A stretch of 64,000 bases of DNA from contig NC_014374.1 in the NCBI RefSeq assembly GCF_000144915.1, forward strand, positions 248,001 through 312,000, written 5' to 3'. This DNA is from Acidilobus saccharovorans 345-15. GTDB taxonomy: Archaea > Thermoproteota > Thermoprotei_A > Sulfolobales > Acidilobaceae. Positions 1 to 64,000 of the stretch are shown here, piece by piece (the first letter of the stretch is position 1; every line of letters begins with the position of its first letter). Below the pieces are notes generated by a model. It made no database searches, was not told the origin of the DNA, and saw nothing but the letters and a program-made list of their open reading frames with translations. The position numbers and the translations under genes were made by a program.

Positions 1-492
1 GACCGTATCGCTCTTTATGTATATGGTTCCCTTCCTGACCTCGTAGGGTATCTTAAGCTTTCCAAACACGCTTACCATGGGGCCAGGCCTGATGCCTGTG
101 TCGCCTTCGGGTACTACTATGTCCTTAGTTGCCACCTGCCCTGGCTTGGCTGGCGCGGGCATCTTCAGCTTATCTATTGTCAAGGTTAGCAGGAACGGGT
201 TCTCATTGGTTGCTATCACAAGAACCCCGTGCTTAAGGTAAGGCTCTATCTTCTCCTTCTTGAGGCCACGGCGCTCGAGCGCCAAGTAGACAAGGTTTTT
301 CTTGGCTACGGTCATTATTGCCTTGCCACGGAGCTCCTTCCTTATCATCTGAAGCTGCTTGGCAGGCAGCCCCTCTAAGTCGGCGAAGAGAACATACTTG
401 TTCTCCGCGAATATTTTCTCAAGCTCTGCCACCCTCTGTTTCTTATATTCTGGCGGCTCGGGTCTGCCTTTCTTCTGGATCATTATTGCCAT
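1..492 (-). CDS. rpl10: Large ribosomal subunit protein L10 (P0/uL10), C-terminus cut off by window edge
   Basis: Base of the ribosomal stalk; it binds 23S rRNA and carries the L12 dimers that recruit translation factors. The 164 visible codons begin MAIMIQKKGRPEPPEYKKQR and give the typical uL10 N-terminal domain (RKELRGKA, KKNLVYLALE). The insertion domain and the charged C-terminal L12-binding tail lie beyond the edge. The start at 492 is supported by a GAGGTGA Shine-Dalgarno overlapping the L1 stop codon, 7 nt before the ATG. It is co-transcribed with and downstream of L1, the usual archaeal L1-L10-L12 order. The start and family are clear; the C-terminus cannot be judged. Confidence 0.93.
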   Translation of the reverse strand, partial: MAIMIQKKGRPEPPEYKKQRVAELEKIFAENKYVLFADLEGLPAKQLQMIRKELRGKAIMTVAKKNLVYLALERRGLKKEKIEPYLKHGVLVIATNENPFLLTLTIDKLKMPAPAKPGQVATKDIVVPEGDTGIRPGPMVSVFGKLKIPYEVRKGTIYIKSDTV

Positions 493-499
493 GTTAACA

Positions 500-1144
500 T
501 CACCTCAGCGGCACTTCCACGGGTGTACCCATAGTAGTCTTTATATAAATGCCTCCTATCTTGGCTGCCCCTATCCTTGACTCCACCACAGAGAGGACGG
601 CATTTACGTTGTCAACGAGCTCTTCAGGCTTCATTGACGTAGTTCCTACCCTGCTCATTATCTGTGGCTGGCCCCTGATCCTGACCCAGGCGGCCCTCTT
701 ATAGTTGTTGACGAACTCTGTCAAGTTGGCCCTGGGCGGTATAGGAGTTGGCACCTTGCCCCTCGGTCCTAGGGCTGGGCCCAGGACGCTGCCAACAAGA
801 CCCATGAGATCGGCCTGAACAAGAACCCAGTCGCACGAGCGGCCTATGGCCTTGACCCTCTTCTTGTCACCACGCATGGCGTTCAGATCGTCCCTTGAAA
901 TGGTGGTTACGCCAAGCTTCTTAGCCTCAAGCAGAAGGTCACCCGCAGCCACCACGCAGACGTTTGGCTCCTTGGCAGGCTTATGAGGTAAGAACACAAC
1001 TTCCCTCAGTCTGCCCTCTGGGCTCTTGACATCAAAGTCCTTGAGGGTAACTATGAGTTCTACCGCCTGCTCGAACTTCGTCTTCTTGGAGAGCGAAAGC
1101 GCCCTGTTTATATACTCTATCAGGGCCTCTTGCTGTAAGGGCAC
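500..1144 (-). CDS. rpl1: Large ribosomal subunit protein L1 (uL1)
   Basis: Primary rRNA-binding protein of the mobile L1 stalk, which guides E-site tRNA release. At 214 residues it has the usual archaeal length. It carries the family signature around GPALGPRGKVPTPIPP (about residues 125-140) and the C-terminal KIGGIYIKTTMGTPVEV segment. In many archaea L1 also represses its own operon by binding the mRNA leader. The leader here is about 30 nt, judged from the TATA box at 1201-1210. It is the first gene of the visible L1-L10 operon, and L11 is not directly upstream because a tRNA-Arg gene lies there on the other strand. Confidence 0.96.
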   Translation of the reverse strand: MPLQQEALIEYINRALSLSKKTKFEQAVELIVTLKDFDVKSPEGRLREVVFLPHKPAKEPNVCVVAAGDLLLEAKKLGVTTISRDDLNAMRGDKKRVKAIGRSCDWVLVQADLMGLVGSVLGPALGPRGKVPTPIPPRANLTEFVNNYKRAAWVRIRGQPQIMSRVGTTSMKPEELVDNVNAVLSVVESRIGAAKIGGIYIKTTMGTPVEVPLR

Positions 1145-1200
1145 GCCTTGACACCTCTTTGCAGCCTTAGCCTTACGCGGTGTATAAGAAACCCTGTGGG

Positions 1201-1210
1201 GTTAAAAAGC
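1201..1210 (-). promoter_or_regulatory. TATA box of the L1-L10 operon
   Basis: On the minus strand the sequence reads GCTTTTTAAC, a typical crenarchaeal TATA element. It lies about 57 nt upstream of the L1 ATG, so the predicted transcript has a leader of roughly 30 nt. Confidence 0.55.
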
Positions 1211-1254
1211 GGTTTCCTAGCCTTAGACAAGCCTTCCGGCATGCGCCCTGACAA

Positions 1255-1265
1255 TGTTTTTAAGC
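1255..1265 (+). promoter_or_regulatory. TATA box of tRNA-Arg
   Basis: The sequence TGTTTTTAAGC is centred about 28 nt before the first base of the tRNA-Arg gene, the expected archaeal spacing. Confidence 0.6.
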
Positions 1266-1287
1266 AATAAGCGCCCTTAGTCTTTTG

Positions 1288-1362
1288 GGACCCGTAGCTC
1301 AGCCAGGACGGAGCGTCGGCCCTCTAAGCCGATGGTCGGGGGTTCAAATCCCCCCGGGTCCG
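1288..1362 (+). tRNA. tRNA-Arg (anticodon TCT)
   Basis: A full cloverleaf can be drawn: acceptor stem GGACCCG/CGGGTCC, D arm, anticodon stem TCGGC/GCCGA, five-base variable region, T stem GGGGG/CCCCC with loop TTCAAAT, and discriminator G. CCA is not encoded. The anticodon is TCT at 1323-1325. The seven-base anticodon loop reads CCTCTAA, so position 33 is C instead of the near-universal U. The gene marks one end of the element that ends at 4679. Confidence 0.88.
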
Positions 1363-1449
1363 CTATAAATCATAAATTTCATTAAGCTATACTTTTCAGA
1401 TCCATATAAACTGGTTATGGTTCCCAATTTATGAGAGGACTGGGAACTC

Positions 1450-1960
1450 ATGGAAGAAATAGGAAAGGATATCGACAGGGAAGAGTGGTTCAGCAAGATT
1501 AATATTAATGCAACAAATAGCGATATTAGGTTTAATATTATAAATTTCTTTAAAACAAGATGGGCTTTAACGAGGCTTGCTCTAAATTAAAAGCACCAAA
1601 TCAAGCCTGCATATATAGGCAAAGGAGGGTGCCTGATGAAGTTGTAAGGGAACCCCTAAATTATTGAGTAAAGAAGAGTTTGATAAATAGTCGTAGGATG
1701 GAATAAATTAAAGACATTAGGAGTCGTAAAAATGAATCTATAGACTATTCCTTGGGATTAAGGGAGGGAGCAAACCATGCGATTGGGTCTATTTAAGCAA
1801 CAATACCTTAAAATTAATAGAAAATATCTCTCCTAGACGCTTAAACAAAGGCCAGGTAGCAAGTATGCAAAGAGAAACAACTTGATTTTACCAATGCCTA
1901 GGGAAGCAGCCAGATTTATACAGTCAAGAGGTTTGGGTTTCTGTTGAATCTTGGGGTGCT
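1450..1960 (+). pseudogene. Decayed coding region, possibly an integrase N-terminus
   Basis: From the ATG at 1450 a 46-codon frame runs to a stop near 1590. Protein-like sequence then continues in other frames: YRQRRVPDEVVREPLNY, LSKEEFD, GWNKLKTLGVVKMN, then after a one-base shift SIDYSLGLR, and later YLKQQYLK and NKGQVASMQRETT. Several stops and frameshifts interrupt it. The order (helix-turn-helix-like start, then RRVPDEVV, then GSIDYS) reminds me of N-termini of crenarchaeal tyrosine recombinases, and the position next to the tRNA target fits. The decay is visible; the family assignment is a weak inference. The rest of 1363-2038 holds no gene I can support. Confidence 0.38.
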
Positions 1961-1995
1961 CCATTTAGGGCGTTGCAAGTATAGTTATAGAAAGG

Positions 1996-2004
1996 TATAA
2001 AAAT
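1996..2004 (+). promoter_or_regulatory. TATA box of the AT-rich unknown gene
   Basis: TATAAAAAT preceded by AAAGG. Transcription would start near 2025-2030, downstream of the ATG at 2006, so the ATG at 2039 is the better start for the following gene. Confidence 0.5.
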
Positions 2005-2038
2005 AATGAAAGGTGTTGTTGAATTGGGAAGTAATAAA

Positions 2039-2716
2039 ATGTCTAAAAGCAATGCATCTATCAAATGCGAATTTGACAAGAACCAAAAAAGGGTATCCTG
2101 TATTCTGCCTATCACTTCACCTACTTCAAAGATCCGACTTAAACGAAACGGTTATGAACCGATCGCGCCTCGCAGTACAGTGATAACTGATAAAGACTAT
2201 ATAGAGTGGCAAATATCATACCGAGACCCTAATGGGAGACTTATTGAGTTTGGTGAGTGCCTTGACAAGGCGCTAAATAATGATACGAATCTTAAAATGG
2301 AAATTAAGCGAGTTGTTGAAGAATACAGAAATGTCGATACGTTTGACAAAAAATTTACAATACAGAGAATCGAAGATAATAGATATTACAATGAATTTAA
2401 ACTAATAAATGAATTAACTCCTATTTTAAGGTTAGATGGCCTAACAGATAACTATTATATTGATATAATACTAAAGCCAAAGCAAAGAGCTGTAGGTTAT
2501 CAAGCGATGGTGTTTCTCTATATCCCATGTGAGAAAGCACTTCCTTTAGAAGACGGACAAAAACTAATTGGCAGAAAGGCCTATCAGAATGAGAAAGTAA
2601 AGGTGTTTCTTAACAGTGACCACATATTAGGGCTGTTAAAATCTTTTCTATTAGCGTCGGACACTCATAGAAAGGATATTCTTAATATATTAAGGTATTT
2701 AAATGTTAATGTTTAA
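2039..2716 (+). CDS. Hypothetical protein of the integrated element, AT-rich
   Basis: 225 residues from the ATG at 2039 (starting MSKSNASIKCEF); an in-frame ATG at 2006 exists but the TATA box at 1996-2004 disfavours it. I do not recognise the family. The protein is soluble, without membrane segments or metal-binding cysteine clusters, mixed alpha/beta in appearance, and rich in Lys, Asn and Ile. Its GC content is far below that of the neighbours, a sign of foreign origin. It converges on the methylase gene and overlaps its 3' end by 11 bp. A role as partner of the methylase (restriction or recognition) is possible but nothing in the sequence proves it. Confidence 0.6.
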   Translation: MSKSNASIKCEFDKNQKRVSCILPITSPTSKIRLKRNGYEPIAPRSTVITDKDYIEWQISYRDPNGRLIEFGECLDKALNNDTNLKMEIKRVVEEYRNVDTFDKKFTIQRIEDNRYYNEFKLINELTPILRLDGLTDNYYIDIILKPKQRAVGYQAMVFLYIPCEKALPLEDGQKLIGRKAYQNEKVKVFLNSDHILGLLKSFLLASDTHRKDILNILRYLNVNV

Positions 2717-4121
2717 CGAGCTCCTCTATTTTCCCCTTAATTACGTTGAACACCTTCTCCGCCTCCCTCTTATTCCCTTCCCGCAGGAACTTAACCATCC
2801 TGAGGTATTCCGACCTGACCCACTCCTGGAAGTCCATGGACGGGACGGGGACTTTCACTTTCCTCAGCTCAGAGATGGGTATGGTCACCGTCCCGACCCC
2901 CCTTTTCAGGCTCTCCAGCTGCCTCTGGCCCAGCTCGGTCTGAAGGAACATGGCCAGGTAGTGCGGCAGTATCCTCCTCTTGTCAACCTTTATAATGTAT
3001 ATCCAGTCGTCAGCCACGCCCAGGTCAGACTCGTCCACGATGACCGCGCACCTGCCAGCGGACCCCACGCCGACTCTGACGAACACTATATCATCTACCT
3101 CAACGTGACCACGCCTCTTATCCATGTCGCTGCCTGGCTCGATGAACTTCTCATCCCTCCTGAAGTCTATGCCGAGGGGGGTCACAACCTTTGCGGATAT
3201 GAACCTCAGCCCCCTGTCTGCGAACCTCCTGCGGGGGCCGTACTCGGTGGCGCCCGCGTGGATGTCGAGGACGAGCTCCCCCAGCTCCTTTACTGGCAGG
3301 GAGCCGCTGAACTTCACTTCCGCGGCGCTGTAGCTCTTCGGGTGGAGGCTGTCAGGCCTCACCCTGGCCCACAGGCCCTTCCTCTCCCTGTACACCCTGA
3401 TTACCTCCTGAAGCTCGTCGAGGTCCCTGGCCTCATACATGAACACCTCATCATTGTCGCCCCTGGCCTTCCTGAGGAAGAGGACGGAGGTCTTGGAGGT
3501 CGTGCTCAGGCTCGACCTGAATATCCCCCTGGGCAGCGAGACGACCCCCAGGACCTTGTACTTCAATATGAACCTCCTCACATACTCGTAGTTCTTGTTG
3601 ATGAATATGCCGTCAGGCAGTATTATCCCAATGACGCCGCCTGGCCTGGCGAGCGTGATGAACCTTTCAAGGAAGAGGACCTCGATGGCCTGCGACCTCC
3701 TGCCCCTGCCCAGTTCATACAGCTCCAGCCTGCTGTCGCGGACCCTGCCGAACTTAGCGCTGAAGGGGGGGTTGCCCACGACTAGGTCAAAGGAATTGGC
3801 GGGCAGGGCATCATCCTGAGGGAAAAGGGGGTTCATGACAAGGGCGTCGCCGATGAGGACTTTAGCGCTCTTCCTCACGTGTTCTGGCATGCGATTAAGG
3901 ACTGACCCATCGATGTCCATGCCCCAGACCTCCCTGAACCCGCTCCTGAGCAGGGCTGAGAGGAACACCCCATCGCCGCACGCGGGGTCCACGGCCCTGT
4001 TCTTCTCCTGGACAAACGTTGAGGCGAAGTCAACGATAAAGTTAGCTACCTCTGGCGGAGTGAAGAACTGCCCGTACACCTTTTCCTTTCTACTGAAGTG
4101 GTTGTCCGCCTGCAAGCCCAT
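2706..4121 (-). CDS. N6-adenine DNA methyltransferase with C-terminal target-recognition domain (HsdM-S-like)
   Basis: Transfers a methyl group from S-adenosylmethionine to adenine in a specific DNA site. GQFFTPP (residues 17-23) and DPACGDG (45-51, motif I) bind SAM; NPPF (117-120) is catalytic motif IV of gamma-class N6 methylases. From about residue 275 the sequence (LPVKELGELVLDIHAG, later VTIPISELRKVKVPVP) looks like half of a type I HsdS target-recognition domain, so modification and specificity are on one chain of 471 residues. No nuclease motif or separate HsdR is visible. It starts inside the upstream AbrB gene (32-bp overlap), implying translational coupling. Base composition is chromosomal, unlike the gene it converges on. 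Confidence 0.85.
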   Translation of the reverse strand: MGLQADNHFSRKEKVYGQFFTPPEVANFIVDFASTFVQEKNRAVDPACGDGVFLSALLRSGFREVWGMDIDGSVLNRMPEHVRKSAKVLIGDALVMNPLFPQDDALPANSFDLVVGNPPFSAKFGRVRDSRLELYELGRGRRSQAIEVLFLERFITLARPGGVIGIILPDGIFINKNYEYVRRFILKYKVLGVVSLPRGIFRSSLSTTSKTSVLFLRKARGDNDEVFMYEARDLDELQEVIRVYRERKGLWARVRPDSLHPKSYSAAEVKFSGSLPVKELGELVLDIHAGATEYGPRRRFADRGLRFISAKVVTPLGIDFRRDEKFIEPGSDMDKRRGHVEVDDIVFVRVGVGSAGRCAVIVDESDLGVADDWIYIIKVDKRRILPHYLAMFLQTELGQRQLESLKRGVGTVTIPISELRKVKVPVPSMDFQEWVRSEYLRMVKFLREGNKREAEKVFNVIKGKIEELVKH

Positions 4122-4299
4122 AACTCACCTTTCTCAGGGGCCTGACCACAATTACAAGTTCTTTACCTTCAGCTCTAATTTCCCAGTTGAGCTTATCCCC
4201 CTCTGAAAGGTTGAATTGCCTGACAATGCCCGCAGGAACGGTGGTTCTTAAGGATTTGCTTTTCGATGTAGCTTTGGTAAGCACAGTGATTTCCCCCAT
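4090..4299 (-). CDS. SpoVT/AbrB-fold DNA-binding regulator
   Basis: A 69-residue swapped-hairpin AbrB-type protein. It shows the hallmark pattern SLRTTVPAGIVRQFNLSEGD followed by LNWEIRAEGKELVIVV. Such proteins bind DNA as dimers and act as repressors or as antitoxins. It is the first gene of a two-gene operon with the DNA methylase, overlapping it by 32 bp. Repeated TAGGTAA sequences and an inverted repeat sit just upstream, so autoregulation of the methylase operon is the simplest reading. No toxin-like (PIN, MazF) partner is present. The family assignment is solid; the target is inferred. Confidence 0.82.
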   Translation of the reverse strand: MGEITVLTKATSKSKSLRTTVPAGIVRQFNLSEGDKLNWEIRAEGKELVIVVRPLRKVSYGLAGGQPLQ

Positions 4300-4308
4300 T
4301 GCCTATCA

Positions 4309-4393
4309 CCTATCATAAATATAGGTAAAATCATTTATAAAGCTTTTGGTATAAATTTTTATCTAAATTTTAAATAGGTAAACTATTAGGTAA
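4309..4393 (-). promoter_or_regulatory. Promoter and candidate operator of the AbrB-methylase operon
   Basis: On the minus strand AGCTTTATAAATGA (4331-4344) is a strong TATA region, placing the transcript start around 4310, close to the AbrB ATG. TAGGTAA occurs three times on the plus strand (4322-4328, 4375-4381, 4387-4393; the last two are 12 nt apart). CCTAT-N7-ATAGG (4309-4325) forms an inverted repeat over the predicted start site. Repeats flanking a TATA box suit binding by the AbrB dimer. Confidence 0.5.
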
Positions 4394-4403
4394 GACTGTT
4401 GGT

Positions 4404-4630
4404 ATGAAGCTTGAGCCCATATTGGGAAAGCCTGAGAATAAGAGAGCAATAAGAGGTTATGCAATACTTGCTAAAGGAGATGAGCTGAAACAAATAAAGG
4501 AGAATGCATTCAGAGTCCCTTCTCAAAACTCTGTCTGAGAAATACTATTGCGTAACCAGTAAGAATGGAGAATGGCTCTGCGCCTGCCAGATCACAAAGA
4601 CATGAAACTCGGAAACCCTTTTTATGATTT
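4404..4630 (+). pseudogene. Fragment of a SWIM-zinc-finger transposase (IS6-like N-terminus)
   Basis: An ATG at 4404 opens a 44-codon frame including RGYAILAKGDELKQI and FRVPSQNS, ending at a stop at 4536. The sequence continues in the next frame as LSEKYYCVTSKNGEWLCAC. After loss of one base it shifts again to PDHKDMKLG, so the SWIM-type CxCxxH zinc motif (CACPDH) is split by a frameshift. This order is seen at the N-terminus of archaeal IS6-type transposases. The catalytic DDE region is absent, so this is a dead remnant. With the upstream promoter region and the tRNA fragment it accounts for the gene-less stretch 4300-4742. Confidence 0.5.
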
Positions 4631-4637
4631 GATTAAG

Positions 4638-4679
4638 CCCTCTAAGCCGGTGATCGGGGTTCAAAAGCCCCAGGCCCGC
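4638..4679 (+). repeat. Degenerate 3' half of tRNA-Arg (attachment-site remnant)
   Basis: Starting with CCTCTAAGCCG, identical to the anticodon loop and stem of the tRNA at 1288-1362, the segment continues with a TCGGGG-TTCAAA T-arm and a partial acceptor strand. About three quarters of positions match the intact gene by eye. No 5' half precedes it. It reads as the distal attachment site of the integrated element. Confidence 0.6.
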
Positions 4680-4742
4680 CCTTGGCTTCTCTTCGCTAGA
4701 AAACGTTGACATCTCTAGCTTTTATAAGAAAACAGTTTCACA

Positions 4743-5513
4743 CTAAGAATAGGCCGTTAAGTTTAAAAGGGTCATGGAAATGTAATTCGCAGCCCCTGTC
4801 CCAACAGTAATTTGTGCTGCAACTGGCACACCATCTAGGTTGATTACGCCCGCACTGACGCTATAAGCGCCGCTAGTGCCTAAGAATGAGGTCTGCGGCG
4901 TAATGGTTATCTCGACGCCCCTGTAGCTCTTACCGTTAAACACTATTGGTGTGAACAGGTATCCTACAGTGGCGTCGGTGCTTCCTGGCTGGCCATCAAG
5001 GAGGTCCTTCCAATTTATATTATAATATGAACTGAAGTACGAGAGCCCGTAGAGAGGCCCAAGGCCGGGGAACGCCTCAAGCGATATAGTGCCCGTGAAT
5101 GGGTTATATGATATAGTTGCGCTCGTGAGCAAGGGCGTAATGTAAGAGGACATATTAGAGCCGCTCACGTTCCGCTTAACGCCCCCCATGTTCATGTAAA
5201 TCCATGTTATGTTAGTGCTGTTATACCCAAACTCCACAAAGCCAAGCTCATAGCCCGACGAATTAGTGAGAACGATATAAACTGTCCTGTTAGGATAATT
5301 CTTGAGCGTGACATAGTACGTATCCCCTGAAGGGGAAACATACATCTTATACTCAAGTGATGAGACCTTGGAGAGGACAAGGCCGAGGGGCCTCTGCGCT
5401 GTTATTGTGAGTAACGTGGACCTATAGGAATAGTAAAACGCTATGCCTATGGAGCCTACTATTATCGTTGCTGCGAATAAGGCTATTGTTAAGATCGCCA
5501 GCTTTCCTAGCAA
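4743..5513 (-). CDS. Membrane-anchored extracytoplasmic protein, hypothetical
   Basis: 256 residues with one N-terminal hydrophobic segment (residues 5-28, ITIALFAATIIVGSIGIAF region) and no charged cluster typical of a cleaved pilin. The rest is predicted to face outside: rich in Tyr, Ser, Thr and Gly with several N-glycosylation sequons (NRT, NSS, NST, NIT, NVS, NMS, NLT). The family is not recognised. The start is a TTG just downstream of a TATA box shared with the divergent gene at 5587. It could be an S-layer-associated or cell-surface protein. Confidence 0.7.
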   Translation of the reverse strand: MLGKLAILTIALFAATIIVGSIGIAFYYSYRSTLLTITAQRPLGLVLSKVSSLEYKMYVSPSGDTYYVTLKNYPNRTVYIVLTNSSGYELGFVEFGYNSTNITWIYMNMGGVKRNVSGSNMSSYITPLLTSATISYNPFTGTISLEAFPGLGPLYGLSYFSSYYNINWKDLLDGQPGSTDATVGYLFTPIVFNGKSYRGVEITITPQTSFLGTSGAYSVSAGVINLDGVPVAAQITVGTGAANYISMTLLNLTAYS

Positions 5514-5552
5514 GCTCTACACCCTTCCTCTGCTCTGCCTGCTAAAACGATA

Positions 5553-5563
5553 GGTTTTAAGTC
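5553..5563. promoter_or_regulatory. Shared TATA element for divergent genes
   Basis: GGTTTTAAGTC lies midway between the divergent genes starting at 5513 (minus) and 5587 (plus). Its near-symmetric TTTTAA core is placed properly for both directions. Confidence 0.4.
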
Positions 5564-5586
5564 TGTGTAGACCTACGCTCGCGGAG

Positions 5587-5862
5587 GTGGAGCCTGAGAC
5601 TATGACAGTAGGTAAGGTAAGGGGAGTTAATGCAATGGGAACGCTGGGCTGGACAACGGTAAGATGTAGGGTGTGCGGGAGGCTGCTGGATTTGAGCGGC
5701 CAGAGGCCGGGAAGCAGGAGGTTCGAGGCCGTCTATATGTGCCCAAAGTGCGCAAAAACCCTTGACGCATACTTCTGCGCCGCAGATGCCAGATCGCTGA
5801 AGTACCGCTGCCCCTTCTGCGGTTCGGAGCTAGTACTTGCCACGCCCGTGATAAACGAATGA
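5587..5862 (+). CDS. Small zinc-ribbon protein, conserved-type hypothetical
   Basis: 91 residues with three CxxC knuckles: CRVC (27-30), CPKC (52-55) and CPFC near residue 75, plus a single Cys (CAADA) between the last two. This suggests one or two zinc ribbons that bind nucleic acid or a protein partner. I do not recognise the specific family. The GTG at 5587 fits a near-leaderless transcript from the TATA box at 5553. An ATG at 5602 preceded by GGAGGTG is an alternative that removes five residues. It is followed 4 nt later by another small gene, so the two probably form an operon. Confidence 0.65.
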   Translation: MEPETMTVGKVRGVNAMGTLGWTTVRCRVCGRLLDLSGQRPGSRRFEAVYMCPKCAKTLDAYFCAADARSLKYRCPFCGSELVLATPVINE

Positions 5863-5866
5863 CCAG

Positions 5867-6214
5867 ATGGGTCTCCTTATGATTGAGAAAAACCTGTTGG
5901 ATGGCAACTATGTGATTAAGCTTGAGTCCGAAGGGTTGAAAACCTTCATAATTGACACCGATGTAGGACTTAAGCCTGGTGTAAGAGTTGACTGCGTGAA
6001 GGCACTTAACTATAATGGCATAAAACTCTGTTACGTCAAACGCCCTGAGGGCTGCACGCTTGTTGTGCTCATCACTGAAAACCGCAGTGAGGTTATAGGG
6101 TGCTATGTGGTGGGCTATGCGGGCGCTGCTGAAGGCGCTCGCGACAAATGCGCGCAATGCGCGAAGGAGTTCTCAGCGGCCATCGACGCTGCTACTGCCA
6201 GCAAGGTGCAGTGA
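5867..6214 (+). CDS. Hypothetical protein, second gene of a two-gene operon
   Basis: 115 residues, unrecognised. Beta-rich N-terminal half (IEKNLLDGNYVIKLE, FIIDTDVGLKPGVRVDCVK) and a C-terminal CxxC (CAQCAKEF) in an alpha-helical tail. The upstream zinc-ribbon gene ends 4 nt before the first ATG; a second in-frame ATG four codons in (5879) is equally possible. The 3' end overlaps a convergent gene by 23 bp. Function is unknown. Confidence 0.6.
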   Translation: MGLLMIEKNLLDGNYVIKLESEGLKTFIIDTDVGLKPGVRVDCVKALNYNGIKLCYVKRPEGCTLVVLITENRSEVIGCYVVGYAGAAEGARDKCAQCAKEFSAAIDAATASKVQ

Positions 6215-6548
6215 CATTATAATAGCCGTAACCGTAAATTTCCCCTAGCTCGGCTATTGACACAAGTCTGCATATATAGTTCATGTCTAGGCCCAGGGAT
6301 TCGCACACCCTTAACACGCTGTGAAGCGTCGGCCTCCTTATGGACTCCCTGAGGGCATGTCTAACCTGAGGGGCTGCCCCCTTAGCATATCTTAAGGCTG
6401 ATGCCAAGAGCCTCATACCGTCGCTGTTTACCTCCTCGTTCTTAGTAAAGTACAACCAGTAGTTGGTGAGCAGCTTAATCATAATCCTGGCTATCTCCCT
6501 GTTACTTTTCTCAAAAGGTGAACCCTCAGGGCTTGCACCCCTCTCCAT
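6192..6548 (-). CDS. Hypothetical protein, helical
   Basis: 118 residues, mostly alpha-helical, with the Arg/Leu-rich stretch ALRESIRRPTLHSVLRVCES and the Tyr-rich end GEIYGYGYYNVTAPCWQ. Unrecognised. A TATA box (GGTTTTAAAG on the minus strand near 6609-6618) lies upstream. The 3' end overlaps the convergent gene ending at 6214. It is retained because its promoter spacing is sensible and no better frame covers the region; confidence is moderate. Confidence 0.5.
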   Translation of the reverse strand: MERGASPEGSPFEKSNREIARIMIKLLTNYWLYFTKNEEVNSDGMRLLASALRYAKGAAPQVRHALRESIRRPTLHSVLRVCESLGLDMNYICRLVSIAELGEIYGYGYYNVTAPCWQ

Positions 6549-6683
6549 TGCTACATCAGCTCGGTAGCGATGCGAGGCCTCATCATAGGGCTTAGATGCG
6601 CTCTTTCTTTAAAACCTTCTGGCGTGGGTAAATAAATCCTTATCATAGCTTCTTGACCCCGAAAGCTTTGGAAGCATGTAAAG

Positions 6684-7727
6684 TCATGCAGTATCCTCGT
6701 ATTCTCCTGGCGCTGATATGTCCGGCGAGTTCCAGTCAACGGGAGCATTGCCATACCTTACGGGCTTTTCAAGCTTGGAGAGCAGCACAACCCTGCTCGG
6801 CATACTTTCACTAACTATCGGATACCCTGTGAGCTCGCTGAGCTTCTTGGCCACCTCTTTAACCTCCCAGTGCCTCGGCATATTGTCAAGGCGTAGCCTC
6901 CCCCTGCTGGCTCCTACATACATGTATGCTTTTACCTCTATGTAGTCAGGCCTACCTATGTCGACGAGCCTGGCGAAGCCTTTGAGCGCCGTCTCGTTAT
7001 CGTTGTACCCCTTAACTATAGTTATCCTGTAAACCGTTGTTGAAGAGAAGCTTGGAAGCATCTCCAAGGTTTCTAGGGTCAACTCCCACGCCCTTGGAAC
7101 CAGGGGCCTGTTGAAGTAATTGTAGGACTCCTTGTCCCACGACTCTAAGCTAATATAGATCTGATTAGGCTCCTCCTCTAGATTAGCCAGGACATCAGGT
7201 CTTACCCCCCTTGTGACCAAGAACGTTGATATGCCCCTTCTGTGGAACTCCCTTATCAGCTCGCCCAGCCTGGGATAAAGCGTCGCCTCGCCGGTCAAAC
7301 TGATCGCCACGTGTTTTGGCATTGTGGCCTCCTTGTACATCTGGGGCGAAACGCCTGGCCTCCCCTTGTAGCCACTTATGATTCTCCGGTACTCCTGTAT
7401 GGCCTTTTCTACTATCTCCTTAGGGTCGTCAGCGAACGGCATGCGCGTCTCGTTCCACTCTATTCCAACATCCTGGGGTCTGAGCCTCCAGCAGTGAAGG
7501 CAGGCGTTCCAGCACCAATGGTTGGTGACGCTGAGCTGTATGCACCTGTGGCTCTCTATGCCGTAGAACTTGCCCTTATAGCAGAACCTTCCTTCGACGA
7601 GGGCGGCGTGATTCCAGTAGCACTTCTTTACAGAACTATGGTTACCTATTATGTGGTAGCCCTGCTTTACAAGTTTTTGGTTCAACATGTTGTAAATCTC
7701 TTTCTCCTCTACCTGCCTCTCCTCCAA
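6684..7727 (-). CDS. taw1: tRNA 4-demethylwyosine synthase, radical SAM (TYW1/Taw1)
   Basis: Builds the tricyclic imidazopurine of wyosine on 1-methylguanosine-37 of tRNA-Phe from pyruvate. Radical-SAM cysteines are C72, C76 and C79 (CWNACLHCW). A second iron-sulfur cluster can be formed by C36, C49 and C62. The spacings 13, 13, 10, 4 and 3 match archaeal TYW1. 347 residues, without the N-terminal flavodoxin domain of the eukaryotic enzyme, as in other archaea. The start is a TTG one base after the stop of the thioredoxin-reductase-like gene; an ATG at codon 14 is an alternative. Co-transcription with a flavoprotein suggests a source of reducing electrons. Confidence 0.93.
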   Translation of the reverse strand: MEERQVEEKEIYNMLNQKLVKQGYHIIGNHSSVKKCYWNHAALVEGRFCYKGKFYGIESHRCIQLSVTNHWCWNACLHCWRLRPQDVGIEWNETRMPFADDPKEIVEKAIQEYRRIISGYKGRPGVSPQMYKEATMPKHVAISLTGEATLYPRLGELIREFHRRGISTFLVTRGVRPDVLANLEEEPNQIYISLESWDKESYNYFNRPLVPRAWELTLETLEMLPSFSSTTVYRITIVKGYNDNETALKGFARLVDIGRPDYIEVKAYMYVGASRGRLRLDNMPRHWEVKEVAKKLSELTGYPIVSESMPSRVVLLSKLEKPVRYGNAPVDWNSPDISAPGEYEDTA

Positions 7728-7728
7728 C

Positions 7729-8754
7729 TTACTTTGCCGCCTCCTTGCTAGCCAGCGCAGGCCTCCTTACAAGCCCGTGCTCTGTCAGGTATGTGTAGGC
7801 GCTGTAGGCGGCTATAGCCCCTGATGCGGCGGCATTGACTATCTGCCTGAAGCCGCGCCACAGGCTTATCGCGTCACCTGCAGCAAAGACCCCAGGAAGG
7901 TTGGTCTTCATCCACAAGTCTGTCTTCACGTAGCCAAGCTCATCAACCTCAAGGCCTAAGGACTGGTACCAGTCCTTGGGGGGCTCGAAGCCTATCTCTA
8001 TGAACACTCCATCCACGTTAAGCTCTCTAATGCTGTTGTCGACGTTGTTCTTTACTACAACGCTCCTAACCAGCTTGTCGCCCTTAATCTCGGTAACCAC
8101 TGAGTTGAGGACAAACTCTATGTTAGGCCTTGACATGGCTTCCTGAACGTAGAAGGGCTTCGCCCTGAACTCGCTCCTCCTGTGTATCAGGTATACCTTC
8201 TTCACGTAGCCTGAAAGCAGTATGGCCCCTTCAAAGGCCGCGTCTCCACCTCCTACCACGGCAACAGCTTCCTTGCCCTTATAGAGCGGCGCGTCGCAGA
8301 TGCTGCAGTAGCTTACGCCCCTGCCGGCAAACTCATTTTCTCCAGGCACGTTTAGCTTCCTTCTCCTGGAACCGACGGCAAGTATTATCGTCTTAGAGTA
8401 AACGTCCAGCCCCCTAGTCCCAGTTACGTGGTATTCATCGCCCTCTCTGGAGAACTTCTGGACAGTTATGTTAGTGTAGATAGGGACCCCGAAGAGCTTC
8501 TCTGCATGCTCCCTGAAGCGTGATATGAGCTCTGTCGCGCTAATCGAGAGCGTGGCAGGATAATCATCAACTACGTTAGTTAAGTTGAGTTGACCTCCGA
8601 CGTCCTCAGAGACCACCACAGTCTTGAGCAGGAACCTTGACGCATAGACGGCTGCAGAGAGCCCCGCAGGCCCTGCGCCTACTATGAGCACGTCATAATG
8701 CTCTCCCTTGGGAGGCACCTTAAACTGAGGTAAGGCTCCAAGTCTCAGTGACAT
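7729..8754 (-). CDS. trxB: Thioredoxin reductase-like FAD/NAD(P)H oxidoreductase
   Basis: Moves electrons from a pyridine nucleotide through FAD to a redox-active disulfide. GAGPAG (26-31) binds FAD; CSIC (150-153) is the active disulfide; GGGDAAFEGA (168-177) and HRRSEFRA (191-198) form the nucleotide site, the latter typical of NADPH preference; GVFAAGD near the C-terminus is the second FAD motif. 341 residues, slightly longer than usual because of N- and C-terminal extensions. It has its own TATA box at 8791-8800 and is followed 1 nt later by taw1. No thioredoxin gene is adjacent. Confidence 0.93.
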   Translation of the reverse strand: MSLRLGALPQFKVPPKGEHYDVLIVGAGPAGLSAAVYASRFLLKTVVVSEDVGGQLNLTNVVDDYPATLSISATELISRFREHAEKLFGVPIYTNITVQKFSREGDEYHVTGTRGLDVYSKTIILAVGSRRRKLNVPGENEFAGRGVSYCSICDAPLYKGKEAVAVVGGGDAAFEGAILLSGYVKKVYLIHRRSEFRAKPFYVQEAMSRPNIEFVLNSVVTEIKGDKLVRSVVVKNNVDNSIRELNVDGVFIEIGFEPPKDWYQSLGLEVDELGYVKTDLWMKTNLPGVFAAGDAISLWRGFRQIVNAAASGAIAAYSAYTYLTEHGLVRRPALASKEAAK

Positions 8755-8790
8755 GTCGCTTCACCACCTTTTCTCTCAATCTCAGATCAA

Positions 8791-8800
8791 CCTTTTAAAG
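8791..8800 (-). promoter_or_regulatory. TATA box of trxB-taw1
   Basis: CTTTAAAAGG on the minus strand, about 37-46 nt before the trxB ATG. From here to 9010 (about 210 nt) I see no gene or RNA I can name. Confidence 0.5.
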
Positions 8801-9010
8801 TAGACTAAATACATGCTCCGCCACAGGGAGCGCCTTTAGCCACATGACTGGGCAACGACAAGCTATGCCCTTCGGACATAGGGGAGGCCAATAGCAAAGT
8901 CTTAGCACACGTCAACTTCGCTAGCTAACGCCATTTACCTGCAGCCACGCGCGGCCGATCACATGAGCCATTTTAATCGATGTAAGTTAATGCCAGCGAC
9001 TCATTTAAAA

Positions 9011-9682
9011 TCAAACTAGTATGCCCCCAACCATTCTCTTTGACTTTATGAATTCAATTAAGTTCATCTGATGCTTAAGCGCTGCATCGTGCGCCTCTTT
9101 AGGGTCCCCCTTCTCTATGGCTTCATAGATCCTCCAGTGCTCTTCTATTTCCTGTTCAACTCTATTGCTTGATGCGAATAGATCCACCCTGACTATAGCC
9201 AACTTGTTCCTTAGATCCTTAAGTATATCCCTTAGGTACTCGTTGCCGCTCATGTCGGCTATTATGTCGTGGAAGTAGCTGTTGGCCTGGGCCAGGGCCA
9301 GCGGGTTGCTCCTATCGGCTTTCTTGAAATTCTCGGCCGCCTCCCTTAGCTTACTGAGCATAGCTGGGTCCCTGTTTTCAGCCGCCTTCTCTGCCGCCAA
9401 AGCTTCAAGGACTGCCCTTACTTCGAATATCTTTAGTATTTGCTCCTTCGTCAGAAAAGAGACATGATAGCCATCGCTAAGTTTCACTACAAGCCCTTCC
9501 TTCTCAAGTTTGTGAAGCGCCTCCCTCACGGGTGTCCTGCTCACGTTGTAGAGCTTAGCTAACGTAGTCTCGCTGAGCTTGTCCTTGGGCTCGAATCGCC
9601 TTCCAAGGATATCATTCTTTAGCATCTCATAGACCATGTCAGAGTACTTAACCGACTTCTCGTTATTCTCCTCTGCACACAT
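9011..9682 (-). CDS. GntR-family transcriptional regulator, FCD (FadR-like) subgroup
   Basis: 223 residues. The N-terminal winged helix (about 13-78) has the GntR signature LSETTLAKLYNVSRTPVREALHKLEKEGLV. The helical FCD domain follows, with FEVRAVLEALAAEKAA, YFHDIIADMSGNEYL and a late HWRIYEAI; the histidines and acidic residues are those that usually hold a metal or carboxylate ligand. The effector cannot be read from sequence. It is divergent from the hypothetical gene at 9775, with which it shares a short AT-rich region containing an inverted repeat, so mutual regulation is plausible. Confidence 0.9.
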   Translation of the reverse strand: MCAEENNEKSVKYSDMVYEMLKNDILGRRFEPKDKLSETTLAKLYNVSRTPVREALHKLEKEGLVVKLSDGYHVSFLTKEQILKIFEVRAVLEALAAEKAAENRDPAMLSKLREAAENFKKADRSNPLALAQANSYFHDIIADMSGNEYLRDILKDLRNKLAIVRVDLFASSNRVEQEIEEHWRIYEAIEKGDPKEAHDAALKHQMNLIEFIKSKRMVGGILV

Positions 9683-9707
9683 CTCTGCTCCCTTCTCAAA
9701 ATAAAGC

Positions 9708-9760
9708 TATAAAAGAGAGAAAATAAACTTGCTCTTTTAAGCGAAGAGATGTTTATACTA
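9708..9760. promoter_or_regulatory. Divergent promoter region with candidate GntR operator
   Basis: CTTTTATAG on the minus strand (9708-9716) serves the GntR gene and GTTTATACT (9751-9759) serves the gene at 9775. Between them CTCTT-N7-AAGAG (9732-9748) is an inverted repeat suited to a dimeric repressor. Confidence 0.4.
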
Positions 9761-9774
9761 TCAAGGAGTGAACC

Positions 9775-10209
9775 GTGAGCTCGTCCTTACATGAGGAGTA
9801 TTACGAGCTCCTGTGGAGGGCTGTTAAGTTTGGACTCTCGGAGGTACGCTCAGGCTGTGTTGACGCAAAAACGCTAGAGGGCGAGTGCGTCAAGTCAAGA
9901 GGCTATAGATCGTTTGTCGAGATGCCTCTCTACATCAGGCTGCTGTGCGCCTCCTCGGCGGTCATTGCAGAGCTCATGTGTGACTACTTTAGCGTGATTG
10001 CGGATTATGTGGCCTCTAATGGGCTGGATAGGGATGGCCTGTGTCAAGAGCTAAGGGAGGCCGATCTCCTGTTAGTCGTCATAAGCTCTACGTTAGCTGA
10101 GGAGGCCGCAGAGTATAAGATCCATGATAGTGTCTACGAAGCTTTTCAAAACGCGGTTAGTAACATTAGGGGCCTATCCAAGTCCCTCTGCCCTGACGAC
10201 CACAACTAG
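9775..10209 (+). CDS. Hypothetical helical protein divergent from GntR regulator
   Basis: 144 residues, predicted almost all alpha-helical, with scattered cysteines (C28, C38, C58, C69 and others) that do not form a known motif. A GTG start lies about 16 nt after a TATA box, so the transcript is probably leaderless. The family is not recognised; the amphipathic helices resemble a HEPN or four-helix-bundle fold, but I see no RxxxxH motif. It could be the target or partner of the GntR regulator. Confidence 0.6.
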   Translation: MSSSLHEEYYELLWRAVKFGLSEVRSGCVDAKTLEGECVKSRGYRSFVEMPLYIRLLCASSAVIAELMCDYFSVIADYVASNGLDRDGLCQELREADLLLVVISSTLAEEAAEYKIHDSVYEAFQNAVSNIRGLSKSLCPDDHN

Positions 10210-10391
10210 CCGATATAATGGCTCTTGTTACTTGGAGCTGGAATGGAACCATTTAATATTGAGCGATTGCCTTTCCTATCTCGTGGAAAGGGAGGCAGTC
10301 GCAGAGCAGGAAGCCTTATGGAAACCTCTCTGCTACACTGTGATTTCAGTAAGGCTTAAAACAACAGGGCACGAACAGGATACCAGGCAGG

Positions 10392-10506
10392 CCCGCCGTA
10401 GCTCAGCGGTCAGAGCGCCCGGCTGTAGTGGGACGGGGCGGCTGGAGGCCTAGCCCCTCCGGCCGACACCGGGTGGTCCGGGGTTCAATTCCCCGCGGCG
10501 GGACCA
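10392..10506 (+). tRNA. tRNA-Tyr (GTA) with 39-nt intron
   Basis: Acceptor stem CCCGCCG/CGGCGGG with the C1-G72 pair typical of archaeal tyrosine tRNA, discriminator A at 10503 and an encoded CCA (10504-10506). The anticodon GTA is at 10425-10427. The intron occupies 10429-10467, at the canonical position between bases 37 and 38. It is GC-rich and can pair with the anticodon arm to form the bulge-helix-bulge cut by the archaeal splicing endonuclease. A TATA-like GGCTTAAAAC lies about 35 nt upstream. Confidence 0.93.
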
Positions 10507-10568
10507 GGGCCTGCCACTCTATAGCGGCTATTTTTAAGTTGGGCTAACGAGGCAGCAGGGGATACAGC

Positions 10569-11540
10569 TTGTTAGCTGCTGTGATGCCGAACGGGGCAAT
10601 ACTGCTAGGGAACAACGTAGTGGCCGACTCCTACCATAAAAGGCCTATAAGGGTCGTCACACATGCCCATGAAGACCATACCAAGTACCTTAGCCGGAGC
10701 ATCTCTGAGAGCCTGTTCATCGCAGCGACCCCTGTCACCCACGAGTTCCTTAAGGTCTTAGGATACTCGATACCTCAGAGCAAGGCGCTGCTGCTTGACT
10801 ATTATAAAGAGGTGGAATTTGACAATGAGAAGTTAAAGCTTATACCGTCAAGGCACATAGCTGGAAGCGCCCAGGTAATGGTGGAAACCCCTCAGGGCAC
10901 CGCTGGCTATACCGGTGACTTCAAGATGCCTGGCACCCCTCCCCTGCAAGACCTTGACGTCCTAGTAGTAGATGCCACCTACGGTAGTCCTCACCTATCC
11001 AGAAAAGGAACCGAGTGGGACGCCCTGGGGGCTCTAGTCAATATTATAGAGGTGGAGTCGCCTAACAACCCCATAATAATATATGGTTATAATGGAAAAC
11101 TTCAAGAAATAATGGTAGAGCTGAGGATAAGGGGCGTTTCAGGCGCCTTCCTGGCCGACGAGACCACCCTGAAGCTTGCTAAGATAGCCTCAAAATTTTA
11201 TAACGTGGAACTGGGTGATGTGAGGCTCTACAGCAGGGACGAGCTTCTCCCAGGGTCCATAGCATTTATCCACCTATCCAAGTCCTCGTCAATGATAAGG
11301 GTGCCGGCTGTTCACGTGATACTTACCGGTACCGAAAGGCGGGGCCCTGCTGTTAAGGTTAACGATAAGGTTTACAGGGTTTCCTTTAGTGACCATGCTA
11401 CCTTCTGGGAGGTGGTGGACTACATAAGGGAGTCAAGGCCAAGGAAAGTCATAGTTGACGCCTCGCGGGGCTTCGACTCTAAGTTCATGGCCAAATATCT
11501 TTCGAACGTACTTAATATAGATGCTGTGTCAGAACCTTAG
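10569..11540 (+). CDS. Metallo-beta-lactamase-fold RNA-processing-like protein
   Basis: 323 residues related to the beta-CASP/CPSF-type MBL hydrolases. HAHEDH (about residues 32-37) is the zinc-binding HxHxDH motif, SRHIAGSAQV and GYTGDF are later MBL motifs, and SFSDHATF near residue 276 is the last metal histidine motif. It is shorter than aCPSF enzymes and has no KH domain, so it is annotated as an mRNA 3'-end processing-like or exonuclease-like protein of unproven activity. A TTG start is used here; a GTG and an ATG follow within five codons. It probably has its own promoter (TTTTTAAG at 10531-10538) after tRNA-Tyr. Confidence 0.82.
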   Translation: MLAAVMPNGAILLGNNVVADSYHKRPIRVVTHAHEDHTKYLSRSISESLFIAATPVTHEFLKVLGYSIPQSKALLLDYYKEVEFDNEKLKLIPSRHIAGSAQVMVETPQGTAGYTGDFKMPGTPPLQDLDVLVVDATYGSPHLSRKGTEWDALGALVNIIEVESPNNPIIIYGYNGKLQEIMVELRIRGVSGAFLADETTLKLAKIASKFYNVELGDVRLYSRDELLPGSIAFIHLSKSSSMIRVPAVHVILTGTERRGPAVKVNDKVYRVSFSDHATFWEVVDYIRESRPRKVIVDASRGFDSKFMAKYLSNVLNIDAVSEP

Positions 11541-12125
11541 GTGACCGTTATGGGCGCACAGGGGCAGAAGGAGGGAGGGCGGCCAGACCCCAGGCTCGTT
11601 AACACAAGGGCTTATCTAAGCCACCTCTCCGAAGCCCAGCTGGGCCCAGTTCTTATGTCACTAGGCATAGTCCTTGCCATAGCTTCTTATGCCCTGAAGC
11701 GGCTTACTACGTTTTCGATTGATCTCTCCCTGGTGGGGCTCACATCGGCTATGGTAGGGTCTGCTATGGAAATGGCCTTCCTACTCATAGTCTCAAGGGC
11801 CCTTGACGTAATGTTAGGGAGGAGATACAACATGTTGTTTAAGGTCATTGGAATAGCCGCGATGATGACCGCCTATATGATTATAATAGGTATGCCTATA
11901 CTTGGGGCCTACTTGAAGAGGCTAATGGTGAGAGAGGGCCTAGCTGAAGGCGACCTTTCCGGGCAGCAGAGCGTGATGGCCCTTAATCCGCTCTGGCTTT
12001 ACTCACTCCTTACCTTCGGTTTCATCCTCTTCCTTGTCCAACGAAACCTCAGCACCAGGCTCCTGAGAGCCATTGACAATATCCTTGGGCAGGGCAGTTC
12101 TGAACCTCTCAGCAGCCATAGCTAG
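11541..12125 (+). CDS. Four-helix integral membrane protein, hypothetical
   Basis: 194 residues with hydrophobic spans near 37-55, 62-85, 100-123 and 150-164. The GTG directly follows the TAG stop of the MBL-fold gene, and an ATG lies three codons later, so the two genes are co-transcribed. The last 41 codons, including the fourth membrane span, are antisense to the end of the FdhE-like gene. It resembles small crenarchaeal membrane proteins of unknown role found beside RNA-processing genes. Confidence 0.7.
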   Translation: MTVMGAQGQKEGGRPDPRLVNTRAYLSHLSEAQLGPVLMSLGIVLAIASYALKRLTTFSIDLSLVGLTSAMVGSAMEMAFLLIVSRALDVMLGRRYNMLFKVIGIAAMMTAYMIIIGMPILGAYLKRLMVREGLAEGDLSGQQSVMALNPLWLYSLLTFGFILFLVQRNLSTRLLRAIDNILGQGSSEPLSSHS

Positions 12126-12815
12126 AAGCGGCAGGACTATGCTAGGCGCCGAAGCCATCTCTTCATCCCAAATAACTCTCCAGTATGAGCCGCACTCCTG
12201 GCAGAACATAAGGCCATACTTCCACTCCTTGTCCATGAAGGTCCCAAGCTTAAACTTATTATCATTTCCACAGAAGGGACAAACGGGCGAGCCCCTGCCA
12301 ATGACCCATTCATAGCCGCAGAGGTGGCACACCATCACATACTTGTCTCCCCTCTTAACCATGGTGCGGCTCTCTGCTCCACAGAGGGGACAGTAGGGCG
12401 ACAGGTGCTCTATGGAGCCGTTCTCCTTGAAGTACCTGCTGGCGTAGGCCCTCGCTATAGCCTGGAATGCTATTAAGGCGCTTTTTGCCCCCTCCTGGGA
12501 GACGTCGCCAGAGATGGCCCTTGCCAACACGTCATCTACAGAGTCAGGGTTCAGGCTTTCACCGATGGCCTTAGATGCATAGACCGCCTCCTCCCTTAGG
12601 ACGCCGTCATTGCTCAGCCTCGCCAAAAGGTCCTGCAGGGTTAGGCCCTGGGACCATATCTTGTCAATGACCTTCGTCACATCATCCATTATCTTCAGCT
12701 GGACCTCCTCTACTTTCCTGGAGAGCTCAACGTTGACACGAAGCCCAAGAACTCCAGCAAACCTGCTGAGGCTCCTCTCAAAAAGCCTTAGTCGCTCGTC
12801 TTCCCCCTGGCTCAA
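12003..12815 (-). CDS. FdhE-like zinc/iron-ribbon protein, last gene of ETF operon
   Basis: 270 residues. The helical N-terminal half is followed by four CxxC knuckles: CPLC, CHLC, CPFC and CQEC, the arrangement of FdhE, which binds iron and assists formate dehydrogenase maturation. The C-terminus is a very acidic tail (DKEEDETEGKE). It starts 6 nt after etfA, so it belongs to the electron-transfer flavoprotein operon instead of a formate dehydrogenase operon, which is unusual. It may help mature or anchor the flavoprotein complex, but this is inference from position. Confidence 0.78.
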   Translation of the reverse strand: MSQGEDERLRLFERSLSRFAGVLGLRVNVELSRKVEEVQLKIMDDVTKVIDKIWSQGLTLQDLLARLSNDGVLREEAVYASKAIGESLNPDSVDDVLARAISGDVSQEGAKSALIAFQAIARAYASRYFKENGSIEHLSPYCPLCGAESRTMVKRGDKYVMVCHLCGYEWVIGRGSPVCPFCGNDNKFKLGTFMDKEWKYGLMFCQECGSYWRVIWDEEMASAPSIVLPLLAMAAERFRTALPKDIVNGSQEPGAEVSLDKEEDETEGKE

Positions 12816-12821
12816 GTCAGG

Positions 12822-13928
12822 TCACTCTACTCTGGGGGTCTCGCCCCTCTTCACTTGCTCCTTCAGATCCTTAAGCATCTTTATCAGATGCGGTATGACC
12901 TCACGATAGTCTGCAACTACGCCATAGTCACACTGCGAGAATATAGGTGCCGTTGGGTCCTTGTTTATGGCTACCACGACCTCGGCCTCCCTCACGCCGA
13001 ACATGTGCTGCGCCGCGCCGCTTATGCCAACGGCCATGTATATGACTGACTTTAACGATTTGCCTGTCTGCCCTATCTGCCTTTCATGAGGTATCCAGCC
13101 TAAGTCTACGGCCTTCCTGCTGCCTCCCACGACAGCGCCCATGGCGTTGGCCAGCTCCTGCAACATCTTGAAGCCCTCGGCGGTTCCAAGGCCCTTGCCA
13201 CCGCCTATCACCAGCTCCGCCTTCTCTATGGGCACCTCAGTCCTTGGCACTACCTTGCGTGAGACGAGCCTTGCCTTAGGCTGAGGTACATAATCCACCT
13301 TTTCCTCTATTATCTCTCCCTCCCTGCTTGGATCGCGCTGAGGCAGGGGGAACACGTTGGGTCTTGCCGTCGCCAGCTGAGGCCTTCTGTTGGGCGTCCT
13401 TATATATGCCAGCAGCACGGCGCCAAAGGGCGGCCTTATCTGAAAGACATCCCTGGTCTTCTCATCAACGTCAAAGTCTGTGCAATCAGCAGTTATTCCT
13501 GCCCGCAGGTGGTTGGCTATGTAAGGCGCCAGCTCCCTTCCCTTCATAGTGCCGGCCACGAAGACCATCTCAGGCTTGTACTTCTTGATTAAGCTCACAG
13601 CGACCTCCCCATAGACGTTGGGCGCGTAGGAAGAGAGACGAGGATCGTCGACGACTATGACCTCGTCAGCCCCATACTCTATGAACTGATTTGCGAACCT
13701 CTTTACATTGCTGCCAAGGAGTACGCCAGTTATCTTAACGTTGAGCTTGCTCGCCACCTTCTTAGCTGGCGTTAGCATCTGCAGGCTCGGCTCTATAATG
13801 CCGTTCTCATCTACTTCACCTATAACCCAGACGCCCCTGTACTCGCTGTTGTCCCTGCACTCCCACTCAGGGCAAAGTTTGTCGCAGTCCTGCGAGCCCG
13901 CTGAAGGAGGAGCGGTCCACTGACTCAT
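12822..13928 (-). CDS. etfA: Electron transfer flavoprotein alpha subunit (EtfA/FixB)
   Basis: Binds the electron-carrying FAD and forms a heterodimer with EtfB. The C-terminal FAD domain is classic: IGQTGKSLKSVIYMAVGISGAAQHMFG followed by INKDPTAPIFSQCDYG, here about residues 285-345. 368 residues, longer than usual because of an N-terminal extension with cysteines C15, C19 and C24 ahead of the EtfA domain; these might bind a metal or iron-sulfur cluster. It overlaps etfB by 4 bp. With fixC, fixX and etfB it should form an EtfABCX complex, known in Pyrobaculum as an NADH-oxidising, quinone- and ferredoxin-reducing bifurcating enzyme. Confidence 0.93.
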   Translation of the reverse strand: MSQWTAPPSAGSQDCDKLCPEWECRDNSEYRGVWVIGEVDENGIIEPSLQMLTPAKKVASKLNVKITGVLLGSNVKRFANQFIEYGADEVIVVDDPRLSSYAPNVYGEVAVSLIKKYKPEMVFVAGTMKGRELAPYIANHLRAGITADCTDFDVDEKTRDVFQIRPPFGAVLLAYIRTPNRRPQLATARPNVFPLPQRDPSREGEIIEEKVDYVPQPKARLVSRKVVPRTEVPIEKAELVIGGGKGLGTAEGFKMLQELANAMGAVVGGSRKAVDLGWIPHERQIGQTGKSLKSVIYMAVGISGAAQHMFGVREAEVVVAINKDPTAPIFSQCDYGVVADYREVIPHLIKMLKDLKEQVKRGETPRVE

Positions 13929-14794
13929 GCCGCGTCACCTCCCTCCTTAAGGGCCTTTATCAGCGCCTTGGAGGCCTTCTCATCAGAGAGCAGCGACTTG
14001 AGTATCCACTTAGCGGCGTCCTCGCCATTCTTGGGCACGTAGACCTGCTTCTTTCTCGGAACCTCTGGGACGTCGACGGTCTTCGCAACAAAGGTTGGTG
14101 AGCCCTTAAGTCCGGTGCACCTTGGGTCTAGCTTCAGATCATTGTTAGTCCAAGTCATCATGATGCTGGGGTTTGCCTTGAACCTTATCTTATTAATCAG
14201 CGTGACGGGCCTTGGCTTCAGAGATTTCATAGCGACGTTTATTATGGCTGGAAGATCTACCTCCCACTCCTCTATGGCCTCTTCAAGTATTCTCTCCACC
14301 CTTAACTTTCCATCCTCCGTTAGCCATGCGTTTCGGACATAATATATGTAAGGCCACTCAAGCCAGCTGGCGGTCTGTGCGGCTATATGGGCAGTGCTGG
14401 AGTCCGTGGTCTCCTGGCCGAAGACTACTAAGTCGACTTTGCCTATCTCCTTATCAATTTTCTTTATTGCGTTAGCCAAAACATAGCTTGTAGCCAGGGT
14501 GTCGGCCCCAGCATAGGCCCTGTCAGTTATTAGTATGGCCCTGTCGACGCCCATGCCCACTAGGTACTCAAGGCCCTTTGCCGCTGGAGGAGGGGCCATA
14601 GAGATGGCTATTACTTCGCCGCCATACTTGTCCCTCAGCCTGAGGGCCAGCTCTGCCGCAGGCAAGTCGTGCGGATTAACTATGCTCGGAACTCCCTCCC
14701 TTATCAGGGTACCGGTCTTGGGGTCTATCCTCACCGACTGAGTCCCAGGAACCCACTTTATGCCTACCACTATCCTCATGCGCTCACCCCTCAA
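13925..14794 (-). CDS. etfB: Electron transfer flavoprotein beta subunit (EtfB/FixA)
   Basis: 289 residues. The N-terminal IVVGIKWVPGTQSVRIDP and PHDLPAAELALRL segments and the GQETTDSSTAHIAAQTASWLEWP nucleotide-binding segment identify the family; TRMxI is replaced by the archaeal form. In bifurcating ETFs this subunit holds the second FAD, where NADH is oxidised. An ATG start overlaps fixX by 4 bp and the stop overlaps etfA by 4 bp, showing strict translational coupling and equal stoichiometry. Confidence 0.93.
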   Translation of the reverse strand: MRGERMRIVVGIKWVPGTQSVRIDPKTGTLIREGVPSIVNPHDLPAAELALRLRDKYGGEVIAISMAPPPAAKGLEYLVGMGVDRAILITDRAYAGADTLATSYVLANAIKKIDKEIGKVDLVVFGQETTDSSTAHIAAQTASWLEWPYIYYVRNAWLTEDGKLRVERILEEAIEEWEVDLPAIINVAMKSLKPRPVTLINKIRFKANPSIMMTWTNNDLKLDPRCTGLKGSPTFVAKTVDVPEVPRKKQVYVPKNGEDAAKWILKSLLSDEKASKALIKALKEGGDAA

Positions 14795-15096
14795 GTGAAC
14801 CTAAAAATAATGCCATGACCACTCTTGGGATAGTTCCAAGTTATTGCATCCATGGGACAAATCACCCTGCAGGTACCGCACTCCACGCAGCCCTCGTAGC
14901 TGAAGACTATCCTGTCGCCGGCCAGAGTGTAGCAGCCTGCGGGACAGAGGTAAATGCATGGCTTGGCAGGGCACTTCTCGCACTTGGTATAGTCTACCAC
15001 TATGTGAGGCTCCTCGTCGACGTTCCAGACGTCGCTCTGAAGTATGTCTTCCAGCTTCATGGGCTGAGGCTCCTGTTTGGCCTGTTGAGCGCTCAT
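14791..15096 (-). CDS. fixX: FixX-type ferredoxin-like protein
   Basis: 101 residues with two [4Fe-4S] cysteine sets: CEKCPAKPCIYLCPAGC (first, unusually spaced as in FixX) and CVECGTCRVICP (second). It relays electrons between the ETF heterodimer and the FixC quinone reductase. It overlaps fixC and etfB by 4 bp on each side. Confidence 0.93.
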   Translation of the reverse strand: MSAQQAKQEPQPMKLEDILQSDVWNVDEEPHIVVDYTKCEKCPAKPCIYLCPAGCYTLAGDRIVFSYEGCVECGTCRVICPMDAITWNYPKSGHGIIFRFT

Positions 15097-16397
15097 AAGG
15101 ACCTCACCACCGAGAGAGTTAATGGCAAGAGGTTAAATAGGCCGATATTTTCGTTGTTAAGCACCGATATCAGAGCCTCGTAAGGCGTTGGAGTAGAGTA
15201 GTCCTGCTCGTAAAGCTCCCTGAAGAGGCCCAAGGCTATCCTAGGCAGCTTTGCAAAGAGCGCTGGGTCGTTCATCAGCATCTCCGCCGCCAGGTGCTTC
15301 TTGAGGTCTTTGTACACAAAGCTATTCTTGAGGTAAGTCTCGTAGACACTTATGTTGTCATAGGTGAAGCCTCCGTGGTCCCTGGCATATTTAACTGCTT
15401 CGGCGGCAAGCTTGCCGCTGTAGGCCGCAAAGTCGACACCGCGGTAATTTACGCCAGTACTTAAGAGCAGCCCGGCCGCGTCACCAACTACTAGAAGGCC
15501 TGGATAGGCAAACCTCTCAGGAGCGAACTTAAGCCCTCCCTCAATTGTTAGGTGGCCTCCGTACTCTGAAATTGTGGCGTCACGCCAAAGCCTCCTGAAA
15601 AATGGGTGAAGCCTAAAGCCCTCAACAAGTTCGTAAACGTGCTGGTTCAGAGAGCCAGCCTCTATGGCCTCTATGGCGTGCTTTAGGTGGAGAACCACGC
15701 CTATACTAACGGTTTCCTTGTTGGTGTATATGAAACCTCCCCCTGGGACACCCTTGGTTATGTCGCCCACCACGACCCAGGAAACGCCCTCGCTCGAGTC
15801 AATGCCAAATGAGGCCTCGAGCTGCGTGGCGCCAGTTCTAAGTATTTCCTTAACTCCAAGGGCCACGTGATCCGGTTTAAGCTTCTCTACGAGGCCGGCC
15901 CTCTCAAGCAGGAGCCTGTTAACGCCTTCTGCGTCTATAACTACATCAGCCTCTATGGTGTCAGAGCCGCTCCTCACCCCTACCGCTTTACCGTCTCTGA
16001 ACGCTATTTCATCCACCGTTATCTCATTAACATAAAGGGCCCCCGCCTGCTCAGCCTTGCGCGCCATCCACGACGTGAGCTGAGGCAGGAAGGCTGTGAA
16101 GCTTTTGCCGGCAGGGCTTTTATACTCGACTGTGAAAACCTCATCGCCGTTAACCATGCTTATCCTCTCACGCGTGACCCACCTCTGTATAGGTGCCTCC
16201 TTGTCAAGCTCTGGCCAGACCTCTCTAAGGGGCTGCGCGTAAACCCTTCCACCGAAGAGCTCCTTCTCGCCCCCTCCCCTGCCTCGATCTATTAGAAGTG
16301 TCTTGAAGCCTTCCTTGGCTAAAGTATAAGCTGCCGCGGAGCCTGCCGGCCCTGCACCTATCACTACCACGTCGAACTTTGTGGGCACGGAGCTCAA
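15093..16397 (-). CDS. fixC: FixC-type ETF:quinone oxidoreductase flavoprotein
   Basis: 434 residues. VVIGAGPAGSAAAYTLAKEG (12-31) is the FAD dinucleotide motif, GDAAGLL near 315 the second FAD motif, and the middle region with GGGFIYTN matches geranylgeranyl reductase/FixC proteins. It passes electrons from the ETF to membrane quinone; it has no transmembrane segment but usually binds peripherally. It is the first gene of a five-gene operon with a TATA box at 16431-16441. The start is a TTG; a GTG at codon 4 is an alternative. Confidence 0.93.
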   Translation of the reverse strand: MSSVPTKFDVVVIGAGPAGSAAAYTLAKEGFKTLLIDRGRGGGEKELFGGRVYAQPLREVWPELDKEAPIQRWVTRERISMVNGDEVFTVEYKSPAGKSFTAFLPQLTSWMARKAEQAGALYVNEITVDEIAFRDGKAVGVRSGSDTIEADVVIDAEGVNRLLLERAGLVEKLKPDHVALGVKEILRTGATQLEASFGIDSSEGVSWVVVGDITKGVPGGGFIYTNKETVSIGVVLHLKHAIEAIEAGSLNQHVYELVEGFRLHPFFRRLWRDATISEYGGHLTIEGGLKFAPERFAYPGLLVVGDAAGLLLSTGVNYRGVDFAAYSGKLAAEAVKYARDHGGFTYDNISVYETYLKNSFVYKDLKKHLAAEMLMNDPALFAKLPRIALGLFRELYEQDYSTPTPYEALISVLNNENIGLFNLLPLTLSVVRSL

Positions 16398-16430
16398 AGC
16401 ATAGGCACCATTACATCTGACTGTGAGCGT

Positions 16431-16441
16431 GCTTTAAAGTT
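16431..16441 (-). promoter_or_regulatory. TATA box of the fixC-fixX-etfB-etfA-fdhE operon
   Basis: AACTTTAAAGC on the minus strand, 34-44 nt upstream of the fixC start; predicted leader only about 10-15 nt. Confidence 0.55.
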
Positions 16442-16562
16442 TACTTTCAACTTGTGTATTAATTATCTATAACTTGAAAACCTAAGTTAACCTTAGTTAC
16501 ATTCAGCTAATATGTCCTTCTAAAACATCAAGCCTGAAGGCTCTATTGCCCTTGCGTCTCGC

Positions 16563-17039
16563 TTAGAATGGCTTTAGCGTCTGCTCCGCTCCGCAGGCCT
16601 CGCAAACCAGGATCCATACCTTGCCTCTCTTCTCTATGTGAGTATCTATACTTCCACAGGTGGGACACTTGACATAGCTCTTAACGAACATGTCGAGAAG
16701 TTGCTTGAGCACCTTGCTAGAGACCTTAACGCTCAGCACGAGCTGTCCAGAACCCTCCTCGTAGCTGCCCGCAGACGCCAGCTCCTTCATTAGATAACGT
16801 GAGACCATGTCAGGCTCCCTCTTTAATTTCTGTGAGATATCCCTGAAGTTCTTTATAATGGTCTGCGTCCCAACCCTTATTACTTGAGGTTCTGGCAGTT
16901 CAAAGGTCCCTGAACCGCTCTTTGGAGGTATCTTTTCATAAACTCTGCCAAGCAGCCACTCATAGTCCTTTAGCTTCTCTAGGTCCTCGCTCAAAGCTGC
17001 ATCCCCGGCTATAGACTCTACAAAAGGATATAAGTTCAT
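16563..17039 (-). CDS. eif2b: Translation initiation factor aIF2 beta subunit
   Basis: Part of the heterotrimeric aIF2 that brings initiator Met-tRNA to the ribosome. 158 residues with the eIF2B/eIF5 fold (QTIIKNFRDISQKLKREPD) and the C-terminal zinc ribbon CPTC...CEAC (about 124-152). Usual archaeal length. It is preceded on the opposite strand by tRNA-Ala and apparently has no co-transcribed partner. Confidence 0.95.
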   Translation of the reverse strand: MNLYPFVESIAGDAALSEDLEKLKDYEWLLGRVYEKIPPKSGSGTFELPEPQVIRVGTQTIIKNFRDISQKLKREPDMVSRYLMKELASAGSYEEGSGQLVLSVKVSSKVLKQLLDMFVKSYVKCPTCGSIDTHIEKRGKVWILVCEACGAEQTLKPF

Positions 17040-17104
17040 GGCCTACGCCCTTTGATAGGCCTTAAAGCCTTAAAATTGCCAAAGGTGACGCTGCCAGAGA
17101 GGGT

Positions 17105-17177
17105 GGGCCGGTAGCTCAGCTGGAAGAGCGCTCGGCTTGCACCCGAGAGGTCCCGGGTTCAAGTCCCGGCCGGTCCA
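17105..17177 (+). tRNA. tRNA-Ala (anticodon TGC)
   Basis: Acceptor stem GGGCCGG/CCGGTCC with the G3-U70 wobble pair that identifies alanine tRNA, anticodon stem CTCGG/CCGAG, anticodon TGC at 17138-17140, T arm CCGGG-TTCAAGT-CCCGG and discriminator A. No intron; the bases after the discriminator are CCT, so a full CCA is not encoded. Confidence 0.96.
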
Positions 17178-17346
17178 CCTACTTTTGAGACTTATATTAC
17201 TCACGTTTCGTGACGCCGTCCACCACGGCGGAACTTAACTTAGCGGGTGCCAGCATTACAATTATCGATAGATAATCGTCATATACGGCTTTTAAGCCTT
17301 TGACTCACCATTAGGGCCAGAAGCTAGATCACGAGGGTGGTAGTAA

Positions 17347-18726
17347 ATGCCATGGAGCATATTGAATCTTCTCAGGACAAACCCAGAAGCGCTTAGGGAG
17401 GTTGCCAGAAAGAGGCAGATCGATGTTAAGATAATAGACGAGGCTGTCCAGCTGGACGAGCAGTGGAGAAAGGTCCAAGCAGAGATAAATGAGCTAAGGC
17501 ACCAGCATAATGTTATTAGCGCCGCCATTCCTAAGGCTAAGGGTGAGGAAAGGGAGAAGCTCCTGGCCCAGGCCAAGGAGCTCAGCAGAGAGCTCGAGGA
17601 CGCGGAGAGGAGGCTGAGTGAGCTCGAAGCGAAGAGAGAGGAGGCTCTGTGGAGGCTGCCAAACGTAGTCCTCGATGACGTTCCTGTGGGCGGGGAGGAG
17701 GCCACAAGGCCAGTAAGATTCTGGGGCACCCCCAGGGTGTACCACGAGTACCTAGACGCCTTCAAAGCCCAGACGGAAGCCTATGGCTTTAATGTACCCT
17801 ACGAGTTGATCGACTGGAAGCCCGTAGGGCACGCCGATATGCTCGAGAACGTCCTAAAGCTCGGCGATACTGAAAAGGCCTCCGAGGTCGCCGGCTCCAG
17901 GTTTTATTACCTCTTTGATGACTTGGTCTGGCTAGACTTCGCCCTGCTGCTTTACGCCATAGATAAGCTTACCTCTAAAGGTTACACCCTCGTGTTGCCA
18001 CCCTACATGCTGAGATATAAGGTCATAAATAGCGTCATAGACCTGGCGACCTTCCAGGACGCCATTTATAAAATAGAGAATGACGACCTCTACCTGATAG
18101 CCACTGCAGAGCACTCACTGGCAGCAATGTATTATAATGAGGAGCTATATGATGACGAGCTCCCAAAGAAGTTTGTCGGCATAAGCCCCGCCTTCAGGCG
18201 CGAGGCCGGGGCCGCCAACAAGGACCTCAAAGGAATATTCAGGGTTCACCAGTTCCACAAGGTTGAGCAGTTCGTGTTCTCAAAGCCTGAGGAGAGCCAG
18301 AAGATACATGAAGAGCTTATATCAAATGCCGAGGGGCTGTTCCAGGGCCTGGGAATACCATACAGGGTTGTAAACATAGCCTCTGGCGACCTGGGCGCCT
18401 GCGCCGTCAAAAAATATGACCTAGAGGCCTGGATGCCCGCCCAGGGCAAGTACCGCGAAATGGTCAGCGCGAGCAACTGCACGGACTGGCAGGCTTATAG
18501 GCTTAACATAAGGTTAATAAGGAGAAAGGGCATGGAGAGGGGCGAGTACGTGCACACGCTGAACAGCACAGGAATAGCATCAACGAGAACTATTACGGCC
18601 ATATTAGAGAACTTCCAGGAACCTGATGGAACAGTTATAATACCCAAGGTTCTTAGAAAGTACCTTGAGCCCTTTGACGCGGCCCCGAAGGATTTCATAA
18701 AGCCCAGGCCGCGTAAGGCCATTTAG
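17347..18726 (+). CDS. serS: Seryl-tRNA synthetase
   Basis: Charges tRNA-Ser with serine. 459 residues: an N-terminal antiparallel coiled coil (about 30-105) that grips the long variable arm, then the class II catalytic core with TAEHSL (serine site), motif 2 around [21 protein letters not shown] (about 278-298) and motif 3 around [13 protein letters not shown] (about 418-430). This is the common (bacterial-type) SerRS, not the rare methanogenic form. A TATA box GCTTTTAAGCC (17287-17297) and a GAGGGTGGT Shine-Dalgarno support the ATG at 17347. Confidence 0.97.
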
Positions 18727-18770
18727 CCTAAAGGGTAATTTTGTTGGAGCTCCTTACCTGGCTTGGCCTA

Positions 18771-19988
18771 TTACCTTGAGGTAACCAACCTCTCTGGATT
18801 GAAAGCCTTGAGCGATAGGGCAACGAATAGCGCTGTGAAGGCCACCATTATTATTATGTCTAGGGCGGCCATTAAGTATTGGCCCACAACGTAATTTGAG
18901 AGCGCGAGGGAAGCCTCGGTGAACGGTATCGCCATGAGCGTGTACCTTATAGCTGTGGGCAGTGAGCCTACGTTGACGAACAACGCGCTAAAGTAGATCC
19001 CTAGCGCGACCATAAGCAAAGCATACGCGGAGGCCTGAGCGGCCCTGGCTGAAGGGCTCCTTAACACTATAGGCATTATAAATGATGACGTCATCAGCAC
19101 TAGGACTGCTGAGTCCACCATGTTAAGCCCGAGCAGTGCCGGCGTTAGCCTGAGCCCTGCCGAGGACGCCAACATCAGGAAGTAAATAATGAAGCCCGCG
19201 CTGTCGGCGACCGCAATTGCGAGGCCCATCACGGCGGAGGAGAGCAGCTTGCCAACAAGCAGCGAGGTGCCGGACAGCGGAGACGCCAGGAGCACTTCAA
19301 GAGTCTTGCGCTCCTTCTCTCCAAGAAAGGCGTCAGTCATTAAGACCACCGCTGGGTTAACGACAAAGAACAGGGAAAACTGGAGTAGCCTCACGGTAAG
19401 CGACAGCTGAACCTGCTGAGCGCTCGCAGCCTTGCCTGAGGGCAATATGTAGCCAGTGGTTATTACTATTGGATTGAGAAGCCTCTCGGCGGAGATGTTG
19501 ATACCGGCCATTCTTGCAAGGCTATCAACTCTGCTGTCAACCACCTGGGAGCTAAGCTGCGACACCACTGAGGAAATGATGTTACTCACCTCCTGGGCCG
19601 CGTAGCTGCCTACCATAACCCTCACGATGAGCGTCGCGACGCCGTCTACAGCAGTCAGGTTATTGTAGAAGCCCCGAGGTATAGTAATCTCTATGTCGTA
19701 GACCCGAGGGGGAGGCCCGCTAGACACTGTTAGATTGACCTTTAAGCCCTGTTGCTCAGAGGCATTAACTATGCTCTCGCCAAGCCACTCTGCTATTCCA
19801 AACGACTTCGTATCGTTGACCTGTATGTAAACTGTCGTTAACTGCGCTGAGCTGAGGCCTCCTGCAAGTAATGCCATTAATGGGAGCCCTACGAGGGGGA
19901 CGATTATCATCAGAGCCAGGGCCCTGCGATCGCGCACCATGTCAAGGAGCTCCTTCCAGAGTACGGCCTTAATCTCCTCTATCCTCAT
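18771..19988 (-). CDS. ABC-2 type transporter permease (NatB-like)
   Basis: 405 residues. An N-terminal membrane span (about 25-48), a large extracytoplasmic loop of about 150 residues and five or six C-terminal membrane spans, with the conserved FLGEKERKTLEVLLASPLS motif (about 223-241) that couples to the ATPase. This is the topology of the NatB/ABC-2 exporter family. It overlaps its ATPase gene by 20 bp. The substrate is unknown; drugs, Na+ or peptides are handled by relatives. Confidence 0.9.
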   Translation of the reverse strand: MRIEEIKAVLWKELLDMVRDRRALALMIIVPLVGLPLMALLAGGLSSAQLTTVYIQVNDTKSFGIAEWLGESIVNASEQQGLKVNLTVSSGPPPRVYDIEITIPRGFYNNLTAVDGVATLIVRVMVGSYAAQEVSNIISSVVSQLSSQVVDSRVDSLARMAGINISAERLLNPIVITTGYILPSGKAASAQQVQLSLTVRLLQFSLFFVVNPAVVLMTDAFLGEKERKTLEVLLASPLSGTSLLVGKLLSSAVMGLAIAVADSAGFIIYFLMLASSAGLRLTPALLGLNMVDSAVLVLMTSSFIMPIVLRSPSARAAQASAYALLMVALGIYFSALFVNVGSLPTAIRYTLMAIPFTEASLALSNYVVGQYLMAALDIIIMVAFTALFVALSLKAFNPERLVTSR

Positions 19989-20763
19989 AGGACTTCACCG
20001 CCTTAACGAACGCCTCCTCTAAGTTTTCGGCCCCGAAGGACTCCCGGGCCTCCTTTGGACTGCCGGCAAACAGGGACTTACCATAAGCCATGAACGTTAC
20101 TCTGTCAGCTAAGTACTCGGCCTCAGCCATGTTGTGAGTGGCTATGACAAAAGTCACTCCTGTTCGTGAGAGGGATTTTATCATGGTCCTAACTTCATGG
20201 GCTGAGAAAACGTCTAGGCCGTTGGTTGGCTCGTCTAGCAATACTAACAAAGGCCTGTGCATAAGCGCCCTGGCTATCAGGAGCCTTCTCTTCATTCCAT
20301 TGCTGTACTCGCCGGCCTTTCTCCTCAGGTCTCTATCACTTAGGCCAGCTATGTTAACGCCCACCTTCACCATTTCCTCAACCTCGCTGGGGTCCCTCGC
20401 ATAGAGCCTGGCAAAGAACCTCAGGTACTCGTAGCCCGTGAGCCTCTCATATGGCGACGCGTCCTCAGGCACATAACCTATGTACCTGACCAGCTTACGC
20501 CATGAAGGCGCCGAGGGGTCTACCCCGAGAACCTTGAGAGAGCCTGAGTCCCTCCTTATAAGGCCTATTATTATCTTAAATAACGTGCTCTTGCCTGCGC
20601 CATTATGACCTGCTATTACGTGGACCTCTCCCCTCTTGACCTGTAAGTTAACTCCCCTCAGGGCGGGCGTCTTACCGAACCTCTTAGTCACTTCCAGGGC
20701 CTCAACCACGTTCTCATTATTGTCCAGAGGAAGCCCTGCAGGCCGGCCTAAGGCGGCTTCCAC
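19969..20763 (-). CDS. ABC transporter ATP-binding protein (NatA-like)
   Basis: 264 residues. Walker A GHNGAGKST (about 52-60), Q-loop YIGYVPED, signature YSNGMKRRL (about 153-161) and Walker B LLVLLDEPT (about 171-179) followed by the ATHN switch histidine. The signature has YSNGM where LSGGQ is standard, a common change in this subfamily. It is the first gene of a two-gene exporter operon. Confidence 0.93.
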   Translation of the reverse strand: MEAALGRPAGLPLDNNENVVEALEVTKRFGKTPALRGVNLQVKRGEVHVIAGHNGAGKSTLFKIIIGLIRRDSGSLKVLGVDPSAPSWRKLVRYIGYVPEDASPYERLTGYEYLRFFARLYARDPSEVEEMVKVGVNIAGLSDRDLRRKAGEYSNGMKRRLLIARALMHRPLLVLLDEPTNGLDVFSAHEVRTMIKSLSRTGVTFVIATHNMAEAEYLADRVTFMAYGKSLFAGSPKEARESFGAENLEEAFVKAVKSYEDRGD

Positions 20764-20824
20764 TGAAAACCACCGGCTCTTAGGTTAGGGTTGTGGATGC
20801 GGTAGTTAAATCGCTTCAGTAACA

Positions 20825-21472
20825 GTGGCGATTGGCATGGAGGGCGACGCCTCTAGCATGGAGGAGTTTCTGGCAAAGTACGGCGATAGGGGCTACTACG
20901 TCCTCAAATCAATGCTGGAGGCGTCGCTGAGAGGCGGGGCTAAGTTAGGTGACTTCAGCCTAAAGGACCTTAAGGACAAACTGACGGCCTATGGTCTTGA
21001 CTATAACCCTGTTCCACTGCTTTATGCGCTGGAGAAGAACTATGGCATAATAAGAACCTCCTATAGGAGCAGCAACCAGCACTGGTGGGTTATATTAAGG
21101 AGGAGAGACGTCGAGGAGGCTATAGCTAAATATGAGGGGAAGCCCGTAGCTGAGAGCGAGGACTATAAGCTTAAGCTCCTTAAAATACAGTTCTACAGCC
21201 TTAACCCGCAGAGGCTTCTCATGGAGCTTAGGGCGGCCTCCAGGAGAGGCGACAAGAGCGCGGTGGCTAGGGAGGCCTTCACTACGCTTCCTCTCCTGGT
21301 GGAGTTCTTAGAGAAGGCCAAGTCACAATATCCTGACGAGCTCTCATCCGAGATAGGCCTTGCAGAAGAAATAATCAGGCTGGCAGAGGAGATAGTTACT
21401 CCCAGGTATGCGGGAACCCGTTCAAACGTTAACTTCGTCGCGGAACCCCAGGTCAATTATGATTCCCTTTGA
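20825..21472 (+). CDS. Conserved-type hypothetical protein, winged-helix-like N-terminus
   Basis: 215 residues. The first about 95 residues (YVLKSMLEAS, LKDLKDKLTAYGLDYNP, LLYALEKNYGII, HWWVILRRRD) look like a winged helix ending in a beta wing. The remainder is helical (ALEKNY, LEKAKSQYPDELSSEIGLAEE). No enzyme motifs. The GTG at 20825 and the ATG at 20837 are both possible starts. It converges on the CoA gene downstream with a 51-bp overlap. Function is unknown; a DNA- or RNA-binding role is a guess. Confidence 0.7.
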   Translation: MAIGMEGDASSMEEFLAKYGDRGYYVLKSMLEASLRGGAKLGDFSLKDLKDKLTAYGLDYNPVPLLYALEKNYGIIRTSYRSSNQHWWVILRRRDVEEAIAKYEGKPVAESEDYKLKLLKIQFYSLNPQRLLMELRAASRRGDKSAVAREAFTTLPLLVEFLEKAKSQYPDELSSEIGLAEEIIRLAEEIVTPRYAGTRSNVNFVAEPQVNYDSL

Positions 21473-22222
21473 TGACGCGTACTCGAGCCTCTCAAGCATT
21501 GCCCTGAATGCCATACTAAGGGTCCTCCTGTTGCTGTAGCTGCTAACTATGTCCCTTAACTTATCTTTGCCCAAGCCCTTGAGCTCTTCAGCCATGCTTA
21601 TCATATTCTTCGTGGCTCTTATGGCCTCGTCTACTATAGTTATTGAAGCCGCCTGGGCAGTCCTACTGAAGGGGTTGAGGTCTATGGCTATAACTACCTT
21701 GCCCATCCTTCTGAGCGCTTCCGTTCTATCGCCATCTTCTATTGCTACCAGAACAACGTCTGCCGAATATATTCCATCAACGCATACTATGCCCCTTGCA
21801 CTCTCAAGGCCTGGTATGTGAGTCTTCTGGCACTCGCTTCCATAAACTCTCGTGGCTCCGTGCCTCTTCATGAAGTCCTCTATGACCTTTACCCTTTCCT
21901 CGGTCCTATGGAAGACGTTCACCTCTATTGGGGCATTTAGCTGCTCTGAGAGCTTCACTATATCGTCGGCTGCTAAGGCGGCGTAGTTGCCATTTACGGA
22001 TATAATAGGTCTCTTGGCAAGTAGCATTGCGGCTACAGCTGTTCTCTCAGCTTCAAGGGCGAAGTCCAGGCTCTTCTCGCCAAGTATGTAGTCAAAGGCC
22101 TCCCCTCTGCCGTGGGATATCAGTCCCTGAGGGACCACTACGCCCTCCTTCATGGCATCCACTAGCTTCTGCCTTGTCACTAGCGACCAGTACCTTGGAT
22201 GGCTTCTCGGTATGTCCTCCAT
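21422..22222 (-). CDS. 4-phosphopantoate--beta-alanine ligase (phosphopantothenate synthetase)
   Basis: Archaeal coenzyme A pathway: joins 4-phosphopantoate and beta-alanine with ATP. 266 residues of the archaeal PPS family (formerly DUF137); recognisable blocks are PRSHPRYWSLVTRQKLV, EAFDYILGE, ISVNGNYAAL and NVFHRTEERV (about 5-110). The pantoate kinase that makes its substrate ends 4 nt upstream, so the two enzymes that replace bacterial PanC-CoaA are encoded as a pair. Its 3' end overlaps the convergent gene by 51 bp. Confidence 0.9.
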   Translation of the reverse strand: MEDIPRSHPRYWSLVTRQKLVDAMKEGVVVPQGLISHGRGEAFDYILGEKSLDFALEAERTAVAAMLLAKRPIISVNGNYAALAADDIVKLSEQLNAPIEVNVFHRTEERVKVIEDFMKRHGATRVYGSECQKTHIPGLESARGIVCVDGIYSADVVLVAIEDGDRTEALRRMGKVVIAIDLNPFSRTAQAASITIVDEAIRATKNMISMAEELKGLGKDKLRDIVSSYSNRRTLSMAFRAMLERLEYASSKGIIIDLGFRDEVNV

Positions 22223-22226
22223 GTGC

Positions 22227-23066
22227 TCACCTCAGGTAAGGACCTGCCTCCGAAGGGCTTAACTCCCTTATGTCGTAAGGGAGTCCCTTCCTAAGATAAT
22301 CCACGGCGTCGCCTACGAGATCCCTCTCTATTATGAGGATCACCAGCCTCTTTTTTGTGTAATAGCCTAAGAGCCCTGGAACCTTAGTCACGTACTCGAA
22401 GTTCTGCGCGCCTAATATAGAGCTGGGAAGCCCCAGTTTGTCATTTAGCGCCCTCACGCTCTCTATGAACGCTTCAAGGCTCAGCTCCTCGTCAAGTTTC
22501 CTGAGCACGTTGGACGACTCCACGTAAAAGTCATCACCTAGTGATGAGAGCAGCGACTCTGTGCTCATCCCCCCAGCCTCTATGGAAAGCAGGGAAATGC
22601 TCCTAGGCAGATACAGGCAGTCCACTTGGCCTATGCCAGGGGGACCCGCCCTTCTCCTAAGCACTAGCCCCAGGCCACAGCTAATGGCCAGCACGTCCCC
22701 AAGTCCCGTCCTGTCCTGAACTTCAATTTCATGCGCCTGGACTAGGAGGGAGCCCAGGCTCTTGCCCTTGAGGTAAGACGCCAGGTGGGCTGCAGCCACC
22801 GCAGAGGCGCCGCTGGTCGCGTAACCAAAGCTCCAGGGGAGCGGGTTGGAGGACTTAACCTTCGATAAGTCGACGCCGTTGCTTTCAAGAAGTTTTGCGG
22901 CAGTTCCTGCAGGTTCCCCTGATAGCTTCAGGTCGTAACACAGCTCAAGACGGGGCTCCACAGCTATGCCTACGCCCACGGAGCCCGAGTCCCTTGGAGT
23001 GCTACCCCACACTGGGACAAAGGCAGCGGTAATGTGATGGGGCACTGAGACGCAGACGGGGGCCAA
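22227..23066 (-). CDS. Pantoate kinase (GHMP family)
   Basis: Phosphorylates pantoate to 4-phosphopantoate in archaeal CoA synthesis. 279 residues of the GHMP kinase fold: N-terminal VPHHITAAFVP, the glycine-rich SFGYATSGASAVAAAHL (about 79-95) phosphate loop, and a helical C-terminal half. The GHMP loop reads GYATSGA where mevalonate-type kinases have GLGSSAA, as in archaeal pantoate kinases. It is followed 4 nt later by the ligase of the next step. It is tightly spaced with nadE upstream (37 nt), so NAD and CoA genes may share a transcript. Confidence 0.9.
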   Translation of the reverse strand: MAPVCVSVPHHITAAFVPVWGSTPRDSGSVGVGIAVEPRLELCYDLKLSGEPAGTAAKLLESNGVDLSKVKSSNPLPWSFGYATSGASAVAAAHLASYLKGKSLGSLLVQAHEIEVQDRTGLGDVLAISCGLGLVLRRRAGPPGIGQVDCLYLPRSISLLSIEAGGMSTESLLSSLGDDFYVESSNVLRKLDEELSLEAFIESVRALNDKLGLPSSILGAQNFEYVTKVPGLLGYYTKKRLVILIIERDLVGDAVDYLRKGLPYDIRELSPSEAGPYLR

Positions 23067-23103
23067 CTTTGAAACACCTTTTACAAAAATATCTTTTCTT
23101 ACA

Positions 23104-23940
23104 TTATCGTGGCATGTATCTGACCACGCTCTCCAGCGAAGGTGAAGGGGGCAGCGACCTCTTGTGTTGAGTTGACTTGTTCAGCTGAAGCACCCTATTA
23201 ATAATGTCCATGCTTACCCCGGTCGCTTCGGCGGCCTCTGACGGCGTCATCTTGAGGTCCTCGATGGCGTGTATGACTAGGTCAACCTGATCATAGCTAA
23301 CTCCGAGCTCGCCCTCAGCCGTCTGTCCAGGCCAGAGCCGTGGGCTGCTCGGTTTGAACGCGACCTTCTCGGGCACCCCCAGCTTCAGTGCAAGCCTTCT
23401 GACCTGGCTCTTCAGAAGCGGCGCTATAGGCAGGAGGTCGACACCGCCATCACCATACTTAGTGAAGTACCCTAAGAAGGCCTCGCTTCTGTCTCCAGTG
23501 CCTAAGACTGCATAATTAAACTTATTAGCATAGTAGTAGAGCAGCGACATCCTGATCCTGGCCCTTAGGTTGCCAAGCGGAACCGTATCTGCAGGGTCAT
23601 AAACTGGTATGGTTGACCTATAGGTCTCCACTATAGGGGCTATATCTATGATGTTATACTGCGTCCTAGCAATTTCAATTAGATGTTTTGCGTCATCAAC
23701 ATCCTCCTTTGGAGTTACGGTGGAGTCGTGCATAATTAACGCCATGACCTTCTCTGGACCTACGGCTTTAACTGCCGCAAAGTAAGTCGCCGCCGAGTCA
23801 ACACCGCCACTAACGCCTATTACAAAGCCCTTAACGGAGGAGCTCTCCAGGAAGTCCTTTATAAAGGAGGTTATCGCGTCTATGGCCTTTTCGTAGTCTA
23901 TATTAATTACATCATCTAACAAAATCCTCTTGGAATTCAA
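23104..23940 (-). CDS. nadE: NAD+ synthetase, ammonia-dependent
   Basis: Converts nicotinic acid adenine dinucleotide to NAD+. 278 residues with the pyrophosphatase loop SGGVDSA (44-50) and the LGTGDRSEAFLGYFTKYGDGG and KPSSPRLWPGQTAE segments typical of NadE. No glutaminase domain, so ammonia is the direct nitrogen donor. An ATG start behind a TATA box (ACTTTTAAAG, 23970-23979 region). The NMN adenylyltransferase that acts earlier in the pathway is also in this window at 30413. Confidence 0.95.
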   Translation of the reverse strand: MNSKRILLDDVINIDYEKAIDAITSFIKDFLESSSVKGFVIGVSGGVDSAATYFAAVKAVGPEKVMALIMHDSTVTPKEDVDDAKHLIEIARTQYNIIDIAPIVETYRSTIPVYDPADTVPLGNLRARIRMSLLYYYANKFNYAVLGTGDRSEAFLGYFTKYGDGGVDLLPIAPLLKSQVRRLALKLGVPEKVAFKPSSPRLWPGQTAEGELGVSYDQVDLVIHAIEDLKMTPSEAAEATGVSMDIINRVLQLNKSTQHKRSLPPSPSLESVVRYMPR

Positions 23941-24050
23941 AGGCGCCCTCTGTTACATCTAGTGCGCTACACTTTTAAAGTTCCTTGAGTATCAGATCGA
24001 TTTCGCGGTTTAGCTCACCTCTGATAGCGATGGCTAGGATTACGCCACGC

Positions 24051-25292
24051 TTAGCCGTTGCGTGACTTTATCTGTGACAACGCGATATCAAGTATCTTCC
24101 TGGCGAGCGACTCTTTCCTATCCAGGCCCAAGTCATAGATCCTACCTGTGCCCGTGTCAACCACAACAACCTTATCGTACTCGCTCGCAAAGCCATAAGT
24201 GCCTACATTAACTGGATTTGCAGCCACTAGCGTAGCACCGTACTTAGAGGCCTTTTCCATGGCTGAGCTTATGAGCTCCTTCTCCGTAGTTGCTACATCT
24301 GCTGCGAACGATATCAATACCTTAGGCTTCAATGTTATGGACTTTAGGGTCTTTGGCGCGGGCCTAAGGGTTATGGTATAACTCGAGTCGCTCTTGAGCT
24401 TGCCCTTGTAGGGGGCCTCAACCGTGAAGTCCAGAGGCGCCGCAGCGCCAACTATTATATCATAACTTCTTGAGGCGGTGAGCTCGCGCATTCTCTCCGC
24501 CATCTCCTCCGTCGTCTCAACATGATAGGAATTCACGAAGTGAGGTATTTTGACATCTACATGACCATATATTACGTCAACCTCCGCCCCCCTTGCGAAA
24601 GCGTCTATGGCTATCTCAACGCCCATCCTCCCGGAGCTGGGGTTAGATACGAACCTCACCGAGTCTATCCAGCTTCTGGTGGCCCCAGCCGTGACCAGCA
24701 CCCTAAGGCCCTTCATATCGAAGCCCCTGAGGGCAAACGAAGTGAACGCGCGGGCCACCAGGTAGGGGTCCGGGTACTTAGCTACGGACTCGGCTTCAAG
24801 CGGCGGTATTACCAGCACCCCCATGCCCTTTAGCCTGCTCACGGCGTCTTGATATTGGGGGCTCCTTTCCATGCCTTCATGCATTGCAGGGACTACAGCG
24901 ACGGGCCTTCCGTAACCCATCATTGTTATTGCAGTGAGCACCACTGGGTTGTCAGCTATGCCTAACGCGAGCTTAGTTATAGATGAATACGTCGCAGGGG
25001 CCAAAAGCATAGCTGAGCAGCTGTGAGCCATCTCTACATGCTCTATATCGCCGCTTATCGCAACTACAGGTCTATTTCCTGTGGCCCAGTGAAAGAGCTT
25101 CGGACTAACCAGGTCAGCCGCGGCCCTAGTCATTATGACATGAACTTCAGCTCCCCTTCTCATGAGGGCCCTTGCCGTGTCAAGCGACCTATATATCGAA
25201 GCGCTGGCTGTCACGCCTAAGGCTATGCAGTGTCCTGCGAGTTCCTTTGACGTTGACCCTGTTATGTCAAGTGAGGGGTGCCTGAAGCTCAA
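24051..25292 (-). CDS. coaBC: Bifunctional phosphopantothenoylcysteine decarboxylase / phosphopantothenate-cysteine ligase
   Basis: Catalyses the next two CoA steps: adds cysteine to phosphopantothenate and decarboxylates the product. 413 residues. The N-terminal flavoprotein (CoaC, about 1-185) has the HVEMAHSC histidine region and PAMHEGM; the C-terminal CoaB (about 190-410) has VLVTAGATRSWIDSVRFVSNPSSGRMG. The 110-nt gap to nadE carries the nadE promoter, so coaBC is probably on a separate transcript upstream in the same direction. Confidence 0.95.
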   Translation of the reverse strand: MSFRHPSLDITGSTSKELAGHCIALGVTASASIYRSLDTARALMRRGAEVHVIMTRAAADLVSPKLFHWATGNRPVVAISGDIEHVEMAHSCSAMLLAPATYSSITKLALGIADNPVVLTAITMMGYGRPVAVVPAMHEGMERSPQYQDAVSRLKGMGVLVIPPLEAESVAKYPDPYLVARAFTSFALRGFDMKGLRVLVTAGATRSWIDSVRFVSNPSSGRMGVEIAIDAFARGAEVDVIYGHVDVKIPHFVNSYHVETTEEMAERMRELTASRSYDIIVGAAAPLDFTVEAPYKGKLKSDSSYTITLRPAPKTLKSITLKPKVLISFAADVATTEKELISSAMEKASKYGATLVAANPVNVGTYGFASEYDKVVVVDTGTGRIYDLGLDRKESLARKILDIALSQIKSRNG

Positions 25293-25386
25293 TGCCTAGC
25301 CCAACGGTCCTCTCTGAACAACTGTAATTTAAAGTTAAGAGCCGTTTATTAACCTTACAAAGTCACAGGCTCCCAGGCGCCCTGAA

Positions 25387-25977
25387 GTGAAAGCGGAGGA
25401 GCAGGAGGGCAGTGAAGGCTTTCCTTTTATTATAAGAAGGGCGAGGGAGGAGGACATAGATCAGGTAATGGAGGTTAACCTAGCAAGCCTTCCCGAAAAC
25501 TACTGGTACAGCTTCTATGTTTACGTGCTTAACGAGTGGGGAGACGCCTTCCTAGTAGCCGAGCACCAGGGCAAAATTATAGGCTACATTATGAACAGGG
25601 TCGAAGAGACCCACGACAAGGTTCTTATGGGCCTTGAAAACGAGCTGACAGAAAGGCCAGGAAAAAGCGAGGGCCTGTTGGACGCCATTAGGAGGAGGTT
25701 TTCGGAGTCCGCTAAGGTAGGTCACGTGATTTCCATAGCTGTTCTAGCTGAGTATAGACGGAAAGGCGTTGGGTCGGCCCTTATGCAAGAAGCTATAAAT
25801 GTGCTCAAATCAAAGTATGACGTAGACGCTATATACCTTGAGGTCAGGGTCTCGAATACCCCCGCCATAAACCTCTACGAGAAGTTCGGCTTTGAAAAAG
25901 TCAGGATAATCAAAGGCTACTATAGGGATGGTGAGGACGCTTACGTAATGGTGAAGCGGCTAAAGCCTGTACAATAG
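25387..25977 (+). CDS. GNAT N-acetyltransferase, RimI/Ard1-like
   Basis: 196 residues. The acetyl-CoA loop is YRRKGVGSALM (about 118-128), preceded by HVISIAVLAE and followed by LEVRVSNTPAINLYEKFGF, the RimI/Ard1 pattern; the final GYYRDGEDAYVMVKRL is also characteristic. In crenarchaea this family acetylates protein N-termini, including Alba. An inserted charged loop of about 35 residues (DKVLMGLENELTERPGKSEG) is longer than in most RimI. GTG start. Divergent from coaBC. Confidence 0.9.
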   Translation: MKAEEQEGSEGFPFIIRRAREEDIDQVMEVNLASLPENYWYSFYVYVLNEWGDAFLVAEHQGKIIGYIMNRVEETHDKVLMGLENELTERPGKSEGLLDAIRRRFSESAKVGHVISIAVLAEYRRKGVGSALMQEAINVLKSKYDVDAIYLEVRVSNTPAINLYEKFGFEKVRIIKGYYRDGEDAYVMVKRLKPVQ

Positions 25978-26112
25978 GCCTCTAAGCCAATTGAGACCAG
26001 GACTTCCATTCACGACTCTAAATGTTTACCTTATAGTCCTGTTACGTATACCGTAACCCTCTGGCAGCGGGCTCTCGCCCGTATGGCCATTTAGCGAGCC
26101 TTGGAAAAGGCG

Positions 26113-26625
26113 TTATTGCTGCGATGCTAGGGTGTTGGCGCTTCCTCTGCTCTTGGCGACCATCTCTGCCTCTTTAATAACCTTTTTAGCCTCTTCCTCT
26201 ATCGACGTTAGGTCCTTCTCACTAAACTCTTCTGGCAGCGATGGCTCTATGTTCATCCATGCCCTGGAGAGGCTCTCCTCGGCGCCCGATATTTCCTCCT
26301 CAATTCTTGGGTCGAGGTAGCTGTACTCCTGCATAACCTTCTTCACTACGTTCATAACTGTGGCCACCTCCCTCCAGTTGACTAAGCCCACTGTAATTAG
26401 AGTCTGTACCTTCAACAGGGCCCACTCAAGCAGCCAGTCGAGCGCGTTCAAGGTATCCTCCATTTGTTTAAGCTCATTTTCCTTTGAGTAAGCCCTTAGC
26501 CTTACCATGCTGTTCCGAACGCTCTTCCTCGCATTGATTAGATACATCTGAGCCTTTACTAAGTCATCCAGTACTTGTCGTCTTGAGTCCGTGGGCTGCG
26601 ATTTCTTTCCAAATAGCCTTGGCAA
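26113..26625 (-). CDS. ESCRT-III-like (CdvB-family) protein, probable
   Basis: 170 residues, entirely helical and without membrane segment. A basic first helix (VLDDLVKAQMYLINARKSVRNSMVRLRAYSKE) is followed by a helix ending in ALLKVQTLITVGLVNWREV and by SYLDPRIEEEISGAEESLSRAW, an order like the CdvB/ESCRT-III core. The length matches the short CdvB3-type paralogues. ESCRT-III proteins polymerise on membranes in crenarchaeal cell division and vesicle budding. No MIM2 or wH extension is visible. The family call is by pattern only; aglB lies next in the same direction. Confidence 0.5.
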   Translation of the reverse strand: MPRLFGKKSQPTDSRRQVLDDLVKAQMYLINARKSVRNSMVRLRAYSKENELKQMEDTLNALDWLLEWALLKVQTLITVGLVNWREVATVMNVVKKVMQEYSYLDPRIEEEISGAEESLSRAWMNIEPSLPEEFSEKDLTSIEEEAKKVIKEAEMVAKSRGSANTLASQQ

Positions 26626-26709
26626 ATTAGCAGCACCTAAGAGTATGTTGTGATCAAAAGTTAAATTGATTTGGGGTCAAAGGCCGAAGGGCCCAAGTGG
26701 CGTTCGGGC

Positions 26710-29154
26710 TTAAATGACGCCCGTCCACCTATAAAGGAATACAACGACGCTGTAGAAGTACGTCACGTTGGAGCCTGCCGGGCTCCATGCATATGGCACT
26801 GAAATGAACACCTTGGCCGGCTGGTAGTACGGCAGCGGGCTAGGGGGAGTTATGGGTTCTGGCACTATGGAGCCCGTGAGCGGATCGACGTATTGCACCC
26901 CGGCAGGCACGAACGAAGTTACATTAGTGAGGAACTTCGCGCCTGTTCCAAAGTAGCCGTACTTGTTTAACACGCTGATGCCATACATCATGAGATCGTA
27001 TATGGTGGTGTGGAGGGTTAAACTAACGTTGGAGCTCGGACCTCCAACAAACGCTGGGAACTGGTAGAATTCGTAATTACTCTCAGTAGTTACTGAGGTG
27101 TAGTTAGAGAAGAAGGGGCTGTCAGCATACGGGTTAACTCTAAGGGCTATCCTTAACATTTGGTAAGATTTAGCAATATCACCGAGCCCGTAAGTTATGG
27201 CATAAACTCCTGCCTGAGGATTAACGGGGTATACGTTAGGGTATGGGAACATTATCACGCTGTGGGTGCTATTATCATAGATACCAATGAATATATCATA
27301 AGTTATTAGGTATGTATCGTTTGGCGCCAGCCTCATCATTTCAAGGTAGACAGGGCTCTGGTTCACTGGAGCAGTGAACACGTTAGCCACCAGCCCTATC
27401 TGAGTTCCGTTAATTGTAGAGCCGTCAACTACTGTTGTCCTGTTGCCTAACGCTGCTATCCAGTAGCCATAGTCCCACCACGACACTACTATGGACTTCT
27501 TTGACGTGTTATACTTGATGTAGTTAAGGGCTGCAATCCAGGCATTGTTAAGGGGTACTATGACTCTGCTAGTACCATTGGAGGTGGGCACTGAAAGCGC
27601 CGTCAGCCAGCCGGTGGTCACTGCCGGCGCGTCCAGTTTCAGCGCAGCGTAATCCTCAGGAATGTAATAAGCCGCGAACCCAAGGATAATTATGGCCAGT
27701 ATGACCCCTACTGCAAGTGCAGCTGGCTCCCTCTTATAGTAGGTGCGCCTTGTCTTCTTGTCGAAGTAGCTTACGTGCATGGACGTTAGAGCCCCTATGG
27801 AGGTTCCTGCTGAGAGCGCCAGGAAAAATGCGGCTGAAGGTATGAAGTAGGCCTCATTTATGCTGGCCACCATAAAGAGCACGCCAAGCGCCAAGAACGC
27901 AACCCTTAAGGTATCGGTGCTGCTTAGCCTCTCACGCCTTGCAACAACGTCATAAATGAGCACTATTAATCCTATAAGCGTCACGAAGAAGACGGGCCCA
28001 TATTCGGCCATTGCCTCTGAGAACGGTATGGGCATATACTCCTGCACGGTAAGCGGCACAACGCCCGTTAGTGGCCTTATTCCGAGCGCTAGCAGCACCC
28101 TTGAGGGCAATGATATTATGCCCGACATTGCAGCTGCCGCAAGAAGCCCCACGCCTAGGATTATGACCCACAGATGCATCTTCCTCGTAAACGTGCTCGT
28201 GAGGTGCAGCCTTTCAAGGTGCAGCTTTTCAACGTTAGCCTCTAAGAAGTAAACTGCGAGAACTGCCAAAAGGGCGAGGCCTAGGCTGTGGTAGACGTAA
28301 GTGGGCCCTACTGCAGGGGACGTTGAAAGCACTGCCAGGTAGCCTACTGCCGCGGCCAGATGCTTATAGAACCTGTCCATGGTGGGGCTTACGATGAAGG
28401 GGTCCAGCAGCACTATAACCGCCAGTATTAGTGCAACGTATTCATAGCCTCCCCATAGCCACGCGAGGGAGCCTCCTACTATGCCTCCTACCAGCGCAGC
28501 CACGAGGGACCTATTCCTCGAAGTGGAAGTGTAAGCTACGGCGAGGAAGTACAGCGAGAGCGCTATAATTCCAAGGCCTGAGACCTGTTTGCCCGGATAC
28601 GTTGCAAAGGACTTGTCAAGCACTATAGCGGGGTAGAAGGCGTAGACAGACGCCGCAGTTATTGCTCCCAGCTTTGACCTGGTGGCCCTGTAGACTGCCA
28701 TGTACGTGGCCGCTATTCCTATCACGGCAAATATGACCGGCAGAAGGCCCTCGGCCTCTATTATAAAGGCTTGGCCCTTGCCCAGGAGCTTAGTCATGAA
28801 CGCCGAGAGCCACGGAATGCCAAGGTACTCCGTCTTCAGGAAGTTCCTCCCCCAGGGATACCAGAACGTGCCAACGTGAGACAGCTGGGAAAGGCCGCCC
28901 AGGTCGTGGACGTAGAAGTAATTAGCTAGCCAATAAAATATCCAAGGGTCGTTACCGTTGACGTACTTAAAGCCGTAGATTAGACCTGGCAAGAGCCTTA
29001 TGTAGGTGCTAACCGCTATCATAGCCAACAGAACAGCCAATGATATAGGGAACGAAAACCTCTCTATGATATCCATGAAGGACTCTTCGCCATGGGTCCT
29101 TGGGCCACTGTCCCTTCTAGACATTACGCTACCCGAAGCGCTTTGCAGGTGCAA
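26710..29154 (-). CDS. aglB: Oligosaccharyltransferase AglB (STT3)
   Basis: Transfers a lipid-linked glycan to asparagine in NxS/T sequons of exported proteins. 814 residues: about 13 membrane spans in the first 480 residues with the catalytic DPW motif (NGNDPWIFYW, near residue 83), then a globular C-terminal domain with WWDYGYW (about 559-565). The many sequons in the surface proteins of this window (4743, 49797 and 50194 genes) are likely substrates. It reads away from the divergent aRF1 gene. Confidence 0.95.
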   Translation of the reverse strand: MHLQSASGSVMSRRDSGPRTHGEESFMDIIERFSFPISLAVLLAMIAVSTYIRLLPGLIYGFKYVNGNDPWIFYWLANYFYVHDLGGLSQLSHVGTFWYPWGRNFLKTEYLGIPWLSAFMTKLLGKGQAFIIEAEGLLPVIFAVIGIAATYMAVYRATRSKLGAITAASVYAFYPAIVLDKSFATYPGKQVSGLGIIALSLYFLAVAYTSTSRNRSLVAALVGGIVGGSLAWLWGGYEYVALILAVIVLLDPFIVSPTMDRFYKHLAAAVGYLAVLSTSPAVGPTYVYHSLGLALLAVLAVYFLEANVEKLHLERLHLTSTFTRKMHLWVIILGVGLLAAAAMSGIISLPSRVLLALGIRPLTGVVPLTVQEYMPIPFSEAMAEYGPVFFVTLIGLIVLIYDVVARRERLSSTDTLRVAFLALGVLFMVASINEAYFIPSAAFFLALSAGTSIGALTSMHVSYFDKKTRRTYYKREPAALAVGVILAIIILGFAAYYIPEDYAALKLDAPAVTTGWLTALSVPTSNGTSRVIVPLNNAWIAALNYIKYNTSKKSIVVSWWDYGYWIAALGNRTTVVDGSTINGTQIGLVANVFTAPVNQSPVYLEMMRLAPNDTYLITYDIFIGIYDNSTHSVIMFPYPNVYPVNPQAGVYAITYGLGDIAKSYQMLRIALRVNPYADSPFFSNYTSVTTESNYEFYQFPAFVGGPSSNVSLTLHTTIYDLMMYGISVLNKYGYFGTGAKFLTNVTSFVPAGVQYVDPLTGSIVPEPITPPSPLPYYQPAKVFISVPYAWSPAGSNVTYFYSVVVFLYRWTGVI

Positions 29155-29261
29155 GCACTATATACTTTACCCACCCACGTTTGAATAATATAAAAAGAAA
29201 TAAAGTAAATAATAGGAAAGGCCTTATAGGCTCTGCCTTAACTCTAAACCGGAAAGGGACC

Positions 29262-30392
29262 ATGAGCGAGGACTTAGAGAAGAAGCTGTTGGTAGACAAG
29301 CGAACGCTCAAGGAAGTTATAAATGAGCTTAAGCAGTGGAGCGCCCCGGCCACTGTGCTGTTGAGCCTCTACGTCCCTCCTGGGAGGCCCATAAGCGACG
29401 TGACCCAGATGCTTAGGGAGGAGCTCTCCCTGGCTGATAACATTAAGCTTAAGCGAACTCGAAACGCTGTGAAGAGGGCTATCGCGGCCGCCATAGACAG
29501 GCTCTCCATGATACCTAAGGTTCCTCCTAATGGCCTTGTGGCATTCTGTGGCGAGAACCTAGACAACGGGGACTTCAAGTGCTACGTCTTCAGCCCGCCT
29601 GAGAAAGTCCCTGTCTTTTACTACAGGACCGACAAGAGGTTCATAACAGAGATTCTAGAGGATATGATAGAGAATGAGGACTCCGTCGGAGTCATAATAG
29701 TGGAGAGGGACCACGCTACCATAGGCCTAATCAAGGGGTCAAGGATACAGGTACTGGAGGAGCTCGAGGATTTTATACCTGGAAAACATATGATGGGAGG
29801 ACAGAGCCAGAGGAGATATGACAGAATTATAGAGCAGATGGTCGACGACTTCATGAAGAAGGTGGGCGAGAGGGCTAACGAGTACCTCCTGCCAATATAT
29901 GAGGCTGGCAAGCTTAAGGCCATCATAGTTGCCGGGCCTGGGTACGCCAAGTCCGACTTCATTAAGTCTGGGTACCTTGACTATAGGCTTCAGAAGATAG
30001 TAGACCCACATCTAATCGACGTTTCTTACCAGGGTGAGGAGGGCATAAGGGAAGCCTTAGAGAAGGCCGATGATGTAGTTCAACTGTCCCTTTATAGGGA
30101 GACAATGAATGCCTTCGAAAACTTTAAGCTTCACTTGGCTAAGGGAACAGGTTTAGCCATATATGGTCCCGATGACTTAGAGAGGGCCCTTGATATGGGC
30201 GCAGTGGCTGTTCTTCTCGTACATGAGGATAGGCAGGATGTTGACAAGTGGAAGGAGAGAGCAGAGTCTATGGGAGCGAAGGTTTACATAATACCTGAGT
30301 CTCTGCCCGAGTCCGAGTGGTTTCTTAAGACATTTGATGGCCTGGCCGGGATACTGAGATACAAAGTGGACCTCTCTTCACAGCAGGGCTAG
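29262..30392 (+). CDS. prf1: Peptide chain release factor aRF1
   Basis: Recognises all three stop codons and triggers peptide release. 376 residues from the ATG at 29262 (MSEDLEKKLLVDK); an upstream in-frame ATG at 29181 would add 27 poor residues and is not used. GGQ lies at 179-181 (GGQSQRR) and is the catalytic motif. The stop-codon motif is NIKL at 60-63 instead of the eukaryotic NIKS. Usual archaeal length is about 370-415. Transcription is divergent from aglB. Confidence 0.96.
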   Translation: MSEDLEKKLLVDKRTLKEVINELKQWSAPATVLLSLYVPPGRPISDVTQMLREELSLADNIKLKRTRNAVKRAIAAAIDRLSMIPKVPPNGLVAFCGENLDNGDFKCYVFSPPEKVPVFYYRTDKRFITEILEDMIENEDSVGVIIVERDHATIGLIKGSRIQVLEELEDFIPGKHMMGGQSQRRYDRIIEQMVDDFMKKVGERANEYLLPIYEAGKLKAIIVAGPGYAKSDFIKSGYLDYRLQKIVDPHLIDVSYQGEEGIREALEKADDVVQLSLYRETMNAFENFKLHLAKGTGLAIYGPDDLERALDMGAVAVLLVHEDRQDVDKWKERAESMGAKVYIIPESLPESEWFLKTFDGLAGILRYKVDLSSQQG

Positions 30393-30412
30393 GCCGCTTT
30401 CAGCGTCAGCCC

Positions 30413-30937
30413 TCAGTCCTCGGAGGATATCTTTCGTATTCTGTCAACACCCCCTATCTCCTCTATGAACTTTGCTACGGAGGGCGTGACGTATTCCTTC
30501 CACTTAGGGTCGCCGCGAGCTATCATCGCACGTATTCTCTCGCCCCTCCACTCCTCGCGATTGAAGGTAGGTGGGCTTATGACCTCTATGCCAGCGTCCG
30601 AGAACGCCTTGCCTATGACTGGGTTTCTAGTCATTATTGCCTTAACCTTAGGCACGTAGGACAGCACATAATAAGCGCACCCGATGCTCACCTCCAGGGT
30701 CTCTATGGTAGCAGTAACTATCCTGTCGAGGCTTATGTTCTCGTCCTTAGCTGAGAGCCTTGCCATCTCGATCCTTTCGCCAGCAGTAAAGGGATTCCTT
30801 ACAGTGTAGTTCTCTGAGGCCATGCCAACTAGTATTACTACTTCGTCGAAGCCCTGCGATAATGCCCACTTAACGAGGCTCACATGACCCCTGTGGAAGG
30901 GCTGGAACCTCCCGTAAAGCAACACCCGCTCCGTCAA
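30413..30937 (-). CDS. nadM: Nicotinamide-nucleotide adenylyltransferase, archaeal type
   Basis: Joins NMN (or NaMN) to AMP in NAD synthesis. 174 residues with the nucleotidyl-transferase signature GRFQPFHRGH (9-18) and the second motif containing RTR-like WRGERIRAMI near the C-terminus. A TTG start is used. Its 3' end faces the 3' end of prf1 across 20 nt. It pairs functionally with nadE at 23104. Confidence 0.94.
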   Translation of the reverse strand: MTERVLLYGRFQPFHRGHVSLVKWALSQGFDEVVILVGMASENYTVRNPFTAGERIEMARLSAKDENISLDRIVTATIETLEVSIGCAYYVLSYVPKVKAIMTRNPVIGKAFSDAGIEVISPPTFNREEWRGERIRAMIARGDPKWKEYVTPSVAKFIEEIGGVDRIRKISSED

Positions 30938-31006
30938 AGCTCGCCCTCTGATGGTTGGGCGAAAGAACTAAAATAAGCTCCGCTTCATGTTTAAGAGGGC
31001 ATTGAA

Positions 31007-31639
31007 GTGCGTCCATGGAGAAGGCCATGGTACTACGCTGAGGTGGACGAGCCTTACTCATGGATAATTGGAATCCTAGCAGTACTTGTAGCCATGGCGG
31101 GCGTTCAAGCCTTCAGATTAAGCACATACACGTCCGTTTATAGCTACGTAGTGGGAGGAGTAGTCATTGGTATGGTCGTCCACGAACTCATGCACAGAAA
31201 CGTGGCGCGCCGTTATGGCATGAGGTCAAGTTACGTCATTAATTGGCTAGGGGTCATAGTCACGTTAGTCACAGCTATTCTCCCCATAAAGCTCATAGCG
31301 CCGGGCTACACTCGCGTCTATAGCCGCGGCTTCGAAGAGGACAGAAGGGGCATCCTGTACTCAGTGGCCGCGGGCCCCATGAGCAATATAGTCATGGCCT
31401 TAGCGGCTCTCATAGCCGGAGCGCTGGTGAGAGCCCTGGTGTCTAGTGTGTTTGCCGCGTCGTTTACTTCCACGTGGCTTATAGGTTTCTCGAACATAAA
31501 CTCCTATCTGGCCTTCTTCAACCTGTTGCCCATACCGCCGTTAGATGGATACAAAATCTTTAGGTTAAGCCTAGAGCTGTGGATAATAATGTTTATAGTG
31601 TCTATAGCTTTCTTTGCCGCAACTTTGATGCTCCTCTGA
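31007..31639 (+). CDS. Membrane-embedded metalloprotease of the M50 (site-2 protease) family
   Basis: Cuts substrates within the membrane. HELMH (59-63, the HExxH zinc motif) lies in a membrane span and LPIPPLDGYK (about 175-184) gives the third ligand in the NxxPxxPLDG context. 210 residues with five or six membrane segments and no PDZ domain, so a minimal core enzyme. GTG start. Substrate unknown; in archaea such enzymes may process membrane-bound regulators. Confidence 0.9.
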   Translation: MRPWRRPWYYAEVDEPYSWIIGILAVLVAMAGVQAFRLSTYTSVYSYVVGGVVIGMVVHELMHRNVARRYGMRSSYVINWLGVIVTLVTAILPIKLIAPGYTRVYSRGFEEDRRGILYSVAAGPMSNIVMALAALIAGALVRALVSSVFAASFTSTWLIGFSNINSYLAFFNLLPIPPLDGYKIFRLSLELWIIMFIVSIAFFAATLMLL

Positions 31640-31753
31640 AGTCAGAGGGTTGTCATCAAAGCAGTTTGTATAGGAGCCACTAAGTATTTTCTGGACTGTA
31701 TATGAAGGTTTTTACTTTCCTGCCTGCTACTGTGAGTCTCGTGGTGAGGCTTT

Positions 31754-32059
31754 GTGTCGCTTACACCTGATGAAAGAGAGCCCGACAAGGAGGACGGCAA
31801 GAGGCGGTGGGTCATAAAGATGATCAAGAGCGCCAAGAGCCAGCACAAACTATGTCCATACTACGATAAGAAGACGCAGATATGCTTCCTCATGGTTACC
31901 ATGAACAACCAGCAGGGCAAGTGTGACCGTGAGGGTAGATTTGATGGATGCCCCATGTTCACCAACTTCCTAGAGAGAGTCTATGACGACTATACTGCAA
32001 AGAAGAAGGTTCTGCCGAACAGCTTTCAAGATATAGTGTGGGGCATAACATCTATTTGA
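31754..32059 (+). CDS. Small four-cysteine protein, hypothetical
   Basis: 101 residues. Four cysteines spaced C-x9-C-x12-C-x8-C, ending CPMF, in a basic context that suits a zinc or [4Fe-4S] site. The same order (C...C...KC...CPF) returns in the small protein at 38944, so the two look like paralogues. GTG start, with AT-rich promoter-like sequence before it. Function unknown. Confidence 0.7.
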   Translation: MSLTPDEREPDKEDGKRRWVIKMIKSAKSQHKLCPYYDKKTQICFLMVTMNNQQGKCDREGRFDGCPMFTNFLERVYDDYTAKKKVLPNSFQDIVWGITSI

Positions 32060-32158
32060 CGTTCTGTGCGTGCCTGCACATAAATTACGTGAGGCTCGCT
32101 CATCTACGGCATAAAATATATTGGGGACCCAAGTCTTGGCTATCCCTGAACTTAGCGA

Positions 32159-32563
32159 TCACATAGAGTCGTCTAGGTTATCAGACGCCTCGCCGATCTC
32201 CGAGCTCTCTCCGCTCTCATCGCTCCAGTACTCGCCCTCGGCCTCCAGAAGCTCAGTAAGGTAGAAGTAGCCCTGTTTGTCCATGGTTACAATATCGTTC
32301 CGTAGCAGCTCGTTCAGCGCGTATCTTATCTTGTCCTCACTGGCTAGGCCTGAGAGATACCTATGGAAATCCTTCACGGACATCCTACCATTACGACGAA
32401 GAAGATTAACTAGGATCTCTTTGAGCTCCTCCTCATTAGGCGCTGTATAAACAATAACATCACCATCTTCATATATCCTAGAAAGGGCGTCAGTTATCGA
32501 GACCTCGCTTACTTGCGAGCCGTCCTTCCCATCGCCCTTCCCATCATTCATATTAATTTTCAC
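32159..32563 (-). CDS. Hypothetical winged-helix protein with acidic tail
   Basis: 134 residues. The middle (EELKEILVNLLRRNGRMSVKDF then DKIRYALNELLRNDIV and GYFYL, about 44-104) fits a winged helix; the last 30 residues are strongly acidic (EGEYWSDESGESSEIGE). The Ser/Asp/Glu-rich ends suggest a flexible regulator. Unrecognised family; a DNA-binding role is an inference from fold. Confidence 0.65.
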   Translation of the reverse strand: MKINMNDGKGDGKDGSQVSEVSITDALSRIYEDGDVIVYTAPNEEELKEILVNLLRRNGRMSVKDFHRYLSGLASEDKIRYALNELLRNDIVTMDKQGYFYLTELLEAEGEYWSDESGESSEIGEASDNLDDSM

Positions 32564-32705
32564 CTGCAGATTGTAGGTAGCTGAAACCTAAAAGTTAAAG
32601 TGTTTCCTAGAGTAGAGGGAAATTAGTTAAACTGCGATTAAGTAACATAAAAGATAAACTTAATACACAAACTCCATAAAGGCCTGCAATTCATATAACG
32701 AGGCT

Positions 32706-33170
32706 TTACCTTAGGATCCCATAAAGCAGCAGCGAGGCCTCTGCAGTGCTCCCAGCCCTGTAGGACAGGCCCTTTATGTAGATCGGCTTGCCAAGGGAGA
32801 GCTCCTGTGGGCTGAAAGGAGCGTCAGAGCCGTTAAACACAAGCATCAGTGGGCTGTTTGAGCCTGCAGTGAAGTCCCCCGAGAGTGGGTCGACGAGCTC
32901 CGCGGCGTGCTCCTTATCTACTAAAAACACCTGCGTGCCGTCGTAAGTCTCCACGGCGTCCTTAAGCTCAGGTAACACGACCAAGCCCTTGCCGGCCTTG
33001 AGCAGAAGCCTAAAGGCCTCAGCAATGCCTGACTGCGCCGCGGCCCCATAAACTTTGGTCGCCACCAGGAGATCTATGTTCATACTGAGCACTATCCTGG
33101 CCATGTCAACTAGCCTCTGAACGCTTGAGGTGTTATGAATGACTGGTATGACCTTCCTCAATCTCTGCAC
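32706..33170 (-). CDS. SPOUT-superfamily-like protein coupled to ThrRS
   Basis: 154 residues. The blocks IPVIHNTSSVQRLVDMARIV, KVYGAAAQSGIAEAFRLL and LPELKDAVETY recall the COG4080-type SpoU-like proteins, and the end (KPIYIKGLSYRAGSTAEASLLLYGIL) could form the SPOUT knot that binds SAM. If so it would methylate RNA. Its start is one base after the threonyl-tRNA synthetase stop, so they are translated from one message. The assignment rests on pattern memory and is uncertain. Confidence 0.55.
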   Translation of the reverse strand: MQRLRKVIPVIHNTSSVQRLVDMARIVLSMNIDLLVATKVYGAAAQSGIAEAFRLLLKAGKGLVVLPELKDAVETYDGTQVFLVDKEHAAELVDPLSGDFTAGSNSPLMLVFNGSDAPFSPQELSLGKPIYIKGLSYRAGSTAEASLLLYGILR

Positions 33171-33171
33171 C

Positions 33172-34575
33172 TCACAGCTGGTAGCTCAGGTCGCCGGGGA
33201 TCCTTGGTACCATGCCAGCTATCTCTTTTACGGGCTCCTCCAGGCGAGAGGCCAGGGACTCTATGGCATCAGCGGCTCCCAGGGGGTCACTAGCGTTTAC
33301 TGATGTCTGCCTTCTAGAGCCTCCTTCGTAAATTGACACTGTTACAGAGCCCTTCTCTATCTCCCTTCTCCCCACGTAAACTATGGCCGCAGGCTTGGGG
33401 CCTGACTCCAGGAGCCTTACGTCGCCCGAGAGCGAGGTCCTGGTGGTCTCCCCGTAGCCTGACCTAAAGCCCTTCGCCACCAGGGCGCGGTGGAGCGATA
33501 AGGCAAAGTCCTCGACTCTCTTGTCAAACTCGTCGCCCGCCTTTATCGCCAGCACTGCGAACTGCAGGGGCGCTAAGACGAAGGGTAGCCTGCCCTTGTA
33601 GTTGTCAAGGTACGCGCCGAGGAACCTCTCTATGGAGCCTATTAGGGCGCGGTGTATTATGTAAACGTCCTCACTTCCATAGAGTTCCTTGGCGGCATCA
33701 AATATCTTAAACCTCCTGGGCAGGTTAAAGTCGAACTGTATGGTGCCTAGCTGCCACTCCTTGCCCTCCTGGCCGCTCCCTAACTTCACCAGCACGTCTA
33801 TTTTCGGGCCATAGAATGCGGCTTCGCCCTCAGCGGCCGTGTACCTTAGTCCATACTTGCTTGCTATGGCCTCTAGCGCGCCCCTCAGGAAGTCCTCAGC
33901 CTTCTCCCACTCATCCTTTGTGCCCATGAAGTCAGTCCCTATCTTGCTCTTATCAGAAAGGCTCAGCCTGAGCGTCACAGTGGAGGGGTTCATCTCCACA
34001 TTAAACAGCTTTGAGTAAATAGTTATCATCTCATCAAATACCGAGGTGATGACGTTTACCGCGTCCTTGCCAAGAGTTATTATGTGAGCGTCGTCCTGCG
34101 TGAAGCTCCTTGACCTGAGGAGCCCATAGACGCTTCCGCTGGGCTCCAGCCTGTGAACCCTGCCAACCTCAAATACCTTGAATGGCAGGCTCACCTTGTT
34201 GCGGTGCCTTGTGACTTCGCTCAGAAATATGAGTATGTGGAAGGGGCAATTCATTGGCTTTACCGCATACTCCTTGCCCTCTACCTGGAAGACGAACATG
34301 TTCTGCTTGTAGTAGCCCATGTGACCTGAGAGCTCAAAGAGGGCGCCGCTGCTCACTATGGGCGTCTCGGCTATGTAATAGCCTCTCCTCGCGTGGAAGT
34401 TCACTAATATTTGTGAGAGCGCAGACCTGAGGTATCCGCCGCCTATGGTGAAGAGAGGTATTCCATGGCCCAACAGGGACCCCACGTCGGTTCCTAGCAC
34501 GGATATTGTTAAGTCAGGCCTCGCAGCTATATCAAGGTCTTGGGCGTAGTCCATGTGGTCCTTCTCTTGGCTCAA
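33172..34575 (-). CDS. thrS: Threonyl-tRNA synthetase, catalytic type without editing domain
   Basis: 467 residues. The class II core is complete: MNCPFHI (zinc Cys and substrate site, about 108-114), the RSFTQDDAH motif 2 region, GPKIDVLVK and QLGTIQFDFNLP, and the anticodon-binding C-terminal domain with a GYGETTRTSLSGDVRLLESG segment. There is no N-terminal TGS or editing domain; typical ThrRS has about 640 residues. Many crenarchaea encode a second protein that clears mischarged Ser-tRNA-Thr, but it is not in this window. Confidence 0.95.
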   Translation of the reverse strand: MSQEKDHMDYAQDLDIAARPDLTISVLGTDVGSLLGHGIPLFTIGGGYLRSALSQILVNFHARRGYYIAETPIVSSGALFELSGHMGYYKQNMFVFQVEGKEYAVKPMNCPFHILIFLSEVTRHRNKVSLPFKVFEVGRVHRLEPSGSVYGLLRSRSFTQDDAHIITLGKDAVNVITSVFDEMITIYSKLFNVEMNPSTVTLRLSLSDKSKIGTDFMGTKDEWEKAEDFLRGALEAIASKYGLRYTAAEGEAAFYGPKIDVLVKLGSGQEGKEWQLGTIQFDFNLPRRFKIFDAAKELYGSEDVYIIHRALIGSIERFLGAYLDNYKGRLPFVLAPLQFAVLAIKAGDEFDKRVEDFALSLHRALVAKGFRSGYGETTRTSLSGDVRLLESGPKPAAIVYVGRREIEKGSVTVSIYEGGSRRQTSVNASDPLGAADAIESLASRLEEPVKEIAGMVPRIPGDLSYQL

Positions 34576-34613
34576 CTTTTATCATCGTTTTCAGTGTGAG
34601 ATGAATTGCTTTT

Positions 34614-35267
34614 TTAAGGTTTCTTAGGTGCCTGAACTCCCTGACTCATCCTGTCTAAGCCCCTTTCTTGAATTAAAACTGTTGAGAGCACGACAGCCAA
34701 GCCGAGCGGGCCTAGTGATGACAGGAGACCATATGCAAGTTCCTTGAGCAGCCCCCTCGAGGCTAGGGATGATATGACTGCGGCAGTGACCGACGCCGCC
34801 AAATAGACAGCCTCGCTGTAAATTAGAGAACCTGTAATGGAGGCTGAAAACGACTGGATAGCTAGCCCGAGGGATGCTGAAGCTAAGGGAACCGCAGAGG
34901 GGGACCTAGCTCTCGCTATTGGACCGGAGCCTGGCTGACGATCCCTTAGCTCTAACAAGAAGTACGTGGCTAGCGTAGCAACTAGGCTGACTACCAGCGA
35001 CGCGAGGCCGACCAGAAGGGCCTGAAATGACGAGGATAAGCTCAGAGGTATAGCGGAGATGGCTATGCCAGGGTAAGGGCTGCCCGTGAGGACCACAGAC
35101 ACAGCTGCTCCCACCGCAGTCACGAGAGGCAGCACAGAAAGTAGCAGAACATAGTAGATGAAGCTCCCAAGGCTAGTCGCAGCAATAGGCCGCTGCCTCG
35201 CTACCATGGATAGGGCCTCTACAGCGGTCGCCACGGCCAAAACGGCTACTATCCTAGCCCAGCTCAT
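34614..35267 (-). CDS. Integral membrane protein, hypothetical
   Basis: 217 residues with about six hydrophobic spans (near 5-20, 33-62, 70-85, 90-108, 125-150 and 165-205) and short charged loops. No transporter signature is recognised; rich in Ala, Leu and Ser. It ends 38 nt before the threonyl-tRNA synthetase start and could be in the same transcript. Divergent from valS. Confidence 0.65.
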   Translation of the reverse strand: MSWARIVAVLAVATAVEALSMVARQRPIAATSLGSFIYYVLLLSVLPLVTAVGAAVSVVLTGSPYPGIAISAIPLSLSSSFQALLVGLASLVVSLVATLATYFLLELRDRQPGSGPIARARSPSAVPLASASLGLAIQSFSASITGSLIYSEAVYLAASVTAAVISSLASRGLLKELAYGLLSSLGPLGLAVVLSTVLIQERGLDRMSQGVQAPKKP

Positions 35268-35320
35268 GCCCTCTCAAGCGGCCTATAGTCGCCGTGAGGT
35301 AATAAGGTAAATAAAAACCT

Positions 35321-37819
35321 GTGAGCCTTGGATGTCTGAAAGGTGCAGCCCAATTGAAGCTAGAGCCAAAGATAAGCGAAACCCGATGGGACGTCAACAA
35401 GGAGCTTGAGCTACTCGACTTATGGCGCAAGGAAGCGGCCTCCTCAACGGGCGCCGCCGAGTGGCGCGAGAAGGAGGTGCTAGTGATAGATACGCCGCCG
35501 CCCTATGCCAGCGGCAAGTGGCATGTAGGAGGCGCAGCCCACTACGCGCAGATAGACATGATCGCGAGGTACTTCAGGCTGAAGGGATACTATGTACTAG
35601 TGCCATTCTATGCTGACAGAAATGGGCTACCTGTGGAGGTCCAGGTGGAGAAAACATATAATATCAATGCTAAGGAAATGGCCGCGACGCCTGAAGGCAG
35701 GAGGAAGTTCCTGGAGCTCTGCAGGGAGTTCCTGGACAAGGCTGAGAAGGACCTCGTTAACGTGTGGACAAGGCTTGGCTGCTCCTTCGACTACTGGCGC
35801 GATGGCACTGACAGCCCTAAGTACAGGACCATGACCCAGAGGACGTTCATAGACCTGTTCAAGAGGGGCATGATATACGAGGCTGAGAGGCCTGTGAGGT
35901 GGTGCCCCCGCTGCGGCACAACGCTGGCAGAGGCCGAGATAGAGTATGAAGAGAGGGAGGACTTTATCTACTTCATTAAATACCGCCTCGCTGACTCAGG
36001 CCAAGATCTTGTGGTGGCCACTACTAGGCCTGAGCTGCTCCCTGCCTGTGCAGCCTTAGCCTATAACCCTCAGGACAACAGGTACAAGGGCCTCGCAGGT
36101 AAGAGAGCAGTAGCGCCTATATTTGGAAACGAGGTCTCCATTGTAGAGCACCCGAGCGTTGACATGAACTTCGGCACAGGGCTTGAGATGGTCTGCAGCT
36201 ACGGCGATGAAGATGACGTGAGGCTCTTCAGGGAGCTGAACCTCAAGCCTAAGGTCATCATAGATCAGGACGGCCGCATGACAGAGGAGGCAGGGTTCCT
36301 GGCGGGCCTAAAGGTCGAGGAGGCCCGCAGGAAGGTCGTTGAGGAGCTTGAAAAGAGAGGACTGCTAGTTAAGAAGGTCAAAGTTAAGCACACAGTGCCC
36401 GTGTGCTGGAGGTGTAAGACACCACTGCAAATAATAAACAGGACAGAGCTCTTCCTGAGACAGCTTGACCTGAGGGAGCAGATGAAGGAGCTCGTAAGCA
36501 AGCTCGATGTGAGGCCCGAGTTTCACAGGAGGAAGCTGCTTGAGTGGCTTGACTCCATAGCTATGGACTGGCCCATATCAAGGGACAGATACTACGGCAC
36601 CGAGATACCGCTCTGGAGGTGCACGAAGTGCGGGTCCCTCCTGGTCCCAGAGCCAGGCAGATACTACAGGCCCTGGGAGGAGGAGCCCCCATGGGACAGG
36701 TGCCCTGCGTGCGGGGCGCCCAAGGAGTACCTCAAGGGGGAGACCCGCGTCTTTGACACGTGGTTCGACTCGAGCATTTCAATGCTTTACGTGACCAAGT
36801 GGCTCGAGGACCCGGAGTTCTTCAAGAAGGCCTCCCCAAACGTGCTGAGGCCCCAGGGCGAGGACATCATAAGGACGTGGCTCTATTACTCGCTGCTGAG
36901 GGTTTACCAGCTGACCGGAAAGCCCGCGTTCAGGTGGATTAGGATAACTGGCATGGGCCTTGACCCTAAGGGAAGGCCTATGCACAAGAGCTTAGGCAAC
37001 GTAATAGACCCTGACCCCATTATAAGTAAGTACGGAGCCGACGCGTTCCGCTTCTGGGCCGCCTCATCGGCCAAGCTAGGCTATGACTACAGGTATGATG
37101 AGAAGAAGGTCATAACCGGCAGGAACTTCGCCACAAAGCTCTGGAACCTGGCGAGGTTCATTTCTGCCTTCCCAGAGTCCCAGGAGGTTAGTAGCCTCAG
37201 GCCCATAGACAGGGCGTTCCTGGCCCTGGCCCAGCAGTATTTGGATGCGGCAGTCAAGGGATACGAGGACCTCGACGTCTATGAACCTGCGGTACAACTT
37301 TACGAGCTCTCATGGAACGTCTTTGCGGCTCACTACGTTGAGCTAGTTAAGGACAGGGCGTACTCAGAGGGCTACCCCTACGAGGACAGGGCCTCGGCCT
37401 GGTACACGCTGCACAGGATCTTTAGGGCAGCCCTAGTGCTGCTATCACCTATAATGCCCTTTGTGACCGACTACATTTACAGGCAGCTCTACGGAAGAAG
37501 CGTGCATGCTGAGCGCCTGCCCGAGAAACTTATAGAAGCGCCAAACCTTAACGAACTGGCTGAGGACGCCAGACAGATTATGAATGTCAACAGCTCGGTG
37601 TGGGCCTACAAGAAGGCAAGCGGGCTTAGGCTGACGGATCCCATAAAGGACTACGCGGTGGCCGTACCGGCCAGGCTGTCGCCTTACTTAGATGACTTAA
37701 AGCTCTTCCATAAGGCTAAGTTTGTAACATATGAGAGGCCTCTGCCCGAGTGGACTAACATAGGCCCTGGAATTTATCTAGCTCCCTTACCTTCTACGGG
37801 CGCTGACCTTTCAATATAA
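35321..37819 (+). CDS. valS: Valyl-tRNA synthetase
   Basis: Charges tRNA-Val. 832 residues. Class I signatures: PPPYASGKWHVGG (about 58-70, HIGH motif in the form HVGG) and KGRPMHKSLGN (about 549-559, KMSKS motif in the form MHKSL). Zinc knuckles CPRC, CWRC, CTKC and CPAC lie between them, and the CP1 editing domain is present. The ValRS-specific anticodon domain follows; the long C-terminal coiled coil of bacterial ValRS is absent, as in other archaea. GTG start close to an AT-rich promoter. Confidence 0.96.
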   Translation: MSLGCLKGAAQLKLEPKISETRWDVNKELELLDLWRKEAASSTGAAEWREKEVLVIDTPPPYASGKWHVGGAAHYAQIDMIARYFRLKGYYVLVPFYADRNGLPVEVQVEKTYNINAKEMAATPEGRRKFLELCREFLDKAEKDLVNVWTRLGCSFDYWRDGTDSPKYRTMTQRTFIDLFKRGMIYEAERPVRWCPRCGTTLAEAEIEYEEREDFIYFIKYRLADSGQDLVVATTRPELLPACAALAYNPQDNRYKGLAGKRAVAPIFGNEVSIVEHPSVDMNFGTGLEMVCSYGDEDDVRLFRELNLKPKVIIDQDGRMTEEAGFLAGLKVEEARRKVVEELEKRGLLVKKVKVKHTVPVCWRCKTPLQIINRTELFLRQLDLREQMKELVSKLDVRPEFHRRKLLEWLDSIAMDWPISRDRYYGTEIPLWRCTKCGSLLVPEPGRYYRPWEEEPPWDRCPACGAPKEYLKGETRVFDTWFDSSISMLYVTKWLEDPEFFKKASPNVLRPQGEDIIRTWLYYSLLRVYQLTGKPAFRWIRITGMGLDPKGRPMHKSLGNVIDPDPIISKYGADAFRFWAASSAKLGYDYRYDEKKVITGRNFATKLWNLARFISAFPESQEVSSLRPIDRAFLALAQQYLDAAVKGYEDLDVYEPAVQLYELSWNVFAAHYVELVKDRAYSEGYPYEDRASAWYTLHRIFRAALVLLSPIMPFVTDYIYRQLYGRSVHAERLPEKLIEAPNLNELAEDARQIMNVNSSVWAYKKASGLRLTDPIKDYAVAVPARLSPYLDDLKLFHKAKFVTYERPLPEWTNIGPGIYLAPLPSTGADLSI

Positions 37820-37891
37820 TAACAAATTATGAATGCTTCCGCTGTTAGAGTTTTAGTCCGAGTCCTCAGCTTACAGCACGAGTGACTAGGT

Positions 37892-38818
37892 ATGATAACT
37901 GTTGTAGGCGGCGCTGGAAGGGTAGGGGTTACAACAGGAGCTATGGTGCTTCTCAGGGACCTTGACGATGTCATGCTAATAGATATAAAGCCCAACGCGC
38001 CGCAGGGAGAGGCGCTGGACCTTAACCACATGGCCGCGGTCCTAGGCATCTCAAGGAGGGCCTATGGGTCCAACGACTATAAGGACATGAGCGGCTCAGA
38101 CATAGTGATAGTCACCGCCGGCTTCCCAAGGAAGGCGGGTCAGACAAGGGAGGACCTGCTCAGGGTCAACGCAGATGTAATGAAGCAGATAGCTGAACAA
38201 ATTAAGGAGTACGCGCCTAACTCTAAAGTCCTTGTCCTAACCAACCCGTCCGATGCCATGACCTATGTTATGTACAAGAAGCTTGGGTTCCCAAGGGAGA
38301 GGGTGATAGGCTTCAGCGGCCTGCTGGACTCACCAAGGCTTGCCTACTACGCCTCCGTCAAGCTAAACATATCGCCGGCCTCCATACAGCCAGTGGTCCT
38401 CGGCATGCATGGAGAGCACATGTTCCCAGCGCCAAGGCTTTCAAGTGTAGGAGGCGCGCCTCTCAGCTCGCTCCTGAGCCAGAAGGACATTGACGAGATA
38501 GTGAAGCAGACCGTAGAGGCGGGAGCCGAGATAATAAAGCTAAGGGGCTACAGCAGCAACTGGGCTCCAGCGGCAGGCCTAGCCCTCATGGCTGAGGCCA
38601 TAAAGAAGGACCAGAGGAAGGTGTACATAGTCAGCGCCTACCTGAACGGAGAGTACGGCTATAAGGATGTCATAGCTGAGGTCCCAGCGGTCCTTGGACG
38701 CAACGGCATTGAAAAGATATTAGAGCTGCCACTGACCGACGAAGAGAGGAAGGGCCTGGACGCTAGCGTAAATGCAGTAAGAGACCTGCTCAATGCGTTG
38801 CCTCCCGAATATAGGTAA
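37892..38818 (+). CDS. mdh: Malate dehydrogenase (LDH-like family)
   Basis: Interconverts malate and oxaloacetate. 308 residues. NAD-binding VVGGAGRVG (4-12), acidic Asp31 after the second strand (NAD preference), and FPRKAGQTREDLL (78-90), where Arg80 occupies the position that selects malate over lactate. Catalytic His is in GMHGEHMFP (about 172-180). Usual length. A monocistronic gene 72 nt after valS. Confidence 0.95.
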   Translation: MITVVGGAGRVGVTTGAMVLLRDLDDVMLIDIKPNAPQGEALDLNHMAAVLGISRRAYGSNDYKDMSGSDIVIVTAGFPRKAGQTREDLLRVNADVMKQIAEQIKEYAPNSKVLVLTNPSDAMTYVMYKKLGFPRERVIGFSGLLDSPRLAYYASVKLNISPASIQPVVLGMHGEHMFPAPRLSSVGGAPLSSLLSQKDIDEIVKQTVEAGAEIIKLRGYSSNWAPAAGLALMAEAIKKDQRKVYIVSAYLNGEYGYKDVIAEVPAVLGRNGIEKILELPLTDEERKGLDASVNAVRDLLNALPPEYR

Positions 38819-38943
38819 AGACGCTGAAGCCTTTGTTTAAACTTTTTAAAAGTTATTTTAACTTTAATGACATTCCCTAAAGGCTCGACGGGGCTTGAGC
38901 CCTTTTAAGGCTTGAAAACGCTACAGAGAGTTCACGGGAAATA

Positions 38944-39207
38944 ATGGCCTCAGGGGAGCAGCTGCCTAAGAAAGTATTTTACATTAACATCTACCAGCTT
39001 AACTATAAGCCTTCCTCTGGCTGCGAGTTCTTTGAGTCGTATGAGGTTGGAGGCTCGTACATAGCGTACTGCAAGGTGTTAGAGAGCTATATTACGAGGT
39101 CCAACGTACATAAGTGTGAGACCCTATTCAAGGACTGCCCCTTCAGGAAGGTTGGAGTTAAGGCTTCGCTTTCCCAGGACAACGAAGCTAGCGCTGCCAC
39201 CTCTTGA
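38944..39207 (+). CDS. Small four-cysteine protein, hypothetical
   Basis: 87 residues. Cysteines are spaced C-x15-C-x13-C-x6-C, ending KDCPF, with aromatic residues next to the first (CEFFESYEVGG). The pattern parallels the protein at 31754 and suggests a metal or iron-sulfur cluster. A TATA-like CCTTTTAAGG (about 38902-38911) lies about 35 nt before the ATG. Function unknown. Confidence 0.7.
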   Translation: MASGEQLPKKVFYINIYQLNYKPSSGCEFFESYEVGGSYIAYCKVLESYITRSNVHKCETLFKDCPFRKVGVKASLSQDNEASAATS

Positions 39208-39326
39208 GGTTAATTGATCTGGATTCGCCAACGACGTTAGGGCGCTGCCTCTGGCTATGTCGTGGCTGAAATTCGGTATTTAAAGTTCACACAGCACACA
39301 CTATAAAAAGCGAGCGGGGAGAGATC

Positions 39327-39806
39327 TTGCCTGAACTATATTGTGAGGTCTGCGGAAAGCCGATAGTTGGGAAGGGGCACAGGATACTAATGGATGGCGC
39401 TGAAATGCTTGTCTGTGATGAGTGCTTCGTGAAGTTAACCAAAAGCGGCCGGGCAGTGCCTGTAACCTCTAGGCCCAGAGAGGTAAGGCCTCGGCCGAAG
39501 AGAACAGCTAACGAAGTGGCCCTAGAGGTCGTAGATAATTACCCGGAGCTGATAAGGGCTGCGAGGGAATCCAAAGGGTGGACCCAGGCAGCCTTAGCCC
39601 AGAAACTTAAAATAAGTGAGGCCATGGTAAAGAAGATAGAGAGCGGCAAGTATAAGCCTACCGTGGACTTAGCAAAGAAGATAGAAGCCGTTCTGAACAT
39701 AAAGCTGCTTCAACCTGTTGAGAGCGAGGAAGAGGGGGAAGAGCCGCCTGAGGATCATCTCACCTTCGGGGACGTCGCCGTGGTTAGGAGGGACAAGAAC
39801 TCTTGA
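39327..39806 (+). CDS. mbf1: Multiprotein bridging factor aMBF1
   Basis: 159 residues. An N-terminal zinc ribbon (CEVC at 6-9, CDEC at about 31-34) and a helix-turn-helix of the Cro/C1 type (LIRAARESKGWTQAALAQKLKISEAMVKKIESG, about 75-107), ending in a acidic tail. Archaeal MBF1 binds the small ribosomal subunit and may touch transcription. TTG start; CTATAAAAAG (39301-39310) places the transcript start at the TTG, so it is leaderless. First gene of a five-gene overlapping run. Confidence 0.94.
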   Translation: MPELYCEVCGKPIVGKGHRILMDGAEMLVCDECFVKLTKSGRAVPVTSRPREVRPRPKRTANEVALEVVDNYPELIRAARESKGWTQAALAQKLKISEAMVKKIESGKYKPTVDLAKKIEAVLNIKLLQPVESEEEGEEPPEDHLTFGDVAVVRRDKNS

Positions 39807-40966
39807 ATGACGTTGAAGCGTCCAACAAACGAAAGGCCGTCTTAGTGATTTCAAGGGAGTATCTGGACCACTTAGAAGAGGCCCTTGCTATAGCTGAGAG
39901 CGCCAACTATGAGGTTGTTGATATAATTAAGAGGTCCAGGCCTGGTAGGAGGCTCAGCGACGAGGCCGCCAGGAGAATTAGCGAGAGGGCTCATAGGGCA
40001 AACGCCGAGGTAATAATATACTATGGCAACCTTGAGCCCTCGTCGCTCTATAAGCTCGAGAAGGAGTCGAAGCTCAAGGTCCTTGACAGGGTCCTTATAA
40101 TACTCGAGATATTCGCCCTTCACGCTGGCTCTAAGGAGTCGAAGCTGCAGATAGAAATGGCCAGGCTTAAGCATGAGCTGCCCCTCATAAGGGAGTACAT
40201 AAGGAGGGCTAAGGCCGGGGAGCAGGTCGACTTCTTAGGCCCCGGAAGATATGCCTTCGAAGCCTACGAGAAGCACGTAATAACTAGGATAGCTAGAATA
40301 AGGAGGGAACTGGACGAGCTGAGGCGCAGAGTTAAGACACAGGAACAGGCCAGGAAGGACAGCGGCGTGGTCCTGGCGTCGATAGTGGGCTACGCCTCTG
40401 CCGGTAAGACCTCTATATTTAACGCCATAACCGGCGAGAGGCAGCCCACGGGGCCTGAGTACTTCACTACGCTCTTCGCTAAACACAAGATGGTTAACTT
40501 CAACAACACCAAGATCATGCTGATAGACACCGTCGGCTTTGTAAGGGACGTGCCCGCTGAAATAATCGAATCCTTTTACTCGACGCTCCAGGAGGCCTCG
40601 CTAGCTGACGTTCTGATATTTGTCGTTGACTCCTCGGAGGACGTGAGCGCCATCAGGGAAAAGGTTGCGGCCGGGGTCTCGCTCCTAAGCAAACTTAACG
40701 CCATAAACAAGCCCATAATACTTGCCATGAACAAAATAGACTTAGTGGCGCGTGACGATCTAAACAAGAAAGAGTCCCTGGTGCGCGAGCTCTTATCGCA
40801 TATGGGCATTAAGGCGGACTTAGTGGAGGTCTCAGCGGTTAAGAAGTTGAACCTGGAAGCGCTTCTAGAGAAGGTGTCGGAGAGTGCCAGAGGGGCTGGA
40901 GGACCTAGCGAAACCTTACGGCAAGGTGTACGTGCTGAGGCTAGGCCACAGGCCGACGCGAGATAA
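39803..40966 (+). CDS. hflX: HflX-like GTPase
   Basis: 387 residues. The N-terminal nucleotide-binding HflX domain and coiled linker (to about 180) are followed by the G domain: G1 GYASAGKTS (about 194-202), G3 DTVGF (about 238-242) and G4 NKID (about 311-314). HflX rescues or splits stalled ribosomes. A TTG start overlaps the mbf1 stop by four bases (TTGA). The final segment is overlapped by trm56 for 83 bp, in a different frame. Confidence 0.93.
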
Positions 40967-41459
40967 GAGGGTAACCACCCACGTGGCCTTAGTGGCCAGG
41001 GCCTTTGGCGCAAACGGTTTTGTCCTTGAAGGTGTCTGTGACGATTCGGTGTACAACTCCTTGACAAAGGCCTCAAACATGTGGGGAGGCGCAATTCATT
41101 ACGAGTGTGGAGTTAACGGCCACGAGTATGTTAAGTCCTGGAAGGCTAACGGAGGTGAGGTGGTTCACCTGACAATGTATGGGATGCCTGTCGACGACGC
41201 CATTGGAAAACTTTCCTCCTCGCCGAAGCCTAAGTTGATAGTTGTCGGTTCTCAGAAGGTGGAGGCGTTCTATTACATGAACGCTGACTACAACATAGCT
41301 ATTGGCTGGCAGCCCCACAGCGAGGTGGCAGCATTGGCTCTGTTTTTAGATAGGCTATTTAAAGGTAGGGAGCTCTATACTTACTATACGGACGCCAAGG
41401 CGTCCATAATTCCCACGAGAAGAGGGAAAAGGGTTGAGTGGAGAGGGCAACGGAAATAA
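40884..41459 (+). CDS. trm56: tRNA (cytidine-56-2'-O)-methyltransferase aTrm56
   Basis: SPOUT methyltransferase that methylates C56 of the T loop in archaeal tRNAs. 191 residues with the family start [29 protein letters not shown] (about 15-43) and the SAM knot with [24 protein letters not shown]. The GTG at 40884 lies well inside hflX (83-bp overlap), an unusually long overlap; the motif begins at residue 15, so a start within the overlap is needed. The stop overlaps TFE by 26 bp. Confidence 0.94.
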
Positions 41460-42018
41460 TGAAGACGATAAGAGCCTGGAGGGACTAAGGCAGCTGATAA
41501 GGATGTTAGCGGTCAAGTCAGGTATTGATGAGGCCATGGCAGACGACCTCTTCGACCTTCTGCTCACGGTGGATCCTGAAAAGGGGATAAGCGATGAAGA
41601 AGTTGAACAGATGAAGGGCTACAAGCAGGCCGACGTCAGGAAGGTCTTCAGGATATTTTATGACCTGAGAATAGCCTCCTACAGGCGCGGCAAGCACCCT
41701 GACACGGGGGCCACAAGGTATTATTGGTACCTCGACTCCAGGGACGCGGACCTTGCACTGCTGAGGCGCAAGAAGCAGGTACTTGAGAAGCTTAAGATGA
41801 GGCTCGAGTACGAGAGAAGCAACGAGTTTTACGTGTGCCCCAAGGACGGCACCAGGTACACCTTCGACTACGCCTACGAATATCAGTTCACGTGCCAGAA
41901 GTGCGGTACGATGTTAGTTCCTGAGGACAACAGCAGCTACATCAGGGTCCTCGAGAACCGCATATCCAGGCTTGAGGAGGAGATCAAAAGGGATGAGAGG
42001 CAGATATTTGGCCATTGA
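41434..42018 (+). CDS. tfe: Transcription factor E alpha subunit (TFE/TFIIE-alpha)
   Basis: Helps open promoters and keeps the RNA polymerase clamp loaded. 194 residues: winged helix (about 14-97) with [24 protein letters not shown] and [19 protein letters not shown], then a zinc ribbon (CPKD...CQKC, about 135-160) and a coiled C-terminal tail. TTG start within trm56 (26-bp overlap). The cytosine methyltransferase gene starts inside its last codons. Confidence 0.94.
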
Positions 42019-42991
42019 CCTATTTTCAGGCGCTGGAGGCTTCTCGAGGGGCTTTGAGCTGGCCGGCTTTAACGTTGTGGCCGCAGTGGAGAACGACCCA
42101 CCGGTAGCTAAGACCTACAAGGCAAACTTTCCAGAGACGTACCTGATAGCAGACGACATAAAGGACGTGAGCGAGCCCACAATAAAGGACGTGAGCGGCT
42201 ACGGAAGGGGCGACGTTGATGTAGTCATAGCGAGCCCGCCCTGCGAGCCCTTCACGCCCACTAACAGGAGGAGGATGCAGGACCCTGTAGACAGAATACT
42301 CTCAGACCCGATAGGTCAGCTCTACCTTCACGCGATAAGGCTGATAGGTGAGCTGAAGCCAAAATACTTCGTCATAGAAAACGTTAGCGGGGTGGCGGAG
42401 GGGCCCATAAGGAAGGTAATAGAGGATGAGCTTAGGCGCAGCGGCTATGACGAAGTTTACTTCAACATCATCAGGTCAGAGAAGTACGGCGCCCCCAACG
42501 AGAGGGTTAGGGCCTTCGTCTCAAACGTGCAGCTTAAGCTCAGGGAGTCCAGGCCTATAACTGTGGAGGAAGCGCTCAAGGGCCTTCCCGAGCCCGGGAG
42601 CCCCTGGCCTCCAAACCATGATTACCCCCAGCCCCTGAGCAGGAGGCTGGAGAGGAAGGTGTCTAGGATAGGATGGGGCAGGGCCATGATAACTTTCGAG
42701 GGCGCCGACTCAAGGAGGTTTCGCAACTTCATAAGGCTTAACCCCAAGAGGCCAGCCCCCACTGTGATGGGATCCTCCCGCTTCATTCACCCCTACGAGG
42801 ACAGGCTGCTTACGGTTAGGGAGCAGGCCAGGCTCATGGGCTTTCCTGACTACCACCTGTTCCTAGGGGGCAGGGACTCACAATATAACATGGTCGGCGA
42901 GGCCGTCCCCGTCCCCCTTGCCAAGAATATAGCTGAGTTCCTGCTCACGCTGTTAGATAATGAGGGTAGGGGCTTTGGGCGTGATGGCTGA
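41993..42991 (+). CDS. C5-cytosine methyltransferase linked to TFE
   Basis: 332 residues from the ATG at 41993, which is preceded by GAGGAG; an ATG at 41972 is also in frame. Motif [15 protein letters not shown], motif IV SPPCEPFTPTN (catalytic Cys, with Glu where most enzymes have Gln), motif VI ENVSG, motif VIII RVRAF, the TRD, motif IX RPAPTV and motif X VGEAVPVPLAKNIAEFL are all present, so the enzyme should be active. No restriction enzyme is near. Both DNA and tRNA (Dnmt2-like) cytosines are possible substrates. It overlaps TFE by 26 bp, tying its translation to that of a core transcription factor. Confidence 0.9.
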   Translation: MRGRYLAIDLFSGAGGFSRGFELAGFNVVAAVENDPPVAKTYKANFPETYLIADDIKDVSEPTIKDVSGYGRGDVDVVIASPPCEPFTPTNRRRMQDPVDRILSDPIGQLYLHAIRLIGELKPKYFVIENVSGVAEGPIRKVIEDELRRSGYDEVYFNIIRSEKYGAPNERVRAFVSNVQLKLRESRPITVEEALKGLPEPGSPWPPNHDYPQPLSRRLERKVSRIGWGRAMITFEGADSRRFRNFIRLNPKRPAPTVMGSSRFIHPYEDRLLTVREQARLMGFPDYHLFLGGRDSQYNMVGEAVPVPLAKNIAEFLLTLLDNEGRGFGRDG

Positions 42992-42994
42992 CCT

Positions 42995-44161
42995 TCATAT
43001 ATGGGTTCCGAATATCTGCTTCCTCTTCTCCATCCTGTTACGGACCTTGTCGACGGCCTTTATGAAGTGCTCCTGGGACACGTAGTTCTTGCCATCCCTG
43101 ATGGCAAAGAATCCGGCCTCCGTGGCGACCGCCTTTAGCTCGGCGCCTGAGAACCCCTCCGTCATTGAGGCTATCTCCTCGAGGTCCACGTCCTTGAGCT
43201 TCATGTTCCTGGTGTGTATCTTGAGTATCTCAAGCCGGCCCTTCTTGTCAGGGAGCGGTATCTCTATTATCCTGTCAAACCTGCCCGGCCTCAGAAGGGC
43301 TGGGTCAAGTAGGTCGATTCTGTTAGTGGCGGCCACCACCTTGACGCCCTCCAGCGGGTCGAAGCCGTCCATCTCCGCAAGCAGCTGAAGCATGGTCCTC
43401 TGAACCTCCCTGTCACCGCTGGTGCCCATGTCAACCCTCCTTGAACCTATGGCGTCTATCTCGTCGATGAATATAATAGACGGCTTCTTCTCCTTGGCCA
43501 GCCTGAAGACCTCCCTCACTATCCTTGCGCCCTCGCCTATGAACTTGTTGACGAACTGGCTCGCCACTACCCTTATAAACGTAGCCTTGACCTCGCCCGC
43601 CAGGGCCCTGGCCACCAGCGTCTTGCCCGTGCCCGGAGGCCCGTACAGCAGGACCCCCTTGGGAGGCTCCACCCCTATTTCATCGAAGAGCTGTGGTTTT
43701 ATGAGAGGCAGCCCAACTACCTCATATATTTCCCTTATCTGTTCCTCTAGACCGCCCACGTCCTTGAACGTGATCGAGGGCCTCTCCTCTATCTCCATGG
43801 CCTCAACAAGGGGATCATGAATGGAGGGGAGCACCTCCACTATTGTAGATCCCTTGTTGTTAAGGGCCACCGAGGCGCCGGGCCTAAGCTTGTCTATATC
43901 GACGTTGGACGCTATCCTGACCACGAGGTTAGGCCCCGTGGAGCTCTTGACTACCGCCCTTCCATCGGACAACACCTCCAGAACCATGGCCTCTATGTAT
44001 GGCGGCTCTAACAGCTTGTTAAGCTCCTGTTTATAGAACTCCAGGTCCTTCTCAAGGTTCATGTTAAGCTGTGTTAAGTATCTGACCTTCTCCCTCAGCA
44101 GGGACAGCTCGTCGTCATCTGGCTTCTCCCTGGTGTTCTTGCCTGACTCACTAAGTGACAA
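42995..44161 (-). CDS. pan: Proteasome-activating nucleotidase (PAN)
   Basis: AAA+ hexamer that unfolds proteins for the 20S proteasome. 388 residues: N-terminal coiled coil (about 18-52), OB domain (about 55-110), Walker A GPPGTGKT (174-181), Walker B IIFIDEID (about 233-240) and arginine finger region [20 protein letters not shown]. The C-terminus is ...IFGTHI, so the HbYX motif that docks PAN into the alpha ring is missing its tyrosine. It converges on the methyltransferase gene (3 nt apart). The partner beta subunit is encoded at 62546. Confidence 0.94.
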
Positions 44162-44246
44162 GATCCACTACCCCGCACTCATAATCTTCCTCATAAGTTT
44201 TTAAGGAGCTTACCCTAGTTCCACTGCTCATCTCGCCCGGTCCTTT

Positions 44247-44264
44247 GTAAACTCCCCAGTTTAC
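44247..44264. promoter_or_regulatory. 18-bp palindrome GTAAACTCCCCAGTTTAC, copy 1
   Basis: Seven-base arms GTAAACT/AGTTTAC with a CCCC spacer, in the 273-nt gap between pan and the WhiP-like gene. An identical palindrome in reverse orientation (spacer GGGG) lies at 45233-45250, with matching flanks of one or two bases. The remaining gap holds the pan TATA region (CTTAAAAACTTATG on the minus strand, near 44200) and no gene. Confidence 0.7.
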
Positions 44265-44434
44265 ACGCGGCATGAGCTACTACTACAGGGCAAGAATCCA
44301 GGTCACAAGAGGGCGGACCCACCTTAAGGGCGTATTACTCTGTCCTTTATACAAACGGTATTATTAAGGAACTTTCCGTCGGAGCGCGCAGGACGACCCC
44401 TGAGGGCAATAATATAGGCGCTGTATAGTAGTGA

Positions 44435-45187
44435 TTAGTGCTGGCAGCGGCTAAGCGTCTCCTTGACGTTCTTGGAAAATCCAACCCTAATGCCAAGGCG
44501 TGGATCCGTGTAGATATATACAATGCCTTTGCTCTGCAGGTCCCTGACCTTTCTGAGAAGCCACTCATAGTCAGCCTTTAGCTTCTCGGCCAGCTGATCC
44601 AAGTACATGTAGGTCACGCCATACTTGGAGTAATGAGTCAGGAGTTCCATGACCACTTCACTCTCCTCGTCAGACACCTTATCCTTAAGCTCCTGAAGGA
44701 CGCACGCAGCGTCGGAGACCCTGCTCTCTTGTAGTTTCTTGTCCGTTTTATTGGTTAGCCCAGCAATGAATGACTGGACCTCGCTGCCCTCGCTGCCCTG
44801 CTGACCTCCTCTCTTGTAGTTTCTTGTCTGACTAACTGTAGACATGAGCCTCTGGGCCAGGGCCACAAACTCATTAAATTGCTCGTCTCGCTGGGCCTCT
44901 GCGACCTGCCTGGCGTAGTCCTCGCCCTTAGGAGTGAGGTACCAGAGGCCCAGGTCATAGTCAACATAACCCCTAGACTTCCAGTATGAGAGGTAGCTTG
45001 AGATGTACTTGGGCTCCCTCCTTAAGACCTCCGCTATCTCGGCTGCCTTCATTGGCCTTGCGAGGAGCAGCACCAGTATAGCGTCGACGAGCTTACTCCT
45101 GGGCCCACCCCTCTCCTTTAACGCTTCCAGCGGCTGCTCTCTCTCAACATCCTTCTTCATAGCGCCTCGGTGAACATTTACCTTCAT
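44435..45187 (-). CDS. WhiP-like double winged-helix protein (candidate replication initiator)
   Basis: 250 residues from the ATG at 45187; a TTG at 45211 is in frame, but would overlap the promoter region. Two winged helices are visible: about 29-92 (KLVDAILVLLLARPMKAAEIAEVLRREPKYISSYLSYWKSRGYV then LWYLTPKGEDYA) and about 175-245 (VMELLTHYSKYGVTYMYLDQLAEKLKADYEWLLRKVRDLQSKGIV then IYTDPRLGIRVGF), joined by a linker rich in Ser, Gln and Lys. This is the layout of crenarchaeal WhiP, a Cdt1-like protein encoded beside a replication origin. Identical palindromes bracket the gene. An ordinary transcription regulator is the alternative. Confidence 0.6.
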   Translation of the reverse strand: MKVNVHRGAMKKDVEREQPLEALKERGGPRSKLVDAILVLLLARPMKAAEIAEVLRREPKYISSYLSYWKSRGYVDYDLGLWYLTPKGEDYARQVAEAQRDEQFNEFVALAQRLMSTVSQTRNYKRGGQQGSEGSEVQSFIAGLTNKTDKKLQESRVSDAACVLQELKDKVSDEESEVVMELLTHYSKYGVTYMYLDQLAEKLKADYEWLLRKVRDLQSKGIVYIYTDPRLGIRVGFSKNVKETLSRCQH

Positions 45188-45192
45188 GGAGG

Positions 45193-45205
45193 TTTCCACG
45201 TGAAA
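45193..45205. promoter_or_regulatory. Origin-recognition-box-like dyad TTTCCACGTGAAA
   Basis: Resembles the dyad part of archaeal Orc1/Cdc6 boxes (TTTCCACnnGAAA type) and lies immediately upstream of the WhiP-like ATG at 45187. The G-rich extension normally following the dyad is not obvious here, so the match is partial. Confidence 0.3.
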
Positions 45206-45232
45206 GGCCAAGTAATACTAGGGCGTCCATGT

Positions 45233-45250
45233 GTAAACTGGGGAGTTTAC
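45233..45250. promoter_or_regulatory. 18-bp palindrome GTAAACTGGGGAGTTTAC, copy 2
   Basis: Reverse complement of copy 1 at 44247-44264, about 45-60 nt upstream of the WhiP-like ATG and just upstream of its weak TATA region. Perfect seven-base arms. It may be the operator of the gene or an origin element bound by its product. Confidence 0.7.
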
Positions 45251-45287
45251 AGGAGCTAAGAGTTTGCGCGGGAGCCTTTCTCGCTAG

Positions 45288-45947
45288 TTATAATGATAGG
45301 CCACACTCCTGGGCCAGCAGGTCGGTGGCAGCCCCAACCAGGGCTGGTCCGCAGCTTGAGGGCACTATTATTATTGTGCCCCTCCTGCCCTCGCTGAGCC
45401 CGCACACGTTAGCCACGGACTCCCTCAGGGCGCTCTCCAGCTCTGAAGGGAGGCCGGGGAACCCTAGCTGGGGCGGGTCCAGGTATCCGACTACCGCCAG
45501 CCGGCAGCCCTCGGAGACCACGTAATCCCTGATCTCGTAGATTTTGGTTAGATCCCTGGGGGGCTCTGAGTCTATGGTGAGGGTCAGGCAATCCTCTAGC
45601 CTTTCAACGCCCTTAACTGAGCACCTGGTGGGCGAGAGGACGTCGCCTATCGACGAGAGAAGCTGCAGGCCCTTCTCGGAGGTCCTGCTGCCCTTGTCAT
45701 CCTTTATCACTAGGCCCTCATCAACTAGCCTCCTCAGGAGGGTCTTCGTGGAGGCCTCGGTGAGACCGAGCTCTCGGCTCAGCGCTATCCTCCCGAGCTC
45801 GTACTTGGAGATCTTCCTCAGCGCCTCAAGGACGTGCCAGGGGCCGAACCCCGGTTTCCCTCCCCTTTCAGCTGCCGTTATTCGCTTTAATGTTGCCACT
45901 GCCTCGCAGACCCTTTGGAGCTGGTAGGACGCTCCAGGCGCCTTCAT
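45288..45947 (-). CDS. Winged-helix protein with DUF4443-like C-terminal domain
   Basis: 219 residues. An N-terminal winged helix (about 33-90: GFGPWHVLEALRKISKYELGRIALSRELGLTEASTKTLLRRLVDEGLVIKD) and a C-terminal alpha/beta domain with VVGYLDPPQLGFPGLPSELESALRESVANVCGLSEGRRGTIIIVPSS that I associate with DUF4443. Cysteines C108 and C119 and others may form disulfides or bind metal. It overlaps the next upstream gene by 80 bp. It lies beside the candidate origin; function unknown. Confidence 0.7.
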   Translation of the reverse strand: MKAPGASYQLQRVCEAVATLKRITAAERGGKPGFGPWHVLEALRKISKYELGRIALSRELGLTEASTKTLLRRLVDEGLVIKDDKGSRTSEKGLQLLSSIGDVLSPTRCSVKGVERLEDCLTLTIDSEPPRDLTKIYEIRDYVVSEGCRLAVVGYLDPPQLGFPGLPSELESALRESVANVCGLSEGRRGTIIIVPSSCGPALVGAATDLLAQECGLSL

Positions 45948-46161
45948 CGGGGGTCACGCCCTCCTCTATCATGAAGACAGCCACGTCCTGTGGAAGTATT
46001 TCGTTGCTTGAGGTTATAACCTTTCCAACGTCATCCCAGCTCCTTTTTGCCTTAAGGCCGAAATCGTCCCAGAGCCATTCAATGACGTCGTCTAAGGGCA
46101 CCTTGCCCTTCAGCTGGCTCAGCAGCGCCTCCTTTATAGCTCTGTCCCTGCCGCCGTTCAT
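45868..46161 (-). CDS. Small hypothetical protein upstream of DUF4443-like gene
   Basis: 97 residues, acidic and helical, with Trp-rich stretch IEWLWDDFGL. Unrecognised. Its 3' end overlaps the next gene by 80 bp in a different frame, so they are co-transcribed. The TATA element would lie in the AT-rich GGCGCTTAAACTATATTAGC region (46181-46200) upstream. Gene call is moderate because no motif supports it. Confidence 0.55.
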   Translation of the reverse strand: MNGGRDRAIKEALLSQLKGKVPLDDVIEWLWDDFGLKAKRSWDDVGKVITSSNEILPQDVAVFMIEEGVTPDEGAWSVLPAPKGLRGSGNIKANNGS

Positions 46162-46192
46162 GTCTGCTCGCGTTTTTGTTGGCGCTTAAACT

Positions 46193-46206
46193 ATATTAGC
46201 TAATAT
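46193..46206. promoter_or_regulatory. 14-bp perfect palindrome ATATTAGCTAATAT
   Basis: Perfect palindrome in the 217-nt divergent gap between the small gene at 46161 and the pilus operon at 46379. A related half-site TAGCTAATA occurs at 46275-46283. Suits an operator for a dimeric regulator of the pilus operon, or part of a promoter. Confidence 0.4.
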
Positions 46207-46378
46207 GCCTGCCTCCAGGCCGCTCAGCGAGTATTAAGGGCAAGGATCTCATGGGTGGCGCTCAGCCCATGGACATAGCTAATACTTGCCCTGGCGACTG
46301 CACTTTTGCTGCCTTAGACCAAGGCGAGTAATCAATAAGAGCTTCAGACAGCTTATCGCTAATAACGGCCCTCCATTA

Positions 46379-47923
46379 ATGCCTGAGAAGGCGGCCCTGG
46401 AAGGCGTCAAACTGCTAGAGAAGTACGCAGTTATAGGAATGCCCAAGGTAGAGGTCAGCATATATGAGGATACGGAGGGCCGAAGATATTACGAAGTAGC
46501 GGAACCTCCCCTTAACACAGAGGTAAGGCGTAAGGCTTACAGCGAGCTGCTATCAGTTATATCAAGGAACTTAACGCTGCTTGAAGCGCTTAACGCCTCT
46601 GGGAGCGTCGAGAAGGCCTTTAACATTCTGAGGCCTTACGCCTATGAGGTAGTAAAAAGTATAGTAAGGGGACAGCTTAAGGCTAGGGGAAGCCTTGACG
46701 AGGCCGTGACAGCAGTTACTTATCACGTGGCCAGGGACCTGGTAGGGTACGGCCCTATAGAGCCCCTCATGAGGGACCCTTACATAGAGGACATTTCATG
46801 TAATGGCATCGGGATACCGGTGTTTGTCTACCACACAAGGTACGAGTGGCTGACCACGAACGTTGTGATGCAGTCCGCCCAGGAGCTTAACTCCCTTGTG
46901 GCAAAGCTGGGCGTGAGGAGCGGCAAGGAGCCCTCAATAGCAACCCCCATAGTTGAGGGCGTCCTGAAGCGTGAGGGGTATAGGGTTAACATAGTCCTCG
47001 ACGTGGTCTCACGTCATGGATCCCAGTTCACAATTAGGAAGTTCAGGGCCGAGCCCTTCACGATAGTTGAGCTCCTCAGGCTCAAGACCCTGGATCCGCT
47101 GGTGGCGGCGCTCCTATGGATAGCTGTGTCAAGTAAGCAGGGGGTGGTGTTTTACGGTCCTACAGGAAGCGGAAAGACCACCCTGCTCAACGCTGTCACG
47201 ATGTTGGTGCCCACCGAGTACAAGATAGTCACGGTTGAGGACACGCCTGAGGTCTTCCTGCCTTTCCATGAAAACTGGGGAGGCATGGTATCAAGGCCAT
47301 CAACAGACCCAAGGGTCGAGAACGTCACGCTGCAGAGCCAGGTGGAGGCGGCCCTCAGGCAGAGGCCAGACGTCATAATAGTGGGCGAGATAAGGTCCAG
47401 GGAGGCCTACGCGTTCTTCCAGGCCCTCGCCACGGGCCACGGAGGGCTCACAACGGTCCACGCGGAGTCGGCGGACGTGCTTGTCAAGAGGCTCACCTCG
47501 CCGCCTATGAACGTCCCAGCCAGCCTCGTTTCCACAGCTAAAGTGTTCGTCAACATACTGAGGGTGGAAAGAGGGGGCCAGGTGTCAAGGAGGGTGACCA
47601 GGGTCCACGAGTCCAGAGGCTACGACCCTTCTACAGACAGCATTAGGTTAGGCGAGATAGTTGTATGGGATCCAGAGAAGGACGTCTGGAGGCTCACCAA
47701 GGAAAGGATAGATCTGTTGAGCACGGTGGCCGAGCTGAGGCTAATAACCTACGACGAAGCCTACGAAGACGTCATACGCAGGGCCACCGTCCTCGAGTGG
47801 CTGGCGGAGAAGAATGCCGACGTGACGCTGCTTCACACTATCACAAGACTTTACGAGCGCGACCCAGAGAACGTTTATAAGACCGCGCTGAAGGAGGTGA
47901 AGCGCTTTGAGCCGCCGGCTTAG
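46379..47923 (+). CDS. Type II/IV secretion ATPase, pilus assembly (GspE/TadA-like)
   Basis: 514 residues from the ATG at 46379; an upstream in-frame ATG at 46286 adds 31 residues of unlike composition. Walker A GPTGSGKTT (DNA near 47156-47182), Asp box TVEDTPEVFLP, Walker B RPDVIIVGEIR and the His box TGHGGLTTVHAES are intact, so it is an active hexameric motor. An N-terminal domain of about 230 residues follows archaeal pilus/archaellum ATPases. It powers assembly of the pilin below, and is the first of five genes reading in one direction. Confidence 0.92.
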   Translation: MPEKAALEGVKLLEKYAVIGMPKVEVSIYEDTEGRRYYEVAEPPLNTEVRRKAYSELLSVISRNLTLLEALNASGSVEKAFNILRPYAYEVVKSIVRGQLKARGSLDEAVTAVTYHVARDLVGYGPIEPLMRDPYIEDISCNGIGIPVFVYHTRYEWLTTNVVMQSAQELNSLVAKLGVRSGKEPSIATPIVEGVLKREGYRVNIVLDVVSRHGSQFTIRKFRAEPFTIVELLRLKTLDPLVAALLWIAVSSKQGVVFYGPTGSGKTTLLNAVTMLVPTEYKIVTVEDTPEVFLPFHENWGGMVSRPSTDPRVENVTLQSQVEAALRQRPDVIIVGEIRSREAYAFFQALATGHGGLTTVHAESADVLVKRLTSPPMNVPASLVSTAKVFVNILRVERGGQVSRRVTRVHESRGYDPSTDSIRLGEIVVWDPEKDVWRLTKERIDLLSTVAELRLITYDEAYEDVIRRATVLEWLAEKNADVTLLHTITRLYERDPENVYKTALKEVKRFEPPA

Positions 47924-48782
47924 GCCGGGGCCCTCCATGAAGTTCCCCCTCTGCAGGGCGCTACTAAGGTTAAGCCCTAACATAGAGTACATAATAATAG
48001 GCTCCGGTATTGCAAAGGACCTGGACAGCTACTGCAGGAAGGTAGCCCTGCCGCTGATGGCACTTATGACAGTGGCTCTTCCTTTTCTGGCCTTCGTAGT
48101 TCTCGAGAGGCTCTCGCCGGGCGCCCTTGTGGAGTACCTGTCGCTGGCCTTAGCCGCGGCCTCTGGGCTCTTGCTCTCAATAGCCCTGTCGATAGGGGTC
48201 CCCACGTTCAGCTACACGTCAAGGGCTGACTACCTAGAGGCGAAGTTTCACGTCTTCGCCTCAACCCTGGCCTCCCTCCTGGCGGGCGGCCAGAACCTTT
48301 CAGAGGCGCTGGCGGGCCTGGCAAAGTACGAGGACGAGCTCAAGGAGTTCAAGGTTGAGATAAACTACATAAAGTTAATGACGTCCCTCTCCCAGGACCC
48401 GGTGGTTATCCTAAACGAGCTCTCTAAGATAACGCCGTCCAACAGCCTGAAGACGTTGGCTGAGTCCCTCGCTAAGGGGGTGAGCACGGGCTCCGACCTG
48501 CTCTCGATAGTCAGCTATCAGCTCGAGACTTACACTAACTACTACTACAGCCTTGTTGACAAGGTGGCGGCCTCCGTGGGCTCCCTGCTGGAGATGTTCC
48601 TCTCAGCTGGCATGATAATGCCCATCCTCGTAACGATAATGGGGATACTCTTCTCGGTCTACCCCATACACGGGGTCTCGTTCACTTCGTTGGTAGTCCT
48701 GGCTATATTCATCCTCATGCCGATAATCTCGGCCGTAACAGTAGTGCTGATAGATGATCAGGTTTCCAAAATAAAGCTTTAG
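47907..48782 (+). CDS. Pilus assembly platform membrane protein, TadC/GspF-like, first copy
   Basis: 291 residues with about four hydrophobic spans (50-72, 80-100, 230-250, 260-280) and a cytoplasmic helical domain including LASLLAGGQNLSEALAGLAKYEDELKEF, a GspF/T2SSF pattern. It forms the membrane base turned by the ATPase. Starts inside the ATPase gene (17-bp overlap) with the upstream AAGGAGGTGAAG acting as Shine-Dalgarno. The following gene is a second member of the same type. Confidence 0.85.
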   Translation: MSRRLRPGPSMKFPLCRALLRLSPNIEYIIIGSGIAKDLDSYCRKVALPLMALMTVALPFLAFVVLERLSPGALVEYLSLALAAASGLLLSIALSIGVPTFSYTSRADYLEAKFHVFASTLASLLAGGQNLSEALAGLAKYEDELKEFKVEINYIKLMTSLSQDPVVILNELSKITPSNSLKTLAESLAKGVSTGSDLLSIVSYQLETYTNYYYSLVDKVAASVGSLLEMFLSAGMIMPILVTIMGILFSVYPIHGVSFTSLVVLAIFILMPIISAVTVVLIDDQVSKIKL

Positions 48783-48783
48783 G

Positions 48784-49692
48784 GTGATAAGGTTGAAGCT
48801 ATCTAAGTCAAAGCTGTTCTACGCGACGCTCGCGGTGGCCATAGCGCTCGACGAGTACGTCTTGGTGTTCCTTATAATAAGGCACGTCACCTACAGGTTC
48901 TTCGATGGAATACCGGTGCCCCTGGGAGTGACGTCAATAATAGCCACGGACATAATAATATTTGGGCCCCTGCTTCCCGCAGCCATAGTGTTAAGCCGGA
49001 GGCAGAGCGTTGACAAGAGGCTGAAGCTGCAGAGCAGGGTGTTTCTGCAGGTGTTTCCAAGCATCGCGGCCTCAAGTGAGTCCATGGCAGAGGCGCTCGA
49101 GGCCGCCGCCTCGCTGAGCGAGAGGCCCCTCAGGGACTACATAAGCGCCTTCAGCGCGCTTTACCGGGCCACGGGCGACGCGGAGAGCTCCTTCAGAAAG
49201 GTCTTCTCAAAGGTTCCGAGGGAGGTCAGGCTCCTGCTCTCGTCAATAGTGGTTGCGGAGAGGAGCGGGGGCAGGGCCAGGGACGTGCTGGAGGTTGTCA
49301 GTAAGTATGCTGCAGAGCTGGACAGGATGGAGTTCTCGCTCTTCAACAGGCTGAGGTCGTATTCAATGATAGTTTACATGGGCGTGGCCGTCTACGGCGC
49401 TGCCAGCGGTATAGGGGTCTCCATAGCTAGGTCCTTGTCACAGGCCCCAGTGACGCTTGGCGCTTCCCAGCTAAGCGCCACGACTTTGGTTGCGATAGTG
49501 GGGTTCCTTTACTACGCACTGATAGTGCTCTCCCTGGCCTCAGCTTACGTTATGGCAAAGGCTATAGACGACTACCCGCCCAAGGTAGTGGGCAACTTCA
49601 TGCAGCTGTTGGCCATAGGGTCGGCCACGCTAGCTGCTACTCTTGTGATTATGCACGGTCCTGGGGCGGCCACTCTTATAGCCTTACTATAA
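48784..49692 (+). CDS. Pilus assembly platform membrane protein, TadC/GspF-like, second copy
   Basis: 302 residues, membrane spans near 12-32, 45-65, 200-220, 236-260 and 275-295, and a central helical domain with AASSESMAEALEAAASLSERPLRDY and VVAERSGGRARDVLEVV (T2SSF). Starts at a GTG two bases after the first copy, so they are made together; many archaeal pili use such split platforms or two-copy platforms. A 14-bp tandem duplication begins at the stop codon. Confidence 0.85.
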   Translation: MIRLKLSKSKLFYATLAVAIALDEYVLVFLIIRHVTYRFFDGIPVPLGVTSIIATDIIIFGPLLPAAIVLSRRQSVDKRLKLQSRVFLQVFPSIAASSESMAEALEAAASLSERPLRDYISAFSALYRATGDAESSFRKVFSKVPREVRLLLSSIVVAERSGGRARDVLEVVSKYAAELDRMEFSLFNRLRSYSMIVYMGVAVYGAASGIGVSIARSLSQAPVTLGASQLSATTLVAIVGFLYYALIVLSLASAYVMAKAIDDYPPKVVGNFMQLLAIGSATLAATLVIMHGPGAATLIALL

Positions 49693-49715
49693 TCTTTGGC
49701 GTATAATCTTTGGCG
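49688..49715 (+). repeat. Tandem 14-bp duplication TATAATCTTTGGCG
   Basis: Two perfect, adjacent copies (49688-49701 and 49702-49715). The first includes the TAA stop codon of the second platform gene. Recent duplication is likely since no change separates the copies. Confidence 0.9.
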
Positions 49716-49796
49716 AAGGCTGCGACTTGTTTGAGTTTATTCACAGGCTGCTTAAAAATAAAAGTGTCGAATATATAATGATAAAAGTGACAAACG

Positions 49797-50207
49797 TTGA
49801 CCGCCAGAGGCATAAGTGACGTAGCGGCTGAGCTGATGTTAATACTTGTCGTACTTGCAGTGGGAGGCGCCTTTCTGAGCTACTACTACGTTACCCTGAC
49901 GCAGTACGAGAGGTCTGTTGGAAACGGCTATGATTACCTCCAGTACCTGGTACCCATGTCCGCCTGGTCTGCAGGAGACCACGTATATGCGACCTTCAGC
50001 ACAGGCCCCTATGGCGTGAGGCTTCTTAACGTGCTGGTCAACTCCAGCCCGGCAAGCTGCAATGTCACTGTCGGCGGCGTTTCCTATAAGCTGCCCGCGG
50101 ACCTGCCGGCGGCCTCCATGGGTTACGTCTCGTGCAGGTGGTCGGGGCCTGGCCTGGTCACGTTTGTAACAGGTTCGGGCGAGGTGAGCGTCTACGCGGG
50201 GCCGTAA
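49797..50207 (+). CDS. Pilin-like protein with class III signal peptide
   Basis: 136 residues from a TTG. The N-terminus MTARGISDVAAELMLILVV has a short basic head, a Gly at the PibD-type cleavage site (after RG) and a hydrophobic stretch to about residue 30, the archaeal type IV pilin layout. Secreted part has sequons (NSS, NVT) and two cysteines (C64 region and C88-like) that may form a disulfide. A TATA-like GCTTAAAAATAAAAG (about 49751-49765) suggests extra transcription of this subunit apart from the operon. Confidence 0.85.
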   Translation: MTARGISDVAAELMLILVVLAVGGAFLSYYYVTLTQYERSVGNGYDYLQYLVPMSAWSAGDHVYATFSTGPYGVRLLNVLVNSSPASCNVTVGGVSYKLPADLPAASMGYVSCRWSGPGLVTFVTGSGEVSVYAGP

Positions 50208-52221
50208 GTCCCAGGCAGCCATAGTTGGAGGACTTATAATAGCTTTGGCAGTCCTGGCGTCAATAGCAGCAATGATATACGTGATGGAGCAGTACAGGCT
50301 GAGGACAAGCTATGCCGTGGAGAGAAGTCAATACCTGCAGCTGTCCCAGGAGCTGCAGGAGGATGTCAAGGCCTACCTAGTGTACTTCAACGGCACCTAC
50401 GTCGAGCTTAAGCTTTACTCCCAGTTCCCATACTCCTACCAGGTTGATGGGTTATCCCTGAGGCTTGTAAACGAGTCGCCCCTCCTAGTTTCATCATCTG
50501 GCGGCTTGGCTAACGTGACCGTGATAGGCCCCTATGGCATAATATACGGCCTTCCAGCCTCCGCCGGCCCCGCGCAGTGGCTAACCATAATAGTGAAACT
50601 TAACAGTAGGCTGGAAGTTACGCAGCGCAACATGGTTATACTACTTCAGAGCGGCGACTCCATGGCAGCCATTTCTGTAACCTCATACGTGACCCCTGCA
50701 ACTCAGGTGAGCGTTAATCCGTACAACAGTACTTCGGTGCAGCAGCTGATAGGCACTAAGGTAGTATCCACCCTCATTTCCGTGGTCAGCCCCAGTGAGA
50801 AGATAGCCATACCTAAGGTTTACACCATAGTTAACCTGACTCCCATAATACTTTATAACCCCACCGGCGAGGCCACCCCCAAGGACCTCACGGTCAACCT
50901 TACTATAAACCTGAACAGTGAAATAGTGAAATATAGCAGTATAAGCGTTAGGGACGGCAGCGGCCTGGTGCCGCTTGCCAACGTGCTTTTCGCAATCTGG
51001 AACGGCACTGGCTGGGACCCGCTGAACGGCTGGATAGAGCTTTATAATTCGACGGAGGCGGAGGTATGGGTAAGGCTTGACAGGCAGATATTACCATATA
51101 GCAACCTGACAATTTATATGCTGTTCCTGAACGGCTCCACGCTGGGGACTGTGAACTGGGGAGTTAACAGCTATTATACTCAAAACCTCAGTACCGACAA
51201 TATTGCATATGTGATGCAGGAGGGCCTTCTATATCAGATATATGTTGATGAGAACGGCACTCTCTATGGCTCTGGAGGAGGCATAGTGGAAGAGGGCATA
51301 GGAGCTGCAGTATCTCATTATTGTAACTCAAGGTACGGCTATGCCTACAGCATGGTAGGGTTCAGCTACGTTGGCCTTGCACACTTCATATACAGCTTGC
51401 CTTTGTTTAACGCGATAAGCACCTTCGCGAGCAACTACTCATACTGCGTCCTTTACAGTGGAAGCCTAGACCAGTCATTACTTTACTATTCGCCAACAAA
51501 CGCAACAATAACTTTTGTTGAAGTCTCCAACGCTAGGGCGGAGAGAAGTTATAGACCTGGTTCCTTCACTACCGATGTAATAAACGGTACGTTTATATCT
51601 TATGGCGAGCCCTCGGTGTCCATACCAGCTAACGAGCCCGTCTACGATTGGCAGGGATACCTAATGGAGGGCTATGACGTAGAGTTCAACTTTCAGGACG
51701 GATTTGAGGGTGGACAGCCATGGCCCTATGGGCTCTATGAGTCGCAGCAACAAATATCGTGGCTGGTGAAATCAGTAGGCTGGGCAGATGTAAGAGGTCC
51801 CGGTCTAACAGTTGCCACAACTACAGACGATGGCACAGCGATAGTTATAAGGAATGCCCCAGGCGGAGGGCTCTTCACTGACTGGCTGGGCAGCTGGCCT
51901 GGGGTCAGCAGCGTTCTGCTCCCGGTCTGGGCCACTGACTATGGGCAGGCGGATTGGCGGAGCCCAGTAACCTTTGAGGTCCCTCTTAACGCCACGGTTA
52001 GCTCCATGGGCGACTACAGGGTGGTAGTGCTCTACTACCAGGACATAGGAGCAGACACGTACTTTGCAGTTTTCGTTCCCTCTATTTCTATGTCGTCAAA
52101 CATAGCGTGGTACTCGCCCGTGTTCCCAAGCGGGGGCTCCTACCCCTACGTGAGGGCCCCTCTGGCGCCGGACCTGCTCTTGGGCCCTCAGTCAGTGGTT
52201 CAGGGCTGGATAGTCGGCTGA
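50194..52221 (+). CDS. Large pilin-anchored surface protein with DUF2341-like domain; candidate ACG start
   Basis: 675 residues if translation begins at the ACG at 50194. The first conventional start, TTG at 50245, would delete half of a class III-type signal (RGRKS then QAAIVGGLIIALAVLASIA). No ATG, GTG or TTG lies in frame between the preceding stop (TGA at 50185) and 50245, but GAGGTGA (50181-50187), a perfect Shine-Dalgarno, is six bases before the ACG. The ectodomain is long, with over 20 sequons, and near residue 270 a DUF2341-like block (FAIWNGTGWDPLNGWIELYNST). It is likely an adhesin or minor subunit of the pilus. A non-standard start is inferred, not proven. Confidence 0.7.
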   Translation, partial: TRGRKSQAAIVGGLIIALAVLASIAAMIYVMEQYRLRTSYAVERSQYLQLSQELQEDVKAYLVYFNGTYVELKLYSQFPYSYQVDGLSLRLVNESPLLVSSSGGLANVTVIGPYGIIYGLPASAGPAQWLTIIVKLNSRLEVTQRNMVILLQSGDSMAAISVTSYVTPATQVSVNPYNSTSVQQLIGTKVVSTLISVVSPSEKIAIPKVYTIVNLTPIILYNPTGEATPKDLTVNLTINLNSEIVKYSSISVRDGSGLVPLANVLFAIWNGTGWDPLNGWIELYNSTEAEVWVRLDRQILPYSNLTIYMLFLNGSTLGTVNWGVNSYYTQNLSTDNIAYVMQEGLLYQIYVDENGTLYGSGGGIVEEGIGAAVSHYCNSRYGYAYSMVGFSYVGLAHFIYSLPLFNAISTFASNYSYCVLYSGSLDQSLLYYSPTNATITFVEVSNARAERSYRPGSFTTDVINGTFISYGEPSVSIPANEPVYDWQGYLMEGYDVEFNFQDGFEGGQPWPYGLYESQQQISWLVKSVGWADVRGPGLTVATTTDDGTAIVIRNAPGGGLFTDWLGSWPGVSSVLLPVWATDYGQADWRSPVTFEVPLNATVSSMGDYRVVVLYYQDIGADTYFAVFVPSISMSSNIAWYSPVFPSGGSYPYVRAPLAPDLLLGPQSVVQGWIVG

Positions 52222-52574
52222 AGGTCAGGGCTGCAGGAGGCCAGGGCTATGTCCTTCAGGTACGTGAGCACGGGCCTCAGCTCCATGAAGACGGGGTCCT
52301 CAGGGTTAGAACTTATTAGCACGTTATTAACCATGTCGGCGAGGGCGCAGCTGTCTATAGAGGCCGCCAGCTTGTTGCCCCTCTTGGCCTCCTCGTAGGT
52401 CTCCTTGGCCTTCGCTGTTATCTTTAGCAGGGAGGCCTTCCACGACTTGTACAGCATGATGCTTGCGATGGCCGAAGGGCTCTCCGTGTCCTTAATCCTC
52501 TTCTCACTCCTCTCGAGGCTGTTTATGTGTGATATCAGCACGTCGATGATGCCCCCGAGCACCTCGTAGCTCAA
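52200..52574 (-). CDS. Hypothetical helical protein
   Basis: 124 residues, all alpha-helical in appearance (IDVLISHINSLERSEKRIKD, KASLLKITAKAKETYEEAKRG). Unrecognised. Convergent with the surface protein, overlapping its 3' end by 22 bp. ATG start with a short upstream region; no clear motif to suggest a role. Confidence 0.6.
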   Translation of the reverse strand: MSYEVLGGIIDVLISHINSLERSEKRIKDTESPSAIASIMLYKSWKASLLKITAKAKETYEEAKRGNKLAASIDSCALADMVNNVLISSNPEDPVFMELRPVLTYLKDIALASCSPDLQPTIQP

Positions 52575-52675
52575 AGCTATACCCCTTACACGTTAACCAG
52601 CTGTAAGGTTAAAGGGGTAGGAGCTCAGCGGAGGCCTAAAACCTCTTAAGAAGGGAGCAAGGGAAGGGAGTAAGG

Positions 52676-53623
52676 TTAAGGTATAAGGGCCGCCAGCACG
52701 GCTTTCTCCGTGTGGAGCCTGTTCTCAGCCTCATCCCAGACCACAGACCAGGGGCCATCAATCACGTCGTCGGTTACCTCCTCGCCGCGGTGGGCCGGCA
52801 GGCAGTGCATGAATATGGCCCGGCTCGAGGCCCTTTCCATGAGCTTTGCATTGACCTGGTAAGGGGCCAGCAGCTTCCTCTTGGCCTCAGCCATGCTCTC
52901 CTGTCCCATGCTGACCCACACGTCAGTGTACACTATGTCAGCGCCGTCCACAGCCTCCTCGGGCTTTTCAGTGAACTTTATCTCGGCACCAGTGATCTCG
53001 GCGTCCTTCATGGCGGCCGCCAGTATGGACTCGTTTGGCTTTAGGGAGGCAGGCGAGGCCACGTATATGCTGACCCCAAGCTTAGCCCCGACAACCATGA
53101 GGCTGTGTAACATGTTGTCGCTTCCGTCTCCCACAAACGCCAGCTTGAGGCCGCTGAACTTGCCCTTCTTCTCATAGATTGTAAGGTAGTCAGCCAACGC
53201 CTGGAGCGGGTGAGACAGGTCGCTTAAGGCGTTTATCACGGGCACAGTGGCATACTGTGCCAGGACCTCGAGGTCCCTGTGGTTCCTCACCCTGGCCGCT
53301 ATGGCATCTACAAACCTTGAAAGAGTCCTGGCGGTGTCGGGTATGCTCTCGCCGCGGCCCAGCTGGAGCTCACTGGAGCTGAGCATTATGGGCAGGGCAC
53401 CGAGCTGGTATGCTGCCACCTCGAGGCTGACCCTAGTCCTTGTGGAGGGCTTCTCAAATATCATGGCTACGCTCCTCCCGCGGAGGGTGTCTAGCATCCT
53501 CTCGCCGGCGTAGAAGCGCTCCTTCATCTGCCTCGAGAGGTCAAGCAGGAAGTTTATCTGCTCTGTCGAGTAGTCAGTGAGGCACAGGAAGTCCTTACCC
53601 TTAAGCTCATGTGGGGATGTCAT
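52676..53623 (-). CDS. argF: Ornithine carbamoyltransferase
   Basis: Condenses carbamoyl phosphate with ornithine to citrulline, or runs in reverse. 315 residues: carbamoyl-phosphate motif STRTR (60-64), HPLQALAD (about 140-147) and the ornithine motif [11 protein letters not shown] (about 274-284). No other arginine biosynthesis gene is near; carbamate kinase lies 4 kb away at 57433. Together they could make ATP from citrulline, as in the arginine deiminase route, or channel carbamoyl phosphate. ATG start. Confidence 0.95.
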
Positions 53624-53701
53624 GTTTGAGACCCAGGTCTCTTACATCATGTCAGTTTAAAAGCTTGCGGACAACCTGCGCCCTGGTTCGGGAAGGGGCC
53701 T

Positions 53702-54166
53702 TTGCCTCCAAGACCTGCCACTGGGTGGGAGCTGAGGCAGGTGAGTTACCTGCTCGCGCTGCAGTTTAACGAGGAGGTAGCGGCGGCCATAACATCACTT
53801 CCGCTTCAGGTGGAGCTTAGGAGAGGTAAAATAAGGTACGTTTATTACAATGGGGTCAGGTTAATGACCTTAAGGCCAAGGGACTTCACGTTCAGCATAT
53901 CTCCTGAGGCAGGCAAGATTATAAAACGCGCGACGGAGCCTCCAAGGTTTAGGGTCATTGTGAGCAGCGGGTCCGCCCTTGAGGGTGAGGTCACAGGCAA
54001 CAGCGTCTTGGACGCCGATAAGTTAATAAGACCCGGTGACGAGGTTCTCATAGTTGATGTTAATGATAGCCTGCTCGGCGTCGGCAAGGCAAAGGCCCCA
54101 GGCTTCCTCATGCGCCAGTTGGGTCCGCAGGAGGTCGTGAGGTTTAGGAGGGGTGTGGAGGATTGA
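53702..54166 (+). CDS. PUA-domain protein, archaeosine-type
   Basis: 154 residues. The C-terminal half (from FRVIVSSGSALEGEVTGNSVLDADKLIRPGDEVLIVDVNDSLLGVGKAKAPG) is a PUA RNA-binding domain. The N-terminal half (ALQFNEEVAAAITSLP, VYYNGVRLMTLRPRDFTFSISPEAGKII) resembles the C2-type module next to PUA in archaeosine transglycosylases. The transglycosylase itself is encoded 0.7 kb away without these domains, so this may be its separate tRNA-binding part. TTG start, 4-bp overlap with the PAC2 gene. Confidence 0.8.
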   Translation: MPPRPATGWELRQVSYLLALQFNEEVAAAITSLPLQVELRRGKIRYVYYNGVRLMTLRPRDFTFSISPEAGKIIKRATEPPRFRVIVSSGSALEGEVTGNSVLDADKLIRPGDEVLIVDVNDSLLGVGKAKAPGFLMRQLGPQEVVRFRRGVED

Positions 54167-54900
54167 GGACGAAAGGCATATCAATAGTTATGAGGCAGTC
54201 CCCTGAGTCGCTCAGGGGCTCCGTGCTAGTAGCAGGCTTCCCAGGTTTCGGCAGGATCGGCTACGTGGTGCCGCGATATTTGGCCTCAGCGCTGTCCCTC
54301 AGTAAGGTAGGCTACGTGCTAACTCCAAGGCTTCCATCTATGATAATTATGGAGGACGACGGCATAGGGTTCCCATTTGAGCTCTACGCGGGCAACGGAG
54401 TTTTGGCCCTGGTCAACAGGGCGGTCCCCGAGCCCGTAGACCAGAACGCCTATTGCAGCGAGGTGGCCCTCTGGGCCTCACAGGTCGGCGTAAAGTATGC
54501 AATATTGGTCGGAGGCCTCAGCCGCGACTATGAGCCGCCAGAGGAAAAGTACGGCTACAGGTGGCTTCACAACAGGCTCTACGAGGGTCCAAAACTTCAG
54601 GCGCCGCTGATGGAGGAGGGCCTGGGCGTGGTTGGCCCATTGGCGCTGCTCCACATATACCTTGAGCACTACGGAGTTCCAACGGTTATGGTATTGCCCT
54701 ACTCTGCGGTGGACACCGTGGACTACGACGCGGCGCTTGTAGGTATGAGAGTTATAGTTAACGAGCTGCTGGGCATCAAGGTTCCCATGGACGAGCTTGA
54801 GAAGCTCGCGGAGAAGCAGAAGGAGGAGCTGGAGAAGATCTCAGACATACTCTCCCAGGAGAGGGAGGGAAAGCAGGGAGGCACAAACATATTCATGTGA
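54163..54900 (+). CDS. PAC2-family proteasome-assembly-chaperone-like protein
   Basis: 245 residues. VLVAGFPGFGRIGYVVPRYLASAL (about 21-44), the GNGVLALVNRAVPEP region and LGVVGPLALLHIYLEHYGVPTVMVLPYS identify the PAC2 family; the end is a charged coiled coil. Eukaryotic PAC2 helps assemble the alpha ring, and some archaeal homologues bind the proteasome through a C-terminal HbYX motif. Here the C-terminus NIFM has no such motif. A 4-bp overlap with the PUA gene; convergent with tgtA, 1 nt apart. Confidence 0.85.
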   Translation: MRTKGISIVMRQSPESLRGSVLVAGFPGFGRIGYVVPRYLASALSLSKVGYVLTPRLPSMIIMEDDGIGFPFELYAGNGVLALVNRAVPEPVDQNAYCSEVALWASQVGVKYAILVGGLSRDYEPPEEKYGYRWLHNRLYEGPKLQAPLMEEGLGVVGPLALLHIYLEHYGVPTVMVLPYSAVDTVDYDAALVGMRVIVNELLGIKVPMDELEKLAEKQKEELEKISDILSQEREGKQGGTNIFM

Positions 54901-54901
54901 C

Positions 54902-56449
54902 TCAGCTATTCCGAGCCTTCGGTTCCCCCTTTAAATCCCTTGCCCATAAGACCTTCAGGCCCATCCTCTGCATCTCCTGCCCAATCTCTAGGCTCCAGCG
55001 CTTCTTCGGTGTAGCCTCAATTATGATGTCGTGGCCCTCCCTCTTGAGCCTTATCACGAGCGCTCGGAGGAAATTAACCAGGTCCCTGATAACGTCATCA
55101 GGCACGGGCTCGCCGTAGCTGAACTGGGCCGTTGGGTAGGCGCCGCAGATCTCCTCAGGCACAGCGCCAAGATATGGGATGTAGTATACCAGGGAGAGCC
55201 CGTCAGCCTTGGACTGCTGGCACATGCCGCTCCTGCTGAGCAGTGGGGCCAGCCTGACCAGGTTAAAGGGAGGCCTGTAGCGGAGCAGCACCCACGTCCT
55301 TAACCTTATGATCCTTGGGTTCCACGTGCTCTCTATGGAGAACAGCCTGGCCCCGCGGAGGCCGCCCTTGCTGGTCGGCGTGAACGACTCCATGTACCTG
55401 TAGTACTTGCTTATGGCCCTTAGCGCTTCCCGCATCTCCGGGCGATAGTGAGAAACCTCAACTAAGAGCTCCCAGAGCCTCCCCTCCCTTATGCTCTGCT
55501 TAACCCTCTCTATGGACCTCTTTATCGCGTAGAGGTTGTGTATCGCAAGAAGCTTCCTCCTTTGTTCAGGGGGCATCTCAAGCAGGTCCTTTGGCGTGTA
55601 CTTCCTGCACACGGGACATGAACACGGGAAGTACTCCAGCTCCTGAAGCTTTACGGTGCCGTAGTCCGTTATGTACCTGTCGTCCCTCGCGTACAGCATG
55701 TATGAGGCCGAGTCGAAGGTATCAACGCCAAGGGCCACCGCGAAAGGGAACATCAGCGGGTGACCTGCCCCAAAGAGGTGCACGGGCCTCTCGGGCCTGA
55801 GGAACCTCTTGGCAGCGCCTATCATGTCTACAACCACTTTATAGTTGTACTTTTCCATAAAGACGGTGGGGCTCCCTATTCCATACATGGGGTAGGGCAA
55901 GTCCGCTGACTCGCTGGCGCTCTTGGCAACTAGGTCAAGGTACTTGCCTCCCTGTATTGGGAGGACCCATATAGTCTTGGAGGTCTCAAGGTCAAGATAG
56001 GATATAGCTTCCCTGGCGTTGTTCAAAGTGTTTATGACGCTCTGCTCCGCCAGCCTTCTGCTGACGTCGCCCGTGGGATGGTCTAGGATTACGGCGATGT
56101 CGCTCTTTATGTCCTTCTCGAACGATACAACGGTCCTCTGGTCGATGTCTATAGATCCATACTCCAGCATTTGATAGGCTCCTGAGTCGGTCATTATAAC
56201 GCCGTCGAAGCCGAGAATACGGTGAACTCCCATCTCCCTGGCTTTGTCGCCAAACCTCCTGTAAAGCAGGTAGGCGTTAGTTATAACCTGATTAAAGCCC
56301 GCCTCCTTGATCTCCTGTAGGTCAATCTCCTGGCGCAGTGGGTCCACCACTGGAAAAAAAGCTGGCGTCTCAACGCGTCCCGAGGCTGTCTCAAGGACCC
56401 CTATCCTGCCCGCCAGCTCGAAGTCTTTAATCCTAAATACGTTAGGCAT
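54902..56449 (-). CDS. tgtA: tRNA-guanine(15) transglycosylase, archaeosine type, without PUA domain
   Basis: Exchanges G15 in tRNA for preQ0 in archaeosine synthesis. 515 residues: catalytic barrel with IMTDSGAYQ (Asp nucleophile region, about 84-92) and the zinc site CSCPVC followed by a His about 25 residues later. The C1-like helical domain follows, but the chain ends without C2 and PUA modules (full enzymes have about 580 residues). A PUA protein with a C2-like part is encoded nearby at 53702. The start overlaps the SmAP3 stop by one base. Confidence 0.93.
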   Translation of the reverse strand: MPNVFRIKDFELAGRIGVLETASGRVETPAFFPVVDPLRQEIDLQEIKEAGFNQVITNAYLLYRRFGDKAREMGVHRILGFDGVIMTDSGAYQMLEYGSIDIDQRTVVSFEKDIKSDIAVILDHPTGDVSRRLAEQSVINTLNNAREAISYLDLETSKTIWVLPIQGGKYLDLVAKSASESADLPYPMYGIGSPTVFMEKYNYKVVVDMIGAAKRFLRPERPVHLFGAGHPLMFPFAVALGVDTFDSASYMLYARDDRYITDYGTVKLQELEYFPCSCPVCRKYTPKDLLEMPPEQRRKLLAIHNLYAIKRSIERVKQSIREGRLWELLVEVSHYRPEMREALRAISKYYRYMESFTPTSKGGLRGARLFSIESTWNPRIIRLRTWVLLRYRPPFNLVRLAPLLSRSGMCQQSKADGLSLVYYIPYLGAVPEEICGAYPTAQFSYGEPVPDDVIRDLVNFLRALVIRLKREGHDIIIEATPKKRWSLEIGQEMQRMGLKVLWARDLKGEPKARNS

Positions 56450-56898
56450 CAGCTGATTACAACCCCCTTCGTCCTCAGGTACTCCCTGAAGAGCGTGTTG
56501 ACCTTCTGCGCCAGGGGACCCGAGCCCTCCACGCCGTTCTTTGAGACCCTTATGGTCCTGCTGACCTCAACCACGTTAGCGTCCTCATACACTTTGACCT
56601 GCGACCTGTCAATGTTGCCGAACCTGAGCAGGAACTCCATGAACTCCTTGGCGTTAAACACCTCAGACTCCCCGACCTTTATTTCGGCCAGGCGACTTCC
56701 ACTTATTATTATGATAGGCCACTGATTGCCGGAGGAGTCCTTGGCCTCCTCTATTACAACGGAGAGCGTTGAGGGGTCAAAGCCCGTCAACTTGCCTGTG
56801 TAGGTCTTGCCGTCGCTAGTTGTAACGATGACGACGTGGTCTATGAGGCTGTTGAGCTTCGCCGTGAACCTCCGCGCAGGCTCCGTGGCTATTGACAT
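56449..56898 (-). CDS. Lsm/Sm-like archaeal protein, SmAP3 type
   Basis: 149 residues: an N-terminal Sm fold (about 8-85) with DGKTYTGKLTGFDPSTLSVVIEEA as Sm1 and IIISGSRLAEI as Sm2, then a C-terminal alpha/beta extension (NAKEFMEFLLRFGNIDRSQVKVYEDANVVEV). This two-domain form is SmAP3, known from Pyrobaculum. It forms RNA-binding rings; the specific RNA is unknown. It is translationally coupled to tgtA. Confidence 0.88.
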   Translation of the reverse strand: MSIATEPARRFTAKLNSLIDHVVIVTTSDGKTYTGKLTGFDPSTLSVVIEEAKDSSGNQWPIIIISGSRLAEIKVGESEVFNAKEFMEFLLRFGNIDRSQVKVYEDANVVEVSRTIRVSKNGVEGSGPLAQKVNTLFREYLRTKGVVIS

Positions 56899-56974
56899 AG
56901 CGCCTACACCTAGCTTTAGAGCCGCGGATAAGGGAATAAAAACAGTATTTAGGCGCTAATGCTAGGCGGTTCAC

Positions 56975-57436
56975 ATGGCTTCCAGGCCCATATTTTCAGC
57001 CTCCTATAGGGTTTACTGGAGTGAGACCGATGCTGCGTGCTGGATGCACTTCTCCAACTATTTCAGGGTTTGCGAAAGGACTGAAGAGGAGTTCTTGGCA
57101 AGGCTCGGCTTTACCCAGGACAGCCATCCTGGTAAAAGGCTAATAATGCCAAGGGTCAGCGCTAAGTGCGACTACAAGAGCCCCCTGGGCCCTGGGGACT
57201 CCTACAGGGTGGACATAACTGGCATTATAATAGGCAGGAGCAGCCTCACGTACGAGTACGAGATCTATAATGAGACCACGAACAGGCTGGCGGCTAAATG
57301 CACTATAGTTACGGTAGCCTACGATGAGAACCTGAGGGGGTCCGTGGAGCTTCCGCGCGAACTGAAGGAGAAGCTGCTTGCCGCGGGCGCCAGACTGCGC
57401 GATGAGGTTAACGATAGCATAAAAGCGACGGGCTAG
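56975..57436 (+). CDS. Hotdog-fold thioesterase (4HBT/YbgC-like)
   Basis: 153 residues with the YbgC/4-hydroxybenzoyl-CoA thioesterase pattern YRVYWSETDAACWMHFSNYFRVCERTEEEFLARLG (about 12-46) and DYKSPLGPGDSYRVDITG. The usual DxxGxxxxxxY motif appears as DAACWMHFSNY, so Gly is replaced by Cys. It probably hydrolyses acyl-CoA thioesters of unknown acids. ATG start; overlaps the convergent carbamate kinase by 4 bp. Confidence 0.88.
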   Translation: MASRPIFSASYRVYWSETDAACWMHFSNYFRVCERTEEEFLARLGFTQDSHPGKRLIMPRVSAKCDYKSPLGPGDSYRVDITGIIIGRSSLTYEYEIYNETTNRLAAKCTIVTVAYDENLRGSVELPRELKEKLLAAGARLRDEVNDSIKATG

Positions 57437-58350
57437 GGCCTTATCCTTGTGCCTGACGAGCCCCTGACCACTTCAGGGAGCTCGTCAAGGCTTCCTATCA
57501 TAGCGATCTTTTTAGTGGACCTAACGAACCTCAGCGCGGCTAAGACTTTCGGCCCCATGGAGCCCGGAGGGAACTCCCCCTTCCTGTAGTACTCCTCAAG
57601 CTCATCAGCGGAGACCTCGTCAAGCCAACGCTCGTTGGGCTTCCCAAAACCTATGGCAACGCCTCTGACGTCGGTTAGGATTATGAAGAGGTCGGCCTTG
57701 AGCTTGACCGCGAGCAGGGAACTCGCAAGGTCCTTGTCTACGACGGCCTCGACAGGCCTTAGGCCCTCCGGCGTCCTCATAACGGGTATGCCTCCCCCTC
57801 CCGCTGATATAACAACCATACCTTCCCTGGCCAGCTCTTCTATTAAGTCCGACTCCAGTATGTCCAGAGGCTCTGGGCTCGGCACTACCCTCCTGTAACC
57901 TCCCCTTGGGTCCTGCTTGAACGTCCAGCCGTATTCGGACGAGAGCCTCTTAGCTTCGGCCTCGCTGAAGTAAGCGCCGACAAACTTCGTCGGATTCTTG
58001 AACGAAGGGTCATTCGCGTCCACGAGGGTCCTCGTTATTATAGCAACAGCCCTCCGCCTGCCCTGGAAGGCCTCCTCTAGGGCCATCTGAAGCATGAAGC
58101 CCAGCCACCCCTGGGTCATAGCGTCAGCTAGATCCATGCTCTGGGAGGGATAACCCTTAGCCATGTTCATAACTTCAAGCAGGTAGCCCACCTGCGGCCC
58201 ATTTCCATGTGTTATTATTATTTCATCCTGCTGGAAGGTCTTTGCTATAAGCGAGGCCGTCCTCCTAACATTGCTCCACTGTTCCTCAGGGCTTCCCTTT
58301 TCACCCTTTCTAAGTATGGCGTTACCGCCCAGAGCTATTACTATGCGCAC
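57433..58350 (-). CDS. arcC: Carbamate kinase
   Basis: Reversibly transfers phosphate between carbamoyl phosphate and ADP. 305 residues: IALGGNAIL (5-13), ITHGNGPQVGYL (about 46-57), SAGGGGIPV (about 202-210) and AVVDKDLASSLLA (about 222-234), all typical. With ornithine carbamoyltransferase at 52676 it could extract ATP from citrulline or supply carbamoyl phosphate for arginine and pyrimidine synthesis; no arginine deiminase is in view. Confidence 0.94.
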   Translation of the reverse strand: MRIVIALGGNAILRKGEKGSPEEQWSNVRRTASLIAKTFQQDEIIITHGNGPQVGYLLEVMNMAKGYPSQSMDLADAMTQGWLGFMLQMALEEAFQGRRRAVAIITRTLVDANDPSFKNPTKFVGAYFSEAEAKRLSSEYGWTFKQDPRGGYRRVVPSPEPLDILESDLIEELAREGMVVISAGGGGIPVMRTPEGLRPVEAVVDKDLASSLLAVKLKADLFIILTDVRGVAIGFGKPNERWLDEVSADELEEYYRKGEFPPGSMGPKVLAALRFVRSTKKIAMIGSLDELPEVVRGSSGTRIRP

Positions 58351-58377
58351 AGCGAACGCCGTTAAGTCATGAATTCC

Positions 58378-59133
58378 TTAGGTATTTGAACTTTCTTGGC
58401 CGTTAACTTCCCTCTTAAATTCACTTACTTCCCACGGAAATACTATCCATTTACTGACCTGATCAGCATAGTAGTCAGGAACTAGTTTGGTCCAGGGCTT
58501 TATGTAAAGGGCCGCCGTCCTTATCTCAGTTGGCATGTAGAGCGATAGCGCTTGCACGGAGAACTGGAGCGTAAGCCCCGAGTCGCTCACGTCATCAACT
58601 AAAAGGACCTTCTTGTCCTTTATTGGAAGCGTGAGCGGCTGCCTCAGGAAGGGCCTCTCGCCCCTCTGCCCTGGTGATATGTAGAGCTTCACCTCCAGGG
58701 TGCCTATGTCTTCGACCCCCAGCCTATCGGCCAGCAGCCTCCCAGGTATTAGGCCGCCCCTCATTATGCACACTATGGCGTCGGGCCTGAAGCCGGAGCT
58801 GTTTATTTTCTCAGCTATTCTCTCCACGGCTTCGTCTATCTGGCTCCACGTTATCCACTGAAACCTATCGTCCCCTCCATGATTTACCGGGAGCACGACT
58901 ATTTCTTTAGCTTGGCGGCTTCTGTCAAGGAGCCTGCTATCAACGCCGTCCACGAAGACCAGAAACCCAGGCCTGGGGGTCCCGTCCTGGGAGAGCACGG
59001 AGCTAAGTCCCGGATACTGTGACAGCAACTTCTTGAGGACATCGGTCCAGCTGCTCCCCTCAACCAGAACTTCTTGAGCCCCTCCAGCCAGGTCCCTTAG
59101 GGCTGCCAGGAGCTTTACCCTAGTAGTTGGCAA
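58378..59133 (-). CDS. MoaD/ubiquitin-like domain fused to a phosphoribosyltransferase
   Basis: 251 residues with two parts. Residues 1-87 are a MoaD/ThiS/SAMP-type beta-grasp fold ending in VVLPVNHGG, so the C-terminal Gly-Gly of a free sulfur-carrier or ubiquitin-like modifier sits at 86-87 within the chain. Residues from about 93 to the end form a purine-type phosphoribosyltransferase with CIMRGGLIPGRLLADRLG and the PRPP loop VLLVDDVSDSGLTL (176-189). The fused domain order is unusual. The Gly-Gly might be released by a protease or mark a true fusion. TTG start; it follows S17e by 16 nt in the same operon. Confidence 0.82.
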   Translation of the reverse strand: MPTTRVKLLAALRDLAGGAQEVLVEGSSWTDVLKKLLSQYPGLSSVLSQDGTPRPGFLVFVDGVDSRLLDRSRQAKEIVVLPVNHGGDDRFQWITWSQIDEAVERIAEKINSSGFRPDAIVCIMRGGLIPGRLLADRLGVEDIGTLEVKLYISPGQRGERPFLRQPLTLPIKDKKVLLVDDVSDSGLTLQFSVQALSLYMPTEIRTAALYIKPWTKLVPDYYADQVSKWIVFPWEVSEFKREVNGQESSNT

Positions 59134-59149
59134 GGGGGCTCAGGCCCTC

Positions 59150-59377
59150 TCAGCTGGTCTTAGTCTCCTCGCTCAGGCGCTTCTGCCTCTCCTTGTTAAT
59201 TCTTACCAGGCTAGTTATGTACCCGGCGACCTGGTTCCTGAGCTTCTTTGAGGACCAATAGGTCAGCTGCGACACCACTTTCTTGTTGTTTTCAAAGCTT
59301 TCAGTGAACAGGTTAGGGTACTTCGCCAGGAGCTCCCTGGCAGTCCTCTTGACCAGCGTCGTCCTAACCTTACCCAT
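59150..59377 (-). CDS. rps17e: Small ribosomal subunit protein S17e
   Basis: 75 residues from the ATG at 59377 (MGKVRTTLVKRTARELL), the normal archaeal length; a longer frame from 59419 adds 14 non-conserved residues. SFENNKKVVSQLTYWSSKKLRNQVAGYITSLV matches the family. GGTGGTAAG before the ATG is a fair Shine-Dalgarno. It is first in an operon with the MoaD-phosphoribosyltransferase fusion and divergent from the thermosome gene. Confidence 0.95.
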   Translation of the reverse strand: MGKVRTTLVKRTARELLAKYPNLFTESFENNKKVVSQLTYWSSKKLRNQVAGYITSLVRINKERQKRLSEETKTS

Positions 59378-59408
59378 CTTACCACCAGGAGCCCCTGTGG
59401 GGTCAGAC

Positions 59409-59458
59409 ATTAAAAGCATTAGGAAGACAACCCTGACGTCTCAGAAAAGCTTTTATAG
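59409..59458. promoter_or_regulatory. Divergent TATA boxes for S17e and thermosome
   Basis: GCTTTTAATG on the minus strand (59409-59418) serves S17e; GCTTTTATAG on the plus strand (59449-59458) serves the thermosome gene, with GGGTGA near 59493 as its Shine-Dalgarno and a leader of about 25 nt. Confidence 0.55.
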
Positions 59459-59506
59459 AAGCACTCTAACATAAATTCAAGGAACATTAAGGCGGGTGAA
59501 TAATCT

Positions 59507-61189
59507 ATGGCCTCACAGCTTGAAACCATGGGAGTTCCAGTGATCATACTCAAGGAGGGCACTCAGAGAACTGCTGGTAGGGAGGCCCTTCGCAACAACA
59601 TGATGGCAGCCATCGCAGTATCGGAGATCCTCAAGACCACGTATGGCCCTAAGGGCATGGACAAGATGCTCGTTGACAGCCTCGGCGACGTAACTATAAC
59701 CAACGACGGGGCCACAATACTTGACAAGATGGACATACAGCACCCCGCCGGCAAGATGCTGGTCCAGGCCGCCAAGGGCCAGGACGAGGAGGCCGGCGAC
59801 GGAACTAAGACCTCAGTAATATTCGCTGGGGAGCTGCTCAGGCAGGCTGAGGACCTCATAGACAGGAACATACACCCAACTATAATAATACAGGGCTACA
59901 AGAGCGCCGTTGACAAGGCCATAGAGGTCCTCAACAGCATAGCCGAACCAGTTTCGATAGACGACACTGACAAGCTAATGAAGGTCGCCATGACCAGCCT
60001 CAACAGCAAGGCTGTTGGCGAGGCCAGGGAGTACTTTGCCAAGATAGTTGTCGACGCCGCTAGGGCTGTAGCTGAGAAGAGGGGTGACAGCTGGTACGTC
60101 GACATAAACAACGTGCAGATAGTCAAGAAGCACGGCGGCGCCCTTACAGACACCCAGCTGGTGAACGGCATAGTAATAGACAAGGAGGTCGTTCACCCCG
60201 ACATGCCAAAGAGGGTCGAGCACGCTAAGATAGCCGTGCTTGACGCCCCGCTTGAGATACAGAAGCCTGAGATAGACATGGAGATTAGCATATCGTCGCC
60301 CGACGCCATAAAGAGGCTGCTCGACAAGCAGGAGAAGATACTGCAGGACAAGGTGGAGAAGATAGCCGCCACCGGCGCCAACGTGGTGATAACCCAGAAG
60401 GGAATTGACGACGTGGCCCAGCACTTCCTGGCGAAGAAGGGGATACTTGCCGTGAGGAGGGTTAAGAGGAGCGACATAGAGAAGATAGCCAGGGCAACAG
60501 GCGCCAAGATAGTGACAAACTTGGACGACCTCAAGCCTGAGGACCTGGGCTACGCTGACCTAGTCGAGGAGAGGAAGGTAGGAGAGGACAAGATGGTCTT
60601 CATAGAGGGCGCCAAGAACCCCAGGAGCGTGACCATACTGATACGCGCCGGCTTTGAGAGGATGGTGGACGAGGCCGAGAGGGCCATACACGACGCGCTG
60701 AGCGCCGTGGCCGACGCTATAATGGACGGCAAGGTGGTTGCAGGCGGAGGCGCCGTGGAGGCCGAAGTCGCTAAGGCCCTGAGGGAGTGGTCGAAGGGCG
60801 TTCCAGGCAAGATGCAGCTAGCCGTTGAGGCCTTCGTGAAGGCGCTTGAGGCGCTGCCACAGACGTTGGCCACCAACGCTGGCTATGATCCGATAGACAT
60901 ACTCATGAAGCTTAGGAGCGCCCACTCCGACCCCTCAAAGAAGTGGTACGGCATAGACCTGAACACTGGCAACATAGTTGACATGTGGGCCAATGGTGTG
61001 GTGGAGCCGCTCAGGGTCAAGGTAAACGCGTACAAGGCTGGAACAGAGGCCGCGACGCTGATACTGAGGATTGACGACATGGTGGCCGCGAAGAAGAGCT
61101 CAACCGGGCCAAGCTCAGGCAAGAAGGAGGGCGGCGAGGAGGAGGAGTCTTCGTCAAGTACTTCAAGCACCTCGAGCTTAAGCGACTGA
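59507..61189 (+). CDS. thsA: Thermosome subunit (group II chaperonin)
   Basis: ATP-driven folding chamber of archaea. 560 residues: [29 protein letters not shown] (about 44-72), AGDGTKTSV (about 95-103), the apical domain in the middle and [13 protein letters not shown] (about 413-425, ATP hydrolysis Asp nearby). The C-terminal tail is Ser/Glu-rich ([17 protein letters not shown]) instead of the GGM-repeat tail of many thermosomes. Only one subunit gene lies here; others may be elsewhere. A strong TATA box precedes it. Confidence 0.97.
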
Positions 61190-61220
61190 ATAACGGCGCC
61201 ACCTGAGTAGATGTGGCCTA

Positions 61221-61243
61221 GGTTTTCTTCGTTTTCTTCTTTT
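61221..61243 (+). terminator. T-rich terminator after thermosome gene
   Basis: GGTTTTCTTCGTTTTCTTCT and further T residues, 32 nt after the stop codon; runs of T without hairpin are the usual archaeal terminator type. Confidence 0.5.
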
Positions 61244-61381
61244 GATCAAAGAAACTTTCCAAGAGCTCGTTGCTGCCCTTTTTAAATGTTGTCAGGCTCT
61301 TCTTGGTGAATCTTCTGGGAGGTTACGCTGCCTTATAGCTGCCTTTTATTGTTAGGCCTACAGAGCGCATTGGAGATTCGG

Positions 61382-62443
61382 ATGGAACAGCACATAATAG
61401 AACTGCCAAAGAGGATCGTAGTTGGAGAGGGCGCGCTGAAGAGCCTTGGAGGGCATTTTAGGGACATGTTCCCCAGCGGCTCGCTGGTGTTTGTGGTCAC
61501 TGGGCCTCACATAATAAACTCGCTGTATAACGATGTTAAGCAGATCCTTGAGGATAACGGTTTTAGTGTGACGTATACTATAGCAGGACCCGCTACCGTA
61601 GATGAGGCAAACAGGGTTGCGGAGGAGGCCAAGAGGGATCGAGCGGACGTGCTCCTAGGCTTAGGGGGCGGGAGAAGCATAGACCTGGCTAAGTACGCGG
61701 CCGCGGAGTCAGGCAAGGAGTTCGTCAGCGTGCCCACAGCGCCTAGCCATGACGGTATAACAAGCCCCTTTGCCACGCTGAGGGGGTTTGAAAGGCCGTA
61801 TTCAAAGTTGGCCAAACCGCCGAGGCTTCTGCTATTGGACATAGACGTTATATCATCTGCACCAAAGAGGCTCGCCTCTGCGGGCTTCGGCGACCTGATA
61901 GGTAAATATACCGCGGTGCTCGACTGGAGGCTCGCCCATAACCTCAGGGGCGAGTACTATGGGGCCTACGCGGCCAGCTTAGCGCTTATGAGCGCGAGAC
62001 ACGTAGGGGCCTATGCCAGGAAGATAGGGCTTGGCAGCAAGGATGGCATAAGGGCCCTCGTGGAGGCCCTGGTGAGCAGCGGAGTGGCCATGTGCATAGC
62101 TGGGAGCAGCAGGCCTGCCAGCGGGTCTGAGCACCTGTTTGCCCACGCGCTCGAGATGATAAGCAAGAGGCCGCCCCTTCATGGTGAAGCAGTGGGCGTG
62201 GGAACGATACTTATGTCATACCTTTACGGTAAGGACTGGGTTCGCATAAGGAGGCTGCTGAAGGAGGCAGGGGCCCCAGTTAATGCCAGGGAGCTGGGAG
62301 TCACAGATGATGAGGTTATAGAGGCCTTGGTAAAGGCTGCATCGATAAGGCCTGAGAGGTACACCATACTGGGTGAGAAGGGCTTAACAAGGGATGCAGC
62401 AGAGGAGTTGGCTACTAAGACTAAAGTTATCAATGGGGACTGA
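61382..62443 (+). CDS. egsA: sn-Glycerol-1-phosphate dehydrogenase
   Basis: Makes the glycerol-1-phosphate backbone of archaeal ether lipids from dihydroxyacetone phosphate. 353 residues from the ATG at 61382 (MEQHIIELPKRIVVGEGAL); a frame from 61349 adds 11 residues. GLGGGRSIDLAKY (about 92-104) binds NAD(P), PTAPSHDGITSPFA follows, and zinc ligands are in GFGDLIGKY, SGSEHLFAHALE and LHGEAVGVG. Usual family length. Marker gene for archaea. Confidence 0.95.
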   Translation: MEQHIIELPKRIVVGEGALKSLGGHFRDMFPSGSLVFVVTGPHIINSLYNDVKQILEDNGFSVTYTIAGPATVDEANRVAEEAKRDRADVLLGLGGGRSIDLAKYAAAESGKEFVSVPTAPSHDGITSPFATLRGFERPYSKLAKPPRLLLLDIDVISSAPKRLASAGFGDLIGKYTAVLDWRLAHNLRGEYYGAYAASLALMSARHVGAYARKIGLGSKDGIRALVEALVSSGVAMCIAGSSRPASGSEHLFAHALEMISKRPPLHGEAVGVGTILMSYLYGKDWVRIRRLLKEAGAPVNARELGVTDDEVIEALVKAASIRPERYTILGEKGLTRDAAEELATKTKVINGD

Positions 62444-62513
62444 AGATATAAAACTCGGCAAACTGAACCTCTCCGAAACCTTCGATCAAACTGTGGCGAG
62501 GCCCGCGGATGCA

Positions 62514-62523
62514 TCTTTAAAAA
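62514..62523 (+). promoter_or_regulatory. TATA box of psmB
   Basis: CTTTAAAAAT about 24-32 nt before the GTG start, so psmB is likely leaderless. Confidence 0.5.
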
Positions 62524-62545
62524 TCTGCCGTGCAGTAAACCGCTG

Positions 62546-63184
62546 GTGAAGAAAGTGTTCAGTTATGACGCACTAAACAGATACGGCAGGGGTTGGCATG
62601 GGACAACGACCGTAGGCCTGATAGCGGGCGACTATGTAGTTCTTGCCGCGGATAAGAGGGCCACCGCTGGGACCCTGATAGCAAGCCGCACAGTTAAGAA
62701 GATAGTTAAGCTTACGGACTACGCCGCAATGACCATATCAGGCCTCGTGGCAGATGCGCAGGCCTTGGCCGATGCCGTAAGGGAGGAGGCCAGGTACTAT
62801 GAGCTTGACAGGGGCAAGAGGCTGAGCGTCTACGGCATGGCAACCCTTCTGGCCAATATACTCTCGTCGAGCAAGTACTTCCCATACCTGGTTCAGTTGA
62901 TAGTTGGTGGATACGACACTGCTCCACACCTCTACGCCATAGACCCTTACGGAGGGGTCACAGAGGAGAAGGTCACATCTACGGGGTCAGGCTCCCCCGT
63001 GGCCCTCGGGGTCCTGGAGAGGGGCTACAAGGAGGGCATATCATTGGACGACGCTGTAAACCTAGCCGCTGAGGCCATAAGGTCCGCCATACTTAGGGAC
63101 TCGGCCACGGGCGATGGGATAGACGTCACGATAATAGGGCGCTCTACCTATCAGGAAAAGTTTATACCTTTTCAACCACGCTAA
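62546..63184 (+). CDS. psmB: 20S proteasome beta subunit, catalytic
   Basis: Peptidase subunit of the 20S core. 212 residues with a 19-residue propeptide ending in RGWHG, and the mature chain beginning TTTVG, so Thr20 is the nucleophile. Asp17 and Lys33 of mature numbering are both in place (AADKRATAG, TVKK), as is SGSGSP-like TSTGSGS near 147. GTG start. Crenarchaea often have a second, inactive-looking beta subunit elsewhere. The PAN ATPase is at 42995. aCPSF1 follows 42 nt later in the same direction. Confidence 0.96.
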   Translation: MKKVFSYDALNRYGRGWHGTTTVGLIAGDYVVLAADKRATAGTLIASRTVKKIVKLTDYAAMTISGLVADAQALADAVREEARYYELDRGKRLSVYGMATLLANILSSSKYFPYLVQLIVGGYDTAPHLYAIDPYGGVTEEKVTSTGSGSPVALGVLERGYKEGISLDDAVNLAAEAIRSAILRDSATGDGIDVTIIGRSTYQEKFIPFQPR

Positions 63185-63226
63185 TCTTTTGTAGGAACTG
63201 TAGACCGTTCCTGCGGTGGTGCAGCT

Positions 63227-64000
63227 TTGGAGAGCCAGTCTCAACCAGGCGAAGAGAGGCGCCTGATATCAGGGCTTGAGCTGCGGAGACGAATAGTCGA
63301 GGAGATATACAAGAACCTCGGCAGCGCTGAGATAGCCAAGATAGAGTTTGAGGGCCCAGAGATAGCGATCTACGTTAAGAACCCCAAATGGATGCTGGAG
63401 GGCGAGGAGAAAGTAAAGGAGCTCGCCAAGCTCCTCAGGAAGAGGATAGTGGTTAGGAGCGACCCAAAGGCCAGGGCGACCAGGGAGGCCACGATAAAGT
63501 ACATACTTGAGAACGCCCCTCAGGACGTTACCATAGACCCGAGCGACATACAGTTTGATGAAGTCCTTGGAGAGGTGAGGGTGCTAACTGACAAACCCGG
63601 AAAGCTGATAGGGAAGGGCAAGACGTTCAGGAACCAGGTTCTAGCGGCCACAGGATGGAGGCTTGAGGTGCAGAGGAAGCCGCCCCTGGTCAGCAAGACG
63701 CTGGCGTCGCTCAACACTCTTTACCTGATGGCATCAGGCGAGAGGAGGCACGCGCTCAGGGAGATAGGGGAGAGGATCTACAGGGACATGATCTCAGGGC
63801 CCCGTTACGTGAGAATTACTGGCCTTGGAAGCTTCGGGGAGGTCGGTAGGTCCTGTATACTGATAGATACCTCGGAGAGCAAGATTTTACTTGATGTTGG
63901 CTTCGCCCAGAGCGGCTTTGGCCCTGACGCATACCCCATGTTTGACGCCCCTGAGCTGAGGCTTGACGAGCTGGATGCTGTAGTCATATCGCACGCTCAC
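63227..64000 (+). CDS. aCPSF1 (FttA) KH-domain MBL-fold ribonuclease, C-terminus cut off by window edge
   Basis: Endo/exonuclease that ends transcription and processes RNA 3' ends in archaea. 258 codons are visible: two KH domains (about 20-160; VRVLTDKPGKLIGKGKTFRNQVLAATGWRLEVQRKPPL) then the beginning of the MBL fold (VRITGLGSFGEVGRSCILIDTSESKILLDVG). The window ends at the SHAH of the HxHxDH motif. TTG start preceded by GGTGGTG. Full-length proteins have about 630-650 residues. Following psmB, the arrangement common in crenarchaea. Confidence 0.95.
   Translation, partial: MESQSQPGEERRLISGLELRRRIVEEIYKNLGSAEIAKIEFEGPEIAIYVKNPKWMLEGEEKVKELAKLLRKRIVVRSDPKARATREATIKYILENAPQDVTIDPSDIQFDEVLGEVRVLTDKPGKLIGKGKTFRNQVLAATGWRLEVQRKPPLVSKTLASLNTLYLMASGERRHALREIGERIYRDMISGPRYVRITGLGSFGEVGRSCILIDTSESKILLDVGFAQSGFGPDAYPMFDAPELRLDELDAVVISHAH

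Follow-up and report, generated by a model that had tools for sequence, protein, structure and literature searches.

In Acidilobus saccharovorans, a single gene encodes a Urm1-like beta-grasp domain that continues in frame, through an internal Gly-Gly, into a phosphoribosyltransferase (Table 1). The gene lies in a 64,000-nucleotide stretch of the chromosome, hereafter the window. We think it probable, at roughly 0.7, that this gene encodes a Urm1 precursor that is cut by a JAMM metalloprotease, in the manner of ubiquitin-ribosomal protein and MoaD-MoaE fusions. We infer the cut, its site, the cutting enzyme and the activities of both products from sequence.

Domains of the fusion protein

A preliminary description of this DNA had placed a MoaD/SAMP-like domain and a phosphoribosyltransferase in one frame, with the N-terminal 87 residues ending in VNHGG. 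Both points hold, as the 251-residue frame is open, its two halves each match profiles, and HGG occupies residues 85-87. That description had left the modifier type between MoaD/SAMP and Urm1-like. For residues 1-87, the best NCBIfam match is Urm1_like (2.9e-10 to 3.8e-9, 40.2 bits), below its cut-off of 70; SAMP1 (4e-5), moaD_arch (6e-4) and Pfam ThiS (0.015) match more weakly, all below their curated cut-offs. By profile comparison the predicted modifier domain is nearest to Urm1, as one part of the earlier assignment had it, and not to MoaD, as the other part had it. Nor is MoaE the fusion partner; the partner is a phosphoribosyltransferase, which sets the protein apart from a MoaD-MoaE molybdopterin synthase.

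Table 1. Features of the fusion locus, in window coordinates
Feature	Position	Strand	Remarks
Urm1-phosphoribosyltransferase fusion gene	58378..59133	-	251 aa, TTG start, TAA stop; fusion recurs in 43 family genomes
Urm1-like beta-grasp domain, residues 1-87, C-terminal VNHGG	58873..59133	-	Profile matches; AlphaFold pLDDT >90 except tail
HGG, residues 85-87; proposed cut behind second glycine	58873..58881	-	43/43 fused family proteins
Variable linker DDRFQ, directly behind GG	58858..58872	-	No in-frame ATG/GTG/TTG from GG to conserved Trp
Purine (HGXPRT-type) phosphoribosyltransferase domain (predicted), residues 93-251	58381..58857	-	Pfam and 4z1o match
PRPP-binding loop VLLVDDVSDSGLTL, residues 176-189	58567..58608	-	Motif matched in 41/43 fused relatives
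Ribosomal protein S17e	59150..59419	-	Pfam PF00833 1.4e-17; 16 nt upstream of fusion gene
Thermosome (HSP60-family) subunit, divergent neighbour	59507..61189	+	Sequence read against Sulfolobales urm1 neighbourhood (PMC2948915)

The second half of the protein matches Pfam Pribosyltran (residues 93-242, 5e-25) and, closest among solved structures, S. solfataricus GpT-2 (4z1o; residues 95-242, 4e-38). The C-terminal domain has both the fold and the PRPP loop of a 6-oxopurine phosphoribosyltransferase, and the loop is intact, as had been claimed. It is from 4z1o only that we infer the predicted substrate class. The S17e gene that had been noted as a neighbour lies upstream on the same strand, and an S17e-like frame precedes the fusion in 41 of the 43 relatives that carry it. 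Near the S17e and Urm1 genes there is also a tRNA-guanine transglycosylase gene (window positions 54902-56449).

An AlphaFold2 model of the fusion protein, built with 23 sequences, has a mean pLDDT of 91, and both domains lie mostly above 90. The HGG at residues 85-87 is the only run of at least three residues with pLDDT below 50, a result that would fit an exposed, flexible cleavage site and equally a plain hinge. By Foldseek, the enzyme half aligns with S. solfataricus 4z1o at 38% identity, with a TM-score of 0.83 normalised by target length, in a comparison whose matches were dominated by that half.

Recurrence of the fusion and conservation of its junction

A search of 60 relatives found the fused frame throughout the family (f1). 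Altogether, 43 family genomes carry it as an open frame, at ~45-100% identity, and the carriers include Caldisphaera, Aeropyrum, an Acidilobaceae archaeon and Candidatus Tiamatella. On an aRF1 tree the fused family forms one clade (SH-aLRT 97). In-frame stops in four relatives (G018, G020, G034 and G035) were set aside, as they lie off the junction and both domains are read without interruption. The source genome is one contig of 1,496,453 bases, 99.96% complete, and the check for an assembly frameshift that had been proposed for this region finds none, the fusion recurring in independent assemblies. This also answers the objection that resequencing might reveal a stop behind the GG. In sister families the two genes are adjacent with a stop between them, and two genomes of one genus (G027 and G069) carry the domains in different frames, as might be expected if the fusion arose from misassembly or misannotation, or from a stop codon read through by chance in recent times. 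Recurrence in 43 genomes, single-contig ones included, within one aRF1 clade refutes that explanation, which we regard as very improbable.

The junction itself is conserved in a particular way. All 43 fused loci keep HGG, and a proline at the third position ahead of its histidine is equally fixed, so the Gly-Gly conservation that had been made a point of the original proposal is present in the homologues examined. Of the 16 codon pairs that can encode Gly-Gly, 13 are in use, so the sameness of HGG is kept by selection at the protein level. The residue right behind it may be S, I, V, E, L, D, K or T, among others, and the first conserved tryptophan of the enzyme follows the GG at a distance of 6-15 residues. 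The family thus has the conserved Gly-Gly at an internal junction, followed by an unconstrained linker, that characterises ubiquitin-type precursors.

If the fusion instead stays whole, then the Urm1-like domain would be a permanent part of the enzyme that serves its regulation, oligomerisation or folding, and the GG only a flexible hinge. Domains are often fused to intact enzymes in the course of evolution, the hinge is flexible in the AlphaFold model, and cleavage has so far been read from sequence. A hinge, however, needs no HGG in 43 of 43 proteins beside a freely changing linker, and the same HGG ends the free Urm1 of sister families and stands in Ubl-Cgi121 fusions. This explanation would also leave the family's genomes without a free Urm1, and we consider it unlikely. 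A related suggestion, that the beta-grasp domain regulates or gives sulfur to the attached enzyme, gains no support from our analysis. At E<=1e-9, the fused gene is the sole Urm1-type match in every genome of the family. With no other Urm1-type gene found there, a tail on which an E1 can act requires cleavage behind the GG.

We also considered whether the enzyme has a separate start inside the frame. In 24 of the 43 fusions, that of the window included, there is no in-frame ATG, GTG or TTG from the GG to the conserved tryptophan; in these genomes the fusion would be practically the only source of the enzyme, and we reject an internal start as a general rule.

Within the order, families f4, f8 and f10 show what may have preceded the fusion. 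Here Urm1 ends in HGG and a stop, and its gene adjoins a separate, orthologous phosphoribosyltransferase gene; the two either abut or share a few bases. The simplest reading is that an ancestral gene pair became one gene in the fused family, and the adjacency suggests that co-expression came before fusion. In G027 (L039) and G069 (L217), Urm1 ends in HGGVFGG or HGGMLGG and the phosphoribosyltransferase lies in another, overlapping frame, an arrangement that looks like a re-split of the fusion.

JAB genes and residues behind HGG

If residues behind the GG must be removed, then a JAMM protease would be expected in every genome whose Urm1 carries them. On this rationale we surveyed 136 genomes of the order in which the Urm1 tail was recognisable, scoring JAB as PF14464. 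A JAB gene is present in 59 of 67 genomes with residues after HGG vs 8 of 69 that end at HGG. When only genomes of at least 95% completeness are counted, 26/26 tailed and 5/44 tail-less ones have it. For the full set less the window's own family, the figures are 21/22 and 8/69. Fisher tests of this association give very small values, but they count related genomes as independent, which these are not. An aRF1 tree of 70 genomes shows seven or more changes in the tail and likewise in JAB, and the two agree in about four of five well-supported independent contrasts with none contrary (sign test p = 0.125, underpowered). Co-change of the two recurs within f2 and within f3. As related genomes are not independent and p is 0.125 on the tree, we take the association, which is not significant after phylogenetic correction, as consistent support and not as proof.

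All 67 tailed Urm1 proteins keep HGG, and none has a proline directly behind it. The tails themselves are of several kinds: the phosphoribosyltransferase (f1), a Cgi121-like domain (f2 genera g56 and g58, and G039 in f5), short tails of 2-14 residues (f3 genus g16, and f5) and a single residue (G151). Cgi121 (PF08617) was matched in the members examined, G140 (L130) of f2 and G039 (L078) of f5. The one tail examined from f2 genus g57 (L128) is similar in length to the Cgi121-like tails and has no Pfam match. At L123-L131 (f2) and L078 (f5), the same Urm1-like domain is fused to a second domain, with HGG kept in all. Ubl-Cgi121 fusions outside the order also keep HGG.

The association has exceptions in both directions. 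JAB accompanies a tail-less Urm1 in four g16 genomes, G155, G156, G163 and G182, so JAB has other uses. A tail without a JAB match is seen in G033 (92% complete) and in seven genomes of 55-89% completeness. JAB is present in 40 of 41 genomes from other classes of the phylum and, being near-universal outside the order (Nitrososphaeria), offers no contrast there. No JAB was found in f6 and f11, yet these families have MoaD-MoaE fusions with PPxxGG junctions (L089, L090 and L091); another protease may act there, or some fusions may stay whole. For the same reason we rejected the MoaD-MoaE fusion as a general driver of the JAB association.

These JAB-less fusions bear on a further explanation, in which another protease cuts the Urm1 fusion or the enzyme is also made from an internal start, JAB serves as a desampylase for conjugates, and the association with tails reflects shared ancestry. 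Its other grounds are the non-significant sign test on the tree and the in-frame ATG, GTG or TTG found behind the GG in 19 of the 43 fusions. Set against these are the 24 that have no such start, and the co-change of tail and JAB within f2 and f3, which is never contrary. We judge this explanation improbable. That JAMM cleaves a polyprotein, as the preliminary description had suggested, draws support from the invariant HGG, the association with JAB and the sister lineages in which HGG is followed by a stop.

The Acidilobus genome encodes a candidate for the protease, a JAB protein of 127 residues (C1:850287-850670) with the JAMM motif HTHPGGLPVPSDKD. Against the NCBIfam desampylase model it scores 32.9 bits, with the cut-off at 130; by these matches it is a predicted Prok-JAB homologue with an intact motif, outside the haloarchaeal desampylase equivalog. 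An E1-like gene is present as well (352 aa, ThiF match 1.3e-64), as are other modifier genes: a MoaD-like protein with six residues behind its GG, a MoaD-MoaE fusion and a free protein ending in TGGG. In the same genome, a MoaD/SAMP-like protein encoded outside the window (L075:1393-1728; G000 C1:748392-748727) ends in PPVLGG followed by LRGRTV. In both fused-family genomes examined (L073:1730-2671 and L082:2209-3136), a small phosphodiesterase-like gene with a VISDSHD/VISDTHD motif adjoins the JAB gene or overlaps with it. In G051, genes for an E1, a MoaD-MoaE fusion and JAB seem to form a single operon (L081:1585-3561), which suggests that JAB processes the MoaD-MoaE fusion there.

Collectively, our data are compatible with a mechanism in which ribosomes would make one chain, Urm1-HGG-linker-phosphoribosyltransferase, and a JAMM metalloprotease, in Acidilobus the 127-residue JAB protein, would cut it behind the second glycine. 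The cut would free a phosphoribosyltransferase whose N-terminus has the usual length and a Urm1 with the GG end that a ThiF/Uba4-type E1 needs for adenylation; once adenylated, Urm1 could act in protein conjugation, sulfur carriage or both. Output of modifier and carrier enzyme would be fixed at 1:1, and the protease would gate activation of the modifier. A broader version is tentative and, in our judgement, falls somewhat short of even odds: that Urm1 of the whole family is an obligate polyprotein with a purine-salvage enzyme, that the JAMM cut gates conjugation and ties Urm1 supply to purine metabolism, and that whether a genome retains its JAMM gene goes along with whether its Urm1 carries residues after the GG.

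Comparison with known systems

In the literature searched, we found no report of a Urm1, MoaD or ubiquitin-like domain fused to a phosphoribosyltransferase. The phosphoribosyltransferase partner of Urm1 thus appears to be undescribed there, and to this extent the claim that no described system has this architecture stands; it does not extend to the design of the fusion, which is known from Ubl-Cgi121, MoaD-MoaE and pro-ubiquitin, nor to the S17e neighbourhood. Makarova and Koonin described the urm1 neighbourhood of Sulfolobales as S17, urm1 and thermosome (PMC2948915), and for Urm1 of S. islandicus (SiRe_1713), which has an HGG end, 783 conjugation sites are reported (PMC12625751). Sulfolobales Urm1 (arCOG00540) shares with the Acidilobus protein a Urm1-like domain ending in HGG and the neighbourhood of S17e and thermosome. 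Its GG end is free, however, and the f11 genomes surveyed have no JAB, whereas in Acidilobus the GG is buried and JAB is present. A Ubl fusion to the KEOPS protein Cgi121 was described in the S17 operon of Thaumarchaeota (PMC2948915). It likewise has an N-terminal Ubl, HGG at the junction and the S17 operon, but its partner differs; Ubl-Cgi121 is also found in f2 and f5 of the window's order. The S. solfataricus HGXPRT (GpT-2, 4z1o/5bqo) has the same fold and PRPP loop as the Acidilobus enzyme but is unfused.

Cleavage behind GG by JAMM and Rpn11 proteases is known both for Ubl precursors and for linear fusions (PMC5654768, PMC6043591, PMC8832034). MoaX of M. tuberculosis, a MoaD-MoaE protein, is cut after Gly82, and the cut is needed for function (PMC4326299); the D. 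radiodurans MoaD-MoaE fusion DR2607 is cut after GG by JAMM (PMC8832034). These proteins resemble the Acidilobus fusion in having a beta-grasp carrier with an internal GG, but MoaE is the reaction partner of MoaD. We know of no Urm1-dependent chemistry of a purine phosphoribosyltransferase. In Caldiarchaeum subterraneum, pro-ubiquitin and SAMP precursors have residues after GG that are removed by Rpn11 or JAMM (PMC5654768, PMC6043591). They too are Ubl proteins with residues behind the GG, although these form a short propeptide and no enzyme. If our proposal is true, then the poorly understood JAMM proteases of archaea gain a specific natural substrate.

Synthesis of ubiquitin as a fusion to ribosomal proteins is usually regarded as eukaryotic. 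In the S27a and L40 fusions, a modifier is joined to an unrelated working protein at a GG junction (PMC11354881), and the Acidilobus chain has this same design. It differs in that its carrier is an enzyme, with S17e only a neighbour in the operon, and in that its cut is a proposed one. If our proposal is true, and taken with the Urm1-Cgi121 fusions and the short pro-tails of neighbouring lineages, synthesis of a precursor with a GG junction would be an old and repeatedly re-invented way of supplying a modifier.
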